DNA of 64,000 bases. Source: Methylosarcina fibrata AML-C10 (lineage in GTDB: Bacteria; Pseudomonadota; Gammaproteobacteria; Methylococcales; Methylomonadaceae). Shown here piece after piece: positions 1-64,000 of this stretch; the first letter of the stretch is position 1; each line of letters opens with the position of its first letter. The notes beneath the pieces were generated by a model, which saw only the letters and a list, made by a program, of their open reading frames with translations, made no database searches and was not told the DNA's origin. The DNA lies in the NCBI RefSeq assembly GCF_000372865.1, contig NZ_KB889965.1, positions 1,509,902-1,573,901 on the forward strand, read 5' to 3'. The position numbers and the translations under genes are program-made.

Positions 1-1691
1 TGCTGAAAGCGCTGGATGATGTCGGTTATGAAACACCCTCCCCGATTCAGGCCCAATGCATTCCATACATGCTCGAAGGCCGAGACGTTCTCGGCCAGGC
101 GCAAACGGGAACCGGCAAGACCGCGGCGTTTGCCCTGCCCATTCTGTCCCGCATCGATCTGAAGCGGAAAGAGCCCCAGGTGCTGGTGCTGGCGCCGACG
201 CGCGAACTGGCCATTCAGGTGGCCGAAGCGTTTCAGCGCTATGCCGCGCACATGAAAGGCTTCCATGTCCTGCCGATCTATGGCGGGCAGGACTACACCT
301 CGCAATTGCGGCAACTTGGCCGGGGCGCCCACGTGGTCGTGGGCACGCCGGGGCGGGTCATGGACCACATGCGGCGAGGCACCTTGAAACTGGACAATCT
401 GAGCGTGCTGGTTCTCGACGAAGCCGACGAAATGCTGCGCATGGGCTTTATCGACGACGTCGAATGGATTCTCGAACAAACGCCCGACACCCGACAGACG
501 GCCTTGTTCTCCGCGACCATGCCGGCGCCGATCCGAAAAATCGCCCACGATTATCTCAACAACCCCGAACAGATCACGATCAAGGTCGCCACGATGACGG
601 CGGAAAACATCCGCCAGCGCTACTGGGTGGTCAGCGGCATCCACAAACTGGACGCCCTGACCCGCATTCTGGAAGTCGAAACCTTCGACGGCATGATCAT
701 TTTCGTCCGAACCAAGACCGCCACGGTCGAGCTCGCGGAAAAACTGGAAGCCCGTGGCTTTTCCGCCGCCGCGATCAACGGCGACATGTCGCAGGCACTC
801 AGGGAACGCGCCATCGCCAACCTCAAAAGCGGCAAGCTGGACATCCTGATCGCGACCGACGTGGCCGCGCGCGGACTCGACGTGGACCGGATCACCCACG
901 TGGTCAATTACGACATTCCCTACGATACCGAATCGTACATCCACCGTATCGGACGGACCGGCCGCGCCGGTCGCACCGGCGACGCCATCCTGTTCGTCGC
1001 GCCCAGAGAGCGGCGGCTGCTCAGCAACATCGAGAAAGCCACCAAACAAAAAGTGGAAGAGATGGGCCTGCCGTCCACCGAAGCCATCAACAACAAGCGC
1101 ATCGCCCGCTTCAAGCAGAACATAACCGATACTCTGGCTGAGGAAGGGCTGAGCTTCTACACTCAACTGATCGAGCAGTACCAGCAGGAACATAACGTGA
1201 GCGCGCTGGAAATCGCATCGGCCTTGGCCAAACTGGTGCAGGGCGACACGCCCTTGCTGATGCAGAACCCGCCGAAAAAACCGGCGGAGTTCCGGGAAGA
1301 AAAAGGACATCGGGAAGGCAAACCCGGCAAGGAGCGCAAACCCCGGCGCAGCTTCGGCGCGGACATCGAAATGGAGCTGTTCCGCATCGAAGTGGGCCAT
1401 ATCCACGGCGTCAAGCCGGGCAACATCGTCGGCGCCATCGCCAACGAGACCGGAATCGACGGCGACCACATCGCCCGCATCAAGATCGAGAACGATTACA
1501 GCACCGTCGAGCTTCCGGCCGGCATGCCGAAAGAACTGTTGAAGGAATTGAAAAAAATCCGGGTGGCCGGCCAGCCGCTGAACATTTCCAGAATGGCCGA
1601 CTCCGCCGGTAACCAGGCCAAGGAAGCCGCCGCCAAGAAACTGGCGAAAAGCAAAAAACGCGTGGGCTCCACTTCGAAGCGGGCCAAATAG
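1..1691 (+). CDS. deaD: DEAD-box ATP-dependent RNA helicase, CsdA/DeaD type (5' end outside window)
   Basis: ATP-dependent RNA unwinding, in this family linked to ribosome assembly, mRNA decay and cold adaptation. The reading frame is open from the first bases of the window and includes the Q motif (TPSPIQAQCIP), so the true start lies upstream. All helicase motifs are present in order: AQTGTGKT, PTRELAIQ, TPGR, VLDEADEM, SAT, TDVAARGLD and HRIGRTGRAG. A basic linker follows, then a DbpA/CsdA-type RNA-binding domain (around FRIEVGHIHGVKPGNIVGAI) and a lysine-rich tail. The RNA-binding domain and long C-terminus favour CsdA/DeaD over RhlB or SrmB. The next gene is convergent. Confidence 0.93.
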   Translation, partial: LKALDDVGYETPSPIQAQCIPYMLEGRDVLGQAQTGTGKTAAFALPILSRIDLKRKEPQVLVLAPTRELAIQVAEAFQRYAAHMKGFHVLPIYGGQDYTSQLRQLGRGAHVVVGTPGRVMDHMRRGTLKLDNLSVLVLDEADEMLRMGFIDDVEWILEQTPDTRQTALFSATMPAPIRKIAHDYLNNPEQITIKVATMTAENIRQRYWVVSGIHKLDALTRILEVETFDGMIIFVRTKTATVELAEKLEARGFSAAAINGDMSQALRERAIANLKSGKLDILIATDVAARGLDVDRITHVVNYDIPYDTESYIHRIGRTGRAGRTGDAILFVAPRERRLLSNIEKATKQKVEEMGLPSTEAINNKRIARFKQNITDTLAEEGLSFYTQLIEQYQQEHNVSALEIASALAKLVQGDTPLLMQNPPKKPAEFREEKGHREGKPGKERKPRRSFGADIEMELFRIEVGHIHGVKPGNIVGAIANETGIDGDHIARIKIENDYSTVELPAGMPKELLKELKKIRVAGQPLNISRMADSAGNQAKEAAAKKLAKSKKRVGSTSKRAK

Positions 1692-1708
1692 GGGAACCGC
1701 TTTCGAGG

Positions 1709-2296
1709 CTAGCGCGCGTTCCGGTTCATCAGGTTCCAGATCGAGCCCACGTCCGACCTCGGTATCGCTAAATAAAGCGTAATCGCAATCTGCTCGATCG
1801 CAGCCAAAAGGCAGATGACCGCCGCCGTCCGGAACGGCCAGGCAGGCCCGCCCAGGAACAGCACATACAAGGTCAGTCCCACCGATGCGGCCGCCAGCTT
1901 GACTCCCCACGTGTGATAGCTGGTCAGTTGCCCGAATTTGAGGAATCCGGCGATCGGGGGCAGCAGGAAGCTGGCGATGATGAAGCTCACGAACAGCGCT
2001 TCCCTCCGGACTATGTCGGGCCACAGCCACCAGCAGCTCACCGATATCGTTAAATAATTGACGATATCGGCCCAACTGTCGAGTTTCGCTCCGAAATCGC
2101 TGACCTGATGGGTCAGGCGGGCAACGAAACCGTCCAGCACGTCGGTCAGGAAAGCCACTGCCAATAAAGCCATAAAGGCGAAGCCGCGCCCGTTCCAGGC
2201 CAGCCACAACAAGACCGGCGCCGCGACGAAGCGGAATCCGGTCAGCAGGTTGGGAATGCTCATTCTGGATTGTTCAGAGTCGGTTTTGACGATCAT
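1709..2296 (-). CDS. CDP-alcohol phosphatidyltransferase family membrane protein
   Basis: Enzymes of this family transfer a phosphatidyl group from CDP-diacylglycerol, or a similar CDP-activated lipid, to an alcohol at the inner membrane. The signature D-x2-DG-x2-AR-x8-G-x3-D-x3-D is complete (DVLDGFVAR, then GAKLDSWAD). Several hydrophobic helices surround it, and 195 aa is typical of the family. The ATG overlaps the stop of the upstream phosphohydrolase gene (ATGA), which indicates translational coupling. It is the last gene of a three-gene operon with the EEP-fold and CarS-like genes. The acceptor alcohol cannot be read from the sequence, so pgsA, pssA or a special lipid are all possible. 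Confidence 0.88.
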   Translation of the reverse strand: MIVKTDSEQSRMSIPNLLTGFRFVAAPVLLWLAWNGRGFAFMALLAVAFLTDVLDGFVARLTHQVSDFGAKLDSWADIVNYLTISVSCWWLWPDIVRREALFVSFIIASFLLPPIAGFLKFGQLTSYHTWGVKLAAASVGLTLYVLFLGGPAWPFRTAAVICLLAAIEQIAITLYLAIPRSDVGSIWNLMNRNAR

Positions 2297-3045
2297 AATG
2301 CAAAAGAAGCTGCTAACGGCGCATGATCGGAGAGCATGCGCCAGGGTTTATGAGAAAGCCGTTCACAACTGATTGGAGTCAATCCGCGAAAATAAATTCG
2401 ATCCATCGGTAAGATCGGCAGCCAGGAAGGAAAGGTGCGGGCGTATCCGCCATGGGTCACGCGGAAGACTTCCTGCAAGCCGAGATGGTCGTGAAAAAAA
2501 GATTCGGCCCGCCCCATCCAGTCGTTGAAATCGCCCGCCACGATCAGCGGCGCGTCCCGGGGCACGTGGCTTTCGATGCGGTCGCACAGGCGGGTCAACT
2601 GCATGCTCCGCTCCTTGCCGGTCAAGCCGAAATGAATGCAGACGATATGCACTTCCGTTCCGCTTTTCGGGTCCTGAATGACGCCGTGCAATACGCTTCG
2701 GCTCGCCCAGGGATAGGGCGATACGTTGATGTTTTCCCAACTGACGAAAGGAAAACGGCTCAGGATGGCGTTGCCGTGATGGCCTGCGTTATAGACCGCG
2801 TTTTTCCCGTAAATATAGAAAGGCCAGAGCCCTTCGGCGATAAACTCGAACTGGGACAGTTTGGGCCAGTTTTCAATCAGTCTTTCATGATGGCGGTGCT
2901 CGCCCTGCATCTCCTGAAGAAACAGCAGATCGGCGTCGGCTTCCGCCAGGGCGTCGCGAATCTGATGCAGGACAAAGCTGCGGTTGCCCGGATTGAAACC
3001 CTTATGAACGTTATAAGATATCACCCGCAATCCTTTCTCTTTCAT
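2293..3045 (-). CDS. Endonuclease/exonuclease/phosphatase (EEP) family phosphohydrolase
   Basis: The EEP fold covers DNA nucleases, inositol phosphatases and sphingomyelinase-type phosphodiesterases. Visible motifs are ISYNVHKG near the N-terminus, FLQE (catalytic Glu), GNAILSRFP, VAGDFNDW and the closing SDHAPL (catalytic Asp-His). There is no signal peptide, so it is probably cytoplasmic. I chose the ATG at 3045. A GTG two codons upstream (3051) is possible. It lies between the CarS-like gene and the phosphatidyltransferase gene. That context suggests a lipid phosphodiesterase or phosphatase role rather than DNA repair, but this is inference. Confidence 0.85.
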   Translation of the reverse strand: MKEKGLRVISYNVHKGFNPGNRSFVLHQIRDALAEADADLLFLQEMQGEHRHHERLIENWPKLSQFEFIAEGLWPFYIYGKNAVYNAGHHGNAILSRFPFVSWENINVSPYPWASRSVLHGVIQDPKSGTEVHIVCIHFGLTGKERSMQLTRLCDRIESHVPRDAPLIVAGDFNDWMGRAESFFHDHLGLQEVFRVTHGGYARTFPSWLPILPMDRIYFRGLTPISCERLSHKPWRMLSDHAPLAASFAL

Positions 3046-3103
3046 CGGCACCCAACCTGTCTATTGACGATAGGCGAATCATAAACCGAATGATTTCCGC
3101 TGT

Positions 3104-3595
3104 CTAATAGGGCCGTTTTTTGATGCGCAGCCTATAAAGTATCGGGGAACCCCACTCCTCGATCAGTAAAAAGCCCATGGCGACCAGGGCGATATCGCTC
3201 CAGCTCAAGCCCAAAGCCTCTTTCAGCAATAATGACGGGAGCACCGATTCCGGCAGCGTGTCGAGCCCCCTGGCCCGGCTGCTTTCCTTCAGGTTCAAAC
3301 GCCGCTTGAGAAAACTTGACAGCAAATCGCCGAGCATGGCGTAGAGCGCAAACAGCGTACCGGTGGCCCATTCCCATCCGACCAGCCCGGAAGCGGCCAC
3401 GGTCATCGCGACGGAAGCCGCGAGCCCCCGCCACGTTTTGGCCCTGCCGAACAAGGGCCGGCCGTCCGGCAGCGCCAGACCGGCATCGATAGGCCCGGCA
3501 CAGCGTCGCCCCCATAGCCGGTCGGCCAGGACCGGAGCGCCGTTGGCGACGACCAACAGCATTAATACCTGAAACAGACATTCCCAACAAACCAT
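3104..3595 (-). CDS. CDP-archaeol synthase (CarS)-like membrane protein
   Basis: The protein resembles the CarS/DUF46 family, which activates lipid phosphate with CTP in archaea and has scattered bacterial members. Diagnostic stretches are PLFGRAKTWRG, a membrane helix ending in GDLLSSFLKRR, and RARGLDTLPESVLP, which match the conserved cytosolic loops of the family. It has several hydrophobic segments in 163 aa, a normal length. It is first in a minus-strand operon with the EEP-fold protein (52-59 bp gap) and the CDP-alcohol phosphatidyltransferase. This pairing of a CDP-lipid maker with a CDP-lipid user suggests a dedicated lipid branch. The substrate in a bacterium without archaeal lipids is unknown. 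Confidence 0.78.
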   Translation of the reverse strand: MVCWECLFQVLMLLVVANGAPVLADRLWGRRCAGPIDAGLALPDGRPLFGRAKTWRGLAASVAMTVAASGLVGWEWATGTLFALYAMLGDLLSSFLKRRLNLKESSRARGLDTLPESVLPSLLLKEALGLSWSDIALVAMGFLLIEEWGSPILYRLRIKKRPY

Positions 3596-3673
3596 AACCG
3601 ACTATCGAGCGAATTCCCGGAATTTCTTAGCCTATCCTAAAACCCGTCCGTTAAAGAAAAATTTCAATATCGC

Positions 3674-4027
3674 TTGGACAACGAAATGCTTACCGGGTTT
3701 TCCGGGCTCGAAATAGGGCAGCGCACTCTCCAGAACGAGCAAGATGGCGCCTGGACGAATCAAAAAGTGGACAAAGCCGGCGCTCTCAAGCCCGGCATCT
3801 ACAACCTTTATCTGGCGGAACAAGCGGACAAAACAAAGCGTTACGATGGCGTCATCGTGCATGTCGACAGCAACCACATACCAGCAAATAGAAAAGAAAT
3901 TCGTTCTACATTCCCGGAATGATTTCGATAGCGTACCTGCTATCGGGAATATTAAAAGCATCAGTTCAACGATCAAGGCGAGGCTGTGGTTTCGTCCGAT
4001 GCAGTTAAAATCAGCAGGGATCTGTAG
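3674..4027 (+). pseudogene. Decayed KfrB-domain gene (conjugative plasmid remnant)
   Basis: Three reading frames have to be joined to recover a KfrB-like domain. Frame one gives LKPGIYNLYLAEQ and GVIVHVDSNH. A shift near 3882 leads to YQQ, KKFVLHSRNDFDSVPAIG and KSIS. A second shift near 3968 leads to NDQGEAVVSSDAVKISRDL and a stop at 4027. The order matches the known domain (a G-x-Y start, a histidine and YQ pair, then an HDR/HSR-like strand and a P-x-G). KfrB domains are typical of IncP and related plasmids and of conjugative elements. The IS481-type element begins about a dozen bases after the stop. The assignment rests on my recall of the family. Confidence 0.5.
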
Positions 4028-4032
4028 TAATT

Positions 4033-4039
4033 CAAATCT
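4033..4039. repeat. Left target-site duplication of the IS481-type element
   Basis: The heptamer CAAATCT here recurs at 12059-12065 immediately outside the other IS end. It marks the target duplicated by insertion. Confidence 0.6.
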
Positions 4040-4084
4040 AATCGGACAGTGACTGGTGTTTTAGCGGTGTCTGTCCGGTTAAAT

Positions 4085-4974
4085 TCAGCCTAGATCTTTT
4101 TCATTCCAGACTGTTTTACCAGCGATCAGGGTTGCCATTGGCGTTCGCCCACAGCACATTTTACCCTGATGCGTTCGCTGATTATTGTAGACATCGAGCC
4201 AGTCGTCCAGGTCTTTTTGCAAGGCCGCCAGATCGTTATACAGGTGCTTGCGCAAGGTGACCTGATAAAACTCCTGCAGGATCGTCTTGTGGAAGCGTTC
4301 GCAGATGCCATTGGTCTGCGGGGATTTGACCTTGGTCTTGCTGTATTCGATGTCGTTGATCGCCAGATAGAGCTGGTAATCGTGGGTTTCTGCCCGGCCA
4401 CAGTATTCGCTGCCCCGATCGGTCAGAATGCGCAGCATCGGTAGCTGCTCCGCCTCGAAGAACGGCAGCCCCTTGTCGTTCAACAGATCAGCGGCCGTGA
4501 TCGGGGTTTTGGTGGTATAGAGCTTGGCAAAGGCGACTTTGGAGTAGGTATCGACAAAGGTCTGCTGATACACCCGCCCGACGCCTTTAAAGGTGCCGAC
4601 ATAGAAGGTGTCTTGGGAACCCAGATAGCCCGGATGCGCCGTCTCGATTTCCCCGCTGACTTCGTCATCCTGCTTTTTCTTTTCCAGGGCGGCGACTTGC
4701 GCTTCGGTCAGGATCAACCCTTGCTCCGCTACCTTCGCTTCCAGGGCTTTCAAACGCGCCTTGAAGCTCGCCAGGTCATGCCGCAGCCAGATGCTGCGCA
4801 CACCGCTGGGCGAAACGAACACGCCGGCCTTGCGCAACTCATTGCTCACCCTGACTGGCCGTAGGCAGGATAATCCAGGGCATGGGTCAATACGGCTCGT
4901 TCCGTGGCTTCATCGACTCGGTTCTTCAGGTTCGGCTGGCGTCGGCTCTTGTCGAACAGGGCTTCAATCCCACC
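4085..4974 (-). pseudogene. IS481-family transposase, C-terminal part (frameshifted)
   Basis: DDE-type (rve) transposase domain with visible acidic residues in FVDTYSKVAFAKLY, ILTDRGSEYCG and NGICERFHKTIL, followed by the usual YNNQRTHQGKMCCGRTP end. The intact open stretch is 4085-4849. Upstream codons encoding GGIEALFDKSRRQPNLKNRV and LTHALDYPAYGQ are in a different frame because one base is missing near 4855 (GQ-RVSNEL). The gene is then cut at 4974 by the transposon. The missing N-terminus is at 11825-11974. It cannot make an active enzyme as it stands. Confidence 0.85.
4969..4974. repeat. Left target-site duplication (CCCACC) of the Tn552/Tn5053-type transposon
   Basis: CCCACC directly precedes the transposon end TGTAATTTTC and is repeated at 11825-11830 directly after the other end. 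Collapsing the two copies restores the IS481 transposase reading frame, which supports duplication on insertion. Confidence 0.8.
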
Positions 4975-5070
4975 TGTAATTTTCTAAATTATTTGGCGCA
5001 GATTTTTTGGCATTATTTGGCGCCTCAGGATTCGACTCTCTTGCCTTGGGTGTAGCAATAGAAAAGACCT
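4975..5070 (-). repeat. Outer left transposon end with fragment of a second resolvase gene
   Basis: The sequence is homologous to 8587-8655. It has the same TIR, the same stop region and codons for a degenerate resolvase C-terminus (FYCYTQGKRVES against FYRYTQSKKVEN). It keeps two copies of ATTATTTGGCGC (4988-4999 and 5012-5023), 24 bp apart. The inner end has only one. Homology stops at about 5070. Confidence 0.8.
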
Positions 5071-5104
5071 GTTTTCGTTTTTTATGTTTTTTATTAGGGC
5101 AGGG

Positions 5105-5297
5105 GTCATGATCGACTCCAAGGATATAGGACGTAAAAAATTGTTGGCCTTATCCTATCCGAGACAGTTACCGTGGATCGTCGGCGAGCTGGGAAGATGC
5201 ACTCACGGATTTGTGCCAGCGGGGACTGAAGACGGCACCGAAATTGGCTGTCGGAGACGGGGCGTTGGGGCTCTGGAAAGCTGTCGCCAAACTTTGA
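5105..5297 (+). pseudogene. IS256 (Mutator)-type transposase remnant
   Basis: In one frame the sequence gives VMIDSKDIGRKKLLAL. After a frameshift near 5158 it gives RDSYRGSSASWEDALTDL, then QRGLKTAPKLAVGDGALGLW and KAVAKL with a stop at 5295. This is the conserved central region of IS256-family transposases (the L-A-V-x-D-G and SW-x-x-LL-DL region). Only about 60 codons remain, so it is debris, possibly left from capture of the cargo. Confidence 0.7.
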
Positions 5298-5322
5298 CCG
5301 GAGACCGGGTTCAAGAAATCAG

Positions 5323-6195
5323 TTAAAGAGTGGATAGACTGGCAAGCAACGCCTTAATGTCGGTTTTTTTGCGGCTTTGCGGCAAGCCGATGGCATAAAT
5401 CTGGCGGCTGATTTCAGGATTGGCTAAATAGCGGCACTGCACGTCCTGAGCGTTCAAAGGCAGCGTATACTCCGGCATCAATGCGACGCCAAGGTCGGCG
5501 CGAATCAGATTAATGATCCAGTCTTCGCTGTTGCTTCGGTAAGAAGCGTAGAGGTTGATCTCTTGATCCTGGCAGACTGCCTTGAGTTTTTCCCTTAATT
5601 CGCAGTTGAGCCGATCCAGATACGGTTCTGTCTGTATTTCTTTCAAGTCTATCCGGGACAGGCGATTAAAGCGGTGGTTGCTGTGAAAAGCCACGACGTA
5701 GCGTTCCGTATAGAGTAGCGTTGATTGATAAGGCGGCGCCAAGAGTTGAGTCGGGGCGCTGATCACCACATCCAGCAAATCCGCTTCCAGTTGCTTCAGC
5801 AAATCGGTCTCAGTGCCGATAATCAGTTCAAATTCGATATTGGGGAATTCTTGCCGGTAATGGGCAAAGACAGGACCTAACCGTTGTGCGCCTACGGTTT
5901 CCATCATGCCTATCCGCAGCGGAACACTGTTCAACCGGGTAAAGCGGATCGCATCGGCTTTGGTGGCCAAGGTTTCTTTGTATATTTTCCGTAAATTAGG
6001 CTCGACCATTCGGCCGAGGGGAGTCAGTAAGCATCCTGAACGGTCCCGCGTGAATAATTCACCGCCTAATTCATCCTCCAGTTTTTTGATGGCCTGGGTC
6101 AACGACGGCTGGGATATATAGCTGAATTGCGCGGCGCGGGTAAAACTGCCATGATCGCAGACAGCCAAAAAATAACGGATTTGGTGCAGTTCCAT
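5323..6195 (-). CDS. LysR-family transcriptional regulator (transposon cargo)
   Basis: A DNA-binding regulator of 290 aa, normal for the family. The N-terminal winged helix-turn-helix is clear (HQIRYFLAVCDHGSFTRAA, then ISQPSLTQAIKKLEDELG). A periplasmic-binding-protein-like effector domain follows from about residue 90. It is divergent from the EthD-like gene at 6320, with a 124-bp shared promoter region containing a perfect T-N11-A type palindrome at 6216-6230. This is the standard arrangement for a LysR activator of the adjacent operon and of itself. The effector is unknown, probably a metabolite handled by the three genes next door. Confidence 0.9.
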   Translation of the reverse strand: MELHQIRYFLAVCDHGSFTRAAQFSYISQPSLTQAIKKLEDELGGELFTRDRSGCLLTPLGRMVEPNLRKIYKETLATKADAIRFTRLNSVPLRIGMMETVGAQRLGPVFAHYRQEFPNIEFELIIGTETDLLKQLEADLLDVVISAPTQLLAPPYQSTLLYTERYVVAFHSNHRFNRLSRIDLKEIQTEPYLDRLNCELREKLKAVCQDQEINLYASYRSNSEDWIINLIRADLGVALMPEYTLPLNAQDVQCRYLANPEISRQIYAIGLPQSRKKTDIKALLASLSTL

Positions 6196-6215
6196 AAGTG
6201 CTCGCTCCGATCATT

Positions 6216-6230
6216 ATAGTTAAAAACTAT
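6216..6230. promoter_or_regulatory. Putative LysR operator (T-N11-A palindrome)
   Basis: ATAGTTAAAAACTAT is a perfect 15-bp palindrome containing the LysR-type core T-N11-A. It lies between the divergent lysR (start 6195) and the EthD-like gene (start 6320), close to the lysR start, where an autoregulatory recognition site is normally found. Confidence 0.55.
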
Positions 6231-6319
6231 TCTTTCATAGACAGTTTGTATTTTACAATCCTTATATTTCAATCCTATCATACTCCACATCATAAACAAA
6301 TGCTATGAAAGGAGAGATT

Positions 6320-6646
6320 ATGAAAGCGGCAAAATTAATAGTCATGTATCCCACACCATCCGATGTGGCCGTGTTCGAACGCCGCTATGCACAGGAACAC
6401 GTGCCGATGGCGGTCGAAAAACTGGCCGGAAAAATTCGTTTTGACGCCAACTTGATTACCTCGGCACCGGGACGGGAGCAGGCGCCTTATCACCGGATCG
6501 CCGAAGTGTATTTCCCCTCCATGACGGCGTTGGAAGACTGCCTGATGTCACCCGGTGGTCAGGAAACGGCGGCGCATGCGGTCGAAATTTCGAGCGGGGG
6601 GGCGCCTTTGTTCCTGATTGCAGAAGTCGAAACCTTCGTTTTTTAA
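6320..6646 (+). CDS. EthD-like (dimeric alpha-beta barrel) protein
   Basis: A small protein of 108 aa resembling the EthD family, whose members accompany oxidative catabolic enzymes but mostly lack a defined reaction. The pattern is typical: KLIVMYPTPSDVAVFERRYA, EHVPMAVEKLAG, then a strand-rich half ending in FLIAEVETFVF. I chose the ATG at 6320 because AAAGGAGAGA lies just upstream. The ATG at 6305 has no ribosome-binding site and overlaps that sequence. It is the first gene of the cargo operon under the LysR gene, followed after 32 bp by the AhpD-like gene. Confidence 0.75.
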   Translation: MKAAKLIVMYPTPSDVAVFERRYAQEHVPMAVEKLAGKIRFDANLITSAPGREQAPYHRIAEVYFPSMTALEDCLMSPGGQETAAHAVEISSGGAPLFLIAEVETFVF

Positions 6647-6678
6647 GCGGACTACCAGGGATTATTCCAAGGGCTCTT

Positions 6679-7209
6679 ATGTCTTACCTGCCTTCAAATC
6701 CGGAGATGGCCACGCTGGCCGAATTATTGGCTCAATATCCCCGAAGCGGCATCCTGTTGTGGAAGCTGTTGGAAAACGTCAAGGCGAGTTTTTCGCCGCA
6801 AGACCGCGGGATGGGTGAACTGCTGATCGCCTACATCTCGGGACTCAATCAGTCGGCGTTCTGCTATGAGGTGCATAAGCGTTCAGCCATGCAATTAGGG
6901 GTTGAAGCGGTCGTCTTCGGCCAATTAAAAGTCGACATCGACAGGGCGAATATGGAGACGAAATTAAAGCCGATCCTGCAGTTTGTAAAAAAACTGACAT
7001 TAACCCCGCAGCTGATCTCTCAGGCGGATGTTAAGGCCATTTTTGAGGCAGGGTGGGACGAACGCCGCTTTCTTGACGCAATTTGCCTGTGCGCGGTTGT
7101 CAACTGCATGAATCGGCTGGCCATAGGGATTGGCATCGATCAAACAATATCCGACTCGCCAACGCTGTTGTCTGTGACCAGGCTGGTACGGGTCGGCCTC
7201 CTTCATTAA
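6679..7209 (+). CDS. AhpD-like / carboxymuconolactone decarboxylase-type protein with an altered active site
   Basis: All-helical protein of 176 aa that fits the AhpD-like (peroxidase-related) superfamily: GMGELLIAYISGLNQSAFCYEVHKRSAMQLG. Members normally carry C-x-x-C ahead of the histidine. Here the first position is Ser (S-A-F-C-Y-E-V-H), so only one active-site Cys is visible. A disulfide-based peroxidase cycle would need another partner, or the protein does something else. A second cysteine pair (DAICLCAVVNCMNRLA) lies in the C-terminal helix. It sits between the EthD-like gene and the esterase gene in an apparent operon. Confidence 0.7.
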   Translation: MSYLPSNPEMATLAELLAQYPRSGILLWKLLENVKASFSPQDRGMGELLIAYISGLNQSAFCYEVHKRSAMQLGVEAVVFGQLKVDIDRANMETKLKPILQFVKKLTLTPQLISQADVKAIFEAGWDERRFLDAICLCAVVNCMNRLAIGIGIDQTISDSPTLLSVTRLVRVGLLH

Positions 7210-7249
7210 TTGTTTCTTTTGACTGCGATCAACCGACGAGGTGAAGTCG

Positions 7250-8362
7250 ATGAGCACGCTCCTCCTGTTCTTTTTTAGATTATTGATTATTTCAGCGCCC
7301 GTGGTTTTGTTGGTGGGTTTGTTCAAACCCGAATGGCTTAGGTGGCGCAGCAAACAGCCGGACCCCCTGATGACTTTCGTGTTGGCTGCAGGTCTGTTCA
7401 TGGCGGGTTTTACCGGAGCGAGCAAAACCTACTTTTCCGCCGATGAAGAGGTTGTGGAAGCGGCTAAGGAAGATGTGATACCGGCGGCCGCAGACTATAC
7501 GGATCGCCTCGCTGCGGCAGGCTGTCAACCTGGCTCTAAACCGGGCCCGGCCGGCGCCAGCGACGAGGAAGAAACAGATGACGGCATTCGTTTTTCGGTC
7601 AGGACACCCACCAATTATAAAGATACCATCGCCCATCCTTTACTGGTGGTGTATGCGCCGGCCGGCAGGGATCGGGAAGAAGCCGAAGCATTTACCCATT
7701 TGACCCGGGAAGCCACGGCGGCAGGCTTTATTGTCGCGTATGCGGATCACCGCAGGTTATCGCCTGAAGAGGCGGTGCGTCTGGCCCAACTACCCAAAGC
7801 GGTTGAAGAAAAATGGTGCATCGACAGTAAGAGGGTTTTTCTGACCGGACACTCCGACGGCGGCACAACCACGATGGCTATCGCCTTTTTCAACGGTACC
7901 AAGCATATACCCGCCGCCATCGCACCGAGCGCGGTAGGCATCCGTGGGGATGATCTGACAGACCGCAATTGTGTGAAGCCCATACCGGTCATGCTGATGC
8001 ACAGCCGCCGCGACAAGCTGTTCCCGAATTATGGAAAAGAAGCGATTGAATGGTGGGCGAACTGCAATAAATGCGCCACCAAAAAGTACAACCTGGAGGA
8101 CCGCAAATCCTTATCCGGCAAGCCCATGCGCTGGGAAAGCTATTATCGGCACGAACTTGAACAAAAAGCCAAAGATCTGAAAATCGGCCAACCTTTACCC
8201 AATACCATTCCCGTCCAAGGCGTAGAAGGGTGCGTGGCTTACAGCGGCTGTAAAGACGGCGTGCAAACCTGGTATTGCGAAGGCAGCGGCCCGCATCCCG
8301 AATGGCCGGGTAGGAATAAAGCGATGATCGAGTTTTTCAAAGCCGTGAAAACCGACAGGTGA
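7250..8362 (+). CDS. Membrane-anchored alpha/beta hydrolase, PHB-depolymerase/feruloyl-esterase (LpqC-like)
   Basis: Serine esterase of about 370 aa. The N-terminus has two hydrophobic segments (LLLFFFRLLIISAPVVLLVG and VLAAGLFMAGFTGA) that anchor it in the membrane. The catalytic domain carries the nucleophile elbow GHSDGG (Ser about residue 202), a candidate acid in SRRDKLFP and a terminal His in GPHPEW. Several cysteines (NCNKC, GCVAYSGC, YCEG) suggest disulfides and an exported catalytic domain. Start at 7250 (ATG) is preceded by GAGGTG. The GTG at 7241 lies inside that site. Substrate unknown; polyester or aromatic ester is plausible. Confidence 0.78.
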   Translation: MSTLLLFFFRLLIISAPVVLLVGLFKPEWLRWRSKQPDPLMTFVLAAGLFMAGFTGASKTYFSADEEVVEAAKEDVIPAAADYTDRLAAAGCQPGSKPGPAGASDEEETDDGIRFSVRTPTNYKDTIAHPLLVVYAPAGRDREEAEAFTHLTREATAAGFIVAYADHRRLSPEEAVRLAQLPKAVEEKWCIDSKRVFLTGHSDGGTTTMAIAFFNGTKHIPAAIAPSAVGIRGDDLTDRNCVKPIPVMLMHSRRDKLFPNYGKEAIEWWANCNKCATKKYNLEDRKSLSGKPMRWESYYRHELEQKAKDLKIGQPLPNTIPVQGVEGCVAYSGCKDGVQTWYCEGSGPHPEWPGRNKAMIEFFKAVKTDR

Positions 8363-8471
8363 AACCAATCCCTTCACTCTCATCGTGTTTTCTTCGATTG
8401 ATGCTTTTGGTAATGAGCAGACGGATAACATTTTATATCGGTCTTCATTTAGATCGGAGGAGCGTGAGGTT

Positions 8472-8573
8472 ATGAAAGATGTTAAAAAATTATTACTGGT
8501 GCTGGGTTTGCTGTTTTTATTGATTCAGTTGATTACCCTGTTCTTGGTTGGAACCAAAGGCATTGAGCTATGA
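8472..8573 (+). CDS. Tiny single-helix membrane peptide
   Basis: A 33-aa open frame beginning MKDVKKLLLVLGLL and made almost entirely of one hydrophobic helix (LGLLFLLIQLITLFLVG). A good ribosome-binding site (GGAGGAG at 8457-8463) lies upstream. It is the last cargo gene, about 110 bp after the esterase and 14 bp before the inner transposon end. No family is recognised. It could be an accessory subunit of the membrane esterase. Confidence 0.5.
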   Translation: MKDVKKLLLVLGLLFLLIQLITLFLVGTKGIEL

Positions 8574-8586
8574 TCGGTCCATGGCT

Positions 8587-8612
8587 TGTAATTTTCTACA
8601 TTATTTGGCGCA
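8587..8612. repeat. Inner (older) left transposon end
   Basis: TGTAATTTTCTACATTATTTGGCGC is the inverted copy of the right end at 11800-11824, directly after the resolvase stop codon. Compared with the outer end at 4975 it lacks 24 bp between two direct repeats of ATTATTTGGCGC, so only one subterminal motif remains. The bases just outside do not match the CCCACC beyond the right end. This end was therefore not used in the last transposition. Confidence 0.75.
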
Positions 8613-9176
8613 TCAGTTTTCGACTTTCTTGCTTTGGGTGTAGCGATAGAAAGTGGTTCTGGCAATGCCCAGTGTCTTGCAGATCGCCGCGACACTCTGG
8701 CTGGGGTCGTCCCGCAAGGCCTGGGCCATGCGCCGTTTATCTTCACTGAGCAACCTCGGTCGTCCGCCCTGTCTCCCGCGCGCTCTGGCGGCCTTGAGGC
8801 CTGCGCGGGTACGCTCCCGGATCAGGGTACGCTCAAACTCCGCCAGGGCCGCGAAGATATGGAAGACCAACTTCCCTCCGCTCGTGGTCGTATCGATGGC
8901 TTCGGTGACGCTCTGAAATCCAACGCCCACGGTCTCGAGCTGCTCAACCGTTTCAATCAGGTGCTTGAGCGAGCGGCCAAGCCGGTCCAGCCGCCAAACC
9001 ACGAGGGTATCGCCAGGGCGCAACGCTTCGAACAGGCGAAGCAGCTCCGGCCGGTCCACTTTGCCGCCGGATTCCTTTTCTTCGTATACGCGCTCGCACC
9101 CCGCAAGCCGAAGGGCATCTCGCTGCAGATCGAGGTTCTGATCATCGCTGCTGACCCGTGCATAACCGATTTTCAT
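8613..9176 (-). CDS. tniR: Serine recombinase / resolvase (TniR/BinL type)
   Basis: Site-specific recombinase of 187 aa that resolves cointegrates formed during replicative transposition. N-terminal catalytic motif GYARVSSDDQNLDLQ carries the nucleophilic Ser (residue 9). Also present are VWRLDRLGRSLKHL, FERTLIRERTRAGL and a C-terminal helix-turn-helix (SVAAICKTLGIARTTFYRY). It lies downstream of tniB with a 155-bp gap that probably holds the res site. A fragment of another copy is found at 5025-5070. Confidence 0.9.
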   Translation of the reverse strand: MKIGYARVSSDDQNLDLQRDALRLAGCERVYEEKESGGKVDRPELLRLFEALRPGDTLVVWRLDRLGRSLKHLIETVEQLETVGVGFQSVTEAIDTTTSGGKLVFHIFAALAEFERTLIRERTRAGLKAARARGRQGGRPRLLSEDKRRMAQALRDDPSQSVAAICKTLGIARTTFYRYTQSKKVEN

Positions 9177-9331
9177 CGTACAAGTGTACCAGAAGTCAGC
9201 ACTTTGTCGAGGGTTTAGGCATATTGATAGGGGGACGGATTGTGGAACAGGAAGCGGCTCAAATCAGGCCAATTTTCGTCTTGTTTCAGCCCCGGCTTGC
9301 CAGTGTTCCATAAACGAACGTTTTTGGTACG
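9177..9331. promoter_or_regulatory. Probable resolution (res) site and resolvase promoter
   Basis: Non-coding gap between tniB and the resolvase gene, the usual position of res in this transposon class. It contains a short palindrome GTACAAGTGTAC next to the resolvase start. I cannot define the recombinase subsites. In Tn402/Tn5053 a tniQ gene would lie here; there is no room for one. Confidence 0.4.
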
Positions 9332-10270
9332 CTAGCCCGTATGCCCGATCACGAGACTCTCTCGGGCCGCCTCAACCGCCTGACGGTTGACGTGCGGCAG
9401 TTCGTTGATCATCACGATGCGCTCTGTCTGCGCCAGGAGTCGGCCGAGCAGGCGGAAGTTGCCGCCCGTAATCCGTACGATGGCGGCTGTGGTCTCTTCA
9501 TCCAACGGCGGAAGACGAACGCCAGGCGGTGTCCAGGGCACTGCCAGAAGAGAACGCACCTCCGTCGCACTGAGTGGACGGAACTCGTGAACAAAACCGA
9601 TGCGGGAATAGAATTGCGGATAACGTGCCAGGCGTTTCTCTATCCCTGGCATACCGATGAGGATCAGCCCGATTTGGCTGCGGTCGAAGCTATCGCGAAG
9701 GGTTTCTAAACCCGCCATCTTCAGCCGATCGGCTTCATCGACCAGCACCAGAGTGGTCGGATCGACAATGGCTTTTTCGCGTTGGACGCAGCGTCGAGCC
9801 ATCTCGTCGTAAGCCGGCGCCTCTGGCGGCGGCTTCTGCTCACCGAACAGGTTAAACCAGTCTCCGTCTGCAAAATACGCGTCCCTGGCTTCCTCATAGC
9901 GGTCCCGCTGTTGGTCAAGCGTTGCCTTATGCTCTCGAAGGACGGGTTCACGGACGATCTGGTAGAGATGATTGCGTGCCTGCGCGAGGCCCGCTTCAAT
10001 ACTCTTGGGGGTACTGGTTACCGATACGGTATAAAGAAGCGTATCCGGTTGGCCTGTAGCGAGGAGTGTCTTTAGTTCTTCGTCCGGGAGGGTATAAACA
10101 TTTACGTCTCGGATCGTGTCCCACCGGGCGTAATAGCGTGCCGAGAGCGTCTTACCGACGCCGGCAGCCCCATAACACAGCCCCACATAGCGGTAACGTC
10201 GGCAGGCTTCGCAGAACTCGGCGAAGCGCCGATATTCCAAGGTCTCAACGAAGTGCGCCGGATCATTCAT
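9332..10270 (-). CDS. tniB: TniB-type AAA ATPase, transposition regulator
   Basis: ATP-dependent target-selection protein that works with TniA, comparable to TnsC, MuB and IstB. A Walker A motif (GAAGVGKT) occurs near residue 37 and a Walker B (LVLVDEADRL) near residue 175. A sensor-like region (LILIGMPGIEKRLARYPQFYS) and an arginine-rich segment (RIGFVHEFRPLSATEVR) follow. At 312 aa it is close to the TniB of Tn5053-type elements. Its start overlaps the end of tniA by 8 bp, so the two are probably translationally coupled. Confidence 0.88.
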   Translation of the reverse strand: MNDPAHFVETLEYRRFAEFCEACRRYRYVGLCYGAAGVGKTLSARYYARWDTIRDVNVYTLPDEELKTLLATGQPDTLLYTVSVTSTPKSIEAGLAQARNHLYQIVREPVLREHKATLDQQRDRYEEARDAYFADGDWFNLFGEQKPPPEAPAYDEMARRCVQREKAIVDPTTLVLVDEADRLKMAGLETLRDSFDRSQIGLILIGMPGIEKRLARYPQFYSRIGFVHEFRPLSATEVRSLLAVPWTPPGVRLPPLDEETTAAIVRITGGNFRLLGRLLAQTERIVMINELPHVNRQAVEAARESLVIGHTG

Positions 10271-11735
10271 TAAGGTAGCGGCGCAGGGCGGGCTGTTCGC
10301 GCGCTTCTCTGTCAGAAGGCGGGCACTCGGTGTTTGCCGAAGGCGTGCTTTGGCTGCTACCCTGCTTCAGTTCCAGCAAGGTATCAACGGCTTTCTTGCG
10401 GTCCTGCAATTGAGTGCGCAACTCATGGCGACGCTGATTCCGCGCCCGCACGACCTCGCGCAACGGGATGGTTTCGCCGGCCAGCTCGGGACAAATGGCC
10501 CGGCAAAGGAAACGCCCCTGATGGAAGAGACGCACCTCGGCCACGTCCCGCGGATCATAGCGCAGCATCACCGACTCGCCCACGAAGGCGGCCAGGGTCG
10601 TGTCGATATAGCGCAACCCCTGGAAATGAATGCCGTCGGGATGCACCTTGCGTGCTTTGGCTACCGTCAGCAACAGAAGATCCAGTTGCTCCAGTGAATC
10701 GGGCAGGCGCGGCAAGAAGCCCTCATGTTCCCAACGCGATTGAGGGGCAATACCCGTTTCGCTGTGCTTCCGGAGATGGTAGTCTCCCAGAATAAAATCC
10801 CTCAACTTCGTATCCAATTCCGGCAGCGTCAGCGTCGGCTGACCGCAGAGGCCGCCTTCCGGCGTGTATCCGGGAAGGCCGGACAAAAACATCGAATTGA
10901 TCACCCCGAAAAAGCGTTCGATGCGGCCTCTGCCGCGGGGTTTGCCGGGCGTCGAGAAAACAAGCTGCATCTTGATGTCCGCCGCGACTTGTTCCAGATG
11001 GTGCGAGGTAAAATCGCTGCCGTTGTCGGTATAGAGGACGTCTGGAATGCCGCACACCTGCCATCTCGCCTCCGCTTTGCGCCAGATCGCTTGATGCAGC
11101 GCAAGCGCCGTTTGGATCGCCGAGGGCGCTTCGAAAGAGAGGAAGTAACCCGCGATGGCCCGACTGTAATCGTCAATGATCACGGTCAACCACGGCTTGG
11201 CGGCCTTTCCCTTCTCGTGCCGGATCAAAATGTCGAGTCGCGTGTGGTCGGCTTGCCAGAGGGCATTAGGTCGTTCGGCTTCGCGGCGATGGACGAGTTC
11301 AAAGGCATCGGCATAGGCCTTTGAGCCTTCATGGGCCAGCATGACCAGATCCGCCGGGAGTTGGCGAACAATAGCATAGACGACCGCGTAACTGGGAGGC
11401 TCCTCGTTCTGCTGTACAGCAAGTCGATAGACCTGACGATAAAGCGTGGCGATAGGAAGCGGCGGCTTCTGGAGCGCTAAGCCCTCCACAACTTTATGTA
11501 GCTGGGGCGAGAGGGAACGCCGGGTACCGCGATCCGTGCGGCCTTTTCGTGCCAACGCAGCGAGTCCAAAGCGGTGATAGAGAGCCACCCAGCGTTGAGC
11601 CGTCCGGTAGGGAATGCCCGCGTTGCGGGCCACCAGCGTCAGAGGCACACCTGCCTCCAGATGCGGTTCGAGCATATGAAACCGCGCCAATGCTTTTTGA
11701 CGATCCTCTTCTGATAAGGTAGACAGTTCGCTCAT
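10263..11735 (-). CDS. tniA: TniA-type DDE transposase
   Basis: Transposase of 490 aa with an N-terminal helix-turn-helix region (VPLTLVARNAGIPYRTAQRW), an integrase-like catalytic core and a Mu-type C-terminal domain. Likely DDE residues are in LWQADHTRLDIL, VLYTDNGSDFTSHH and GRGRIERFFGVINS. The start lies 89 bp from the right terminus. With tniB and the resolvase it forms a complete mobilisation module apart from tniQ. No frameshift or stop is visible, so the element may still be active. Confidence 0.9.
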   Translation of the reverse strand: MSELSTLSEEDRQKALARFHMLEPHLEAGVPLTLVARNAGIPYRTAQRWVALYHRFGLAALARKGRTDRGTRRSLSPQLHKVVEGLALQKPPLPIATLYRQVYRLAVQQNEEPPSYAVVYAIVRQLPADLVMLAHEGSKAYADAFELVHRREAERPNALWQADHTRLDILIRHEKGKAAKPWLTVIIDDYSRAIAGYFLSFEAPSAIQTALALHQAIWRKAEARWQVCGIPDVLYTDNGSDFTSHHLEQVAADIKMQLVFSTPGKPRGRGRIERFFGVINSMFLSGLPGYTPEGGLCGQPTLTLPELDTKLRDFILGDYHLRKHSETGIAPQSRWEHEGFLPRLPDSLEQLDLLLLTVAKARKVHPDGIHFQGLRYIDTTLAAFVGESVMLRYDPRDVAEVRLFHQGRFLCRAICPELAGETIPLREVVRARNQRRHELRTQLQDRKKAVDTLLELKQGSSQSTPSANTECPPSDREAREQPALRRYLNE

Positions 11736-11824
11736 CGATATCCTGTCCGCTTGGTACAGATAGGCAGTATATGATACGCCAAATAATTCCTAAAGATCCA
11801 TGCCAAATAATGTAGAAAATTACA

Positions 11825-11830
11825 CCCACC
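11825..11830. repeat. Right target-site duplication (CCCACC) of the transposon
   Basis: CCCACC directly follows the terminal sequence GAAAATTACA. It is the partner of 4969-4974. Confidence 0.8.
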
Positions 11831-11974
11831 CGTCTCGACGGCGGCCTTGTAACGGTAAAACGTGTCCCGCGATAAGCCCATGGTCTTGCAGGCTTTGGCG
11901 ACATTGCCGAGTTCTTCGGCCAGATTCAGCAAGCCGATTTTATGTTTGATGATTCTTACGTTATTCTCAAGCAT
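11825..11974 (-). pseudogene. IS481-family transposase, N-terminal fragment
   Basis: Encodes MLENNVRIIKHKIGLLNLAE through TFYRYKAAVETGG, the leucine-rich helix-turn-helix start of an IS481-type transposase. It is cut by the transposon right after the Gly-Gly codons. The continuation (GGIEALFDKS) is at 4974 and below. Confidence 0.8.
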
Positions 11975-12058
11975 GAGGGTTACCTCTCATGGTGTGATAA
12001 TAAGCAGACACTTCTATCTCACCAGTAACCCTCGCTCTTTTCAAGCGCGGTGTCCGAT

Positions 12059-12065
12059 CAAATCT
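12059..12065. repeat. Right target-site duplication (CAAATCT) of the IS481-type element
   Basis: Partner of 4033-4039, directly outside the right IS terminus TGTCCGAT. Confidence 0.6.
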
Positions 12066-12347
12066 GAACTATTCCACATTATGTTCATCATGGTCTCTTT
12101 GCTGGCGGCGATGGTGACGTTGAGCGTTCTTTCCGCTTTGTTTTTGGCGTCATCGCTCCATCGGTGGACGGACTTCCAGCTCTTCCTTGAAGCGAGCCAG
12201 GATTTCCTGCTGAGCGGCAGCGCTGTCCCGCATCAACCGCTCGTTGATGATGTGCAGAATCAAGATCGGATCGCCTCGGACCACGACGATGCCGTGTTTG
12301 ACGGCGATTTCCTTGATGGTTTCTTCGATCTTGTCGGCCGCCATCAT
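12065..12347 (-). pseudogene. traM: traM-like conjugal transfer gene, frameshifted and truncated
   Basis: The first part reads MAADKIEETIKEIAVKHGI, then VRGDPILILHIINERLM and AAQQEILARFKEELE. This is the characteristic pattern of IncP-type TraM, a conjugation accessory protein. After a frameshift near 12150 the remaining family pattern continues (RWSDDAKNKAERTLN, then AASKETMMNIM) until the IS481-type element. It is convergent with the KfrB-domain remnant on the other side of the IS. Both are relics of one conjugative element. Confidence 0.65.
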
Positions 12348-12535
12348 AGCACCGCCGCATTTTCCAGTTGTCCGAAGAGCTGGGTTCGAACGATCTTGAG
12401 GCATCTTGCCGGGTAAGCAGTTGATTAAAGCCGTCGGCTTGATTATCCTTTGCCGGAAACTCTGCCGCAGGCCGGATACGAGCCGGAATTTTCCGACGGC
12501 CCGGCGGCACTTCCCTCAACAGTCCGGAAAAAACC

Positions 12536-12970
12536 ATGCCCATACCCGTTACGCCCTTGCTTGCTGCCGACATACTGATCGAACTGATCGACCTGCCGGA
12601 ACGGCCGTTCATACTGATCGAACGCGCCTATCCGCCGCTGGGCTGGGCCATTCCCGGAGGCTTTGTCGACGTCGGCGAAACCGTGGAACAGGCGGCGGTG
12701 CGCGAAGCGAAAGAAGAAGTTTGCCTCGACGTCAGGCTGAAGATTCTGCTGGGCATTTATTCGAATCCGGCTAGAGACCCGCGCAACCATACCGTCACCG
12801 CGGTTTATCTGGCCGAAGCGAAAGGGATGCCGAAGGCGGCCGACGACGCCAAGCACTGCGGCATTTTTACGTTCGACACCCTGCCCGGCGAACTGGCCTT
12901 CGATCACGCTCAGGTCCTGAAGGACTATGAACATTATCTGGCCACCGGAAACGTCGCGCCTCTGCGCTGA
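12536..12970 (+). CDS. Nudix hydrolase, ADP-ribose pyrophosphatase-like
   Basis: Hydrolyses nucleoside diphosphate-linked compounds in the cytoplasm. The Nudix box is visible from [18 protein letters not shown] to KEEVCLDV. The usual Gly after the E-E pair is replaced by Cys, while the metal-binding Glu residues are kept. The segment [18 protein letters not shown] and a final acidic aromatic motif suit the YjhB/ADP-ribose subgroup. 144 aa is a normal length. It marks the return to stable chromosome after the plasmid remnant. Confidence 0.88.
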
Positions 12971-13118
12971 CCCTTTCGATATTCTCCGCCCGTAAAAAGG
13001 CCGCTCGGCGCGGGGATCGTCCGTTCGGAATTCCCGCAATGTGCGTTAACGTACCGAAAGGTTCGGATTTTGCGCATATTCTCTTAACCGATTGTTCATC
13101 ATCGATTAGGAGAAAACC

Positions 13119-13370
13119 ATGATTCAAACTAACCAGATCCAACCCGATATGCCTGTGGTCTGTTCCGAAGGCGGCCAATTTGCCACCGTCGATCATATGG
13201 AAGGTTCGAATACCATCAAGTTGAAAAAGGATCAGAGCGGCCAGCACCATTATATTCCGTTAAACTGGGTAACTTCGGTCGAAGACGGACAGGTTAACGT
13301 AGATCGTCCAGGGAATCAGGCGATGCGCGAATGGTCGGATACGCCGCCGAGCGAAATGCCCCAAGCCTGA
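13119..13370 (+). CDS. DUF2171 domain protein
   Basis: Small soluble protein of 83 aa with the DUF2171 pattern: an N-terminal strand (IQPDMPVVCSEGGQFATVDH), then IKLKKDQSGQHHYIPLNWV and VNVDRPGNQAMREW. Start at 13119 is preceded by TAGGAGAA. The family is common in stress-associated, PRC-barrel-like contexts and has no assigned reaction. It appears to be a single-gene unit, followed by a MITE. Confidence 0.75.
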   Translation: MIQTNQIQPDMPVVCSEGGQFATVDHMEGSNTIKLKKDQSGQHHYIPLNWVTSVEDGQVNVDRPGNQAMREWSDTPPSEMPQA

Positions 13371-13403
13371 GCCCGTTTATCGGCACGGGCTGAACACGGT
13401 TTT

Positions 13404-13531
13404 TAGAGCATTTTCAGTTTCCGTGTACGGCTCCAGCAAGGGCGAATTCACTCGTGCCTTTAGGGTATTCGCCTTCGATGAACCCACCAAGCGAACGAAT
13501 TCGCCCTTGCAAACGATATGAAAATGCTCTA
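13404..13531. mobile_element. MITE-like element (IS630/Tc1-type, TA target)
   Basis: A 124-bp sequence (13406-13529) begins GAGCATTTTCA and ends TGAAAATGCTC. It is flanked by TA on both sides. A second internal inverted repeat, GCAAGGGCGAATTC (13436-13449) and GAATTCGCCCTTGC (13497-13510), allows a long cruciform. There is no room for a transposase. The TA flanks suggest mobilisation by an IS630-type enzyme elsewhere in the genome. Confidence 0.6.
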
Positions 13532-13533
13532 GA

Positions 13534-13932
13534 TCAATCGAAACGGCGGTTATCCACGTAATAAGAAGGAAGGACGGGATATTGACGGCCGTTGTGTTTT
13601 AAACGGTAGATATGCTGACTGGCCGCATTCAGCTTTTTGTTCAATATCCGCTTTTCCTTGCGGCTTAACCAGCCGTCGCTTTTAAAGCGGTTTTCAAGGC
13701 GCGCAATTTTATCCTGCTGTCGATCCAGTTTCGCCCACTCCCTCGGCGTGAGCCGGCCGCTCTCGATGCCCTGCGCAATACGCTGCTGCTGTTGGTACTG
13801 TCTTTTATCCACACGGTCCGGAGTATTATAATAATGCGACGCATACTGCGGGTAATCACCGTTCGTATGGGCATGGGCCGAAGCCATCGACAATAAGCCG
13901 GCAATCAATGCGATTATTGTGTTGTGTTTCAC
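13534..13932 (-). CDS. Secreted small helical protein of unknown function
   Basis: The likely start is GTG at 13932 (VKHNTIIALIAGLLSMASA), which gives a clear signal peptide ending at AHA and a mature protein of about 110 aa. The body has two similar charged helical units (GIESGRLTPREWAKLDRQQ and SDGWLSRKEKRILNKKLNA) that look like helix-loop-helix repeats. Similar proteins are widespread and uncharacterised in proteobacteria. It is divergent from xseA with a 77-bp shared promoter region. It was probably periplasmic; no function can be assigned. Confidence 0.7.
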   Translation of the reverse strand: MKHNTIIALIAGLLSMASAHAHTNGDYPQYASHYYNTPDRVDKRQYQQQQRIAQGIESGRLTPREWAKLDRQQDKIARLENRFKSDGWLSRKEKRILNKKLNAASQHIYRLKHNGRQYPVLPSYYVDNRRFD

Positions 13933-14009
13933 GGTTTTTCTCCACTGTTGAAGTTGACTGTAAAATAGCACCCGTCCGCTGAATTCCCACTGAATAAAAC
14001 GAATGGACC

Positions 14010-15461
14010 ATGAGAGCATTGACCGCCGACCTGCCTGAAGACCGGAGCAGAATTTATTCTGTCAGCCAGCTTAACCGTGAAACCGGCCTGCTGCTGGGCG
14101 AGTATTTCCGGACGATCCGGGTCGAAGGAGAAATATCCAACCTGAGCGCGCCCTCTTCCGGCCATCTGTATTTCTCGCTGAAAGACGCCACCGCGCAAAT
14201 ACGCTGCGCGATGTTTCGCAACCAGCAGCGGAAGCTGGGATTCAGACCGGAAAACGGCAAGCAGGTCATCGTCACCGCGGAAGTCGGCCTGTACGAGCCC
14301 CGCGGCGATTATCAATTGATCGTCGAGGCCATAGAAGAAGCCGGCCACGGCCTCCTGCAAAGAGCCTTCGATGCCCTGAAATTGAAACTGTCTCAGGAAG
14401 GGCTGTTCGATCCTGCCCGCAAGCAACCCCTCCCCGCCCTGCCCCAAGCCATAGGCATCGTGACGACGCCGACGGGAGCCGCGATCCGGGACATCCTGAG
14501 CGTATTGAAACGCCGTTTCGCCGCGATACCGGTGATTATTTATCCCTCCGCCGTACAGGGAGAAAACGCCAAAGTCGAACTGGTCAAAGCCATCGAAGCC
14601 GCCAACCGGCACGATCGGTGCGACGTGCTGATTCTGGCGCGCGGCGGCGGATCGCTGGAAGATCTCTGGGCTTTCAACGAAGAAATCGTGGCCCGGGCGA
14701 TTTTCAACAGCCGGATTCCGGTCATTTCCGGCGTGGGCCACGAAACCGACGTCACCATCGCCGATTTTGCCGCCGACTTCAGGGCCGCCACGCCCACCGC
14801 GGCCGCGGAGCACGCCACGCCCGATCAACAGCAATGGCTGGCCCGCTATCAGGCTCTGGAAGGACGGCTTGAGCTGCAACTCAAAAGAAAACTCAGGGAA
14901 AAACAGCAATCGCTGGACTGGCTGCACAAACGGCTTCATCAGCAGCATCCGGGACAAAAATTGAACCGCAATAAGCTGCGCATGGAAGAACTGGAATTGA
15001 GGCTCGGGCAGGCCATGCAGCGGAAAATGCTGCACCAGCGCAGCGTTCTGGACGCCCGAATCGCCGCCTTATGGCAATTCAATCCGAAGAACGCCCTCAA
15101 GAATTACCGGCAGCGGCAACACTATCTAAGCGAAAAACTGACCGCCGCCATGCGCTGCCAACTGGACCGGTTCGGGCAACAACTGGCGAAATCGAGCCGG
15201 ACCCTGCATGCGGTCAGCCCGCTGGCCACTTTAAATCGGGGGTATGCGCTGGCCGTGCGCCAGCCCGACGGCGCTCTCGTCCGTTCGACCGAGCAACTGG
15301 CGGTAGGCGACAGCGTCCGAACCCGCGTCTCCGACGGGCAGTTTACCAGCCGGGTGACGGCCATTGAAAAATGTTCACCGTTTTATGAAACTCCGGATAT
15401 CACCGGACAGTTTCAAACATTCGTTCGAAACGAGCCGGACATGAACGATCTCGGCAAGTAG
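14010..15461 (+). CDS. xseA: Exodeoxyribonuclease VII large subunit
   Basis: With XseB it degrades single-stranded DNA to oligonucleotides and works in repair. The N-terminal OB-fold domain is clear (YSVSQLNRETGLLLGEYF, GEISNLSAPSSGHLYFSLKD). The catalytic domain has GIVTTPTGAAIRDILSV, LARGGGSLEDLWAFNEE, VISGVGHETDVTI and ATPTAAAEHATP. A long coiled-coil region follows, then the terminal LNRGYALAV motif. At 483 aa it is slightly longer than usual, with about 30 extra residues after the usual end. No xseB is adjacent. Confidence 0.95.
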   Translation: MRALTADLPEDRSRIYSVSQLNRETGLLLGEYFRTIRVEGEISNLSAPSSGHLYFSLKDATAQIRCAMFRNQQRKLGFRPENGKQVIVTAEVGLYEPRGDYQLIVEAIEEAGHGLLQRAFDALKLKLSQEGLFDPARKQPLPALPQAIGIVTTPTGAAIRDILSVLKRRFAAIPVIIYPSAVQGENAKVELVKAIEAANRHDRCDVLILARGGGSLEDLWAFNEEIVARAIFNSRIPVISGVGHETDVTIADFAADFRAATPTAAAEHATPDQQQWLARYQALEGRLELQLKRKLREKQQSLDWLHKRLHQQHPGQKLNRNKLRMEELELRLGQAMQRKMLHQRSVLDARIAALWQFNPKNALKNYRQRQHYLSEKLTAAMRCQLDRFGQQLAKSSRTLHAVSPLATLNRGYALAVRQPDGALVRSTEQLAVGDSVRTRVSDGQFTSRVTAIEKCSPFYETPDITGQFQTFVRNEPDMNDLGK

Positions 15462-15545
15462 CCTCGATGTAACGAAGTGTAATCGAGGAATCGGAGCCGA
15501 AAAACCCTCGATTCCGTTTTACTCCACCGAGGCTGCTCGGCCGTC
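15462..15545. repeat. Dispersed hairpin repeat after xseA
   Basis: AATCGAGG (15481) and CCTCGATT (15506) can pair over a short loop, within a longer GC-rich unit beginning and ending with CGAGGCT-like motifs. It could act as a terminator for xseA. The structure resembles a repetitive extragenic element more than a classic T-tailed terminator. Confidence 0.35.
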
Positions 15546-15590
15546 CAACCATTTTATGTTATGAATTTCAAAGAAAAAGAGAGGTTCGCG

Positions 15591-17318
15591 ATGGCTCGTT
15601 TCTGGTGTTATCAATGCGTACGGAGCCTGGCAACAGGCGTTCTGGCGGTGGGACTCCTTTTGATGGCGATGCCGATCTCCGCAAAATCGAGGCTCTCCCC
15701 CTGGGACGTCTTCGTTGATCAATTCATCGAAAGCTATTTCGTTTTGCACCCGTCTTTCGCAGTCAATGCCGGCCGCCATGAATTCGACGGCAAATTGCCC
15801 GGCTGGAGTCCGGCGGATTTGACTAGGGAAATACAGTGGCTGAAAGCCGAACGAAAAAAAGCCGCCCGATACCGGGACGCCAAACTGAAGGCATCCCAAC
15901 GCTTCGAGCGTCAATACCTGCTCGCGGTAATCGACGAGAAATTGTTCTGGCTGCAAACCGCAGACCAGCCCTACAAAAACCCTTTATTCTATTCCCCGGC
16001 CTTGGATCCCAGCGTGTACGTAAGCCGTCCCTATGCTCCGGCCGAACTGCGGCTACAGGCTTTTATCGACTATGCCAAAAACATTCCCAAAGCGGTCGCG
16101 CAAATCCGCGCCAATCTGCGGCCGCCTTTTCCTAGGACCTATATCGATCTCGGTAAGACAGTATTCGGCGGTCTCGCCAAGTTCTACGAAAAGGATGCCA
16201 AAGCGGCCTTTGCTGCGGTCACCGATCCACAATTGAAGAAAGCACTGGATTCGGCAATTCCCGTGGCGGCCAAGTCGATGCAGGAGTTAACGGCCTGGAT
16301 GGAGCACCAGCGCGCGCAGGCAACCGACGACTTCGCCCTGGGTGCAGCGCGTTTTCAGCAAATGCTCAAGGCTACGGAAGGCGTCGATTTACCGTTGGCT
16401 GTCCTGGAAAAAGCGGGACGCGAGGATCTCCAACGCAATCTCGAAGCGCTCGGTGACGCCTGTAAGCGCTATGCGCCCAATGCCTCGGTTCAAGCTTGCG
16501 TAGGAGAGGTTGAATCGCGGAAACCGCCCGAGGGAGCCGTCGCCGAAGCGCGCCGGCAGCTTGTTGCTTTGAAAGCGTTTGTGGCCGAAAAAAATCTTGT
16601 CTCGATCGCGTCTCCGGAGGAGGCTGCCGTGGCCGAATCCCCGCCTTTCAACCGTTGGAATTTAGCCTATATCGACATTCCGGGACCCTTCGAACACAAG
16701 CTGTCTTCGATCTATTATGTAGCGCCGCCGGACCCGGCCTGGAGCCCGGCCGAACAAGCGGCTTACGTGCCCGGCAAGGCGAATCTGCTTTTTATCTCCG
16801 TTCACGAGGTGTGGCCCGGCCATTTTCTGCAAGGATTGCACGCCCATCGGGCGAACTCGAAATTCGGCCAGTTATTCGGCAGTTATGCTTTCTCCGAAGG
16901 CTGGGCGCATTATGCGGAAGAGTTGATGTGGGAGGCCGGCTTGAATGCCGAAGATGCCGAAACGCATATCGGTCAATTGATCAACGCGCTGATACGGAAT
17001 GTTCGTTTTCTCTCGGCAATCGGCCTGCATACCCAGGGAATGACCGTGGCCACTTCCGAAAAGATGTTTCGGGAACTGGCGTTCCGCGATGAAGGCAATG
17101 CGCGGCAACAGGCGGCACGCGGCACTTCCGATCCCGCCTATCTCAATTACACCTTGGGTAAATTGATGATTCGTAAACTCCGGGACGACTGGACCGCAAC
17201 ACGAGGCGGACAAACGGCATGGAAGGCTTTTCACGATGCCTTTTTGTCTTACGGTGCTCCGCCGATCCCTTTAGTGCGAAAGACCATGCTAGCCGGCGGC
17301 AGCGGATCAGATCTTTGA
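15591..17318 (+). CDS. DUF885 family exported metallopeptidase-like protein
   Basis: The start at 15591 is preceded by GAGAGG and gives a signal peptide (VRSLATGVLAVGLLLMAM, cleavage near ISAKS). The mature protein is about 550 aa. The conserved DUF885 zinc-site region is present: SVHEVWPGHFLQ, GSYAFSEGWAHYAEELMW, and a C-terminal YTLGKLMIRKLRDDW. The HE-x-x-x-GH arrangement and downstream E-G-W-x-H-Y suggest a zinc peptidase fold, but the substrate of the family is unknown. A start at 15561 is possible but would spoil the signal peptide. Confidence 0.82.
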   Translation: MARFWCYQCVRSLATGVLAVGLLLMAMPISAKSRLSPWDVFVDQFIESYFVLHPSFAVNAGRHEFDGKLPGWSPADLTREIQWLKAERKKAARYRDAKLKASQRFERQYLLAVIDEKLFWLQTADQPYKNPLFYSPALDPSVYVSRPYAPAELRLQAFIDYAKNIPKAVAQIRANLRPPFPRTYIDLGKTVFGGLAKFYEKDAKAAFAAVTDPQLKKALDSAIPVAAKSMQELTAWMEHQRAQATDDFALGAARFQQMLKATEGVDLPLAVLEKAGREDLQRNLEALGDACKRYAPNASVQACVGEVESRKPPEGAVAEARRQLVALKAFVAEKNLVSIASPEEAAVAESPPFNRWNLAYIDIPGPFEHKLSSIYYVAPPDPAWSPAEQAAYVPGKANLLFISVHEVWPGHFLQGLHAHRANSKFGQLFGSYAFSEGWAHYAEELMWEAGLNAEDAETHIGQLINALIRNVRFLSAIGLHTQGMTVATSEKMFRELAFRDEGNARQQAARGTSDPAYLNYTLGKLMIRKLRDDWTATRGGQTAWKAFHDAFLSYGAPPIPLVRKTMLAGGSGSDL

Positions 17319-17368
17319 TCCATTTGCAGCGAATTCATCAAGCCGGGACTTTTACGGATGATTACCTG

Positions 17369-18826
17369 CTATTTCCGCCAGAACTCCGGCAAAAACAGAA
17401 TAATAATCGAGAAAATCTGCACGCGGCCCAGCAGCATCGCAAAGATGCAGACGCCGGTCTGGTAATCGGTCAGGCTGGCGTAATTCGTCGCCGGGCCGAC
17501 TTCATTCAGACCGGGACCGGCGTTATTGAAACAGGCGATGATCGCGCTCAAGGCGGTGACGAATTCCATCCCGCTCAGCAAGAGCATGAATATCAGGATG
17601 ACGATGCAGATAAAATACATGAAGATGAAGCCGGTGACCGACGTCACGATCTCGTTGCCGATGACTTTGTCGCCTATTTTCAGCGATTTCACCGCATTCG
17701 GATGAATGAACTTGAACAGTTCCAGCCGCGACTGCTTCAAGAGAATGATCGTACGGATCATCCGGATGCCGCCTCCGGTCGAACCCGAAGACGCCGAAAG
17801 GCAGCTCAAAAACAGCATCCACATCGGCACGAAAATCGGCCATTGGCTGAAATCCTGCGTGGCGAAGCCGCAATCGGTCGCGATCGTCACCAGATTAAAG
17901 GTGGCGTGACGCAGCGCGGTAAAAAAATCCGGGTACGTGCCTTTCTGCCACAGCACCGAAGCCGCCAGCACGCAACTGCCCAGCACCAGAGCCAGGAAAC
18001 TGCGTGCTTCCATGTCGACCCTATAGGGCTTGAAGGTGGATTTTCGCAGTGCGACGAAATGCGTGGCGAAGTTGATCGCAGCCACCAGTTGAAAGAAGGT
18101 CAACACCATTTCGATCGGCAGCGAATTGAAATAGCCGACGTTCGCGTCATGGGTCGAAAAGCCGCCCAGGCTCATCGCGGCGAACGCGTGACAAATCGCA
18201 TCGAACCAGCTCATGCCGGCCAATTTGAGTCCGAGAATGCAGGCGATCGAGATGCCGGCATAGACCATCCACAACGCTTTCGCCGTTTGTGCGATTCGCG
18301 GGGGCAAATCGGATTCCTTGACCGAGCCCGGCGTTTCGGCGATATACAACTGCATGCCGCCGATGCCCAAAATCGGCAGAATCGCCACCGCGAAAATGAT
18401 GATGCCCATGCCGGCGATCCAGTTCAGTTCGTGCCGCCACAGATTGATCGACATCGGCAACTGATCGAGACCGGACATCACGGTTGCTCCGGTCGTGGTC
18501 AGCCCCGAAACGACTTCGAAATAAGCATCGAGAAAACCCATTTCGGGGAACTGTATCAACAGCGGCAACGTGCAAAAGACCGGCGTCAGGGACCAGGTAA
18601 TCGCGACCAGCAGGAATCCGGTCTGTCTCGACACTTTTTTGGGAACTTGCCAGGTCGAAAAAAACAGCAACGCCCCGAATAACAGAGTGATTAAAGTGCC
18701 ATCCCAAAAAGCCTGGGTCGCCCCGTCCTGGGCAATGGCCGAGGTCAACAGGCAGGTTGACATCAAGCCGCTGAACCCCATGACGACCAGACCAAAAATA
18801 TGGACGATAGTTAAAAAGGCATTCAT
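17369..18826 (-). CDS. trkH: Trk/Ktr-type potassium uptake membrane subunit
   Basis: Membrane pore of a K+ uptake system, 485 aa with about ten hydrophobic segments and the four P-loop repeats of the family. Selectivity-filter-like glycines are visible in VSGLTTTGATVMSGL, FAAMSLGGFSTHD, ATDCGFATQDFS and FNNAGPGLNEVGP. SSGSTGGGIRMIRTIILLKQ is the conserved loop before the last repeats. It follows trkA by 102 bp on the same strand and is presumably co-transcribed. Confidence 0.93.
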   Translation of the reverse strand: MNAFLTIVHIFGLVVMGFSGLMSTCLLTSAIAQDGATQAFWDGTLITLLFGALLFFSTWQVPKKVSRQTGFLLVAITWSLTPVFCTLPLLIQFPEMGFLDAYFEVVSGLTTTGATVMSGLDQLPMSINLWRHELNWIAGMGIIIFAVAILPILGIGGMQLYIAETPGSVKESDLPPRIAQTAKALWMVYAGISIACILGLKLAGMSWFDAICHAFAAMSLGGFSTHDANVGYFNSLPIEMVLTFFQLVAAINFATHFVALRKSTFKPYRVDMEARSFLALVLGSCVLAASVLWQKGTYPDFFTALRHATFNLVTIATDCGFATQDFSQWPIFVPMWMLFLSCLSASSGSTGGGIRMIRTIILLKQSRLELFKFIHPNAVKSLKIGDKVIGNEIVTSVTGFIFMYFICIVILIFMLLLSGMEFVTALSAIIACFNNAGPGLNEVGPATNYASLTDYQTGVCIFAMLLGRVQIFSIIILFLPEFWRK

Positions 18827-18928
18827 GAATGTAGATGCAAGGAAAATGAGAATGGTAGACCGGAAAGACGCAACATCGGCATTGGCACAGGAGGCGGCCG
18901 GCGAAAATCGAGAGCCTCGAAAGCTCCG

Positions 18929-20329
18929 CTAAACGCTGTCGACGCCGGCTTTGTGTTTTTTATCGAAAGGCTGAAAGATCCGTTCGATGTTGCTGACCAA
19001 TTTTTTGTCCATCGCGAACATCACCACGTGATCGCCCTCCTCGAAGATCAGATCGTGGTGTATCGGAACCACTTCCTGGTTGCGGATCAATGCCCCCATG
19101 ACGATGCCCGACGGAAAATGGATGCTGTCTACCCGTCGTCCGACCACCGAATCGAAATTCTGATCGCTGCTGTAATGGGCGATCGCCTCGATCGCCTCGG
19201 CCGTGCCGCCGCATAACGAACAAACCTGGGCCACGTCGCCGCTGCGCACGTGCTTGAGGATGCTGCCCAGGGTTTCCTGATTGGGCATCACGGCGACGTC
19301 GATGTCGCTGTCTTTCAATAATTTATTGTAAGATTTATGGTTGAGCAGACAGATGGCCTTGCGCGCGCCCAGGCTTTTCGCCAGCGATGCCGAAATGATG
19401 TTGACTCCGTCGTTGTCGGTCACGGCGCAAAACAGATCGGCGCTGCCGATCGATTCGTCGAGCAGCAAGGTCTCATCGGCGCAGTCGCCGACCAATACGA
19501 CCGTCTTCGCCAGGTCATTGGCGATTTTGTTCGCCCGTTTCGGATCTTTCTCGATGATCTTGACCTGGTGGTCCTGTTCCAGAGCCAGGGCCAGACGCTT
19601 GCCGACGTGACCGCCGCCGGCGATGATCACCCGTTTTATCGGCGCTTCGAGTTTATGCAGCGCTTTCAAGACCCGCCGGACTTCTTCGCGCGGCGCCACT
19701 AGAAACACTTCGTCGCCCGCCTCGATCACGGCGGAGCCGTTGACGATCAACGGTTTGCCGCTGCGGAAAATGGCCACGACGCGAATTTTGGCGTCGGCCA
19801 GGCGTTCTTTGATCGACCGGATCTTTTTGCCGGTCAGAAAGCCGTAGGACGTCACTTTCACCGAAAACAAGCGGACCAGGCCGCCGGCGAAATCGGAAAT
19901 GTGCTGAACTCCCGGAAATTCGACCAGCTTGTGAATGGCTTCCATGACGATCTGCTCCGGGCTGATAACGAAATCGACCGGAATGCCCTTGGGTCCGAAC
20001 AGATCGGGATTTTTCAGATAATCGATGGCCCGCACCCTGGCTATCGTCTTGGGACGGCTGTACAAGGCATTGATGATCATGCAGGCCAGCATGTTGGTTT
20101 CATCGCTGTCGGTTACCGCGATGACGATGTCGGTATCATGGACTCCGGCCTGCTCGAGCACGCTCGGATGCGCCGCATTCCCGGCCAGCGTGCCGATGTC
20201 GAAGCGCTGTTTCAACCCATCCAGGAGTTCCGGCTTGAAATCGATGACCATGATGTCGTTCTCTTCGCTCGCCAAGGCCTCGGCAACCGCCGAACCGGTA
20301 ACGCCCGCACCCAGAATAAGTATTTTCAT
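18929..20329 (-). CDS. trkA: Trk system potassium transporter TrkA (NAD-binding regulator)
   Basis: Cytoplasmic gating ring subunit that binds NAD(H) and controls TrkH. It has two RCK modules: the first starts MKILILGAGVTGSAVAEAL and the second IIAGGGHVGKRLALALEQ, each with its C-terminal TrkA_C domain. The ATG at 20329 starts directly at the Rossmann strand. An upstream in-frame extension of 31 codons is hydrophobic and not conserved in the family. 466 aa is the normal length. Confidence 0.94.
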   Translation of the reverse strand: MKILILGAGVTGSAVAEALASEENDIMVIDFKPELLDGLKQRFDIGTLAGNAAHPSVLEQAGVHDTDIVIAVTDSDETNMLACMIINALYSRPKTIARVRAIDYLKNPDLFGPKGIPVDFVISPEQIVMEAIHKLVEFPGVQHISDFAGGLVRLFSVKVTSYGFLTGKKIRSIKERLADAKIRVVAIFRSGKPLIVNGSAVIEAGDEVFLVAPREEVRRVLKALHKLEAPIKRVIIAGGGHVGKRLALALEQDHQVKIIEKDPKRANKIANDLAKTVVLVGDCADETLLLDESIGSADLFCAVTDNDGVNIISASLAKSLGARKAICLLNHKSYNKLLKDSDIDVAVMPNQETLGSILKHVRSGDVAQVCSLCGGTAEAIEAIAHYSSDQNFDSVVGRRVDSIHFPSGIVMGALIRNQEVVPIHHDLIFEEGDHVVMFAMDKKLVSNIERIFQPFDKKHKAGVDSV

Positions 20330-20670
20330 TAAAACAAAGGCCGCATTAAAGAAAAAAAGAAAACCGTGCCACTTTATCGCCGGCAAATCGTAATATTCTA
20401 ACCTAAAAGAAAAAATCCACAAATCAGGAAAAAGGCGGCCTTATCACCTATCACTTCGTTCAATGAGTTAGCGCCCTATGCCGGATGCTCTTCGCTTATC
20501 CGGCCTACGAAGTAATCCGTGCCGGAACGGCAAAGCCTTATGACTTGGCGCGTCTTCATTTTTTTATTACAAAAATCAAACGTCGAAAACAAGTGGAAAT
20601 GGCGAATAGTCCGTGGCGCCGACTATAATTGCAGTTTTCCATAATGTTTCTTCCCGCTCCGGAGAATTCC
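20330..20670. other. Intergenic region with a REP-like repeat
   Basis: There is no credible gene. At 20480-20512 there is a REP-like unit (CCGGATGCTCTTCGCTTATCCGG) with self-complementary ends. The rest is a divergent promoter region between trkA and the DUF4177-like gene. Confidence 0.4.
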
Positions 20671-20883
20671 ATGAAGCAGTATAAAGTTGTGATTTATCAG
20701 GAAGGCCTGCTCGGCTCGCTTTTGCTGGGCTCATCCAAGGTCGATCCGATCAAGTTTTCGGAATTTTTGAACGCGAACGCCAAACAAGGCTGGCGCGTGG
20801 TCACCATGGAGAAAGACATCCGGAGAATGCTGCTGCTGTGGAGCCGCGAGGCCTATCTGGTCATTATGGAGCGGGACCAATGA
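20671..20883 (+). CDS. DUF4177-like small protein
   Basis: A 70-aa protein with the pattern MKQYKVVIYQEGLLGSLLLG, then FSEFLNANAKQGWRVVTMEK and a final strand (YLVIMERD), typical of DUF4177. The ATG at 20671 is preceded by CGGAGAA. Its stop overlaps the start of the next gene (ATGA). The function of the family is unknown. It is probably a soluble partner of the membrane protein encoded next. Confidence 0.68.
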   Translation: MKQYKVVIYQEGLLGSLLLGSSKVDPIKFSEFLNANAKQGWRVVTMEKDIRRMLLLWSREAYLVIMERDQ

Positions 20884-21095
20884 GAATCGGCGCCTTCATT
20901 TGCCTGGCCATCTTTGTGGCCTGGGTATTCATGGCCTTGCTCCAGTTGTGGTTCGGTTTAATGAGCGGGGCAATGTTCTGGAAACTGACGATCACGGCGG
21001 GCGCGCTTTTCATCGTCGTGCTCGGAATCGCACTGGTGGCGCGCGAATATCTGACCGAAAAAAAATTGAAGGACGGCGGCTACATCGACAGTTAG
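20880..21095 (+). CDS. Small two-helix membrane protein
   Basis: A 71-aa protein with two hydrophobic segments (GAFICLAIFVAWVFMALLQL and ITAGALFIVVLGIALVA) and a short charged C-terminus (REYLTEKKLKDGGYIDS). It is translationally coupled to the DUF4177-like gene by an ATGA overlap. No family is recognised. Confidence 0.65.
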   Translation: MRIGAFICLAIFVAWVFMALLQLWFGLMSGAMFWKLTITAGALFIVVLGIALVAREYLTEKKLKDGGYIDS

Positions 21096-21161
21096 CGGCT
21101 TTTGCCGGAAGACGCCTCTTCGCACGACAAGGGACGGCCGGGCGCCGTCGATGGTCCAGGA

Positions 21162-21371
21162 TCAGTAATGCGGAGGAATTTCCGGAGCGGACGGCTCCGC
21201 GCTCCCGATTTCGGCGGATAGGCTTTTGATCCGCTCGTTCAGCAGATGGCAGGTGGCTTCCAGGCGGTCGATCTGCTGCTGTTGCCGGCTGACGGTCTCG
21301 TTCAACGCCTGCAGCAGATCGTCCTGATAAGCAGCCTTGATTTCCAGCTCGATGATGCGTTCGTCGCTCAT
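21162..21371 (-). CDS. slyX: SlyX family protein
   Basis: A 69-aa coiled-coil protein: ERIIELEIKAAYQDDLLQAL, then TVSRQQQQIDRLEATCHLL, ending in a proline-rich tail with the usual final HY (APEIPPHY). This matches SlyX closely. The start has GAGGATT upstream. It is located just downstream of hemN on the same strand. The biological role of SlyX is unknown. Confidence 0.85.
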   Translation of the reverse strand: MSDERIIELEIKAAYQDDLLQALNETVSRQQQQIDRLEATCHLLNERIKSLSAEIGSAEPSAPEIPPHY

Positions 21372-21391
21372 GGTAATCGAATCCTCAACGT

Positions 21392-22771
21392 TTAAATAAC
21401 CTTGGAAAACTGCTGTTGTTTTTGCGCCAGATAACGGTCGAAAACCATGCAGATGTTACGGATTAAAAGACGCCCCGCCGGCGACACCGAAATGCCGTCG
21501 GCCGACAAAAGCAACAGACCGTCGGCCTGCATCGGCTTTAAAGCTTCGAGTTCTTTGGCGAAGTAATCGGCAAAGCCCAGCGAAAACCGTTGTTCGATCA
21601 TGGCAAAATCCAGAGCAAAATGGCAGATCAACTGCGTGATCACCGCGCGGCGAATCTTGTCGTCGGCATCCAGATCGACGCCCTTGAACACCGGCAGTTT
21701 GTGGTGAGCGATCAGCCTGGCGTAGGAATCCAGGTCCTTGACGTTCTGGATGTAGGCATCCCCGACCCGGCCGATCGACGTGATGCCGAGACCGATCAGG
21801 TCGCAGTCCGAATGGGTCGAATAGCCCTGAAAATTCCGGTACAGCTTGCCTTCGCGCTGAGCGACAGCGAGCTCGTCTTCAGGCTTGGCGAAATGATCCA
21901 TACCGATATAGACGTAGCCGGCCTCGGTCAGCCTGAGTCCGACCATTTGCAGAATCGCCAGCTTGACCTCCGGCGAAGGCAGATCGGCGTCATTGATCTG
22001 CCGCTGGGTTTTGAAGCGCGCCGGCATGTGCGCATAATTGAAGACCGAAAGCCGGTCGGGCTCAGCCTCGATAATTTTATCGAGCGTTTGTGCAAAACTT
22101 GTCACCGTCTGCAGCGGCAAACCGTAGATCAGATCGATGTTGGTCGAGCGGAAGCCCTCGCTGCGGGCGGATTCCAGCACGGCGAACGTCTGCGCCTCGC
22201 TCTGCAGACGATTGACGGCCTTCTGCACGCGGGGATCGAAGTCCTGCACGCCCAGGCTGATGCGGTTGAAACCGAGGCGGCGCAGCAAATGGATCGTATG
22301 CGCATGAGTTTCCCTGGGATCGACTTCGATCGAATATTCGCCGGCATCGTCGTCCCTCAAACGAAAGTGCTCCCGAGTCGTCTGCATCAGCCTGGTCATC
22401 TGCGCGTCGTTTAAAAAGGTCGGCGTGCCTCCGCCCCAATGCAGTTGATTCACCACCCGGCTCGAATCGAACAGCGCGCCCTGCATCGCGATTTCCCTGC
22501 ACAGATTGTCCAGATAGGGTTCGGCGTGGCCGCGGTTTTTGGTAACGATTTTGTTACAGGCGCAATAAAAGCAGACGGTGTCGCAAAAAGGAAGATGCAC
22601 GTACAGCGACAAGGGGCCGCCGGCGGCGTTGGATTTGGCGATATGCCAGCGGTAATCGGTATCGCCGAAGCCTTCGTGCAGCTCGAGCGCGGTCGGGTAA
22701 GAGGTATAACGCGGGCCGGCTTTGTCGTAGCGATTGATCAGCTCGGCATCGAAGATGATTGATTGATCCAT
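21392..22771 (-). CDS. hemN: Oxygen-independent coproporphyrinogen III oxidase
   Basis: Radical-SAM enzyme of haem synthesis that decarboxylates coproporphyrinogen III without oxygen. The iron-sulfur motif C-x3-C-x2-C-x-C is visible in LPFCDTVCFYCACN near residue 60. Also present are LHWGGGTPTFLN, EVDPRETHAHT, SLGVQDFDPRVQKAVNR and DLIYGLPLQT. The N-terminal segment (FDAELINRYDKAGPRYTSYP) and 459 aa mark genuine HemN rather than the HemW-like proteins. Confidence 0.95.
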   Translation of the reverse strand: MDQSIIFDAELINRYDKAGPRYTSYPTALELHEGFGDTDYRWHIAKSNAAGGPLSLYVHLPFCDTVCFYCACNKIVTKNRGHAEPYLDNLCREIAMQGALFDSSRVVNQLHWGGGTPTFLNDAQMTRLMQTTREHFRLRDDDAGEYSIEVDPRETHAHTIHLLRRLGFNRISLGVQDFDPRVQKAVNRLQSEAQTFAVLESARSEGFRSTNIDLIYGLPLQTVTSFAQTLDKIIEAEPDRLSVFNYAHMPARFKTQRQINDADLPSPEVKLAILQMVGLRLTEAGYVYIGMDHFAKPEDELAVAQREGKLYRNFQGYSTHSDCDLIGLGITSIGRVGDAYIQNVKDLDSYARLIAHHKLPVFKGVDLDADDKIRRAVITQLICHFALDFAMIEQRFSLGFADYFAKELEALKPMQADGLLLLSADGISVSPAGRLLIRNICMVFDRYLAQKQQQFSKVI

Positions 22772-22936
22772 GAGGTTGCGGGAAAAAATGGAACGGTAAG
22801 GAAGGATCGGCCGACCAACCGACCGAAAAATAACCCTTGAAAATTGACGTTATTGTATCGTCAGTACCCGCTCGTCGTCCATTTCGAATACTCTAACACA
22901 TGAATTTAGCCGCACGATACCTCCGACTCAACCGCG

Positions 22937-23341
22937 TCAAAAAGCTCCGATAAACACCCGGCCGATCGTTCCGTCCCCAATGACCACGGTTTTACGGCCC
23001 GGTCCAGCAACCTCGGAACATTCCTGATTAACGCAGAGGTCCGGCGCGGGCTTTTCACCGGTCGGCTTCGGCAATTCCCGGCTGACTTCGAAAGGCGATT
23101 CCACCCTATAAACCCGTTTCTGCGGCGCCGGATATTGCATCCCTTTTCCGGTTGACTCCGCTGTTTTCAAGAAAGGACCGCCGCAGTGGCAATCGTATAG
23201 AATCGAACGCTGAATCAGGCGCAGGCGCATGTCCAGCAGATTCAACTGACTGAGTTTGTTATTCAATTGTCCCAGAATAAAAAGCGGAACTCCAATCGCA
23301 ACACCCAGGACAACGGCCATCACAACATGTCTGGCATTCAT
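22937..23341 (-). CDS. Small exported or membrane-anchored protein, unknown
   Basis: A 134-aa protein with an N-terminal hydrophobic helix (VVMAVVLGVAIGVPLFILG), a short helix, and a cysteine-bearing hydrophilic domain (YDCHCGGPFLK, DLCVNQECSE). AAGGAT precedes the ATG. No family is recognised. The paired cysteines suggest disulfides or metal binding outside the cytoplasm. It stands alone between hemN and the Hsp20-like gene. Confidence 0.6.
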   Translation of the reverse strand: MNARHVVMAVVLGVAIGVPLFILGQLNNKLSQLNLLDMRLRLIQRSILYDCHCGGPFLKTAESTGKGMQYPAPQKRVYRVESPFEVSRELPKPTGEKPAPDLCVNQECSEVAGPGRKTVVIGDGTIGRVFIGAF

Positions 23342-23456
23342 ATTTTTATCCTTGAAGGACGATGCATTATCCGGATAAGCTTGAATATAGGGACTTCCGA
23401 ATTCCTCACTGAATCACGGCCGAGATCGGCGCAACATCCGCTTCAATCATCCGTTT

Positions 23457-23978
23457 TCATTTGCCGATTTCGAGCGGCCGGCTCAGGCATTTTTTATTTT
23501 TGGGCAAGACGACGGTCAGCACTTCCGCTTTGAGAGAAGCAGTTACACGATCGTTGCCCGCATGATCCGGTAAAAACAGGATCTGACCGGGCAATGCAAC
23601 GGTACGCTTGAATTCATCCCCCGTCCGGTCCGGATTCAACGTCTCTTGCGCAAGACTTTTCCTGCGACGGATGCCCCGGATCGTGATCGCCCGAGTGCTG
23701 ATCGACACATACAGATCGGCGATATCGACGCCGGGCAGCGCTGCCCTGACTTCGATGTCCTGATCGTGGTCGGTAACATGGATGATGGGAAATTCGCTAT
23801 CCGAATCTTCGGTGACGGCCCAGTCTATGAAAGAAGGCCAAATGCGGGATAAAATATCGTCAAAGGAACTGTCCGGTTCTTCATCCGGAGGCTCGTTATC
23901 GTCCGTCATGGGAAGAGCCTCGGCACCGCTTCTCTTCGTTTGTTTTTCATCGGAATTCATGATTTTCAGCCCGCGCAT
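23457..23978 (-). CDS. Hsp20/alpha-crystallin-like protein
   Basis: Small heat-shock-type chaperone of 173 aa. The acidic N-terminus ends in FDDILSRIWPSFIDWAV. The alpha-crystallin domain follows (DIEVRAALPGVDIADLYVSI, AITIRGIRR, FKRTVALPGQ, ASLKAEVLTVVLPK). I chose the ATG at 23978 (MRGLKIMNSD) because GGAG lies upstream. A longer frame to 24014 is possible. The final motif V-L-P-K replaces the usual I-x-I dimer tail region. Confidence 0.8.
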   Translation of the reverse strand: MRGLKIMNSDEKQTKRSGAEALPMTDDNEPPDEEPDSSFDDILSRIWPSFIDWAVTEDSDSEFPIIHVTDHDQDIEVRAALPGVDIADLYVSISTRAITIRGIRRRKSLAQETLNPDRTGDEFKRTVALPGQILFLPDHAGNDRVTASLKAEVLTVVLPKNKKCLSRPLEIGK

Positions 23979-24281
23979 CGTCGACTCCATCCGATATTTA
24001 CGAAAAAAAACCAATGCCGTCAGGTACGGCGAATATATTTTTCCCCCATCAAAAAGCCAGGATTGAGATGAATCACAAGTAATTTATCATTATTATTATC
24101 CTTCTCCATTCTCATCCCTACCGCCCTCCAACCGAAGGTATAGTTCTTAACCTGACGACACTGGGTTATTTGAAAAAACCCGAATGCCGAAGATAAAACG
24201 AGCAGCCGCACCCATGCGCTTCACTTTGTTCGGCACATCCTATCCTAGAGTTCCGGATAGAAAATTATTTTTGACCGTATC

Positions 24282-24557
24282 CTAAAGACGGGCACTGTCG
24301 GAAGGTCGTCCTCGAGTAAAATCGATTTCCTGCGCCGCCTCGAACCAGTCGGCCAGTTCATAGCCGGGTTCGAATCCTCTTTTTTCCGCCTTGAAATAAG
24401 CCAGCTCGGCAATTCGGGCCTCGCGGTCGTCGGCGGCATTCAAGGTTTCTTGCTGAGCCTCGGGCTCGTTTTCAATAGGAAAGGATTCGGAAACTTTGCT
24501 TTCTTCCGGAGCCGGACCGGTTTCCGTTCTCAATTTTTTAACGGTTGCAGCAGCCAT
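24282..24557 (-). CDS. DUF2934 domain protein
   Basis: A 91-aa protein with an acidic, low-complexity N-terminus and the DUF2934 motif REARIAELAYFKAEKRGFEP, then YELADWFEAAQEI. GAGGT precedes the ATG. Such proteins are often found in stress-related gene sets; the function is unknown. Confidence 0.75.
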   Translation of the reverse strand: MAAATVKKLRTETGPAPEESKVSESFPIENEPEAQQETLNAADDREARIAELAYFKAEKRGFEPGYELADWFEAAQEIDFTRGRPSDSARL

Positions 24558-24846
24558 TTTCCATACCTCATTTGCATAAAGTCATAGGGGATTGCCGCGA
24601 ATTCACTTTCATTTCCAATAAAAAGAATCGCAACGCTTCGTCTCTTTCGGCCAATAGCATCGCTCACAAAAATAAACCATTACGATGGTCCGCCATCATT
24701 GCGGCGACACGGCCAAGGACGCTTCAAATTCCTCATTCTGGAGGCTTAATTGTATAAGGAATTAAAAAATAAGATATGATTTGAAATAAAGTAGGAGAAG
24801 GTAGGAAATGGATATGAAATTTATCCATTATGAGAAGACATATCGA

Positions 24847-26289
24847 TCAGTGAGAGTTTTTTTCCGCCAGAGACACCAGATAACTGTACAAGTTGAGCGA
24901 TTTTTTGTCCAGACCGAGTTTTTTGCGGATGTGCTTGCGGTGAATGCTGACCGTTCCCGGAGCAAGCCTCAGGGAGTCGGCAATGACTTTGGTCGGCAAT
25001 CCCTGGCGCACCAGCGTCGCCACCTGAATCTCGACCGGCGTCAGTTTCTGATAGGCCGAGGTCAGGCTGGCCGAACTGCCGTAGGATTCCAGAAGATGTT
25101 TCAGATTGGTTTCGAGTATGTCGATCAGCCGCAGCTCGTTTCTGTCGCGCGTTCCTTTTTTCAGCATGGTCAGAAAAGGCAGAACGGTCCTTTCCGCTTC
25201 AAAGGAAAGAGCGGCCTTCGTTTGGGCCAGATCGTTATTGCGCTGTTTGAGCAGCACGTTCAACGCGGTCGTTACGTCGGCGGCCTCCAGCTTGGATTGT
25301 TCCAGTTCCGTCAGGGTAACATTCACCTGTTGCTGCAGATACTGATGATGACTCATCAGGATTTTCTCGGCCAGCTTCTGTTGGGTGACGTCGATGAAGC
25401 AGCCGACATAATGGGAAATTTCTCCGTCTTCCCCCAGAACCTTGGAAAAGTTCAGCAACAAGGCAAAGCGTTCGCCGTTTTTACGCTGGTTCCAGATTTC
25501 TCCCTGCCAGTAACCGTCATCGGCAACAGCGTTCCAAAACGCTTCGTGAAAGGGTTTGTCGCTCAGGTTGTCTGCCAGAAAGAACGGCACTTTGCCGATG
25601 ATTTCTTCGCCGGTAAAGCCGGTGATCCGGCCACAGGCGCTGTTGGCGCGCAGCACGGTCATATGGGCGTCGGTCACGAAAATGCCTTCCTGCGTTTCAA
25701 AAGCCACGGCCGCAATGCGCAAGGCCTGCTCGGACTGCTTCCGTTCGGTTATGTCGGTGAGCGCGATACGCCAACCCAAAGAGGCGTCTTCGCCCCGGAC
25801 GCAGAGACTGTCGAGCAGAACCGGAACCTCAATGCCGTCGGGGCGGCAGACGACCCATTCATGAGTTTGCCTGGTCTGAGGATTAGTATGATGTCTGCAA
25901 TGCAGATACCATTCGTCCCGGTCTTCCTCGGCGATGAATTCCGTAAAAGGCTGACGAATCAGCGCCGCACGTTTCCGTCCCAAGAGATCGGCGGCGGTCA
26001 GATTGCAATCGTCGATCATGCCTTTCCCGTTGACGATCAGATATCCGACCGGAGCAAAGTCGTACAGATCGATGTAACGATCCCGCGCCTTTTCCAGTTC
26101 GATCTGGGTCCTTCGCAATTCCTCGTTTTGCATTTCCAGTTCGATCTGATGGACATGCAGCTCGTGCAGGATTTTGTCGACGGACATCAAAGGCCCTTTT
26201 GTTTTTCCCTTCGACGCCAGTTGCGCCTCGGCTTTGTCCCGCAATTGTTGCTGCAGGCGATCGAATATTTTTTCGCTGGAAGACGTCAT
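24847..26289 (-). CDS. PAS-domain LuxR-type response protein
   Basis: A 480-aa regulator. An N-terminal helical segment (IEKQQL-like linker region, KIFDRLQQQLRDKAEAQLAS) is followed by two PAS domains (FAPVGYLIVNGKGMIDDCNL and EGIFVTDAHMTVLRANSACG), a coiled coil, and a C-terminal LuxR helix-turn-helix (LTPVEIQVATLVRQGLPTKV, GTVSIHRKHIRKKLGL). It has no receiver or kinase domain, so it probably senses directly through PAS and binds DNA. Its start overlaps the stop of the CheB-CheR-PAS gene (ATGA), which implies a linked function. Confidence 0.85.
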   Translation of the reverse strand: MTSSSEKIFDRLQQQLRDKAEAQLASKGKTKGPLMSVDKILHELHVHQIELEMQNEELRRTQIELEKARDRYIDLYDFAPVGYLIVNGKGMIDDCNLTAADLLGRKRAALIRQPFTEFIAEEDRDEWYLHCRHHTNPQTRQTHEWVVCRPDGIEVPVLLDSLCVRGEDASLGWRIALTDITERKQSEQALRIAAVAFETQEGIFVTDAHMTVLRANSACGRITGFTGEEIIGKVPFFLADNLSDKPFHEAFWNAVADDGYWQGEIWNQRKNGERFALLLNFSKVLGEDGEISHYVGCFIDVTQQKLAEKILMSHHQYLQQQVNVTLTELEQSKLEAADVTTALNVLLKQRNNDLAQTKAALSFEAERTVLPFLTMLKKGTRDRNELRLIDILETNLKHLLESYGSSASLTSAYQKLTPVEIQVATLVRQGLPTKVIADSLRLAPGTVSIHRKHIRKKLGLDKKSLNLYSYLVSLAEKNSH

Positions 26290-29213
26290 GGATTAATCTC
26301 CATCGATAAAAGGATCATCTGCGGCGTGCCCGCCTTGCCCAGAAGGTGGCTGATGTTGATTTCCACTCTGCGCCGGCCGACGCCGGGGACATCGCGTTCC
26401 ATCATGTAAGCATCGGATGTACCACCGTTCGCCAAAATAGCCTCCAGTATTTTACGCAGCTCAACAATATTCCAGAGACCGTCTTTTAACTGAAAGAGTT
26501 CATGGTCTAAAGTTTCTTCCGAAGCCATTTTGAATTCCTGGTAAAACGACTGGCTGGCGGATACGACCTTGAGCGCGCTGTTAAGCACCAAAAAAGGGTG
26601 GTGTATCGTATTGACGATGCCTTCGGCCAGCGTCAGCGCCTGTTGTACGGCCATCGCCTTGATTCTCGAGGTAATATCGGTAAAGGTCAGCACGACGCCG
26701 TCGATCATGTTGTCCAGAGTCCGGTAAGGTTGAATGCGCGCCAATACCCAGGTATCTTCCCCGATGTACAGCTCGCGCTCATAAGGAATCAGCGTTTCGA
26801 GCACGTTCTCCGTAGCATTGAGCAAGTCGTCGCCGTCCGCCAGGGATTTGATGTCGTTCAAGGACCGGCCTACATCCGAAGCCACAAGCCGGTAAATGCG
26901 CATCGCCTCGCGGGTGAACCTTCGAATGATCAGGTGCCGATCGAGGAAAATGAGGCCGACGTTGATATTGTCCAGCAGATTTTTCATGTCGTTCTGCATG
27001 CCGGCCAGTTGCTCGATTTTGGCCTGAAGCTCCGAATTGACGGTGACCAGCTCTTCGTTGAGCGATTGCAGCTCTTCCTTGGAGGTTTCCAGCTCTTCGT
27101 TGGTCGATTGCAGCTCTTCATTGGTCGATTGCAGTTCCTCATTGGCGGACTTCAGCTCTTCATTGGACGCCTGCTGCTCTTCCAGACTGGTCTGATAGTT
27201 CAGCTTCAATTGTTCGAGTTCGATTTCCAATTCTTCGAGACGCTTTTTTTCGCCGATTTTGCCGGAGCGTTTACGCAACGATTTCACGGGATTTTCGGCC
27301 ACCTCCTGAAAACTGACCAACAGCAGATTCTGTTTCCCGTCAGGATCGTCCAAAGGGCGTACGCTCAGATTGACCGAACTGAATCCGCCGTTGGTCTTCA
27401 CCTGAACGCACCGGTTCACAATCGACATTTTCTCGGTCGCAGCCGCGTATAATGCGTTGCGTAACTCCATGGCCAAACCTTCTCGCGCCATTTCGATGAT
27501 GTTGTGCGTCGGCTGGCCCGGAGCCGGGCGCAGGAATTTGCCGGTTTCGCCATGGATAAAAAGAATCTCGCCTTTACTGTCGGTGATGATCGAGGCCGGG
27601 GCAAAATACTGCACCAGAAGGCGCCGGGTCAAATCGGCGAAATTGGTTTCCTTGTAGGCGGATTTGTCTTCCGGTGCCTTGACGCCGGCGCCGGCGCTCC
27701 AGGCCAGCCCGTGGCTGAGCATCGTCCGGGAAGACAGAACGGAATGAGTGGTGCGGTAAAATTTCCATTTCCGGTTGAGAACCTTGAACAGATCGCCATG
27801 GTTGCCGATGCTTTCCGACGGCGACAGAAACAACACCCCCTCCGGCTTGAGCGCATAATGAAACTCGGGGATCAACCGATCCTGCAGTTCCGGCTTCAGG
27901 TAGATCAGAAGATTTCGGCAGCATAAAAGATCGAGCTTGGTGAACGGCGGATCCTTGATCAGGTTCTGCACGGCGAAAACCACCATTTCCCGAAGCTCCT
28001 TGCGGACGCGGTAACCGGCCTCTTCCTTGATAAAAAAGCGGCGCAGCCTCTCCGGCGTAATATCCTGAATGATATTGGGCGGATAACAGCCGGTTCGGGC
28101 CATTGCGATGGCTTCGTCGTCCAGATCGGTGGCATAAATCTGCACCTTGAAATCCCGATGCATCGTGTCCATCAATTCGCGCAGCAGGATGGCGATGGAA
28201 TAGGCTTCTTCGCCCGAAGCACAGCCGGCCACCCAGACGCGGAACACGTAATCGTCCGGCTTGTCTTTCAGTATGGGGGGCAGAATTTTGTCTTCAAGCA
28301 CACTGAATGCTTCGGGATCGCGGAAAAAGCTGGTGACGTTGATCAGTAACTCCTTGAACAGCGAATGCACTTCGGCCGGATTTTCCTTGAGATAGCGCAC
28401 ATAGTCGTCGGTATTCTCGATGGCGTGCTGAAGCATCCGGCGGGCGATGCGGCGGCTGATCGTGCTCTGCTTGTACAAGGCAAAGTCATGGCCGGTAATG
28501 GCGCGCAACTGCATCAGAATGCGGGCGATGGTGCTTTCGACTTTCGCTTTGGCGGGCGCAACCTCGGCATCCAAGAGCACTTTTCCCTTCTCCGCCAACA
28601 GGGCTTCCGGCATTTTATCGGGAGGCAACACCAGCGTGGCGTAGCCCGACCGGATGGCGCTGGACGGCATGCCGTCGTATTTGGCTGTCGACGGCACCTG
28701 CACCAGCGTCAATCCGCCCATGCCGAGAATGGCGCGCAAACCCAGCGTGCCGTCGGTGCCGGTGCCGGAAAGAATGATGCCGACGGCATTTTCCTGCCGG
28801 TCGTCGGCCAACGACCGCAGAAAACCGTCGATCGGCAGACGCTGTCCGCGCGGCACGGTCAGCACGCTGAGTTGAAGTTTGCCCTGATAGATTTCCATAT
28901 TGTGATTGGGCGGTATGACGTAAATGCAATTGGGACAAACCTTGACCTGGTCCTTCGCTTCGACCACTTCCATCGTGGTCGAACGTTGCAGAATTTCAGT
29001 GAGCAGGCTGCCGTGGCTGGGATCCAGGTGCGGCACCAGAACGAAAGCGATGCCGCTGTCCACAGGCATGTGGCGGAAAAACTCTTCGAATGCCTCGAGG
29101 CCCCCGGCGGAGGCACCGATGCCGACAATGCGGAAATCGGAAGGATTTGTTGAGGATTTAGCAGCCGGCTCGGCGGTGACGGTGGACGTTGAATTTTGCT
29201 CTTTGGGACTCAC
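26286..29213 (-). CDS. CheB methylesterase-CheR methyltransferase-PAS fusion protein
   Basis: A 975-aa multidomain signalling protein. The CheB-type domain (about residues 25-215) has the catalytic Ser in GIGASAGGLEAFEEF, the His in LDPSHGSLLTEIL and the Asp in GTGTDGTLGLRAI, but no receiver domain. The CheR domain (about 235-500) has the SAM-binding VWVAGCASGEEAYSIAILL. A long coiled coil made of NEELQSTNEEL repeats follows (about 645-715), then PAS domains. The start is GTG. No chemoreceptor is nearby, so a chemotaxis-unrelated signalling role together with the PAS-LuxR protein is likely. Confidence 0.92.
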   Translation of the reverse strand: MSPKEQNSTSTVTAEPAAKSSTNPSDFRIVGIGASAGGLEAFEEFFRHMPVDSGIAFVLVPHLDPSHGSLLTEILQRSTTMEVVEAKDQVKVCPNCIYVIPPNHNMEIYQGKLQLSVLTVPRGQRLPIDGFLRSLADDRQENAVGIILSGTGTDGTLGLRAILGMGGLTLVQVPSTAKYDGMPSSAIRSGYATLVLPPDKMPEALLAEKGKVLLDAEVAPAKAKVESTIARILMQLRAITGHDFALYKQSTISRRIARRMLQHAIENTDDYVRYLKENPAEVHSLFKELLINVTSFFRDPEAFSVLEDKILPPILKDKPDDYVFRVWVAGCASGEEAYSIAILLRELMDTMHRDFKVQIYATDLDDEAIAMARTGCYPPNIIQDITPERLRRFFIKEEAGYRVRKELREMVVFAVQNLIKDPPFTKLDLLCCRNLLIYLKPELQDRLIPEFHYALKPEGVLFLSPSESIGNHGDLFKVLNRKWKFYRTTHSVLSSRTMLSHGLAWSAGAGVKAPEDKSAYKETNFADLTRRLLVQYFAPASIITDSKGEILFIHGETGKFLRPAPGQPTHNIIEMAREGLAMELRNALYAAATEKMSIVNRCVQVKTNGGFSSVNLSVRPLDDPDGKQNLLLVSFQEVAENPVKSLRKRSGKIGEKKRLEELEIELEQLKLNYQTSLEEQQASNEELKSANEELQSTNEELQSTNEELETSKEELQSLNEELVTVNSELQAKIEQLAGMQNDMKNLLDNINVGLIFLDRHLIIRRFTREAMRIYRLVASDVGRSLNDIKSLADGDDLLNATENVLETLIPYERELYIGEDTWVLARIQPYRTLDNMIDGVVLTFTDITSRIKAMAVQQALTLAEGIVNTIHHPFLVLNSALKVVSASQSFYQEFKMASEETLDHELFQLKDGLWNIVELRKILEAILANGGTSDAYMMERDVPGVGRRRVEINISHLLGKAGTPQMILLSMEINP

Positions 29214-29505
29214 AATGGTCTCTGTACAGTGCTAAAGGGGTTATCTTGGCCGTTCTGTCATTATATGCTATGGGCATGTCGAGCGTAACGCCGAATTTTT
29301 CGGACAGTAAAGACTAAAAACAGGCTTCGACAGCCATGACGTTCTTTCCGTGGCCATTTCAAGCGGAATCATGCGATTACCCGGCAGAGCAAAAGTGCGT
29401 CGAAGGGAGACGGCCATCCTGCAGCTAAAGATCCGCCGGTAAAACCGGATAACCGGTGCGTAAGAGAAGACCTGCCGGGTTTTTTAAACCCGGCAGGTCT
29501 TGCGT
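29214..29505. terminator. Intergenic region with perfect hairpin at 29467-29501
   Basis: AAGACCTGCCGGGTTT (29467-29482) pairs perfectly with AAACCCGGCAGGTCTT (29486-29501). It lies 5 bp after the aconitase stop and can terminate its transcript. A related hairpin is found at 55944-55975, so it belongs to a dispersed family. The rest of the gap shows no gene. Confidence 0.6.
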
Positions 29506-31446
29506 TCAGTCCGGACGTCCCGGTTTGACGCTATTGATCAGGCCGCCGGCAAGCACCGCATCGATTTGCCGCCTGCTCAGTCCGTGCCGCATTTCATAAC
29601 GCCGGCCGCGAGTGACGTTTTCAACCACAACCGAAGCTCCTCCGGCGAGGGCACTGCGCAGCGATTCGATGCGCAGCACGTCTTCCTGCCCGATGTCGCC
29701 CCAGTTTTCCGGATCAAGAAACACCAGGGGAACGATGCCGAAATTGACCAGATTGCCGTGGTGAATCCGCGCGAAGCTCTTGGCCAGCACCGCCCTGAGC
29801 CCCAGATAGCGGGGCGCCAGAGCCGCGTGCTCCCGGCTCGAACCCTGGCCGTAGTTTTCGCCGCCGACTACGAAGAATCCCTGTTCCCGGTACGGCAGCG
29901 TCCGTTGATAAAAACCGGTGTCGATCTGAGCGAATACGAATTCGCTGATCGCCGGAATATTGCTGCGGAACGGCAGGACCTTGGCGCCGGCGGGCATGAT
30001 TTCATCGGTGGAAACGTTGTCGCCCACTTTCAGCAGCACCGGTCCTTCCTGGGTCTCTTCCAGCGCCGGAAAGCGCGGCAAGGGCCGGATGTTGGGACCG
30101 GTATCGAGCGCGATGCCGGCATCCTGAGGATTCGGTCCGACCAGCATGTCCTTGTTGACCAGCACGGCCTGCGGTTCCTTGAAGATCGGATAAGGCATCG
30201 GCAGATCCCTGGGATCGGTGATCGTGCCCATCAGCGCCGAAGCGGTGGCGGTCTCGGGGCTGCACAGATACACCAGATCGTCGTGGGTTCCGGAGCGTCC
30301 CGGAAAATTGCGCGGCACCGTGCGCAGGCTGATCCGGTGGGTCGCCGGCGCCTGGCCCATGCCGATGCAGCCGTTGCAGCCGGCCTGGTGCAGACGGGCG
30401 CCGGCGCGGATCAGCTTCGCCAGCAGACGGAGATCGATCAGGTTTTCCAGGATCTGCCTCGACGTGGGATTCACGTCGAAGGACACGCGCGGATGCACCT
30501 GCCGGCCTTCCACCATCAGCGCCGGAATCGCAAAATCCCTGAGCCCCGGATTGGCCGAGGAACCGATGTAGGCCTGATAAATTTCGCGCCCGGCAATTTC
30601 GCGCACCGGCACCACGTTGCCGGGACTGCCGGGCATCGCGATCAGGGGTTCGAGGCCGGACAGATCGATTTCCTCTTCCTCGTCGTATTGCGCTTCCGGA
30701 TCGGCGATCAATTCCCGGAAATAATGCTCCCTGCCCTGCGACTTCAGAAAAATCCGGACCGCATCGTCCGCGGGAAACACCGTGGTGGTCGCGCCGAGTT
30801 CCGCGCCCATGTTGGCGATGACGTGGCGGTCCATCGCCGTCAGTTGCTCCAGGCCGGGGCCGTGGTATTCGACGATCTTGCCGAGCCCGCCGCTGACGCC
30901 GTGGCGGCGCAGCATTTCCAGGATGACGTCTTTTGCGCTCACCCAGTCGGGCAGTTTGCCGACCAAACGCACGCCCCATATTTTCGGCATGCGCAGCCGG
31001 AAAGGTTCTCCCGCCATCGCCAGCGCCACTTCGAGCCCTCCCGTGCCGATCGCCAGCATGCCCAGGGCGCCGGCGGCACAGGTATGGCTGTCGCAACCGA
31101 GCAGCGTCTTGCCGGGAACGCCGAAGCGTTCCATATGCACCGGATGACTGACGCCGTTGCCCGGCCGGCTGTACCATAAACCGAACTTTCGGCAGGCGCT
31201 GTAAAGAAACAGATGATCATCCGGATTCTTGAAGTCTTCCTGCAGCAGATTGTGATCGACGTACTGCACCGACAATTCGGTCCGGACTCTGGGCACCGAC
31301 ATGGCTTCGAACTCCAGCATGGCCAGCGTGCCGGTGGCGTCCTGGGCCAGCGTCTGATCGATTTTCAGAGCGATCTCGCTGCCGACGTCCATCGTTCCGT
31401 CCATCAGATGATCCGCAATGAGTTTCCGGCTGACGTTCGTATTCAT
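29506..31446 (-). CDS. Aconitate hydratase, Aquifex-type
   Basis: Interconverts citrate and isocitrate in the TCA cycle using a 4Fe-4S cluster. Cluster ligands are visible in VYLCSPETATASALMG and in AGCNGCIGMGQAP (C-x-x-C). Other family motifs are LLGCDSHTCAAGALGMLAIG, NMGAELGATTTVFPAD and, in the swivelling domain, GENYGQGSSREHAALAPRYL. At 646 aa it matches the putative Aquifex-type aconitases rather than the longer AcnA or AcnB. A strong AGGAGGTCGAGG precedes the ATG. It appears to be a single transcription unit. Confidence 0.9.
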   Translation of the reverse strand: MNTNVSRKLIADHLMDGTMDVGSEIALKIDQTLAQDATGTLAMLEFEAMSVPRVRTELSVQYVDHNLLQEDFKNPDDHLFLYSACRKFGLWYSRPGNGVSHPVHMERFGVPGKTLLGCDSHTCAAGALGMLAIGTGGLEVALAMAGEPFRLRMPKIWGVRLVGKLPDWVSAKDVILEMLRRHGVSGGLGKIVEYHGPGLEQLTAMDRHVIANMGAELGATTTVFPADDAVRIFLKSQGREHYFRELIADPEAQYDEEEEIDLSGLEPLIAMPGSPGNVVPVREIAGREIYQAYIGSSANPGLRDFAIPALMVEGRQVHPRVSFDVNPTSRQILENLIDLRLLAKLIRAGARLHQAGCNGCIGMGQAPATHRISLRTVPRNFPGRSGTHDDLVYLCSPETATASALMGTITDPRDLPMPYPIFKEPQAVLVNKDMLVGPNPQDAGIALDTGPNIRPLPRFPALEETQEGPVLLKVGDNVSTDEIMPAGAKVLPFRSNIPAISEFVFAQIDTGFYQRTLPYREQGFFVVGGENYGQGSSREHAALAPRYLGLRAVLAKSFARIHHGNLVNFGIVPLVFLDPENWGDIGQEDVLRIESLRSALAGGASVVVENVTRGRRYEMRHGLSRRQIDAVLAGGLINSVKPGRPD

Positions 31447-31638
31447 CCTCGACCTCCTTCTGTAGACAACAGAATTTCGCGCTCTCTCGAGCGAGGGTGG
31501 TTAATTGTACTGATGGTTAGTTATTTTCAGACAATTTCCGGAGGAATTAACTCAAAGATTATTTGAAAAGAAGGCGAATCTTCTCTTGAGATGCAGGCAG
31601 AGGTGTAAGGCATTTTTTAGCCGTTCGGATTTTGTTAA

Positions 31639-31654
31639 GGTACGCGGTGCGTAC
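31639..31654. repeat. Dispersed palindromic repeat (GGTACGCGGTGCGTAC)
   Basis: The same unit is found at 59772-59787 and, inverted, at 59816-59834. Here it lies right after the vanZ-like stop. Confidence 0.5.
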
Positions 31655-32001
31655 TACGGTTCTATTATCCGCCGATAAACACCGCAAACCAAAAAACCCA
31701 GCAGAATGCCGACCACATCCGCGCCGATATCGCCCATGCTGAAATGCCTTTGCGGCAGATAAGCCGCTTGATACCATTCCGAAAATCCGGCAAGAAAAAA
31801 CAACGGCAATTGAGTAACGGAAGGATGCGTCGTCAGGAAGACAAAACTGCCGCCAAAAGCTAACGCAAAGAACAAAGCGAAATGGGCCAGCTTGTCCAGA
31901 TTCTGCACCGTTTCGAGTATTGTCAAGGACTCCTGCCGGAAAAGCACATAGACAGCGAATAAGCATAACAAGACAAAGACTAACCGGAACAATTTCAGCA
32001 T
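31654..32001 (-). CDS. VanZ-like small membrane protein
   Basis: A 115-aa protein with four hydrophobic segments and the VanZ-type features LDKLAHFALFFALAFGGSF, GFSEWYQAAYLPQRHFSMGD and GADVVGILLGFLVCG. The start at 31999-32001 is the first ATG; a TTG lies 7 codons upstream. Such proteins often border polysaccharide loci. The stop codon falls inside a dispersed palindromic repeat. The function is unknown. Confidence 0.78.
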   Translation of the reverse strand: MLKLFRLVFVLLCLFAVYVLFRQESLTILETVQNLDKLAHFALFFALAFGGSFVFLTTHPSVTQLPLFFLAGFSEWYQAAYLPQRHFSMGDIGADVVGILLGFLVCGVYRRIIEP

Positions 32002-32100
32002 GTGTAAGAAAAATATAGGCAAGAGCTTATCTGTTACATTTTACAAGTCAAGCGTTCCGGCGGCTTGACGGAAATCCGGAAAGAATTCGATATTTTCCTA

Positions 32101-32814
32101 TTAGGCCACTATTTTTGCAGGATTGGCGGTGACCAATTCGAATGTCCGTTCATCGCCGATTAAAGATTTCAATACCTCCACGGCCCGCACCATCGTCGGC
32201 TGCCTTTTATGAAGATTATGGGCATCGCTGGCCAGTACGGTCACGTGATTATCCTGAATCAGTTGCAAAGCGCATTTTTGACTGGCCGCACCGAACAATC
32301 CGCTGACGGAACTGGCGGTAACCTGCAACAAACAGCCCATCGCGATGAAAGGCATAATTCTATCGGGCTGACGGACAATCGCCTGATTGCGCTCCGGATG
32401 GGCTATCAACGGAACGATGTCTTTGGTGAGAAGCCACTGTACCAGTTTATCGACGCCGACCGGGATATGGTCGTGAGGAAATTCCAGTAGCATGACCCGT
32501 TTGTTATCCCATTGCCCGAGAAACGGGATCTTGTTCTGGCCGACCATCAGGGGCAGTTCGGCGCATACCCTCACCTCCGCCGCCATTCCGACTTCCAGAG
32601 GAATGTTGTGTTTTGCCAATTGATCCCTGAAAGCCTCGTATACCAACCTTATGTTCTCAATCGTGTTGTCATAACAGCCGGGCTGAATATGAGGCGTGAC
32701 CACGCATCGGCGGATACCCTGATCAATCGCATATTTTGCCATATTGAGCGCATCTTCCATGGTTTTTGCGCCGTCGTCGATACCCGGCAACATATGACAA
32801 TGCAAGTCGATCAT
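32101..32814 (-). CDS. CpsB/CapC-family (PHP) tyrosine-protein phosphatase
   Basis: Manganese-dependent phosphatase that dephosphorylates the tyrosine autokinase and thereby tunes polysaccharide chain length. It has the PHP metal motifs IDLHCHMLPGIDDGA, RRCVVTPHIQPG, LIAHPERNQAIV and VLASDAHNLHKRQP. It is 237 aa, slightly short but complete. GGAAGGAGGAG precedes the ATG. It follows the wzc-like gene by 15 bp, forming the kinase-phosphatase pair typical of EPS loci. Confidence 0.9.
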   Translation of the reverse strand: MIDLHCHMLPGIDDGAKTMEDALNMAKYAIDQGIRRCVVTPHIQPGCYDNTIENIRLVYEAFRDQLAKHNIPLEVGMAAEVRVCAELPLMVGQNKIPFLGQWDNKRVMLLEFPHDHIPVGVDKLVQWLLTKDIVPLIAHPERNQAIVRQPDRIMPFIAMGCLLQVTASSVSGLFGAASQKCALQLIQDNHVTVLASDAHNLHKRQPTMVRAVEVLKSLIGDERTFELVTANPAKIVA

Positions 32815-32829
32815 TTGAACTCCTCCTTC

Positions 32830-35145
32830 CTAAGAAATTTCCGCTTCCAGGGCCGTCTCTTCGTCGCCATAGGAAGATTGATAATAATAACTTTGATAAT
32901 AGCCGCCATAGCTGGTGCTTTTCTCCAGATCCACCTGACTTAGAACGACTCCGGCCAAAGGCGCGCCGAAACGCTGCAAATGCTTCAACCCTTCCTGGAT
33001 AATCTTGGTAGGCGTCTGGTCCGCCTTGACGACATACACCACCGAACGCACGTGCTGGGCCAGAAAGTGGGCATCGCTGACGCTATGGATCGGCGGGGAA
33101 TCGATCATGACAATGCTGTAACGGCTTTCCAGTTCTTCGAGCAGACTGGCGAATACTGACGAGGATAACAACTCCAGCGGATTCGGAGGAATCATGCCGG
33201 CAGGCATCAAATCGATGTTATCGCCGATCGGATGAATGCAGTCTTCCAGTTTGGCGGTTTTGGTTAAGGCATGGGCCAGACCCAAACTGCCGGGCGGCAG
33301 ACTGCGCAGGCGCTTCATCAGCGTGGGCCTGCGCAAGTCGGCATCGATCAGCAGGACTCTGCCCGATTCCATCTGCGACATCGAAAAAGCCAGATTGATC
33401 GACAACGTACTTTTACCTTCGCCGCTGAGCGAAGAAGTAACGAGCCAAGTATTTTTCGGACTCCCCAGCGCAGATAAAATCAACCCGGTGCGCACGGTGC
33501 GAACCGCTTCGGCAAAAGGCGACTTCGGATACACCACGACCATTTTGCCGACATCGCTCAGCTTGCCCGACTCCTCTTTTTTGATCTTGTAATGAGGGAT
33601 CAATCCCAACATGGGCACGCCCAGTTTGTTTTCCACGTCTTCCGGCGTTTTGATGGTCATGTCCAGATATTCCAGCAGGAAAGCCAGCATGACTCCGCCG
33701 AATAATGCCGCAAAAAAAGCAAGCACTACGATAAGTAATTTTTTGGGCCTGACCGGCTCGTAAGGATAACTGGCGCGGTCGACGAAACGAATGGTCGCTT
33801 CCTTCAGAGCCGCGGCTTCCGAAGCTTCCTTGTACCGGGTAAAAAAGGTTTCATACAGATTGCGGTTGGACTCGACCTCTCTTTGCAGTTCTCCCAGTTG
33901 AGTCTGCTTGTATCCTATGGCCTGCACCTGAGCCTTGTTGCTTTCCAGACTGCCGGCAACGGCGCGTTCGTTGGCCAGGGCGATCTCGTAACGGCTGCGG
34001 ATACCGCTGACACTGCTGGCGATATTATCCTTGAGCTGCTTTTTGACGCTGGCAAGCTCCGACCGGGCCGCAATCATCGTCGGATGTTCGGAACCGTAGC
34101 GTTGGGACAATTCGGAAATCTTGCGGATGATTTCCTCTTCTTTCTGCTTTAAGGCCTGCACGACAGGATCGGAAAACACTTCCGGAACGATTTCGACGCT
34201 GCTGTACAGCCGATCGCCCAACGATCGCACCTTGTTGTACAAACTTTCCGCTTCTATTCTGGCTTTACGGGCTTCGGTCAAACGATTCGAGTTTTGTTCG
34301 ATTTCTCCCTTGGTCAGGGTCAACACGCCTTCCAGATCGACCAGATGTTCCTTATTAAGATAAGCTTGCAACTGCTTTTCGGATGTGGTCAGTTTCTCCT
34401 TCAGAAACTGCAACCTTTCCGCCAACCAGTCGGCAGCTTTGCGTGTCTCTCCCAAGCGAGCCGACATGCTGGATTCAATAAATGTATCGCCCAGGGTATC
34501 CACCACCAACCGCGCCAGTTCGGGGTCGTATGCTTCGAAAGAAATATCCACCAACTGGGTCATTTTTCTTGGCTTTACCGATAGCTTCTTCAAGAAAACT
34601 TCCAGCAGTTCCTCCCGTTGAACATATTCGACAGCCGCGTTTTTTTGAGATTTTGCTTCGTCGGCTTGCTCGAACAGTGCGGGCAGCGCCGAGAGCCATT
34701 TCTGCCATAAGGAGGGTTCTTCTTTTAAATCCTCAAGATCCTCTGTAAATTCCGGGTTGTCTTTCAATTTCAGTTTATCGATAACCTGCTGCGCCAGATC
34801 TCTGGATTTCAGTATCTCGTATTGCGTTTGAAAATATTCGTCATTCATGGACTGCATCTCGTACGCATCGCCCATAAGCAACACCTTCGACTGCTGCGAC
34901 TCCACCATGAGCGTCGCGGAAGAAAGATAAACCGGTCGAACGGCATAAACGATCAGAATGGCCAATAAGACCGCCATCACCGACAAACCCAGTATAACCC
35001 GGAGATGTCTCTGAATAACTTGCCAGTAACCTCTTAAATCGATCGATTCATCCTGATCTTCAATAAGCTCGGGAACAGTCAAATTTCTTTGCACGAGGGC
35101 ATTATGAGATACGCTCGTATTTATTGAGTCGTTAAAATGATTCAT
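32830..35145 (-). CDS. wzc: Wzc/ExoP-like polysaccharide co-polymerase and tyrosine autokinase
   Basis: Inner-membrane protein of about 771 aa. The N-terminal chain-length determinant domain has two membrane helices ([20 protein letters not shown], and [20 protein letters not shown] near residue 480). Between them is a long periplasmic coiled coil. The cytoplasmic BY-kinase has Walker A ([17 protein letters not shown]), Walker A' ([10 protein letters not shown]) and Walker B (IVMIDSPP). The tail has many tyrosines ([14 protein letters not shown]), the autophosphorylation cluster. The ATG overlaps the wza-like stop (TGATG). Confidence 0.94.
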
Positions 35146-35729
35146 CAAAAAAAGCTCTCTTCAACAGTGATGACGTCGCCCGGGGCAATAGGCGTATCCA
35201 ATTCTACATCCTGAGGAGTGTGCGAAGCGTCTTTATCGGCTACCACAGTAATACTGGTCCTCGAAGCACGCTCAGTAAACCCGCCCGCTATCGAGACGGC
35301 TTTATGGACCGTCAATCCGGGCTCATAATGATAGGCGCCCGGCTTTTCGACTTCCCCGCTTACGTAATAGTCTCTGTATTCCGTTACGTTGATGGTTACC
35401 TTGGGATCTGTCAGATAGCGTCCTTTAAGACTATCGGTGATAAATTCGGTCAACTCCCCGATGGTCAGACCCGAGGCCTTGATTTCGCCCAGAAGCGGAT
35501 AGGTGATGGTGCCGGCATCGGTCAATTCGGTCTCGAGCCCCAATTCTTCTTCTCCATACACGTGGATTTTTACTTTATCTCCGACACCTAATTGATAATT
35601 GGAAAAACTGCTGTTAACGGAATGTTCATTTTGTTGATTCGCGAAGAGCGGCGGGGTTGACCCCAGCAAGCACAAAACGATCAGCATACAATTCGACTTA
35701 TTTTTCATCAAAAAACCATTTTTAAACAT
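35145..35729 (-). CDS. Wza-like polysaccharide export protein
   Basis: Periplasmic/outer-membrane export channel subunit, 194 aa. After a signal peptide ([16 protein letters not shown]), the Poly_export domain starts at [20 protein letters not shown] and reaches [17 protein letters not shown]. An SLBB domain follows ([20 protein letters not shown]). It is shorter than E. coli Wza and has no lipobox cysteine visible, like the small exporters found with separate outer-membrane barrels. It is the first gene of the wza-wzc-cpsB operon. An internal ATG at 35708 is an alternative start. Confidence 0.9.
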
Positions 35730-36205
35730 CGTGAAGCTCTATCAACTATTGTAATTACGCAACAGCGCAGCAATAACGGTGGAAATACGCTTCCACGTAA
35801 CAATTCTTATCGTTTCGTGGTCCCCAACCTATGAATCTTACCGTCCATTTTCGACTGGAGAAGATTGCAGATGAGAATAAATCAAAAATTTAAAATCCGA
35901 ATCTTGCCCTTTCCGAAGCTCATCATGACCATTCTTTAAGACTCGGAAAGACACACTAGCAGTGTAGTTGGACTACCTGCTTTTGCAAGCCGATCAATCA
36001 GCGGTTTTTTTCAGATTCGGCAGGAATTGCCGGAATCCCGATGTCATGATGACACTCCGAAGAGATTTGGGATGTTTCAGGAAAAGCTATCTGCTCTTTT
36101 TTCGAGAGTTTTACCACCCTTCCGGCAATTCCGTTGCGCTCTTTGAGTATGCCGGAATGACGGCTTTTTATTTTCCATATAGCGCGACCGCTCCGTCTTT
36201 CGGAT
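35730..36205. other. Promoter region of the wza operon plus a spaced inverted repeat
   Basis: No credible gene. GGAATTGCCGGAA (36024-36036) and TTCCGGCAATTCC (about 36119-36131) form an inverted repeat with about 85 bp between, a degenerate repetitive element. The wza promoter should lie within 35730-35960; I see no clear sigma-70 hexamers. Confidence 0.4.
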
Positions 36206-37447
36206 CTAATCGGCTGCAACTGCTTGCGGAGTAGCCGTTATATAGAACATAAAAATATTCAGGGTGCTGTTGGCGTCGTTCGTATCGTATTGAAAATCCG
36301 AATACGAATATTTCATCCCCAAATTAAGCCAGGGTTTCATCTCGTATTTTGCGTCCAGACTGAACGATACGCCATTCGACTTTTGCGCACTGCCCTGATT
36401 CTTCGCTTCCTGGTAGGATCCGTTCAATTGAGTGGTTACGCGCCATGGCCATTCATGTTTCCAGCCAGCTCTGTAAACCTGAACCTGTCTTAAATATCCG
36501 GCGCCTATCGAGGGCTGTATATCTCTCAGCATACCGAAATTAAACGTGGAGTAAGTCATAGGCGACCATAAAATTTTTCCGTCCCAGGTAAGCGCGTTGG
36601 TCCCTTCCAAATTGGAATCGGTGAATTCCTGCTGCTGGTAGCCGGCACGAAATATGCCTTTCGTTTTTGACGACTGATCCCAGGTCATGCCCAGCAAATA
36701 TCGGCGTGTTACATAATCCACTCCGAAAAACTGCGACGAATTCGTTTGAGTATTGTCCGGCTGATTCATATACTCAATCACGCTGGTTTCCACTTCGGAA
36801 GTCAAATAAGTTTTAGGCATTACCCGGAAATAAAAACCGGGCGTTATTTCAAACCGCGTCCTGTCCCATTGGGCCGTTCTTTCCGGATGATTATCGAACT
36901 CCAGTTGCGACCAGCCGAATTGCAAGCCCAGATTTCCTTTCGCATCGACTCTTCCATAGCGGTACTTCATTTCGGCAGTGTATTCATGAAACTGATCCGG
37001 CTCCTTGAGATCGGTCGCCAGATCGCCCTGGCTGAAAAGCGTCCCCCGCATGTAATGCCCATAAGTAACGCCGGCATTAAAATCAAACCGGTTTCGGCGA
37101 GTCATTTCGACATGCGCGTTGGCATTCAGGAAATGGTCGTCGTAGTTATCCGCCGGGCTGGAATGGTATTGTGAATGGAGGATGGAATAACCCACGGCGT
37201 ACCGATCCAGTTTGCGCCGTAACGCCAATTCGCCCCCGCCCTGTATTTGCGTGACAAACGACGATTTCCGGTTATTATCGTTATGAAAGATATTGTCGTT
37301 ATAGCTCTCTTTAAAACCGAGATAAGGCACCAGATCGAAAGGCCCGATCGGTATCATGCCTGGATAAGTCTCTTTGTCTCTGGCCTGGACATTTAAAGCT
37401 TGCACGAAGGCAAACAACATCAACACAACCTTAATTTTCGGTTTCAC
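36206..37447 (-). CDS. Outer-membrane beta-barrel protein of the EPS locus
   Basis: A protein of about 413 aa, starting at GTG 37447 (VKPKIKVVLMLFAFVQ) with a signal peptide ending near VQA. The rest alternates short amphipathic strands rich in Tyr, Trp and Phe (FDFNAGVTYGHYM, GNLGLQFGWSQLEF, GVDYVTRRYLLGMTW, WLNLGMKYSYSDFQYD), typical of the exopolysaccharide-associated barrels. It ends with a hydrophobic strand. It probably forms the outer-membrane exit with the small Wza-like protein. Its start overlaps the end of the upstream Wzy-like gene by 17 bp. Confidence 0.8.
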   Translation of the reverse strand: MKPKIKVVLMLFAFVQALNVQARDKETYPGMIPIGPFDLVPYLGFKESYNDNIFHNDNNRKSSFVTQIQGGGELALRRKLDRYAVGYSILHSQYHSSPADNYDDHFLNANAHVEMTRRNRFDFNAGVTYGHYMRGTLFSQGDLATDLKEPDQFHEYTAEMKYRYGRVDAKGNLGLQFGWSQLEFDNHPERTAQWDRTRFEITPGFYFRVMPKTYLTSEVETSVIEYMNQPDNTQTNSSQFFGVDYVTRRYLLGMTWDQSSKTKGIFRAGYQQQEFTDSNLEGTNALTWDGKILWSPMTYSTFNFGMLRDIQPSIGAGYLRQVQVYRAGWKHEWPWRVTTQLNGSYQEAKNQGSAQKSNGVSFSLDAKYEMKPWLNLGMKYSYSDFQYDTNDANSTLNIFMFYITATPQAVAAD

Positions 37448-38861
37448 TGCGGTATTCCGCCCGATGGTGATCAACAGATAAAGCGATAGTCGGAATCGCC
37501 AGCATTGCAATAAACAGCATGGCATTGGCCGGTATCTGCAAATTAAAATCGACGGAAGAATGAATCAATATACTCAACGTGCCCATAAAACCGGCGAACC
37601 CCATGCCGCGCACGAAACTGCTGCGGCGATACCGTATGGCTTTTACCGCCTGCCACAGACCGATCAACACCACAACGGCCAGACAGGCAAAGCCGATCAT
37701 CCCCGAATCGCTTAGAATTTCGAGATAGTCGTTGTGAGCGTGATCATAACCGCCGAAATTGCCGTTCAGATAGCCGGGAAATACAGAGATAAAAGTTCCG
37801 GCACCGCTCCCCATCCAACTGAAATCGGCAATCATCGGCAGAATATACTGCACGATTTCATCGCGCGATTCGGATACTAAAGCCGTCTGTTCGATACGGT
37901 TGACTACCTTTTCCAGCCCAAACCAGCTCCCTAACAACAACACATCGACGGCAACGATGCTCATCAGCAGGAAATACACACGCGGTTTACGAAACGACCG
38001 GGAAGAAGCGATCGCAATCAGGCCGGTAACCAACAGGCTATTGAAAAACGCGGCATTGCCCATTCGTGAATGGCTCAGGATCAACCCGGTGACCATAATA
38101 ATCAGCATCAAACGCAATACCGCCTTGCCGCTCAGCAAAAGCTCCAATGCACTGCGCAGCCTCGAACGCCAAAGGCGGCCTGCTTCGGCTTTACGGTTAT
38201 TCCGATCCACCATCAGCAAGCCCATGCCGATGGCCAGAGCCATTTCCAGATAACCGGCAAAGTGGTTGCGATTAACAAAAGTACCGGTGGCGTTTCCCAA
38301 ATAAGCGGTTTTTTTCATACCGATCAGATATTCGATCCCCGATAACGTCATAAAGCTGCCGTAAACCGCCTGAAACACTCCCGACACGACAATAACGTAG
38401 CACAACGTGCGCAATCGGCTGCGAGTGTTGCAAACCAATAGCAGTAATAAATAAAGTGAAAAATACGCCGCGCTACGCAATGCCAGTTCGCGGGTAACGC
38501 TTGAGTCGACCGACAAAGGAATTGCTTCCGGCCTTTCCTGTGGAGAAACAGCGAAAGCCGCCTTGCTGTAAAACGTTGCAGTCGGCACAGGCAAGGCTTC
38601 AACCCAAGCAGAAGGGAATGAACAAGATTGCAAGAAAACCCAAATCAGGCCGCCGAAAAAAAATCCTCCGGCCATTCTGACAAGTCCCGAATACAAGGAA
38701 CGGGGAACTTGCGCATTTCCTTTCAGGTACATTACCAACCAGGCCGCCACCATCAGAAAACACAGGCCGGACATCATCAGCCATGCCCAGGGGCGATTCG
38801 TCCCGATAGGCAAAGGGGAAAGCGCAAACACACAAAATAAAACAGTGGCAAGGACGCGCAC
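37431..38861 (-). CDS. Wzy/O-antigen-ligase-like polymerase 1
   Basis: Integral membrane protein of 476 aa with about twelve hydrophobic helices. The large loop has the Wzy_C signature: GNATGTFVNRNHFAGYLEMA, then MGSGAGTFISVFPGYLN and YDHAHNDYLEILSDSGMIG. Such proteins polymerise repeat units or ligate chains at the periplasmic face. GTG start with AAAGGAA upstream. It is co-transcribed with the outer-membrane barrel. A second Wzy-like gene is present at 47.4 kb, so the roles may be divided between polymerase and ligase. Confidence 0.85.
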   Translation of the reverse strand: MRVLATVLFCVFALSPLPIGTNRPWAWLMMSGLCFLMVAAWLVMYLKGNAQVPRSLYSGLVRMAGGFFFGGLIWVFLQSCSFPSAWVEALPVPTATFYSKAAFAVSPQERPEAIPLSVDSSVTRELALRSAAYFSLYLLLLLVCNTRSRLRTLCYVIVVSGVFQAVYGSFMTLSGIEYLIGMKKTAYLGNATGTFVNRNHFAGYLEMALAIGMGLLMVDRNNRKAEAGRLWRSRLRSALELLLSGKAVLRLMLIIMVTGLILSHSRMGNAAFFNSLLVTGLIAIASSRSFRKPRVYFLLMSIVAVDVLLLGSWFGLEKVVNRIEQTALVSESRDEIVQYILPMIADFSWMGSGAGTFISVFPGYLNGNFGGYDHAHNDYLEILSDSGMIGFACLAVVVLIGLWQAVKAIRYRRSSFVRGMGFAGFMGTLSILIHSSVDFNLQIPANAMLFIAMLAIPTIALSVDHHRAEYRSETEN

Positions 38862-39190
38862 TTTAAATTCCTTTAAAAACCCAGAAGAAAAAACAAGTAT
38901 TACTTTAGCAAAAAATAAATATTCTTCTGAAAAATCTCAAAAATATCCTTTTATTACAGGAAAATTTTAAAGTAATACAATAAATAATAATCCAACCTCC
39001 AGATTTTTCCTGGAGAGGCTAAAAAAGGGGGAAATGAAATAAGTATGAAACTTATGCTCGAAGAGAGCCTGAGGCAAGTATCAGCAAAATTGCTAAATGA
39101 TTATTTAAAAAGATAAATAATCTCCATCCGCAGAGGAATGGAGATTATAAAAAATTAAGCTTCCACCTAATCTATAGCTGTAGTTTCCCA
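38862..39190. terminator. AT-rich intergenic region with terminator at 39117-39148
   Basis: ATAATCTCCAT (39117-39127) pairs perfectly with ATGGAGATTAT (39138-39148). On the minus strand it is followed by a T-rich run, so it should terminate the peptide gene starting at 39439. A weaker hairpin CTCCAG/CTGGAG lies at 38998-39015. The remainder is AT-rich and contains the promoter of the minus-strand Wzy-like gene. Confidence 0.6.
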
Positions 39191-39439
39191 TTAATGGGGA
39201 GAAGGACCACAGTTTCTCCTGCACACGGGCGGCCGATGAAATGGCGGCCGATGAAATGGCGGCCGATGAAGCGGTCTTCTCAACTTTAGATTCACAGAAG
39301 TATCGGGCAAATCAACAAGCGCCGATTTTGCCGAAGCATCCGAGGAATCTGCCGTTGCCGATTTCGCCCACACATTCGAGGAACCAACAAATGCAGCCAG
39401 CAAAATAAAATGGAGCAGTGGTTTCCAATGTTTTTTCAT
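39191..39439 (-). CDS. Secreted proline/histidine/arginine-rich repeat peptide
   Basis: An 82-aa precursor with a clear signal peptide (HWKPLLHFILLAAFVGSS, cleavage after VWA), a Ser/Ala/Asp-rich spacer and a basic tail with two copies of FHRPP inside HRPPFHRPPFHRPP, followed by VCRRNCGPSPH. In DNA the repeat is a 15-bp unit three times (39231-39275). AAAGGAGTTCC precedes the ATG, and a perfect terminator follows at 39117-39148. No family is recognised. It may be a structural or cell-surface peptide of the EPS locus or an antimicrobial-like peptide; both are speculation. Confidence 0.65.
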   Translation of the reverse strand: MKKHWKPLLHFILLAAFVGSSNVWAKSATADSSDASAKSALVDLPDTSVNLKLRRPLHRPPFHRPPFHRPPVCRRNCGPSPH

Positions 39440-39806
39440 TTTGGAACTCCTTTAAATTGTTTGTAATGTAAATACTGGATAAATTCTTTCATTCTTTAAT
39501 ACCTTTAACTCCCATGCTAAATTTAGTTCAACATGGTCAAATTGCAACATCAACCAATCATTGATTCTAGAAAATGATTGCTGCAAAACTCTAAAAAGCG
39601 CAGCCCCGAAAAATTGCACCTTAGCCTGCAAGATAAGACAATTCAATAGAATGAGCTGATTGATATCAGATCACAGTTAAATGCCCGTGACCGATGTAAA
39701 TTACCATGATGCGATCTTCGTTTTCCTAACTATTCTTCAAATATTAGACAAAAATCACAAAAATTCTAAACTTGTAGAAATCCTCATTGCCATTCACTTT
39801 CTAGAA
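39440..39806. other. AT-rich intergenic region, no gene recognised
   Basis: Divergent promoter region between the repeat peptide gene and the VpsP-like gene. Short open frames exist on both strands, but none has a ribosome-binding site or recognisable sequence. A small inverted repeat AATCATT/AATGATT lies near 39558-39580. Confidence 0.35.
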
Positions 39807-40544
39807 ATGATAAAAGCATCACATAAATTTTCATGGCCGGCGGTAAGACGATACTTGCTGGTAACGCTTGCGCTCCTTCTGATAGGACTAGCTTATCTCA
39901 GTTTCCGCTGGGCGCTAGCGGATGTGTTAGCGCAGCAAGTCTGGCATCAACTGGACAAAAGTCAAATGCCCGGCCACGAGCTTGACGCCGCCCAGTGGCA
40001 GCAGACCCGGGACTGGCTTGAAGACTCGGTTCGGTTGCATCCGAATTATTCGGCAAACCTGGAACTGGCGGAAATTTTCTACCTCTCCGCAGGCAACCAG
40101 CCGGCCGGATTACAGGATGAACTTGGATGGCACGACAGCAACGAACTGGCCCTGAGTTACACTCGCCGAGCCCTGATGATCAAACCCACCTGGCCTTACC
40201 TGTGGAACGATCTGTTTCTGATTAAAGTCGCTCTTCGTCAATTCGACCGTGAGTTAACAAACGGCATCGAACGCGCCGTCACTCTGGGTCCATGGGAAAA
40301 ATCGGTGCAATACGATATCGCTTTGACCGGCCTCGACTATTGGGACAACCTAGAACCTGCTGCACATCAATGGGTAGCCATAGCGATGGATAAGGCCTTA
40401 GTCATGCAAAAAAATCCGCAGCCATTGGCAGACGACATACTTGTTCACCCCAACATCGGCAAGTTGTGCATGAGCGTCAATGAAATGCCTGAAAACAATC
40501 TCAAAATGCTTGCTCGTTATTGCAAACAACCGCAAGACGGTTAG
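39807..40544 (+). CDS. VpsP-like polysaccharide-associated membrane protein
   Basis: A protein of about 245 aa with one N-terminal hydrophobic helix (YLLVTLALLLIGLAYLSF) and a periplasmic helical domain with TPR-like pattern (DWLEDSVRLHPNYSANLELA, EIFYLSAGNQPAG, YTRRALMIKPTWPYLWNDLF). This layout resembles VpsP of Vibrio-type polysaccharide loci. I start it at ATG 39807; an upstream extension of 42 codons is less plausible. It is the first plus-strand gene of the locus and is not closely linked to a downstream partner. Confidence 0.55.
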   Translation: MIKASHKFSWPAVRRYLLVTLALLLIGLAYLSFRWALADVLAQQVWHQLDKSQMPGHELDAAQWQQTRDWLEDSVRLHPNYSANLELAEIFYLSAGNQPAGLQDELGWHDSNELALSYTRRALMIKPTWPYLWNDLFLIKVALRQFDRELTNGIERAVTLGPWEKSVQYDIALTGLDYWDNLEPAAHQWVAIAMDKALVMQKNPQPLADDILVHPNIGKLCMSVNEMPENNLKMLARYCKQPQDG

Positions 40545-40733
40545 AGTTGTATTTTAAAACCGAACCTCTAAAAAAATTCGTTTCAAGTTAAGACAGCTCC
40601 ACTCGATTTCTCCGATTCTATTCGCAAGATTGTGTATCATGTATTCTTGGCAATCAGGCATCCTTGGAGAAAGCGAGGGGCGGCAATCCAACGATGGCGC
40701 CCTTCCCTTTTATGTCCGATTAGGAGATAACTT

Positions 40734-41276
40734 ATGACCATACTCGATTGGGAAGATTTGCCCCGTTACACCTATGATGACTATGTGCAATGGGAAGGCC
40801 GTTGGGAACTGATCCACGGTTTGGCTTACGCCATGACACCTCCACCCAGCATCAGGCATCAGTCCATAAGCCAGCACATTGCCAGTCAACTGGAACGCGC
40901 TCTGGAAAACTGTCCGGAATGTCATGCCCTGCTCCCTGTGGACTGGAAAATCGACGAAGAAACTACGGTCCAGCCCGACAATCTGGTGATATGCGGGGAA
41001 GTGGAAAATTTGGCTTACCTGAGTAAGACCCCAACGCTCATTTTCGAAATAATTTCCAAGTCTACCGCACATAAAGACCGTACCACCAAATTCAAACTCT
41101 ATGAAAAAGAAGGCGTTCGCCATTATGTTATCGTCGATCCTTTCGAAAACATTGCCAAAATCTATCAATTGCAGGAGGACCGCTATAGCGAAGTACTGGA
41201 TGCCGGCAACGACACCGTGGAATTCGACCTAGGAAAATGCCGCCTTCTCTTCGAATTCGCTAAAATCTGGGTTTAA
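40734..41276 (+). CDS. Uma2 family (DUF820) restriction-endonuclease-fold protein
   Basis: A 180-aa protein of the PD-(D/E)XK-like Uma2 family: YTYDDYVQWEGRWELIHGLA, then QPDNLVICGEV, PTLIFEIISKSTAHKDRTTK and KLYEKEGVRHYVIVDP. The likely catalytic acidic residues are in QPDNLVI and FEIISKS. AGGAGATAAC precedes the ATG. Such genes are abundant in cyanobacteria and methanotrophs and behave as mobile single genes of unknown function. It appears inserted in the EPS locus as an independent unit. Confidence 0.85.
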   Translation: MTILDWEDLPRYTYDDYVQWEGRWELIHGLAYAMTPPPSIRHQSISQHIASQLERALENCPECHALLPVDWKIDEETTVQPDNLVICGEVENLAYLSKTPTLIFEIISKSTAHKDRTTKFKLYEKEGVRHYVIVDPFENIAKIYQLQEDRYSEVLDAGNDTVEFDLGKCRLLFEFAKIWV

Positions 41277-41420
41277 GAAATTACTCCAAAATAACTTCCG
41301 CTTATAGATCCAATCCTCCGGGCCGCGACCATTCGGTTATCCCCCTTCCCTATCGAGCCATGCATTCTTCTGATAAAATCCAGTCATTCATTATTAGCGC
41401 CATAACTTCATCACTACCTC

Positions 41421-41846
41421 ATGAGTATTGAGCCTAATTTTCACCAGCCAAACCCGAACCTCAAGCAAGCCATCCTGTCCGCTCTTGCCAAGCAAGAAGA
41501 TGTTCGGCTAGTCATCCTGTTCGGTTCCTTGGCGACAGATCGGGAACGCGCAGACAGCGATCTTGACTTGGCAGTGGATGCCGGCCATCGGCTCGACCCG
41601 GCCGAGAAAATAAAAATGATCGACGCGTTATCAATAGCCACCGGCCGTCCTATCGACCTGGTGGATCTTCAGTCTGTAGGCGAGCCGCTTTTGGGCCAGA
41701 TTCTTCGGCATGGAAAAAGGCTTATCGGCAGCGACACTCGCTACGCCGAACTGATCCGTAAACATCTTTTCGATCAAGCGGATTTTCTGCCTTATCGTAA
41801 CCGAATTCTTGCCGAAAGGAAGAAAGCATGGATCGGTAAGTCATAG
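41421..41846 (+). CDS. mntA: MntA-type nucleotidyltransferase antitoxin
   Basis: A minimal nucleotidyltransferase of 141 aa with the GS-x10-D-x-D signature (FGSLATDRERADSDLDLAVD). In type VII toxin-antitoxin systems MntA adenylylates the HepT toxin on a tyrosine and silences it. It ends in RKKAWIGKS. The natural hepT start (ATG 41828) lies inside its last codons, the usual overlap in this gene pair. Confidence 0.88.
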   Translation: MSIEPNFHQPNPNLKQAILSALAKQEDVRLVILFGSLATDRERADSDLDLAVDAGHRLDPAEKIKMIDALSIATGRPIDLVDLQSVGEPLLGQILRHGKRLIGSDTRYAELIRKHLFDQADFLPYRNRILAERKKAWIGKS

Positions 41847-42247
41847 AGCAGAAACTGGAATCCTTGCGTCGCTGCCTGATGCGTGCGGCGCAAAAATGTC
41901 CTACCGATCCGGAAACGCTGGAACGAGACCCCAATCTCCAGGACATCATGACGCTCAATCTAACGCGAGCCATACAACTATGCGTGGATATCGGCGATCA
42001 CCTGATAGCCGGAATGGAAGACGTGCCGCCACCGGAGACTATGGAAAAAACCTTCGACCTCTTGGCCGAAGCAGGCGTTATTTCGGAAGAATTGAAGTTC
42101 CGCCTCCAGAAAGCGGTCGGCTTTCGGAATATTGCAGTGCATAACTACGAGGCAATCGATTGGAATATCGTGCATGCCATCGCCAGCCGGCACCTTGACG
42201 ATTTTGCCGAATTCGCCAAAGTCGTCGTTGCCAATCTCGAGAATTAA
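41828..42247 (+). pseudogene. hepT: HepT-type (HEPN) toxin with a nonsense codon near the start
   Basis: HEPN ribonuclease of the MntA/HepT system. The body is intact, including the R-x4-H-x-Y active motif (VGFRNIAVHNYEA). The expected start ATG 41828 reads M-D-R and then TAA at 41837, followed in the same frame by VIEQKLESLRRCLMRA. A single base change (GAA to TAA) would explain it. Translation could still begin at TTG 41864 or ATG 41879, which would remove the first helix. Whether the toxin is made cannot be judged from sequence. I treat it as probably disabled. Confidence 0.7.
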
Positions 42248-42783
42248 ACATTTTCCAGGACTTGCCGAGGTTGTTATATTTTACCTTCCATTGTTTTTTT
42301 TAGAGGTTCCCATATGCAAATTAGAAAAATTGGACCTAATTCAAATTTAAATCTGAACTCTCTGCTATATTTATAAACAGATTCGATAATAGGATTGTAA
42401 GGAGAAGCCTCTTAAAATCTAGCGATTGTCCCTTCAATAAACAAGGCGACTCAAATTTCGACCGATACTCTTAATCATATAAGAATCGGCCATCTCTTAA
42501 AGCCCCTCAAGCTGCTTGTTGTCTAACATTGGCACATCTTTATGTGGCGCAAGTTAGCGATTGGATATCGAAAAAGACGATTTATCTGACACTAATGTAG
42601 AACAGTAATGAGTAAATATGCATAGCCGTTTTTAAAACTTTTAGCGACAAAGCTAAAGCTCGTTGAATGGTGGATCGGAGCGGGGTTGTGAGTCGGTTTT
42701 AAAATCAGTTAAGCGCTTTTACTTAAAAGTAAGTATTGCCAAACAGATTTCAAAATAACAACATTGAAAACCCTTAGCAGATT
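42248..42783. other. Intergenic region, no gene recognised
   Basis: A 536-bp stretch of AT-rich sequence between hepT and the GT26 gene. I see no open frame with a ribosome-binding site and no clear repeat. It probably carries the promoter and leader of the glycosyltransferase operon that starts at 42784. Confidence 0.4.
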
Positions 42784-43581
42784 ATGGTCGAAGAAACTAC
42801 CTCATTAAATTTCAGACACGTACATATTGCCGGCTGGCCCATAGTACGACTTAACCGTGAAAATTTTGCCAAACTAATGGTCGCCGACTTTTTCGCAGTC
42901 AACAAATCCTCTATTAAACCGCCACCTAAATTGGTTTTCGACGCCAACGGACAGGGGCTTTCTATGGCTCAAACCGATAAAAAATACATGGCATCACTGC
43001 AAGAAGCGGATTATATCCATACGGACGGCCAGCCTTTGGTTTTTGCATCCCGGTATTTAACATCGACTCCTTTGCCCGAGCGGATTGCGACAACTGATTT
43101 TTTTCACGATGCGGCATCAGTCGCCCAAGAAAAAGCCATCAAGTTTTTTATACTAGGAGCATCTGAAGAAATAAATCGTCTGGCTTGTGAAAATATTCTA
43201 AAACTATACCCCAACCTACAAATCGTAGGCCGACGAAACGGCTATTTCAATGAGGCGGACGAAGAAGCCATATGCAAAGAGATTGTTGAATCTGGAGCCG
43301 ATGTGCTTTGGGTCGGTATGGGCAAACCTCGCGAGCAATTGTTCTGTGTCCGTAATCGTGAGCGGCTTCGGGGATTGACCTGGCTCAAAACCTGTGGAGG
43401 CTTATTTGATTTTCTTGCTGGCCGCAACAAACGCGCCCCACAGTGGATGCAGAATATCGGATTGGAATGGCTGCACCGAATGCTGCTCGATCCGCGCAGA
43501 TTTTTCTGGCGCTATTTGACAACCAATTTTCATGCCGTATATCTGCTTTTGGCTCATCGAAATAAACGGCATGCCAACTAG
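42784..43581 (+). CDS. WecG/TagA/CpsF-family glycosyltransferase (GT26)
   Basis: A 265-aa transferase that adds a sugar to a polyprenyl-linked intermediate at the cytoplasmic membrane. Family motifs are FDANGQGLSMAQ, ADYIHTDGQPLVFASRYL, IVGRRNGYF, ADVLWVGMGKPREQLF and LKTCGGLFDFLAGRNKRAPQ. The C-terminus (EWLHRMLLDPRRFFWRYL) is the usual membrane-association helix. It is the first gene of the plus-strand biosynthetic run. Confidence 0.9.
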   Translation: MVEETTSLNFRHVHIAGWPIVRLNRENFAKLMVADFFAVNKSSIKPPPKLVFDANGQGLSMAQTDKKYMASLQEADYIHTDGQPLVFASRYLTSTPLPERIATTDFFHDAASVAQEKAIKFFILGASEEINRLACENILKLYPNLQIVGRRNGYFNEADEEAICKEIVESGADVLWVGMGKPREQLFCVRNRERLRGLTWLKTCGGLFDFLAGRNKRAPQWMQNIGLEWLHRMLLDPRRFFWRYLTTNFHAVYLLLAHRNKRHAN

Positions 43582-43624
43582 AGTTAAGAAAAATAAAACA
43601 ATTTAGCTAAAACAAGGACTATTA

Positions 43625-44890
43625 GTGTTTAGGCGTTTCATCCTTGCGATCGGCGGTTCCGCAGGCGTCGCGTTATCCGGTTTTATTTTATCGGTATTAT
43701 TGCTGCGAACCGTTACTCCTGCCCAATTTGGCGTATACGGCTTTATGCAAGTCGTTGTCGCGCTGGGGTATGGCGTATCCAATGCCTTGTTTGGCTCGCC
43801 TTTAACTGTCGCATTAAACCGTACTGAACCCCCCAAATCGGATACGGCCGAAAGCTACTTTAAAGCAAGCTTTCTTATCAGCCTTATAACTTCGCTATTG
43901 CTTGCCCCGCTCACGATCGGTTTTGGCGAATTACCCGAAACCGGAGCCGCTTTTTCTGTTTCGGCCATGCTGATGTGGACACGCTGGTTTGGCCGATCTT
44001 ATGCCAATGCTGTTCATCAGCACAAGAGGGTTGCAGTATCGGATGCCTGTTATACGGTCATTACCTTAATTGGTGCAGCCTTTATTTTTGTACTGAATGA
44101 AGTATCCATTAAAAATGTAGTGAGTTTGCAATCGCTGGGGGCCGGATTAGGGGTGCTGGCATTGGGATTCAAGCCCTTGGCAGTTCAGCTCCGCGGTATT
44201 TGGAATGGCCCTGCCGCTCCGTTTCGCCAAGGGTTCAAAGAGCAAGGCAGACACGCTTTACTAGGAGTAATCACTACTGAAGCTACCGCCAACGTTCACT
44301 CGTATCTGGTTACGCTAATGCTCGGCCCTGCCGCCTTCGCACCATTAGCCGCTTCGGTTTTGCTATTCAGACCGGTTCCGCTCGCGATCCTCTCGCTTAC
44401 GCAATTGGAGCGCCCCCGTCTCGCCCAACTATTACGGGATACTCAAATGGAGGCCGCATGGCGCGCTATTCGTTTCTTTCGGGGAACCGTGCTCACATTT
44501 TGGATCTTTAATTTGGCGCTAATTTACTGGATAGTGACCCATTACCTGAATGTCGTTACGCGCGGCCATTACGATTCACAAATTATTATTCAGGCCACCT
44601 ATTTCTGGGCGGCCATCATGGGATTGCGCTGTCTGCGGGGACCGGAAAGCGCTTTATTGCAGGCCAATGGCGATTTCAAGCCACTGGCTCGCGTCACTGT
44701 AATCTCCAGTTTAGTAACGATACCTCTTGTAATAACTCTCATATATTATTTCGGTGCTATTTGGTCTCTTGCAGGGATTTGTATTGGTGAATTCATAGCC
44801 ACAACATTATGCACCCTCCTCGCAGGTAAAAAATTGCGGGTATTAAAGATTAAAAACGCATCAGAAACAAAATTAATGAAAGGAACGTAA
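43625..44890 (+). CDS. Wzx-like polysaccharide flippase
   Basis: Integral membrane protein of 421 aa with about twelve hydrophobic helices (AIGGSAGVALSGFILSVLLL at the start). It is a member of the MATE/oligosaccharide-flippase superfamily that moves lipid-linked repeat units across the inner membrane. GTG start; AAGGAC is upstream. Its stop overlaps the next start (TAATG). Confidence 0.85.
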   Translation: MFRRFILAIGGSAGVALSGFILSVLLLRTVTPAQFGVYGFMQVVVALGYGVSNALFGSPLTVALNRTEPPKSDTAESYFKASFLISLITSLLLAPLTIGFGELPETGAAFSVSAMLMWTRWFGRSYANAVHQHKRVAVSDACYTVITLIGAAFIFVLNEVSIKNVVSLQSLGAGLGVLALGFKPLAVQLRGIWNGPAAPFRQGFKEQGRHALLGVITTEATANVHSYLVTLMLGPAAFAPLAASVLLFRPVPLAILSLTQLERPRLAQLLRDTQMEAAWRAIRFFRGTVLTFWIFNLALIYWIVTHYLNVVTRGHYDSQIIIQATYFWAAIMGLRCLRGPESALLQANGDFKPLARVTVISSLVTIPLVITLIYYFGAIWSLAGICIGEFIATTLCTLLAGKKLRVLKIKNASETKLMKGT

Positions 44891-46035
44891 TGAAATTATT
44901 TGATCATTTTATCCGAAGTATTGATACCTTTGTTGACGAATATAAAAGTTTAAATCTTGTTAAGGCTGGAATAAATGGACCACATCATCATCAAGAAACA
45001 CCTGTACGGAACACATGCCATTGGGCATTATCACTTTGTCGTGCCTATGAACTAACTGGAAAACCAGAATATAAAGAGATAGCGATACAATTAGGTGATT
45101 ATCTTTTGAGCGAGGAAGCGAGGCCCTTTGGCAGTTCTTTTCATCATAGAAATGAAATAAATGTCGATAGATGTAATGGCCTAATTGGTCAAGCATGGGC
45201 ATTTGAGGCTTTGGCTGCCCTAACAAAAATAACTGGCGATTTAAAATATACTTTTACTGCAGAAGAAGTATTTTTCAAACATAAGTTTAATCAAAAATTG
45301 TCACTCTGGCATTCATTAGATATCAACGGTACATCGCTTAACATAGATAATGTTTTTAACCATCAACTTTGGTTCGCAGCTACAGCCTCAATCCTGAAAG
45401 GCAATCGACGGCATGAGATATTAAATTATACGACAGCTTTTTTAGATGCTTTACCTTACAACCTTACTATTCAAAATACAGGGTTGATTGAACATAATGT
45501 TCATAGGGTTATGCGATCACCCAAGCAGCGATTTCTCGGTTTTATAAAGCATCTAAGAAATGGCACTTTATTTTACAGACTGTTTAAACAGCCTTTAGAA
45601 AAAGTAAATAACGAGTCATATGGAAAAGTTGCTCGAGAGAACGGTTATCATGCTTTTAATACCTATGCGTTAGCCATTTTTAAAGAAGAAATTCCAGAAC
45701 ATGACTTCTGGAAGTCAGCAACATTAGGGAAAATAATTAATTATTTGGAAACGGATGAGTATATATCTCAATTAGATAATAGCGCCTATGGTTATCCTTA
45801 CAATCCACCTGGATTTGAAGTTCCCTATTCGCTATACACTCTTGCCGATATAGAGAATGAAAAATTATTAAAAATAACTGACAAGTGGATCAATGAGCAA
45901 TTTACAAGATGTTTTGATTTTACAAATAACCTAATGCTAAAAAACTGCCCAGATCCAATTACACAAGCTGCGCGCATTTACGAGATTACACGTTTTCCAA
46001 AAGAATTACTTCTCAACACTGAGGTTAAACAATGA
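44890..46035 (+). CDS. Unrecognised helical protein of the EPS locus, possible alpha/alpha-toroid enzyme
   Basis: A 381-aa soluble protein without signal peptide. It shows repeated helical hairpins (CHWALSLCRAYELTGKPEYK, GLIGQAWAFEALAALTKITG, NHQLWFAATASILKGNRR), a pattern of six-hairpin glycosidases, epimerases and polysaccharide lyases. No catalytic residues can be named. Start and stop overlap its neighbours (TAATG with wzx, ATGA with the GT2 gene), so it belongs to the operon. Its sequence is clearly more AT-rich than the flanking EPS genes. A role in modifying the sugar or in heteropolymer trimming is a guess. Confidence 0.55.
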   Translation: MKLFDHFIRSIDTFVDEYKSLNLVKAGINGPHHHQETPVRNTCHWALSLCRAYELTGKPEYKEIAIQLGDYLLSEEARPFGSSFHHRNEINVDRCNGLIGQAWAFEALAALTKITGDLKYTFTAEEVFFKHKFNQKLSLWHSLDINGTSLNIDNVFNHQLWFAATASILKGNRRHEILNYTTAFLDALPYNLTIQNTGLIEHNVHRVMRSPKQRFLGFIKHLRNGTLFYRLFKQPLEKVNNESYGKVARENGYHAFNTYALAIFKEEIPEHDFWKSATLGKIINYLETDEYISQLDNSAYGYPYNPPGFEVPYSLYTLADIENEKLLKITDKWINEQFTRCFDFTNNLMLKNCPDPITQAARIYEITRFPKELLLNTEVKQ

Positions 46036-46985
46036 AAGTTGCAGTTCTTATTATTACTTGTAACCGAACAAAAGGTTTAGAACTTTTACTTACATCAATT
46101 GGCCAACAATCCTTTCCTGATTATAAAGATATCGAACTATCAGTTTTTGTAGTTGACAATGACAGCAATGGGTCCGGTAAAAGTGTCATTGAAAAATTAA
46201 AACAAAATTATCCTTGGTCTATTCACTACGATATTGAACCCATTCGTGGCATTCCGCATGCACGTAACCGTGCTTTTAGGCTAGCTGAGAACGATAACGA
46301 ATTTGTTATTTTTGTCGATGACGATGAAGTCGTTCCTCAACACTGGGTTAATGAACTTGTTAAAGTTCAGTCGCTTACCGATGCTGATACCGTATCAGGT
46401 CCAGTATACCCAAAATTCATGATCACACCACCGAAATGGGCAATTGCAGGTAAATTTTATTTAAGATCAAGATACGACCTCATGAAAACCGGTGATGTTT
46501 TGCCATACGAACCAGTCAAAACAAATAATCTTTTGGTCAAAGTTTCAACCCTACAAAAACTAACTCCACCCTTTGATTTGCGCTGTGCACTAAGCGGAGG
46601 TTCAGACACCTTGCTCGCCATTCGGCTTGAAAAGATGGGATGTAAAATGGTATGGGCGGCAGAAGCCGGCGTTGAGGAATTGATACCGGAAAGCCGTATT
46701 AAGCTAGCTTGGTTATTTCAGCGGGATTACCGCAACGGTGTTATGAAAAAGGTATTTGACTTGGAGTTTATGCCTCGACATAAATCCCAGATTTATAGAT
46801 TTGTGGTTGGATTCGGTAGAATTTTAAGCGGATTAATACTCACAATTCTGTCCCTACCCTTGTTAATTGCTGGAAAGCCTGAAGTAGTTATAAAGAAGTG
46901 CCGAGTTATTTTTAGAGGATTAGGCATGGTTGCTGGGGCAATTGATTTAAATCATGAAGAGTATCGACGTATTCACCAGGTTTGA
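46032..46985 (+). CDS. GT2-family glycosyltransferase
   Basis: A 317-aa inverting transferase with a GT-A fold: VAVLIITCNRTKGLELLLTS at the start, FVVDNDSNGSG, PIRGIPHARNRAFRLAENDN and the metal-binding FVDDDEVVPQHWVNELVKVQ. The C-terminus has a hydrophobic helix pair (FGRILSGLILTILSLPLLIA) for membrane attachment. It is coupled to the preceding gene by ATGA. Confidence 0.9.
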   Translation: MKVAVLIITCNRTKGLELLLTSIGQQSFPDYKDIELSVFVVDNDSNGSGKSVIEKLKQNYPWSIHYDIEPIRGIPHARNRAFRLAENDNEFVIFVDDDEVVPQHWVNELVKVQSLTDADTVSGPVYPKFMITPPKWAIAGKFYLRSRYDLMKTGDVLPYEPVKTNNLLVKVSTLQKLTPPFDLRCALSGGSDTLLAIRLEKMGCKMVWAAEAGVEELIPESRIKLAWLFQRDYRNGVMKKVFDLEFMPRHKSQIYRFVVGFGRILSGLILTILSLPLLIAGKPEVVIKKCRVIFRGLGMVAGAIDLNHEEYRRIHQV

Positions 46986-47350
46986 TAAAAGTATATTATA
47001 GTCTTTCTAATAAGTATTATTTAATATTGTTAACCTTTTGATTAGTGGATGAGCTTTTCTAATATTGTGTTTAACTATAGGTAGTTTTAAGTATTATCTT
47101 AAAGAAAGATTTTTGTAAAATTGCAAAAAAATAATGTCAAGAAAAATAATGTTTAATTAAATATTAGAAAGGTCATATTAATGATAACTCTACGAAGACT
47201 AAAATTAATCTCTTTTGTTCGTCATGCTTAAATCATTATTAGCTGTTATTGATCAACACATAGTCGAAATCAAAGCAGATGCGCGTGGTTATAAATCTGG
47301 CTACCAATCTAACAGGGTAAATATATATTTTGACAAGCAACTAAGAACTT
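46986..47350. other. Very AT-rich gap with one possible small gene
   Basis: At 47224 an ATG opens a 49-codon frame ending at 47373 (MLKSLLAVIDQHIVEIKADA, then GYQSNRVNIYFDKQLRTYEI). It overlaps the first possible start of the polymerase gene. It has no strong ribosome-binding site and no recognised family. The rest of the gap looks non-coding. Confidence 0.3.
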
Positions 47351-48682
47351 ATGAAATCATTCATAGCAAATAAACAATTCTATAATTCACTCGACATGAA
47401 AAGCCAGCCTAGTCATCGTTTGCTGTCATTGGTCTTCATCGTATTTCTTTTTATTACCTTTGTAGGGTTAAATCTCTTTGCCGAACGCACTCAACTTGAA
47501 GATCTTTCAGAAACCGGCGAAGGCGACACAACCAAACAAGTTATCTTAATTGGCTTGGCACTTCTGGTTAGTTATTTGGTTTTATTCAGAAAAAAAAATG
47601 ACTTGCGCATACTTCCTCGGTTGATTCCAGGACCTATTCTTGTGGTATTGGCATGGTGTGGAATCACATTGTTATGGTCACCGGTTCCACTGATTGGGCT
47701 CAGGCGTTTAGGACTAACAGCATTAATCATTTTTACAATATTTACATTTGTACAAGGACTGGGCCCTTGGCGTGCTTTGCGATTGCTAGGTTTTTGTTTG
47801 ATTGCTTTTGTAATGGCCAGCTTGATCTCGGGTCCCATTGTGCCCAACGCCGTACATCTTTCCGGAGAAAGAGATGCTGCACTTATTGGTGCTTGGCGTG
47901 GTATTTTCTATCATAAAAATCATGCAGGGATGGTTGCTGCGCTTTGTGTAATTTTTGGTTTTTTTCTTTGGCGAAGTGAAAACCGCAAAATTTGGTTAAT
48001 CGCGATAATTTGTGGCGCGGCATTATTAATTCTGTCAAGATCAAAGACATCATTAGGTTTATTAATACCGTCTATATTAATTGGGTATTATTTCGAACAA
48101 TACAAAAAAGCTAGAAGCAATAAACACCTATTGCTTATTTTACCTTTTTTTTTGTTAGTGTTGATTGGAATTGCAATTCTTCCTCTGAGTGACCAAATAG
48201 GTGACATATTTGATGACCCAGAAGCTTTTACTGGAAGAGTAGCTATATGGGATGCACTTGCTATGGTAATTAGTGATTATCCTGCCGGAGGAATTGGCTT
48301 TCAATCTCTTTATCAAGTTGGGGCTGATACCCCTTTACTGAATTACGCGTCAGGATGGATTTCATTATTAGCTCATGGACACAATGGCTATTTAGATATA
48401 TTGGCTGCAACAGGAATTATTGGTTTTGCATTGTTTTTATTTGCATTTTTATTTAGACCATTGCGTCAAATAATTAAATCAAAACATATGCATCCTAAGG
48501 TTTCTGGGTTGATATTTTCTTTAATTACCTTTGTTATATTTCATAACTTTTTAGAATCCTCATTGCTAAATAAGGAAAAAGCGCTTTGGGTTACGCTTTT
48601 AATAATTTGTGCTATTGCGCAATCAGTTACCTACAAATCAAAAAATATTGGTTTTATTTATGGTTCACCAAGTAAAATATAG
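47351..48682 (+). CDS. Wzy/O-antigen-ligase-like polymerase 2
   Basis: Membrane protein of up to 443 aa with about eleven hydrophobic helices. The Wzy_C signature is visible in RGIFYHKNHAGMVAALCVIF, GGIGFQSLYQVGAD and HGHNGYLDILAATGIIGFAL. An ATG at 47396 is an alternative start and would clear the small frame at 47224-47373. Its 3' end overlaps the next glycosyltransferase. It is probably the repeat-unit polymerase of the plus-strand set. Confidence 0.85.
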   Translation: MKSFIANKQFYNSLDMKSQPSHRLLSLVFIVFLFITFVGLNLFAERTQLEDLSETGEGDTTKQVILIGLALLVSYLVLFRKKNDLRILPRLIPGPILVVLAWCGITLLWSPVPLIGLRRLGLTALIIFTIFTFVQGLGPWRALRLLGFCLIAFVMASLISGPIVPNAVHLSGERDAALIGAWRGIFYHKNHAGMVAALCVIFGFFLWRSENRKIWLIAIICGAALLILSRSKTSLGLLIPSILIGYYFEQYKKARSNKHLLLILPFFLLVLIGIAILPLSDQIGDIFDDPEAFTGRVAIWDALAMVISDYPAGGIGFQSLYQVGADTPLLNYASGWISLLAHGHNGYLDILAATGIIGFALFLFAFLFRPLRQIIKSKHMHPKVSGLIFSLITFVIFHNFLESSLLNKEKALWVTLLIICAIAQSVTYKSKNIGFIYGSPSKI

Positions 48683-49574
48683 CGTCGTTGTTCCTGCTTA
48701 TAATAGAGGGGAATTTTTGCATAAGCTGTTAGATTCAGTTTTTAAACAAACTTACCAAAACTTTGAGTTAATTATTGTTGATGATGGTTCTACTGATAAT
48801 ACCAGAGACTTAATAAAATCAAATCAAGACGCCAGAACTAAATATATTTATCAAGATAACGGTGGCGGCTCTAAAGCACGGAATACTGGCATTGATGCTG
48901 CCCAAGGTTATTATATTGCTTTCCTGGATTCCGACGATGCATTTATGCCAAATCACCTAGAAAATGCATTAACTGTTTTAGAATCAGGCGACAATCTTTG
49001 CACCTATACACAAGTTATCGTCGATCGTGGCGACGGTGTGACATTTCTTAAACCACCACGCGCATTAAATCCTAATGAGCCTATCTCGGATTATTTAATG
49101 CGCGATAGGGGATTTATACAAACAAGCACTCTGATCGTACCAGCAGAACTTGCAAAAAAAGTTAAATTCAATGAAGAAATCAGCTTTGGTCAAGATACCG
49201 ATTTCGCCATACGGTTAGCAAGCGCCGGTGCAGAATTTCGCATGCTGCCTGAACCTGGGGCAATTTGGAATGATGAATGGAACCAAAACCGTCTATCGAG
49301 TAAACGTAAACATGAGCAGCGGATACTCTGGCTAAACAAAATCAAGCCCATGATCACCAAAAAAGCTTATTGGGCCGACATGGGATGGCATGTTGCCAAA
49401 GGATTCGCTCAACATGGCGAACTATTCAAAGCGCTTAATCTTTATTTGAATGCCGTGGTTAGAGGCAGCTATCGCCTAAAAATGGCAATCGTTGTTTTCT
49501 TGCAGGTAGTGCTGTCCGCTAACGCCTACCGTAAATTGGCTGATTCCCTTGCTCGTTTTGGAGTTGCGCCTTGA
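48660..49574 (+). CDS. GT2-family glycosyltransferase
   Basis: A transferase of about 304 aa. YSVVVPAYNRGEFLHKLLDS, ELIIVDDGSTDNTRDLI and the metal-binding IAFLDSDDAFMPNHLENALT are classic GT2 motifs. I start it at ATG 48660, overlapping the polymerase gene by 23 bp, because homology begins there. Its stop overlaps the TTG start of the GH10-like gene. Confidence 0.9.
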   Translation: MVHQVKYSVVVPAYNRGEFLHKLLDSVFKQTYQNFELIIVDDGSTDNTRDLIKSNQDARTKYIYQDNGGGSKARNTGIDAAQGYYIAFLDSDDAFMPNHLENALTVLESGDNLCTYTQVIVDRGDGVTFLKPPRALNPNEPISDYLMRDRGFIQTSTLIVPAELAKKVKFNEEISFGQDTDFAIRLASAGAEFRMLPEPGAIWNDEWNQNRLSSKRKHEQRILWLNKIKPMITKKAYWADMGWHVAKGFAQHGELFKALNLYLNAVVRGSYRLKMAIVVFLQVVLSANAYRKLADSLARFGVAP

Positions 49575-50920
49575 CCAAAAGTATCCAGCAAATTTTCGTG
49601 CTATTGTTCGTTATTTCAGCCGTTCTATTGGTAATGACCACTCAGGCCGCCACCTATGAAGGCCGCGAACCCGATGCGGAATGGCGGAAACAAGCCAACC
49701 AGAAGATAGAGGCTAATCGAAAAGCTGATGTCACCGTCATTGTCTTGAACAAAGACGGCAATGCAGTTGAAGGTGCCCAGGTTCGAGTCGAAATGACCCG
49801 CCACGCCTTTCCTTTCGGTGCGGCAGTAGGCGCCACACGGTTAATGTCCAAAGGAGACGATTCCGACCGCTATAGAGAACTTATTTCCAAGCGATATAAC
49901 AAAGTCGTTTTGGAGAATGACTTGAAATGGGATCAATGGGATCAAAGCAAGATTAATCCAGCCGGCAGTAAATATTATTATCCGGAGACAATGGCCGCCC
50001 TCAAATGGCTCAGGCAAAAGAATATCCAAGTTCGCGGACATTATATAGGTTGGGGACCGGTGGAGCGACTGGAGACCTACAAGAAATATAAAAACGATTC
50101 AGATGCGTTTCGCAATGCGCTCTTCAATCACATAAAGGAAAAAATTCCCCGAGTGGGTGATCTGGTGAGCGAGTGGGATGCTGTCAATCATCCCATTGGC
50201 TGGAGTGAACAGCTTATTACGTTAGGGAGTATGTATGGTCAAGGCATCTATGTCGATATTTTCAAACTGGCTGGAGAACTCAATCCTCACGCTCGACTTT
50301 ATGTCAATGAAGGCAGTCTTCTGCCGACTGCGAAGTACAATCAGACCATGCGTGATAACTATGCCAAGCTCATCCGTTTTCTTCTCGACAGCGGAGCGCC
50401 TTTGGGCGGAATAGGCTTCATGGGGCATTTCGATCACGATAAGTTGACTCCGCCCTCGAAACTTATACAAATCTTCGATAGCTTCGCTGCATTCGGACTG
50501 CCTCTGCAGGTGACCGAGTTCGATGTGCGGTTCGGCAAGAAGGGTGAGCCCTACGATTTTTCCGATGATGAGCTTCAATTGCAAGCCGACTACACCCGCG
50601 ACTTTATGACGGCGGTGTTCAGCCATCCGGCGGTAGAAGGCATCGTCATGTGGGGATTTTGGGAAGGTGCCCATTACAATCCGAGCGCCGCTTTATATCG
50701 CAAAGACTGGTCGATCAAACCCAATGGCAAAGTCTGGGAGGATCTGGTTTTTAAGCAGTGGTGGACGGATGTGCATGGCAAAACCGATGCAGACGGCACT
50801 TTTAAAACCCGCGGTTTCTTGGGAGAGTATGAAATTACCGTCGAACATCAAGGCAAAACGCTTACTCAATCAGTCCGGCTGCAGAAAGGCGGCAGCAAAA
50901 TTACCGTTACTCTTGAATAA
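49571..50920 (+). CDS. Exported GH10-fold (xylanase-like) protein with the acid/base Glu replaced
   Basis: A 449-aa protein with signal peptide ([20 protein letters not shown]), a small beta domain and a GH10 barrel ([55 protein letters not shown]). The nucleophile is kept (Glu about residue 316 in VTEFDV). At the acid/base site the family has N-E, and here it reads WDAVNHP (His about residue 207). Normal xylanase activity is therefore doubtful. TTG start overlaps the upstream stop, so the gene is operon-linked. It may bind, trim or transglycosylate the polysaccharide. Confidence 0.82.
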
Positions 50921-50946
50921 TCACATGGATTAAAAGGATTGATATT

Positions 50947-52266
50947 ATGAAAATTACAGTATTTGGCAGCGGTTACGTAGGTCTTGTCACGGGAGCCTGT
51001 CTGGCTGACGTGGGCAATCAGGTGATGTGTATGGATGTCGATCAAACCAAAATTGATCGTCTGAAAAAAGGGATTATCCCGATTTACGAACCGGGCCTGG
51101 ATGAAATGGTCAAGAACAACATGGAAGCCGGCCGCCTCCATTTCACCACCGATCCTAAGGAGGCGGTGAATTTCGGCCTGTTCCAGTTCATTGCGGTGGG
51201 AACGCCTCCGGATGAGGACGGTTCCGCCGATTTGCGCTATGTGCTGGCGGTAGCAAAAAGTGTCGCCGAACATATGAATGATTACAAAATCATCGTCGAC
51301 AAATCCACCGTTCCAGTGGGGACTGCCGACAAGGTTAGACAGACAGTCGCTGAGGTATTGGCGCAGCGCACCGATTCATTGGAATTCGATGTCGTATCCA
51401 ACCCTGAGTTTTTGAAAGAAGGGTCGGCACTGGACGATTTTATGAAGCCTGACCGTATCATCATCGGCACTGACAATCCGCGCACAACCGAATTATTGAA
51501 AGCGCTGTATGCGCCCTTCAATCGCAACCGGGAACGGGTCATTGCAATGGATATCCGCTCGGCCGAACTGACCAAATACGCCGCCAATGCGATGCTGGCT
51601 ACCAAGATCAGCTTCATGAACGAATTAGCCAACCTTGCCGAACGGCTCGGTGCTGATATCGAAAATGTTCGCCACGGCATCGGGTCCGACAGCCGGATTG
51701 GTTATAGCTTTATTTATCCCGGTTGCGGCTACGGAGGTTCCTGTTTCCCAAAAGATGTCAAAGCATTGGAGCGTACGGCCAGGGAAATGGGTTATCACGC
51801 CGAATTGCTCTCCGCGGTGGAAAATGTCAATGACCGGCAAAAACAAAGACTGTTCGAAAAAGTCTCCTCGCACTATCCTGGCGGGATCAATAAGAAAATA
51901 TTCGCGTTGTGGGGTTTGGCCTTCAAACCCAATACCGACGACATGCGCGAAGCACCCAGTCGCGTATTGCTGGAAGCATTGATCGACGCCGGCGCCACCG
52001 TGCAGGCCTACGATCCGGAGGCACTGCAAGAAGCCCAACGCATTTACGGCAACAAGGCCGGCCTGAAATATTGCTCCAAACAGGACGATACCTTGAAAAA
52101 CGCCGACGCGTTGATCATCTGTACCGAATGGAAGCAATTTCGCAGCCCGGATTTCGACAAATTGAGAGACGTGTTAAAAGACAAGGTCATTTTCGACGGC
52201 CGCAACATGTACCCGCCGAAGCTGGTGAAACAAAGTGGGTTGCAATATTACGCCATTGGACGGTGA
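50947..52266 (+). CDS. ugd: UDP-glucose 6-dehydrogenase
   Basis: Oxidises UDP-glucose to UDP-glucuronate with two NAD+, supplying uronic acid for the polymer. N-terminal Rossmann motif [20 protein letters not shown]; the catalytic Cys lies in [14 protein letters not shown]. Also [17 protein letters not shown] and [19 protein letters not shown]. 439 aa is normal. The ATG follows AAAAGGATT. The GDP-mannose dehydrogenase alternative is less likely from the overall pattern. Confidence 0.93.
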
Positions 52267-52507
52267 ATAGTTTATAAATTTTCTGTTAAGTAGCTGTCAT
52301 TATGCCCTTCTATAAACTCAGGGCAAACGGCATGTTGTTGATTCCGGTTATGGTGAGCTTGCCGAATCCTGAGGGAATCAATATATTCCGAGTTTCCTTA
52401 AAAATACCTTAGCTTTTTATTTTTAGAGAACCAGGTTAGAAACTTTTTTCATGGCCTGATTCTTTGCTAGGGTTTATTCAGTGCCGCCATAGTTTGGAGT
52501 GAGAACA

Positions 52508-53530
52508 ATGAGTAACAGATCTCTTTGGGTTGATTATGCTAAAGGCATAGGAATTATTTTGGTTGTATATGGACATGTTGCGCGCGGTATATTCAAAGCG
52601 GGTATACAATTTGATCCTTCTACCTACAATTTAGTAGATAGTATTATTTATACTTTTCACATGCCCTTGTTCTTTTTTTTAGCCGGTCTGTTTTTTCTTC
52701 AATCAAATCAAAAGACCAAGTCCATCAATCTGATACGCATTAAGGCCGAGACAATTCTATACCCATACGTATTGTGGTCACTCATTCAGGGCGGAATCGA
52801 AATTATACTTTCAAAATATACCAATGGACATATAGAAATAAATGAAGTACTCGCGTTATTGTGGAAGCCCCGTGCGCAATTCTGGTTTTTGTATGTTCTA
52901 TTTTTTATGTTTGTGCTCTCAACTCTTCTTTATCGAAGATCTAATCTATTTTGGATAAGAAGTGTTTTTGTTTTTAGTTTATTAATGTACTTTGTGGGTA
53001 CAAACATTCATTTAGCTTACCTTCCAAATAAATTGAGCCAATATTTTGTGTTTTTCACTCTTGGTGTTTTAGCCGCGTCAACAATGTTGAAAAACAATAA
53101 CTCCTTAACCGGTTGGCTGACTTTTTTGTATGTATTGTTCGTTATAGGGCAATGGGTATTTCATTGGGTACTTAAATTACGATTCGACAGTAATGCGCCT
53201 ACTGAAACTTTACTGATTGGAATAATTAGTGTTTCATTTGTCGTAGTGGCTTCGCAAAAATTGTGCCAATTGAATTTACAATGGATCGCCTATTTGGGCC
53301 GGAATTCGATGATTATTTATCTCATGCACATTCTTGCAAGCAGTGGATGCCGGGTTGTTCTGCAAAAAATATTAGGCGTGTCCGATACTGCTATTCATTT
53401 GTCAGCAGGCACTGTGGCCGGCCTTATTATTCCTTTACTTGTATTTTGGTTATTCAATCGCATTGGCTTCGTGGCTTTGCTCAAACCGCCAAAATTGCTC
53501 AGGTTTAGTAGAGCTGGAGCCCATTCATAA
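52508..53530 (+). CDS. Acyltransferase family 3 membrane protein
   Basis: Integral membrane acyltransferase of about 340 aa, probably O-acetylating the polysaccharide. The family start is clear (WVDYAKGIGIILVVYGHVAR), followed by TFHMPLFFFLAGLFFLQSN and about ten helices. I chose ATG 52508 (MSNRSLWVDY) because GGAGTGAG lies just upstream; the GTG at 52499 is part of that site. It is followed by a short remnant of another gene. Confidence 0.88.
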   Translation: MSNRSLWVDYAKGIGIILVVYGHVARGIFKAGIQFDPSTYNLVDSIIYTFHMPLFFFLAGLFFLQSNQKTKSINLIRIKAETILYPYVLWSLIQGGIEIILSKYTNGHIEINEVLALLWKPRAQFWFLYVLFFMFVLSTLLYRRSNLFWIRSVFVFSLLMYFVGTNIHLAYLPNKLSQYFVFFTLGVLAASTMLKNNNSLTGWLTFLYVLFVIGQWVFHWVLKLRFDSNAPTETLLIGIISVSFVVVASQKLCQLNLQWIAYLGRNSMIIYLMHILASSGCRVVLQKILGVSDTAIHLSAGTVAGLIIPLLVFWLFNRIGFVALLKPPKLLRFSRAGAHS

Positions 53531-53539
53531 GGGGTTCCC

Positions 53540-53626
53540 GCCCAATTCGATTATGGACACCTGACTAAAGAAGGTGCGATGTACCTGGTTAAACAAGCCG
53601 GTTTAGCTGCTTATGGCGCTTTATAG
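53540..53626 (+). pseudogene. Remnant of an SGNH-type hydrolase or acyltransferase C-terminus
   Basis: An open frame in 53551-53626 encodes QFDYGHLTKEGAMYLVKQAG and a stop. This is the characteristic C-terminal Asp-x-x-His block (D-x-G-H-L-T-x-E-G) of SGNH domains found in acyltransferases. Nothing upstream in this frame continues the gene, so it looks like the tail of a deleted gene. Confidence 0.45.
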
Positions 53627-53803
53627 CTCCTTCTGAGCGGAATGGAGGCGCAATTTCTATCCTGCCCTGGAGTTTCGGTTAAAATAACTTCCCTCTCTGC
53701 GTTTCCGCATTCAGCACCCCTAGCCGGGAGCGGCCTAGACGGCATTCCCTGCAATGCCGGGAATAGAGAAAAGTTTTTTTAATTCAAAGAATGGAAAATA
53801 AAG

Positions 53804-54925
53804 ATGGCTAAAAAAACAGCATTAATTACCGGCATTACAGGACAAGACGGCTCCTATTTAGCCGAATTTCTGCTGAAAAAAGGGTATGAGGTTCACGGCA
53901 TCAAGCGCCGATCCTCTTTATTCAACACCGAGCGTGTGGACCATCTCTATCAGGATCCTCACGTCTCCGGCCGCAATTTTATTTTGCATTACGGCGATCT
54001 GACCGACTCGTCCAATCTGACTCGCATCATTCAACAGACACAGCCCGATGAAGTTTACAATCTGGGCGCGCAATCGCATGTGGCGGTCAGTTTCGAATCG
54101 CCGGAATATACTGCCGATGTTGACGCCATGGGAACTCTACGCCTGCTGGAATCGATTCGCCTTTTGGGCTTGGAAAAGAAAACCCGATTTTACCAGGCTT
54201 CGACCTCCGAACTGTATGGCCTGGTGCAGGAAATCCCCCAGAAGGAAACCACGCCGTTTTACCCCCGCTCCCCGTATGCGGTGGCTAAGCTGTACGCTTA
54301 CTGGATTGTGGTCAATTACCGCGAGGCTTACGGCATGTACGCCTGCAACGGCATTCTGTTCAACCACGAGTCGCCGCGCCGTGGCGAAACTTTCGTTACC
54401 CGCAAGATTACCCGCGCTCTGGCCAATATCGGCCAGGGTCTGGAAGACTGCCTGTATCTCGGCAACATGGACGCACTGCGCGACTGGGGTCATGCCCGCG
54501 ATTACGTGGAAATGCAGTGGCTGATGTTGCAACAGGAGCAGCCCGACGATTTTGTCATCGCGACCGGCGTGCAATATTCGGTTCGTCAGTTTGTCGAATA
54601 CGCCGCGGCGGAAATCGGTGTGACCTTACGCTGGGAAGGAAAAGGCGTCGACGAGTACGGCGTTGTGGCGAGCGTGACCGGCGGTAAGGCGCCGAAAATT
54701 GCCGTCGGCGACAAGATTGTGGCGGTAGATCCACGTTATTTCCGACCTGCCGAAGTGGAAACCTTGCTGGGCGATCCGACCAAGGCGAAGGAAAAGCTGG
54801 GCTGGCGGCCTACAACTTCGCTGGAGGAAATGGTCCGGGAAATGATGGTCTACGATCTGGAGCAGGCACGGCGCCATGCTTTGTTGATCGGCCACGGCTA
54901 CAATGTGACGGTTTCCAAGGAGTAG
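53804..54925 (+). CDS. gmd: GDP-mannose 4,6-dehydratase
   Basis: Converts GDP-mannose to GDP-4-keto-6-deoxymannose, the first step to GDP-fucose. NADP-binding [37 protein letters not shown]; the catalytic Tyr-x3-Lys in [15 protein letters not shown]; and [20 protein letters not shown] are all highly specific for Gmd. 373 aa is normal. AAAGATG start with GGAAAA upstream. The next gene begins 3 bp after the stop. Confidence 0.96.
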
Positions 54926-54928
54926 CGC

Positions 54929-55900
54929 ATGAACCAGGACACCCGTTTTTTTGTCGCCGGCCATCAGGGCATGGTGGGTTCGGCCATTTGCCGGCAATTG
55001 CAGGCGCAGGGTTATCATAACCTCATTACCCGCACCCGCGGCGAACTCGATCTGCTCGATCAGCAGGCGGTCCGCGATTTCATGCAGCAAGAAAAGCCGG
55101 AGTACGTGATCCTGGCGGCGGCAAAAGTCGGCGGCATTTACGCCAATAACGAGTATCCGGCCGACTTCATTTATGAAAATTTGATGATCGAGGCCAACGT
55201 CATCCATCAGGCTTACCTGGCCGGCTGCAAGCGCCTGTTGTTTCTGGGCAGTTCGTGCATTTATCCGAGACTGGCCGACCAGCCGATGACCGAATCGTCG
55301 CTGTTGACCGGCACGCTGGAGTCGACCAACGAGCCGTATGCGGTAGCCAAGATTGCCGGCATCAAGCTGTGCGAATCCTACAACCGACAATACGGCATCG
55401 ATTACCGTTCAGTGATGCCGACCAATCTGTACGGACCTCACGATAATTTTCATGCCAAAAACAGTCACGTGATCCCTGCCCTTTTGCGCCGCTTCCACGA
55501 AGCCAAACTGGCGAATCTCGCCGAAGTGGAAGTCTGGGGCACGGGCCAGGCCAAACGGGAATTTTTGTACGTCGAAGACATGGCGGCCGCCAGCCTGCAC
55601 GTGATGCGGCTGAACTCGGTCACCCTCGCGAAACATACCCATCCGATGCTGTCCCATATCAACATCGGCACCGGCAAGGACATTACGATCCGGTCGCTGG
55701 TTGATGAAGTGGTGCGGGTGACCGGTTATCAGGGCCGGGTCATCTGGAATACCCAAATGCCCGACGGCACGCCCAGAAAATTGATGGACGTTTCTCGCCT
55801 TGAATCCCTGGGCTGGAAATACCGTACCGAACTGCCGGAAGGTTTGCAATTGACTTACCAATGGTTTTTGGAAAATCAGGATCGGTTTCGGGATTCCTAA
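54929..55900 (+). CDS. fcl: GDP-L-fucose synthase
   Basis: Epimerase-reductase that completes GDP-L-fucose synthesis. [18 protein letters not shown] (NADPH binding), [20 protein letters not shown], the catalytic Tyr-x3-Lys in [19 protein letters not shown] and [20 protein letters not shown] mark Fcl/WcaG. 323 aa. Coupled to gmd with AAGGAG before the ATG. Presence of both genes predicts fucose, or a related deoxysugar, in the polymer. Confidence 0.95.
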
Positions 55901-55943
55901 TCGGGATTAGGAGTTTATTTTTCCTAGAACCTGGGCGGGACGA

Positions 55944-55975
55944 AGACTTGCCAGGTTTTAAAAACCTGCAGGTCT
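55944..55975. terminator. Hairpin after gmd-fcl
   Basis: AGACTTGCCAGGTTTT and AAAACCTGCAGGTCT form a near-perfect hairpin, related to the perfect one after aconitase (29467-29501). It probably ends the long EPS transcript. Confidence 0.5.
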
Positions 55976-56030
55976 ATGTTGGCAAGGGATGCAATGTTTC
56001 TGATTCAGAATATAGCTGAAAACTCTCTTG

Positions 56031-56148
56031 TGCCGGACGGGACATGCCTCCCGTCCGTAATCTTTGATGGTTTTGGCATTCAGGATGATTCGAGCGGGTA
56101 TGCAGTTTTCAATCGTTTGGGACGGGATTATACCCCCCCGCCCCGCTC
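56031..56148. repeat. ~115-bp repeat, copy 1
   Basis: Starts TGCCGGACGGGACATGCC with an internal hairpin CGGACGGG/CCCGTCCG and ends with a second GC-rich hairpin (GACGGGATTATACCCCCCC). Copies at 56765 and 57552 share the same order of motifs, including GGATGATTCGAGCGGGTATG in copies 1 and 2. Confidence 0.75.
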
Positions 56149-56180
56149 AGAGTAAAAAAACAATTCAACAGGAGCCAAGT

Positions 56181-56449
56181 ATGCCTACGATCAGTATGTT
56201 TTATGGCATTTTAGTATCGATGTATTTGCTTGATACGCAAAAACATCATTCGCCGCATATTCATGTGCGTTATGCTGAATTTAAAGCGTCTATCGAAATA
56301 CCTTCAGGTAATGTACTGGAGGCAGTTTGCCTGGCAAACAAATGAAGTTGGTTCAGGCTTGGATTGTCTTGCATGCCGATGAACTGATGGCTGACTGGGA
56401 ACTTGCCGTTTCCGGTGAAACTCCTTATAAAATCGACCCACTGCGCTGA
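56181..56449 (+). pseudogene. DUF4160 protein gene with a frameshift
   Basis: The start is clear (MPTISMFYGILVSMYLLDTQ, KHHSPHIHVRYAEFKASIEI), preceded by AGGAGCC. The frame stops at 56343. In another frame the expected second half follows (GSLPGKQMKLVQAWIVLHAD, ELMADWELAVSG) with a stop at 56447. One lost base near 56318 accounts for it. DUF4160 is nearly always paired with DUF2442, as here, and the pair is suspected of being a toxin-antitoxin-like module. Confidence 0.72.
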
Positions 56450-56461
56450 AACGTTTATCTT

Positions 56462-56701
56462 ATGACACCCGATATCATTGCCGTTAAAGATTTGGCTAAT
56501 TATGAATTGCTTGTCACTTTTGCCGGCGGAGAAAAGCGTCGTTTTTCCATGCGCCCATATCTTAACTACCCCGGTTATCAACTATTAAGGCAACCCGGAA
56601 AATTCCAGTTAGCGCACGTGTCGAATGGCACGGTGGCTTGGTCCGAGGATGTCGATATATCGCCTGATACGTTGTATATCAAAGGAGAGCCTGTTCTGTG
56701 A
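56462..56701 (+). CDS. DUF2442 domain protein
   Basis: A 79-aa protein: DIIAVKDLANYELLVTFAGG, EKRRFSMRPYLNYPGYQLL, then GTVAWSEDVDISPDTLYIKG. This is a standard DUF2442 sequence. It follows the DUF4160 gene by 12 bp. Intact, unlike its partner. Confidence 0.82.
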   Translation: MTPDIIAVKDLANYELLVTFAGGEKRRFSMRPYLNYPGYQLLRQPGKFQLAHVSNGTVAWSEDVDISPDTLYIKGEPVL

Positions 56702-56764
56702 CGCAGCACGCAATTAACCGACGCAAGGCAGCACCCATGCTTAGTGCAGGAATCGACACGCCTG

Positions 56765-56883
56765 TGCCGGACGGGACATGCCTCCTATACGTAATGTTTG
56801 ACGGTTTTAGCATTCAGGATGATTCGAGCGGGTATGCAGTTTTCAAACGTTTGAGACGGGATTGCTATCCCCGCCCTGCTTGA
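56765..56883. repeat. ~115-bp repeat, copy 2
   Basis: Very similar to copy 1 at 56031. It separates the DUF4160/DUF2442 module from the YefM/YoeB module. Confidence 0.75.
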
Positions 56884-56962
56884 GTTATGGCAAGGAGGTA
56901 AACAAGAGGGCATGCGCGAAGACAGGCGGGAGGACTGATAATTGTCCCCGTCTATTTGTTTA

Positions 56963-56981
56963 TGTACAATATGTCTGTACA
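56963..56981. promoter_or_regulatory. YefM operator (two TGTACA hexamers)
   Basis: TGTACA at 56963-56968 and again at 56976-56981, 16 bp before the antitoxin start. Paired TGTACA palindromes are the known binding sites of YefM-YoeB, so this module is probably autorepressed. Confidence 0.7.
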
Positions 56982-56996
56982 AATAATGGAGGTATT

Positions 56997-57278
56997 ATGA
57001 CAATTGAAACCACTTATAGCCAAGCGCGCGAGCAATTGAAAACGTTGATGGATCGCGCTGTGGATGATCATGAGGTGATTGTTGTGCGGCGCAGGAGCGG
57101 AGGGGCAGTCGCCATGATTGCGGCGGACGAACTTGAAAGCTTGCTGGAAACCGCACATTTACTGCGTTCACCCAAGAATGCGGAACGCTTGCTGACGGCA
57201 TTGGCGCGGGCACGGTCGGAAAACGTGGCGCCGATATCGCTTGCAGACCTTGAGCAAAAGCTGGGGATCGATGAGTAA
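56997..57278 (+). CDS. yefM: YefM/Phd-family antitoxin
   Basis: A 93-aa DNA-binding antitoxin that represses its own operon and blocks YoeB. TTYSQAREQLKTLMDRAVDD, EVIVVRRRSGGAVAMIAADE and LESLLETAHLLRSPKNAERL are typical. ATG 56997 has GGAGG 4 bp upstream. It overlaps the toxin start by 8 bp. Confidence 0.92.
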   Translation: MTIETTYSQAREQLKTLMDRAVDDHEVIVVRRRSGGAVAMIAADELESLLETAHLLRSPKNAERLLTALARARSENVAPISLADLEQKLGIDE

Positions 57279-57540
57279 CAGCGACCGCGTCGCTGTTTTT
57301 CATCCGGAATTTCTGGAAGACTTGCAATATTGGGTTGAAACTGACCGGCGCGTCGCCAAGCGCTTATTGGAACTTGTGAAAGCTGCGTTGCGCGCTCCCT
57401 TCGACGGCATTGGCAAACCCGAACCGTTAAAATATTTGGGACCGGAGGTGTGGTCCCGGCGTATCACGCAAGAACACCGCTGCGTTTATTTGGTCAAGCA
57501 AGACCGCATTGAATTCTTGCAGGGGCGTTATCACTATTAA
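57271..57540 (+). CDS. yoeB: YoeB/Txe-family mRNA interferase toxin
   Basis: Ribosome-dependent RNase of 89 aa. The C-terminal signature is complete: PFDGIGKPEPLKYLGPEVW, SRRITQEHRCVYLV and the final RYHY with the catalytic His-Tyr. Its start overlaps the antitoxin stop (ATGAGTAA). No defect visible. Confidence 0.93.
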   Translation: MSNSDRVAVFHPEFLEDLQYWVETDRRVAKRLLELVKAALRAPFDGIGKPEPLKYLGPEVWSRRITQEHRCVYLVKQDRIEFLQGRYHY

Positions 57541-57551
57541 CAATACTTCTA

Positions 57552-57667
57552 CGCCGGACAAGATATACATCCCGTCCGTAATGCTTGGAGGATAGGGAAC
57601 TCAAGATAATCCGGGAGGTCGGCAGTCTTCAAACGTTTGCGGCGGACTTGTCCCCCTGTCCCGTTCG
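57552..57667. repeat. ~115-bp repeat, copy 3 (diverged)
   Basis: Keeps CGCCGGAC at the start, CCCGTCCGTAATG, CAGTCTTCAAACGTTTG and a GC-rich end. It is more diverged than copies 1 and 2. It lies directly after yoeB. Confidence 0.6.
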
Positions 57668-57681
57668 GAATTGAAGTTTTA

Positions 57682-58093
57682 TCATACCAAAAGCTGACCT
57701 GCCAAAACTTTAGAAGAGTTTTTCATAGCCGTGCAGAGATATATTCTTTCGCCCAGGTTGGTGTACGAAGAGCAAATGAATTCGTTTCTTCTTAACAGGC
57801 AGTACTTTATCTGGCCCAGACCGGTGTGAAACCAATAAGATAAAGTGTCATGCCGGACTGCTGTAAAGATGTAACTTATTGACGCCACGGCTCTCTATTG
57901 CTATTGCCCTATTACTGATAACGCTCGTCGAACCTCCGTAACCAACCGAAGGCAACAGTTGTTGACTCATAAATTGTCGGCTTATCGTGGCCGCTACCAT
58001 GGCTTTATTCTTACCCAAAGAGACGAGCCAGTTTCCGGGAATGCAATCCTTAACCTCATAATAGATATATTTTTTTGTTAGGCTTTTAAGCAA
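57682..58093 (-). pseudogene. Possible decayed gene of unknown family
   Basis: Two overlapping minus-strand frames could be one broken gene. The first gives VKDCIPGNWLVSLGKNKAMV, then FMSQQLLPSVGYGGSTSVIS; the second continues RHDTLSYWFHTGLGQIKYCL and YTNLGERIYLCTAMK. A frameshift near 57860 would join them. I do not recognise the family with any certainty. It may be chance open frame. Confidence 0.22.
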
Positions 58094-58312
58094 GAAACAT
58101 TAAAAAGATCACATTTTCTTGAGGATGAGTTCGTTATGATTAGTCCATACCGGATGTATAAAGAATGTCGATAATAAATGACTTGGGTTGATTTAATCCG
58201 TTAGTCTAGCTGATTTATTCATGCGCAGCCTGTCACCCATGCATTTTGCACTATACTTAAGGTAACTAAACATTTTGCCATGTAGTTTAATGACTCACTT
58301 TGAGGAAATACT
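58094..58312. other. Upstream region of the initiating transferase gene
   Basis: AT-rich sequence without a gene, presumably the promoter of 58313-59722. No clear operator was found. Confidence 0.35.
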
Positions 58313-59722
58313 ATGGGACTCAGAGGATTAGCCAAAGAATACGCATTTTATTTAAACTTGATCGCCCGCGTCATAGATGCAACATTGGTCTTTGTTGCAG
58401 GCTATCTGGCCTACTATCTGAAGTTTGGACTATCCTTGCTTTTGAATAGCGATTACAGCTCCGCAGTGATGGTGCAAATTTTGTTAACGTCCACCCTCTT
58501 TCCGTTTTTCGGCGTCTATCAATCCTGGCGGGGTAAAAATCTGACGGAACAGCTGTTTACAGTGATCAAAGCGTGGGGATTATCCTTTTTAATTTTAATC
58601 GCAATCGGAGCCTTATTTAAAAATAGCGAGGCCTATTCCAGAGAATGGCTGATTTACTGGGGCACTTATTGCTTAGTCCTGTTGCTGGGTTCCAAGCTGT
58701 TCATCTATAAAGTGATGCAGTCGATCAGAAAAAACGGAAGCAATGAACGGCGCGTGGTGTATATAGGTTCCGTAGAATCGATAAAAAAAATGCATCAGCG
58801 TATCGAGCACTCGACCTGGACCGGTTTTAAAAGCGTGGCCGGCGTCTCGCTCTATGAAGCGGATCGGGATAAGAAATTGCCCATCCGGCATGTGCACGGC
58901 TTGAACAACCTGAAACAGGCCATCAACGATTGCCGGCCGGATGAAGTGTGGGTTGTCACCCATATTACGGATCTGGAAATCGTCGGAAAGGTCAACAGCC
59001 TGCTGCATAATTGCACGGCCAATATCCGGTACATCCCCGACTTAAGCGATACCAAACTGTTTAATTATCCTTCCACTCAATTTCTCGGCATGTTGTCGTG
59101 GGAAGTCAGCGTCACGCCTCATACCGAAAGCCGCTACTTGATTAAATGGCTTGAAGATATCTTGCTGGGCACCTGCATTTTTATTCTGCTGACGCCTTTA
59201 ATGCTGTTGATTGCTCTCGGCATAAAAATCACTTCGCCCGGTCCGGTCTTGTTTAAACAAAAACGGCACGGCTGGAACGGCAAGATCATCAATGTCTATA
59301 AATTCCGCTCCATGCACGTTCATCAGGAAGCGGAAGGGACGGTTACCCAGGCGACCAAAAACGATCCGAGAGTCACCAAATTCGGCGCCTTTCTAAGACG
59401 AACCAACCTGGACGAACTGCCGCAGTTCTTTAATGTGTTGCAAGGACGATTGTCGATTGTCGGCCCAAGGCCTCACGCCTTGGTGCACAATATGGAATAC
59501 AGTGAAAAAATCACCGAATACATGCGCCGGCATAAAGTCAAACCGGGAATCACCGGTTGGGCTCAGGTGAACGGCTGGCGCGGCGAAACGGACACACTGG
59601 AAAAAATGAAAAATCGCGTCGAATGCGACTTCTATTACATTCACAACTGGTCGATCTGGCTGGACTTTAAAATCGTGCTGCTCACTGTGTTGCGTTCCTT
59701 TGTCGATAAAAACGCGTATTGA
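58313..59722 (+). CDS. Initiating undecaprenyl-phosphate sugar phosphotransferase (WcaJ-like)
   Basis: Starts repeat-unit assembly by loading a sugar phosphate, probably glucose-1-P, onto undecaprenyl phosphate. 469 aa: N-terminal membrane helices (VIDATLVFVAGYLAYYLKFG and others), a CoA-binding-like middle domain and the C-terminal bacterial sugar transferase domain (GPVLFKQKRHGWNGKIINVY, KFRSMHV, LRRTNLDELPQFFNVLQG, RLSIVGPRPHA, KPGITGWAQVNGWRGET). GAGGAAAT precedes the ATG. It lies at the end of the EPS locus, apart from the glycosyltransferases. Confidence 0.94.
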   Translation: MGLRGLAKEYAFYLNLIARVIDATLVFVAGYLAYYLKFGLSLLLNSDYSSAVMVQILLTSTLFPFFGVYQSWRGKNLTEQLFTVIKAWGLSFLILIAIGALFKNSEAYSREWLIYWGTYCLVLLLGSKLFIYKVMQSIRKNGSNERRVVYIGSVESIKKMHQRIEHSTWTGFKSVAGVSLYEADRDKKLPIRHVHGLNNLKQAINDCRPDEVWVVTHITDLEIVGKVNSLLHNCTANIRYIPDLSDTKLFNYPSTQFLGMLSWEVSVTPHTESRYLIKWLEDILLGTCIFILLTPLMLLIALGIKITSPGPVLFKQKRHGWNGKIINVYKFRSMHVHQEAEGTVTQATKNDPRVTKFGAFLRRTNLDELPQFFNVLQGRLSIVGPRPHALVHNMEYSEKITEYMRRHKVKPGITGWAQVNGWRGETDTLEKMKNRVECDFYYIHNWSIWLDFKIVLLTVLRSFVDKNAY

Positions 59723-59771
59723 CCGATTTGAAGCGGGTCGGCTCATTCAATAATTTATCTAATTTTTCAAT

Positions 59772-59834
59772 ACGATACGCGGTGCGTACCCTATATGCGA
59801 AAGAGCTATTTTGTAGGGTACGCATCGCGTACCA
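59772..59834. repeat. Inverted dispersed repeat at the ATPase 3' end
   Basis: TACGCGGTGCGTACCCTA (59774) and TAGGGTACGCATCGCGTA (59814) face each other and can form a long hairpin. The same unit is at 31639. The right arm encodes the last codons of the P-type ATPase. Confidence 0.65.
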
Positions 59835-62526
59835 CCTTCCGATTTTGGCGCATGACAAGCCTGAATTTCAGCCACTTTCGTCCTTCTTCCAACAATAACA
59901 GCCCCAACGCAAACGGCACCATGAACAGCCATGCACTCAGGCCAAGCGGCGCGGTGCCGAAAATCAGATTGCCCCAGGGGGTATAGTCGATCATCAGGAT
60001 CAATGCGATTTCCAGCACGACTCCCCATAAAATCATTTTATTGTCGAATAAGCCGCGATGGAACACGCTTCGTTCCGGCGACTGGCACAGAAACACATTG
60101 ACGATCTGCATCACGATGATGGCGCTCAGGCAGGCCGTGGTGGCCTGGAGATAGAGGGTTTCTTCTTTGGCAAGACTTTCGCCCCATTGCCAGCCGCCTT
60201 GATAAAGCACGAAGAAATACGCCGACATGGCGGCCGCCGCTTCGATCACCCCGAGAAACAAATAACTGCGCACCAAAAGGCGGACATCGATCAGTTTTTC
60301 CCTGGCCGGACGCGGCGGCTTCGACATGTTGCCGGCCGCCGGCTTGTCGGCACCGAGACCAAGCGCGGGCACCATATCGGTCCCGAGATCGACGGCCAGA
60401 ATCTGAATGACGGTCAAGGGCAGCGGAATCTTGACCAGCGAAAAAGCCAGATACGGCACGATCTCGGGTATGTTGGACGCCAGAATATACGTCAGAAATT
60501 TGCGGATATTGTCGTAAACGGCGCGCCCTTCCTCAACGGCTGCGACAATGCTGGCGAAATTATCGTCCAGCAACACCATATCGGCGGATTCCTTGGCGAC
60601 GTCGGTTCCGGCGATGCCCATGGCGATGCCGATATCGGCCATTTTCAGGGCCGGCGCGTCGTTGACCCCGTCGCCGGTGACGGCGACAATTTCCTTTTTC
60701 TTTTTCAAAGCGCTAACGATGCGCATTTTCTGATCGGCGCCGACTCGGGCAAAAATAACGTCGGATGCGTCCAGCGCCAGTCTCAGTTGTGTTTCCGACA
60801 GTTTGCGCAGGCGCTCTCCGGTGATGATCACGGGATGTTCCGCCTCAATTAGCCCGATCTGACGCCCGATCGCCAGCGCGGTATGAGGATGGTCCCCGGT
60901 GACCATGATCACCTTGATGCCCGCCTGACGGCATTTCCGTATGGCTTCAGGCACTTCCGGACGGGGCGGATCTTCCAGACCGACAAGGCCGCCCAGAATC
61001 ATATCCCGTTCCATTGCTTCGCCGCCGTGAATGTTTTCCAGATCCCTCCAGGCAAAGGCCAGAACGCGCAATCCCTGCCCCGCCATCGTTTCCTGAGCCT
61101 GAATGAAATCTTTTTTGATCTCGTCGGAAATCGCCCTGACGTCGCCGTCCAGTTGGCAATGCGAGCAACGCTGTAACAGGACTTCCAAGGCTCCTTTGCA
61201 ATAAAGAACCTGCCCGGCCGGCGTTTGATGGATGGTGCTCAACCGTTTGCGGTCGGTATCGAACGGCACTTCGTTGATTTTGGGATAACTGACCGTTTCG
61301 CCGAGGCACGTCTTCGCCATGCGCACCAGCGCAATTTCCATCGGATCGCCCAGCAGTTGAAGCCTGCCGTTGCTCATCGTTTCCTTCAGGTTGTGGCACA
61401 GCAGGGCATTTTCGAACAAGCGCCGGTATTCCTTGGCTATAGGGCGCCGGGACCTCGCTTCCGCCGGCGTAAGAAAGCTCCTGTTGAAATAAAGCGATTT
61501 CGCTTCCATGCGGTTCTCGGTCAGGGTTCCGGTCTTGTCGGTACAAATCACGGTCGCCGAACCCAAAGCCTCCACCGAAGCCAGATGGCGGATCAAGGCG
61601 TTTCGGTGCGCCATGCGCTGAGTCGCCATGGCCAGCGATAGAGTTACCGTCGGTAACAGCCCTTCGGGTACATTGGCGACGATGATGCCGATCGCGAAAA
61701 TGAAGCTGTCCCAGAAAGCCAGTCCCATCCCCTGCCCTATGAAAAAAAAGACGGCGCCTAAAAACACGGCGAGCAGAGCCACAAACCGGCTTAACCGGGT
61801 GATTTCCTTCTGCAGCGGAAAAGTCGTATCGCCTGCGGTTTGCGTCAGATGCGCGATTTTGCCGAACTCGGTATGAAGGCCGGTGGCGAACACGACCGCT
61901 CGCCCTTCACCCGCAACAACGGTGGTCCCCGCCAGCAGGATATTGCGGCTGTGGATCAGGTCTTCTTCGGCTGAAGGACTGGCATCGCGCGCCTGGGGCA
62001 GCGATTCTCCGGTGACGGTCGCATTGTTGACGCGCAGGGAAAACGCGTCCAGCAGACGGCAATCCGCAGGCACGTTATCGCCTTCCTGTAGGCAGATCAC
62101 GTCTCCCGGTGCCAGATCGGCGGCCGTAATCAGGCCGATCGATCCGTTCCTTACCGCTTTGACGTAGTGAGGCAACAGTTTCTGCAAGGCGGCGATGGCT
62201 CGTTCGGCCCGGTACTGCTGCCAAAATGAAAACAGCCCATTAACGACGATGACGCCGAGAATGGCGTAACCCAACGTGGACATATTGCCTCCGGGTTGCT
62301 GCGATTCGGCGAAAAAAGCCAGGGCCGCCGCCAGCCATAGAATCAGGGCGAAAAAATGAGTAAACTCCTTGATGAATTCGAGCCACAACGGCTGTCCTCT
62401 CGCTTCTTCCAACCGGTTCGGACCATACTCGTCCAGGCGCCGCACCGCCTCATGCGGAGACAGTCCGTCAAAGCCGCTGTTCAGGCTTTCAAGCGCTTCT
62501 TCAACGGAGATCTGATGGATTTTCAT
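59806..62526 (-). CDS. P2-type cation-transporting ATPase, Na,K-ATPase-like
   Basis: Ion pump of 906 aa. Cation_ATPase_N start ([20 protein letters not shown]), actuator VTGESLPQ, phosphorylation site [14 protein letters not shown] and hinge [20 protein letters not shown]. The membrane motifs [33 protein letters not shown] and [20 protein letters not shown] resemble Na+,K+-ATPase (P2C) more than calcium pumps. The last residues (VVRDAYPTK) are encoded by a dispersed palindromic repeat and are probably not native. Substrate is inferred only. Confidence 0.9.
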
Positions 62527-62976
62527 GGACGGACGGCTAACGCTACGTAAAACGGTGTCCGGAAGAATACCGGATTGAGGGAATGAAAATCAAAAATTGT
62601 TCAAACCGTTCCCGGTTTCCACGGCCATAAATTCAGCGAGAAAGTCTAGACCGCAGGCTTGACATTGCCGGTGGATTGCATAAGAATCCTTCCATACCCC
62701 TACCCGGATAAAATTCCTGTATCGACAGGGGTGTGGCGGTATGAGTTTGTTGCGCGCCGGCTCTGGTAGGCCGGACAAGCTTGTCCTGAGCCCTTCGCCC
62801 ATGCTCAGGAAAGCCCTGCCGAATGGCGAAGCGCACTTTTGTCCCATGGGTATCCGGCATCTTTTTGGTGGATGCGCTTCGCTTATTCACCCTACCACTG
62901 CCACGAACTTAGAACATTGCAAGAAATCAGAAACCGGAGCTTTATTCGGTGTCCGATAAACATTTAAATATCAACC
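62527..62976. other. Intergenic region with REP-like repeats
   Basis: No gene. TCCTGAGC (62784) and GCTCAGGA (62803) form a hairpin. GGTGGATGCGCTTCGCTTATT (62876) belongs to a common REP-like type. Open frames on the minus strand merely run through these repeats. Confidence 0.45.
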
Positions 62977-63726
62977 ATGGAAACCAGACCCGTGTCCTAC
63001 CCCGTGCTTACCCGATTTTCTTTATGCTTTGTTCTGATGCTGTCTGCCTGCCTTATCTTTTCAGCGCGTGCGGACGATAAAGACGACCCGTTCGAAAATG
63101 CCATTCAGGTCAGCGGCACCGGCCGCGTCTCGGTGACTCCGGATAAAGCCGATCTCAATTTATCGGTCGAGGTTCAGGCCAAAACTGCGCAATCCGCACG
63201 GAATCAGGCAGCCACGGCGATGACCGCGTTAATCAAAGCGGTCAAGAATCAGGGCGTGGCGGACAAGGACATTCAGACCCGATACGTTTCGCTGTATCCT
63301 CTCTATGCGCCCGATACCGCCAATAAAGTCAGCGGTTATCATCTCGCCAACCAGGTGACGGTGATCGTTCGCGACATCAGCAAGATCAGCGACATCATCG
63401 ACGATGCGGTCATGGCCGGCGGTAATGCGGCCCGCGTGCAGGGGATCAATCTGGCCATCGATCAACCGGACGTCGCGCTTTCCAAGGCTCGCGAAAAAGC
63501 TTTCGCCGACGCCCGCGCCAAAGCCGAACAATATGCCGGACTGGCCAACGTGAAGCTGGGCCGGGTCATGTTAATCAGCGAAGGCGGCGGCATGCCTCCG
63601 ATCCCGGTCCCTTTCGCGGCGATGAGTGCCATGAGAAGCAAGGAAGCCGCCGATGCCACGCCGGTTCAGGTCGGCGAACAGGAAGTTTCGGTTACCGTGA
63701 ATGTGGTTTTCGCAATTAAAAATTAG
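62977..63726 (+). CDS. SIMPL (DUF541) domain exported protein
   Basis: A 249-aa protein with signal peptide (FSLCFVLMLSACLIFSARAD) and a SIMPL domain: IQVSGTGRVSVTPDKADLNL, LSVEVQAKTAQSARNQAATA, RYVSLYPLY and GYHLANQVTVIVRDISKIS, ending VSVTVNVVFAI. These periplasmic proteins are linked to oxidative stress and membrane integrity, without a known reaction. Transcribed alone. Confidence 0.88.
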   Translation: METRPVSYPVLTRFSLCFVLMLSACLIFSARADDKDDPFENAIQVSGTGRVSVTPDKADLNLSVEVQAKTAQSARNQAATAMTALIKAVKNQGVADKDIQTRYVSLYPLYAPDTANKVSGYHLANQVTVIVRDISKISDIIDDAVMAGGNAARVQGINLAIDQPDVALSKAREKAFADARAKAEQYAGLANVKLGRVMLISEGGGMPPIPVPFAAMSAMRSKEAADATPVQVGEQEVSVTVNVVFAIKN

Positions 63727-63793
63727 ACGGGGCGAGTCTGGCCGATCGATTCTTCGAAACAATGATCCGTACAACAAGTTATAGGGAATCCTT

Positions 63794-64000
63794 TTGAACG
63801 GTCATGCCGAACTTTTGTGCCACCCCGGAGCGGGCTGCGCCTCTGTCCGGAGCTTGCAAGCCGAACTGGAATTTCGCCCTGACGGCGGCGTGCATCTGTG
63901 CTATACGCTGACGGCCGACCTGTCCCGAATACTCATTCCCGAGCCAAGGCAGCCTCGAACGGCCGACGGTTTGTGGCGTCACACCTGTTTCGAAGCCTTT
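63794..64000 (+). CDS. DOMON-like domain protein (3' end outside window)
   Basis: The frame starts at TTG 63794 (LNGHAELLCHPGAGCASVRS) and runs to the window end. LEFRPDGGVHLCYTLTADLS, RILIPEPRQPRTADGLWRHT and CFEAF match the N-terminal part of DOMON-like proteins. The function is unknown; the rest of the gene lies beyond the window. Confidence 0.65.
   Translation, partial: MNGHAELLCHPGAGCASVRSLQAELEFRPDGGVHLCYTLTADLSRILIPEPRQPRTADGLWRHTCFEAF

Follow-up and report, generated by a model that had tools for sequence, protein, structure and literature searches.

Three direct repeats alternate with two toxin-antitoxin (TA)-like gene modules in Methylosarcina fibrata AML-C10, and in genomes of the same bacterial family repeats bracket YoeB and DUF4160 genes at a rate far above that of control positions (16 of 94 distinct genes, all 16 with a direct pair). 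The reading we incline to, by a modest degree, is that such modules insert with a long duplication of target sequence, that a REP dimer was the target in the present locus, and that arrays form by recombination between the copies. If true, addiction modules would be gathered without an integrase. This would explain the entry of TA genes into chromosomes and would make that question testable, both in laboratory strains and by comparing genomes. The landing-site repeats would be a countable trace of insertion, in which duplication length, target, order of events and donor lineage could be read from the sequence.

The repeat array and its genes

The DNA analyzed is a stretch of 64,000 nucleotides (the window) from a genome of 4.98 Mb in two contigs. 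The array is found in the gap at 55.9–58.3 kb of the window, in the order R1, DUF4160/DUF2442, R2, YefM/YoeB, R3 (Table 1). R1–R3 are direct repeats of about 115–120 bp, all on the plus strand. R1 and R2 display 89.0% identity (118 aligned columns), R1 and R3 70.9%, and R2 and R3 67.5% (117 aligned columns in both cases). With R1 as the query against the whole genome, R2 is detected at an E-value of 2e-36 and R3 at 5e-8. The remaining 12 of the 15 matches listed (E ≤ 10) are scraps of 14–21 bp, thus the similarity of the three repeats is not due to chance. The full R1 sequence occurs in this genome at R1–R3 only, and the spacer common to all three is absent elsewhere in the genome. These coordinates, identities and E-values confirm the original prediction of three repeats of about 115 bp that alternate with two TA-like modules.

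Table 1. Positions of the array, its flanking genes and a fourth REP dimer. Positions are those of the window except in the last row.
Feature	Position	Strand	Details
NAD-dependent epimerase, EPS flank	54929..55900	+	Pfam PF01370
Repeat R1	56025..56155	+	inverted REP dimer: unit 56030-56067 (-), unit 56109-56148 (+)
DUF4160 gene, frame broken	56181..56449	+	ORFs 56181-56345 and 56342-56449
DUF2442 gene, DUF4160 partner	56462..56701	+	Pfam PF10387 E 1.1e-11
Repeat R2	56759..56885	+	inverted REP dimer: unit 56764-56801 (-), unit 56843-56881 (+)
YefM/Phd antitoxin gene	56997..57278	+	Pfam PF02604 E 1.5e-16; 77% identity to L224:3336-3620
YoeB toxin gene	57271..57540	+	Pfam PF06769 E 2.4e-32; 78% identity to L224:3607-3876
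Repeat R3, diverged	57545..57672	+	inverted REP dimer: unit 57551-57588 (-), unit 57629-57666 (+)
Initiating sugar transferase, EPS flank	58313..59722	+	Pfam PF02397 E 7e-68
Fourth REP dimer, inverted, window's genome	G000:C1:2940757-2940852		L089:14758-14853

The identities predicted for the modules were borne out by Pfam, which gives DUF4160, DUF2442, PhdYeFM and YoeB, except that the DUF4160 gene is broken, with its halves in different reading frames. PF13711 matches both halves, one at an E-value of 1.1e-10 and the other, short of the curated cut-off, at 2.8e-4. The yoeB ATG overlaps the 3′ end of yefM, which places an antitoxin and a toxin domain (PF02604 and PF06769) in one operon. By domains and gene arrangement YefM/YoeB is a putative type II TA pair. 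The members of both modules are ordinary representatives of their families according to Pfam; compared with ordinary YefM/YoeB and DUF4160/DUF2442 pairs only the bracketing is unusual, together with the broken DUF4160 copy.

In the window's genome the block stands between the sugar transferase gene and the other EPS genes, as had been predicted. The epimerase gene on the other flank is presumably GDP-fucose synthase-like. With the sugar transferase as the query for related loci one distant contig was found, and a plasmid search gave a single distant YoeB match.

The arrangement resembles integron cassette arrays, where repeats of about 100 bp alternate with small units that are often TA pairs, and cassettes with attC-like repeats are present in relatives by eye (loci L342 and L262). 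Integron attC sites have the ends RYYYAAC ... GTTRRRY. None of the three window repeats displays such ends, and no integrase or transposase family was detected among the 10 flanking proteins scanned (46.0–63.7 kb, E ≤ 1e-5); the absence of attC boxes and of a nearby integrase had both been foreseen. The strict attC rule finds L342 and misses L262, which is attC-like by eye. Also unlike integron arrays, the repeat varies by locus, and a homologous YefM/YoeB pair adjoins a different repeat in locus L224. As the rule applied detects no attC ends and the scanned neighbors include no integrase, the idea of an integron-type array whose attC sites are merely unusual is largely refuted, and we consider it very improbable.

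The REP family

Each repeat of about 115 bp consists of two units that face inward. The unit has the form AACGTT-NN-GGACGGG-loop-CCCGTCC. A BLAST search with one repeat against 101 genomes gave short pieces in six relatives (E ≤ 0.001), and comparison of these brought out the unit and its paired arrangement. A covariance model was then made from 23 aligned REP units. In these, 85.3% of cells are paired and covariation is 0.225 versus 0.114 in shuffles, where both figures lean toward the hairpin because the alignment was made around it. The short palindromic unit is conserved in sequence and in pairing.

The model finds both units in R1, R2 and R3, from which it was itself partly built. By single-sequence folding R1 is somewhat more stable than its shuffles (z = −1.75), but R2 (z = −0.11) and R3 (z = +0.54) show no extra stability and their hairpins look decayed. 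Rfam gives two weak matches, both under the gathering scores. The predicted hairpin at each repeat end is thus a property of the REP family, with units in all copies, but in R2 and R3 it is not reflected in a stability above that of shuffles.

REP matches at E ≤ 0.01 are present in 25 of 61 genomes. The 61 are the window's own and 60 comparison genomes, and none of the latter belongs to the window's genus. There are at least 107 units in genome G010 and at least 108 in G036 (109 candidates scored), where near-identical dimers of about 115 bp are dispersed. In the window's genome 150 of the 1629 first-look candidates were scored, which gave at least 10 units at E ≤ 4.5e-5. Of the 10 detected, six are in R1–R3, two form one further dimer (the fourth in Table 1) and two are single. 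The inverted-dimer form is seen in R1–R3, in this further dimer and in most of the sampled G010/G036 elements. Of 76 sampled elements, 74 are outside open reading frames of at least 100 aa. The shared unit, the inverted dimers, the dispersion over 25 of 61 genomes and the intergenic position of nearly all sampled elements show the sequence family to be of REP type.

In the accessible text of PMC3733652 and PMC3116915, REPs, REPINs and BIMEs share several properties with the window repeats, i.e. an inverted pair of short palindromes, an intergenic position and many copies in relatives. PMC3733652, in that text, classifies REPs according to whether they end in a GTAG or a CGTC tag. The present family differs in that the conserved motif beside the stem, on the inner side, is AACGTT and neither GTAG nor CGTC, and in its few copies in the window's genome.

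REPIN systems raise the question of a RAYT-type transposase that moves a TA module with two REP dimers as its ends. Eight PF01797 matches are present in the window's genome, seven of them above the cut-off, and the bracketing repeats of loci L187, L188, L315 and L323 are REPIN-like, or contain such an element, by eye. No strong match to the R1 unit was found, however, in the eight own and 30 relative PF01797 loci (the best is 18.5 bits, in L148). In this respect the window REP departs from REPIN systems as the accessible text describes them, and a cognate RAYT that moves it is rejected for the loci searched. The bracketed pairs also carry varied repeats, some of which are host-gene ends. Such a composite is improbable.

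Preference of the REP for TA genes is not strong. Among 88 small open reading frames within 500 bp of the 76 sampled elements (57 loci) about 5–7 are TA-like, i.e. HicB, PemK, a CopG antitoxin, DUF5615, UPF0150 and two HTH_3. Open reading frames far from elements (150 of 174 used) gave one ParE-like and one HTH_3 among the 25 of 46 families listed. TA-like genes are thus modestly commoner near REP elements than far from them. Near 25 elements from low-copy genomes (22 from low-copy relatives and three from the window's genome) there are 66 open reading frames, with YoeB, HicA and PIN once each among the 25 of 43 families listed. Of 30 YoeB loci in relatives, L192 alone has a match to the R1 unit. 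A dedicated REP site for TA modules is rejected on this count and on the dispersion of the family. By the criterion that the original prediction set for itself, a preference of the repeats for such modules, the result counts against it: the family proves to be dispersed, and few of the sampled copies adjoin TA-like genes.

The same dispersion bears on a simpler reading, in which ordinary REPIN-like dimers inserted independently into a permissive gap that also collects TA modules, with the alternation a coincidence made easier by the intergenic preference of both. The wide distribution of the family, the intergenic position of its elements, the near-identical dimers that spread in G010 and G036 and the numbers of TA-like genes near and far (about 5–7 of 88 versus 2 of 150, among families listed) are in keeping with it. 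Against it, six of the 10 units detected in the window's genome (150 of 1629 candidates scored) are concentrated here, R1–R3 have the same orientation and a spacer found nowhere else in the genome, and non-REP host-gene ends also bracket TA genes (L234, L259, L261, L349 and L357). Independent insertion is a serious alternative, though an unlikely one.

Bracketing of TA genes in related genomes

A gene was scored as bracketed when it lay between the two copies of a repeat of at least 40 bp and at least 80% identity, each copy being no more than 1.3 kb away. In a first set, five of 27 YoeB genes and five of 28 DUF4160 genes are bracketed (10/55); loci near contig ends were left out (L180, L185 and L186 of 30 YoeB, L237 and L256 of 30 DUF4160). 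In a second set, for which the rule was fixed beforehand and which excludes L335 and L339 (too near a contig end), six of 41 genes are bracketed, or six of 39 when new genes alone are counted. The genes in L088 and L319 are those of L244 and L241 in the first set, none of which is bracketed. By locus the second set gives 5/40, where L323 holds two genes and the overlap genes are still included.

As controls, eight of 960 tile positions are bracketed, seven by direct pairs, and two of 132 small open reading frames. The tiles come from 40 stretches of the same genomes that were not chosen for repeats, 36 of which are long enough for tiles. Fisher tests for 16/94 give p = 1.9e-12 versus tiles and 2.3e-5 versus small open reading frames; the second set (6/39) gives 5.7e-6 and 0.0020. 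These p values are rough because the control tiles overlap. If the attC-like L262 is not counted the result is 15/94 (p = 1.7e-11).

The eight control hits represent six repeat clusters in five stretches, one of them inverted and one in a coding region with internal repeats. A few control stretches themselves hold DUF4160 genes. In one control hit (L281, 2057–2338 and 2335–3582) two copies of a host-gene start adjoin REP-like repeats, and no TA gene intervenes, thus gene starts are also duplicated in places other than TA loci. By chance the control stretches include two bracketed TA-like pairs, of which that in L265 contains HicA (HicAB) and that in L291 is AbrB/PIN-like; these are not within the eight counted tiles.

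An earlier and looser test (E ≤ 1e-3, no minimum of length or identity) gave 7/28 for YoeB genes versus 18/114 for other positions, a difference without significance (p = 0.27), the 114 being in stretches picked mostly for REPs. Counts at other positions were 0/17 in the own genome, 5/60 in low-copy genomes and 14/30 at PF01797 loci. The rule of 40 bp and 80% and the new control set were adopted when this result was known. The second set is the cleaner test, since the rule was fixed after the first looser result and before that set.

The bracketing is a property of a minority of loci. By the rule there is no bracket at 78 of the 94 genes, and in the window's own genome none of five tested TA genes is bracketed. 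The two modules of the window are outside the 94, and the R2/R3 pair (67.5%) is below the 80% threshold.

Origin of the repeats and of the arrays

The bracketing repeats differ from locus to locus. At five loci of relatives they are host-gene ends; the window's own repeat is itself a REP dimer. L259 has a DUF4160 gene, itself with a stop, between ruvA and ruvB, and its repeat consists of the gap before ruvB plus the first nine ruvB codons. The L261 repeat is the start of ftr and that of L234 is the 3′ end of a neighboring gene of 458 aa. These three are among the 16. The repeat of L349 is the 3′ end of an Eco57I-type methylase gene, and in L357 a methyltransferase gene supplies it, likewise with its 3′ end; these two loci were fetched as holders of TA genes and are outside the 94-gene test. 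The L181 repeat is by eye a small element with inverted ends. Where the repeat is a host-gene end, duplicated target DNA is the simplest reading.

The copies have diverged in different ways. The L259 copies differ at three of nine ruvB codons and the L261 copies at four of 18 ftr codons, and all of these changes are synonymous. The upstream ftr copy of L261 agrees with the ftr of the window's genome at all four differing codons. In L349 and L357 the copies differ in amino acids too. The synonymous-only differences in L261 and L259 suggest that the copy diverged in another lineage, within a working gene, and came with the module. One duplication followed by decay would fit these changes less well than divergence in separate lineages, and exchange between strains or species is likely to be part of the process.

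Several relatives display arrays. Contig C96 of genome G026 (L323) has seven repeat copies of 56–168 bp that are 90–95% identical to the first and alternate with two-gene modules, with a single orientation throughout. The modules are PIN-type pairs (partners without a Pfam match), two DUF4160/DUF2442 pairs and one DUF4926 pair. The closest start or stop codon lies 0–15 nt from the repeat edge at 11 of 14 junctions and 66–75 nt from it at the other three. In L344 three copies surround DUF4160/DUF2442 and a nucleotidyltransferase pair, and L242/L351 and L353 are repeat-module-repeat arrays of like kind. An array in G033:C55 (L224), at the one YoeB locus that carries the R1 unit, has YoeB/YefM-like and HicB/HicA-like modules in a row, with three copies of a repeat unlike the window's between them (protein names read from the sequence, one YoeB also by Pfam). 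The homologue of the window's YefM/YoeB is within this array. As homologous YefM/YoeB pairs are beside different repeats, the repeat by appearance is not part of the module.

The ftr junction is occupied in several genomes. In the window's genome (L336) a DUF4160/DUF2442 pair is directly before ftr, and the adjoining amidohydrolase gene is one we take to be fhcA, a neighborhood that points to a methylotroph. In G027 (L261) this junction holds a DUF2442 gene and an antitoxin/RelE-like pair, and a DUF4160/DUF2442 pair is located between two ftr starts. G010, G036 and G059 have DUF4160/DUF2442 plus a pair read as DUF433/DUF5615. The partner-gene names at these junctions are from reading of the sequence. 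The seven repeats of G026:C96 and the differing modules at one ftr junction are the cases cited for stacking.

What follows for the window is inferred: that insertion took place and by what enzymology, which module came first and what part recombination played. At the start one REP dimer (two inverted units, about 115 bp) would have been located between the epimerase and sugar transferase genes. YefM/YoeB would have inserted first, with the dimer copied to the far side, and this would have given the R2/R3 lineage, now at about 67–71%. DUF4160/DUF2442 would have inserted later and the dimer would have been copied once more (R1/R2, 89%). The repeats would then be copies of the landing site rather than a recombination site that the modules brought with them. 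Copying of a dimer would account for the presence here of six of the 10 detected units, for the restriction of the full R1 to this locus, for the direct orientation of all copies and for R1/R2 as the closest pair. Against this reading of the window, the duplicated block has about the length of a REP dimer, and REP dimers can apparently spread alone, as in G010/G036.

Family-wide, TA-like modules would insert with a long target duplication (about 40–170 bp) of local sequence. The copies may then serve RecA-type recombination, by which modules would be exchanged, stacked or deleted, thus forming arrays without an integrase. In its most general form, i.e. TA modules that spread without transposase or integrase, duplicate a site of 40–170 bp and use the copies as recombination handles to stack modules of different strains, the proposal is somewhat less likely than not. 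Since the repeat varies by locus and at several loci of relatives is, on the simplest reading, duplicated host DNA, it appears to be a result of insertion and a substrate of recombination rather than a specific gathering machine. A repeat-mediated system for gathering modules, as originally proposed, is in part sustained. TA modules are bracketed far above controls and arrays exist, but the window REP is dispersed, and different loci have different repeats in place of a single dedicated site.

For restriction-modification genes, insertion with long target duplication has already been described. PMC3874152, citing Nobusato 2000 and Furuta 2010, states that such genes insert with a target duplication of the order of 100 bp, and in its accessible text the statement is made for restriction-modification systems only. 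In the text available of PMC2654758 the term is found solely in the reference list, where the long-target-duplication paper is cited. The integration route of TA systems is described as unelucidated in the part of PMC7167474 that is accessible, and that of PMC2701414 refers to a HEPN-MNT module as recently inserted or deleted. A literature search that covered mostly papers outside subscription gave no report of long target duplication for TA modules, which within that literature would be a new case, with a putative mechanism.

Both in the window (R1–R3) and at the 16 of 94 other genes, direct repeats with lengths on the order of 100 bp stand on either side of the putatively inserted unit. The likeness to restriction-modification insertions, as presented in the accessible text of PMC3874152, includes the addictive pairs, the lack of an own transposase and the flanking direct repeats, here putatively of target DNA. 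Unlike that case, the cargo here is TA-like pairs, and the modules stack with a putative target copy between each.

Modules, arrays and cassettes in relatives and in the window's own genome

In a contig of one relative (G026), two-gene TA-like modules in a single orientation are interleaved with seven repeats of 56–168 bp, and the array ends at an AAA ATPase gene. A second relative (G033) displays YefM/YoeB-like and HicAB-like modules in a row with three copies of a repeat of about 75–180 bp; a Y1-transposase-like fragment is also present in this row. The cassettes of L342 and L262 are integron-like, with repeats judged by eye to be attC-like, and the DUF4160 gene of L342 is located outside of them.

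In the genome of the window itself, the DUF4160/DUF2442 pair of L336 has ftr on one side and, on the other, an amidohydrolase gene that is probably fhcA. Different TA-like pairs are found at the corresponding junction in relatives.

Locations of the features described
Feature	Stretch	Position
Interleaved module array	L323 (G026:C96:1-7500)	
Module row	L224 (G033:C55:1-9000)	
Integron-like cassettes	L342 (G014:C25:138000-144200)	658-2040
Integron-like cassettes	L262	
DUF4160/DUF2442 pair	L336 (G000:C1:3955300-3961400)	about 2644-3193
Duplicated membrane-protein gene start	L281 (G010:C1:3000001-3020000)	1946-3641
Y1-type transposase gene	L038 (G000:C1:456311-459634)	
Direct repeats	Window	4975-5064, 8587-8652
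ORFs enclosed by these repeats	Window	5326-8359
Glycosyl hydrolase family 10 gene (within EPS cluster)	Window	49571-50917

Duplications and direct repeats

In the control stretch L281, the start of a membrane-protein gene is duplicated between 81-bp REP-like repeats, and no TA gene is present there. The 3′ end of the Y1-type transposase gene of L038 is repeated shortly downstream, after a GGTCAGGTCTTGCAA-type motif, and resembles a long duplication. Within the window, two direct repeats (about 61 nt, 85%), spaced 3.6 kb apart, enclose open reading frames.

REP dimers and other palindromic repeats

The REP dimer is often embedded within a longer repeated stretch in G010 and G036 (e.g. L090, L109), and dimers with other flanks in these two relatives have the sharp ends CTTCTGC...GCTAGGG. 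RAYT-like genes with weak PF01797 matches lie in three stretches of the window's own genome (L039, L040 and L041), and palindromic repeats other than this REP flank them; by eye, some of these repeats are of the GTAG type.
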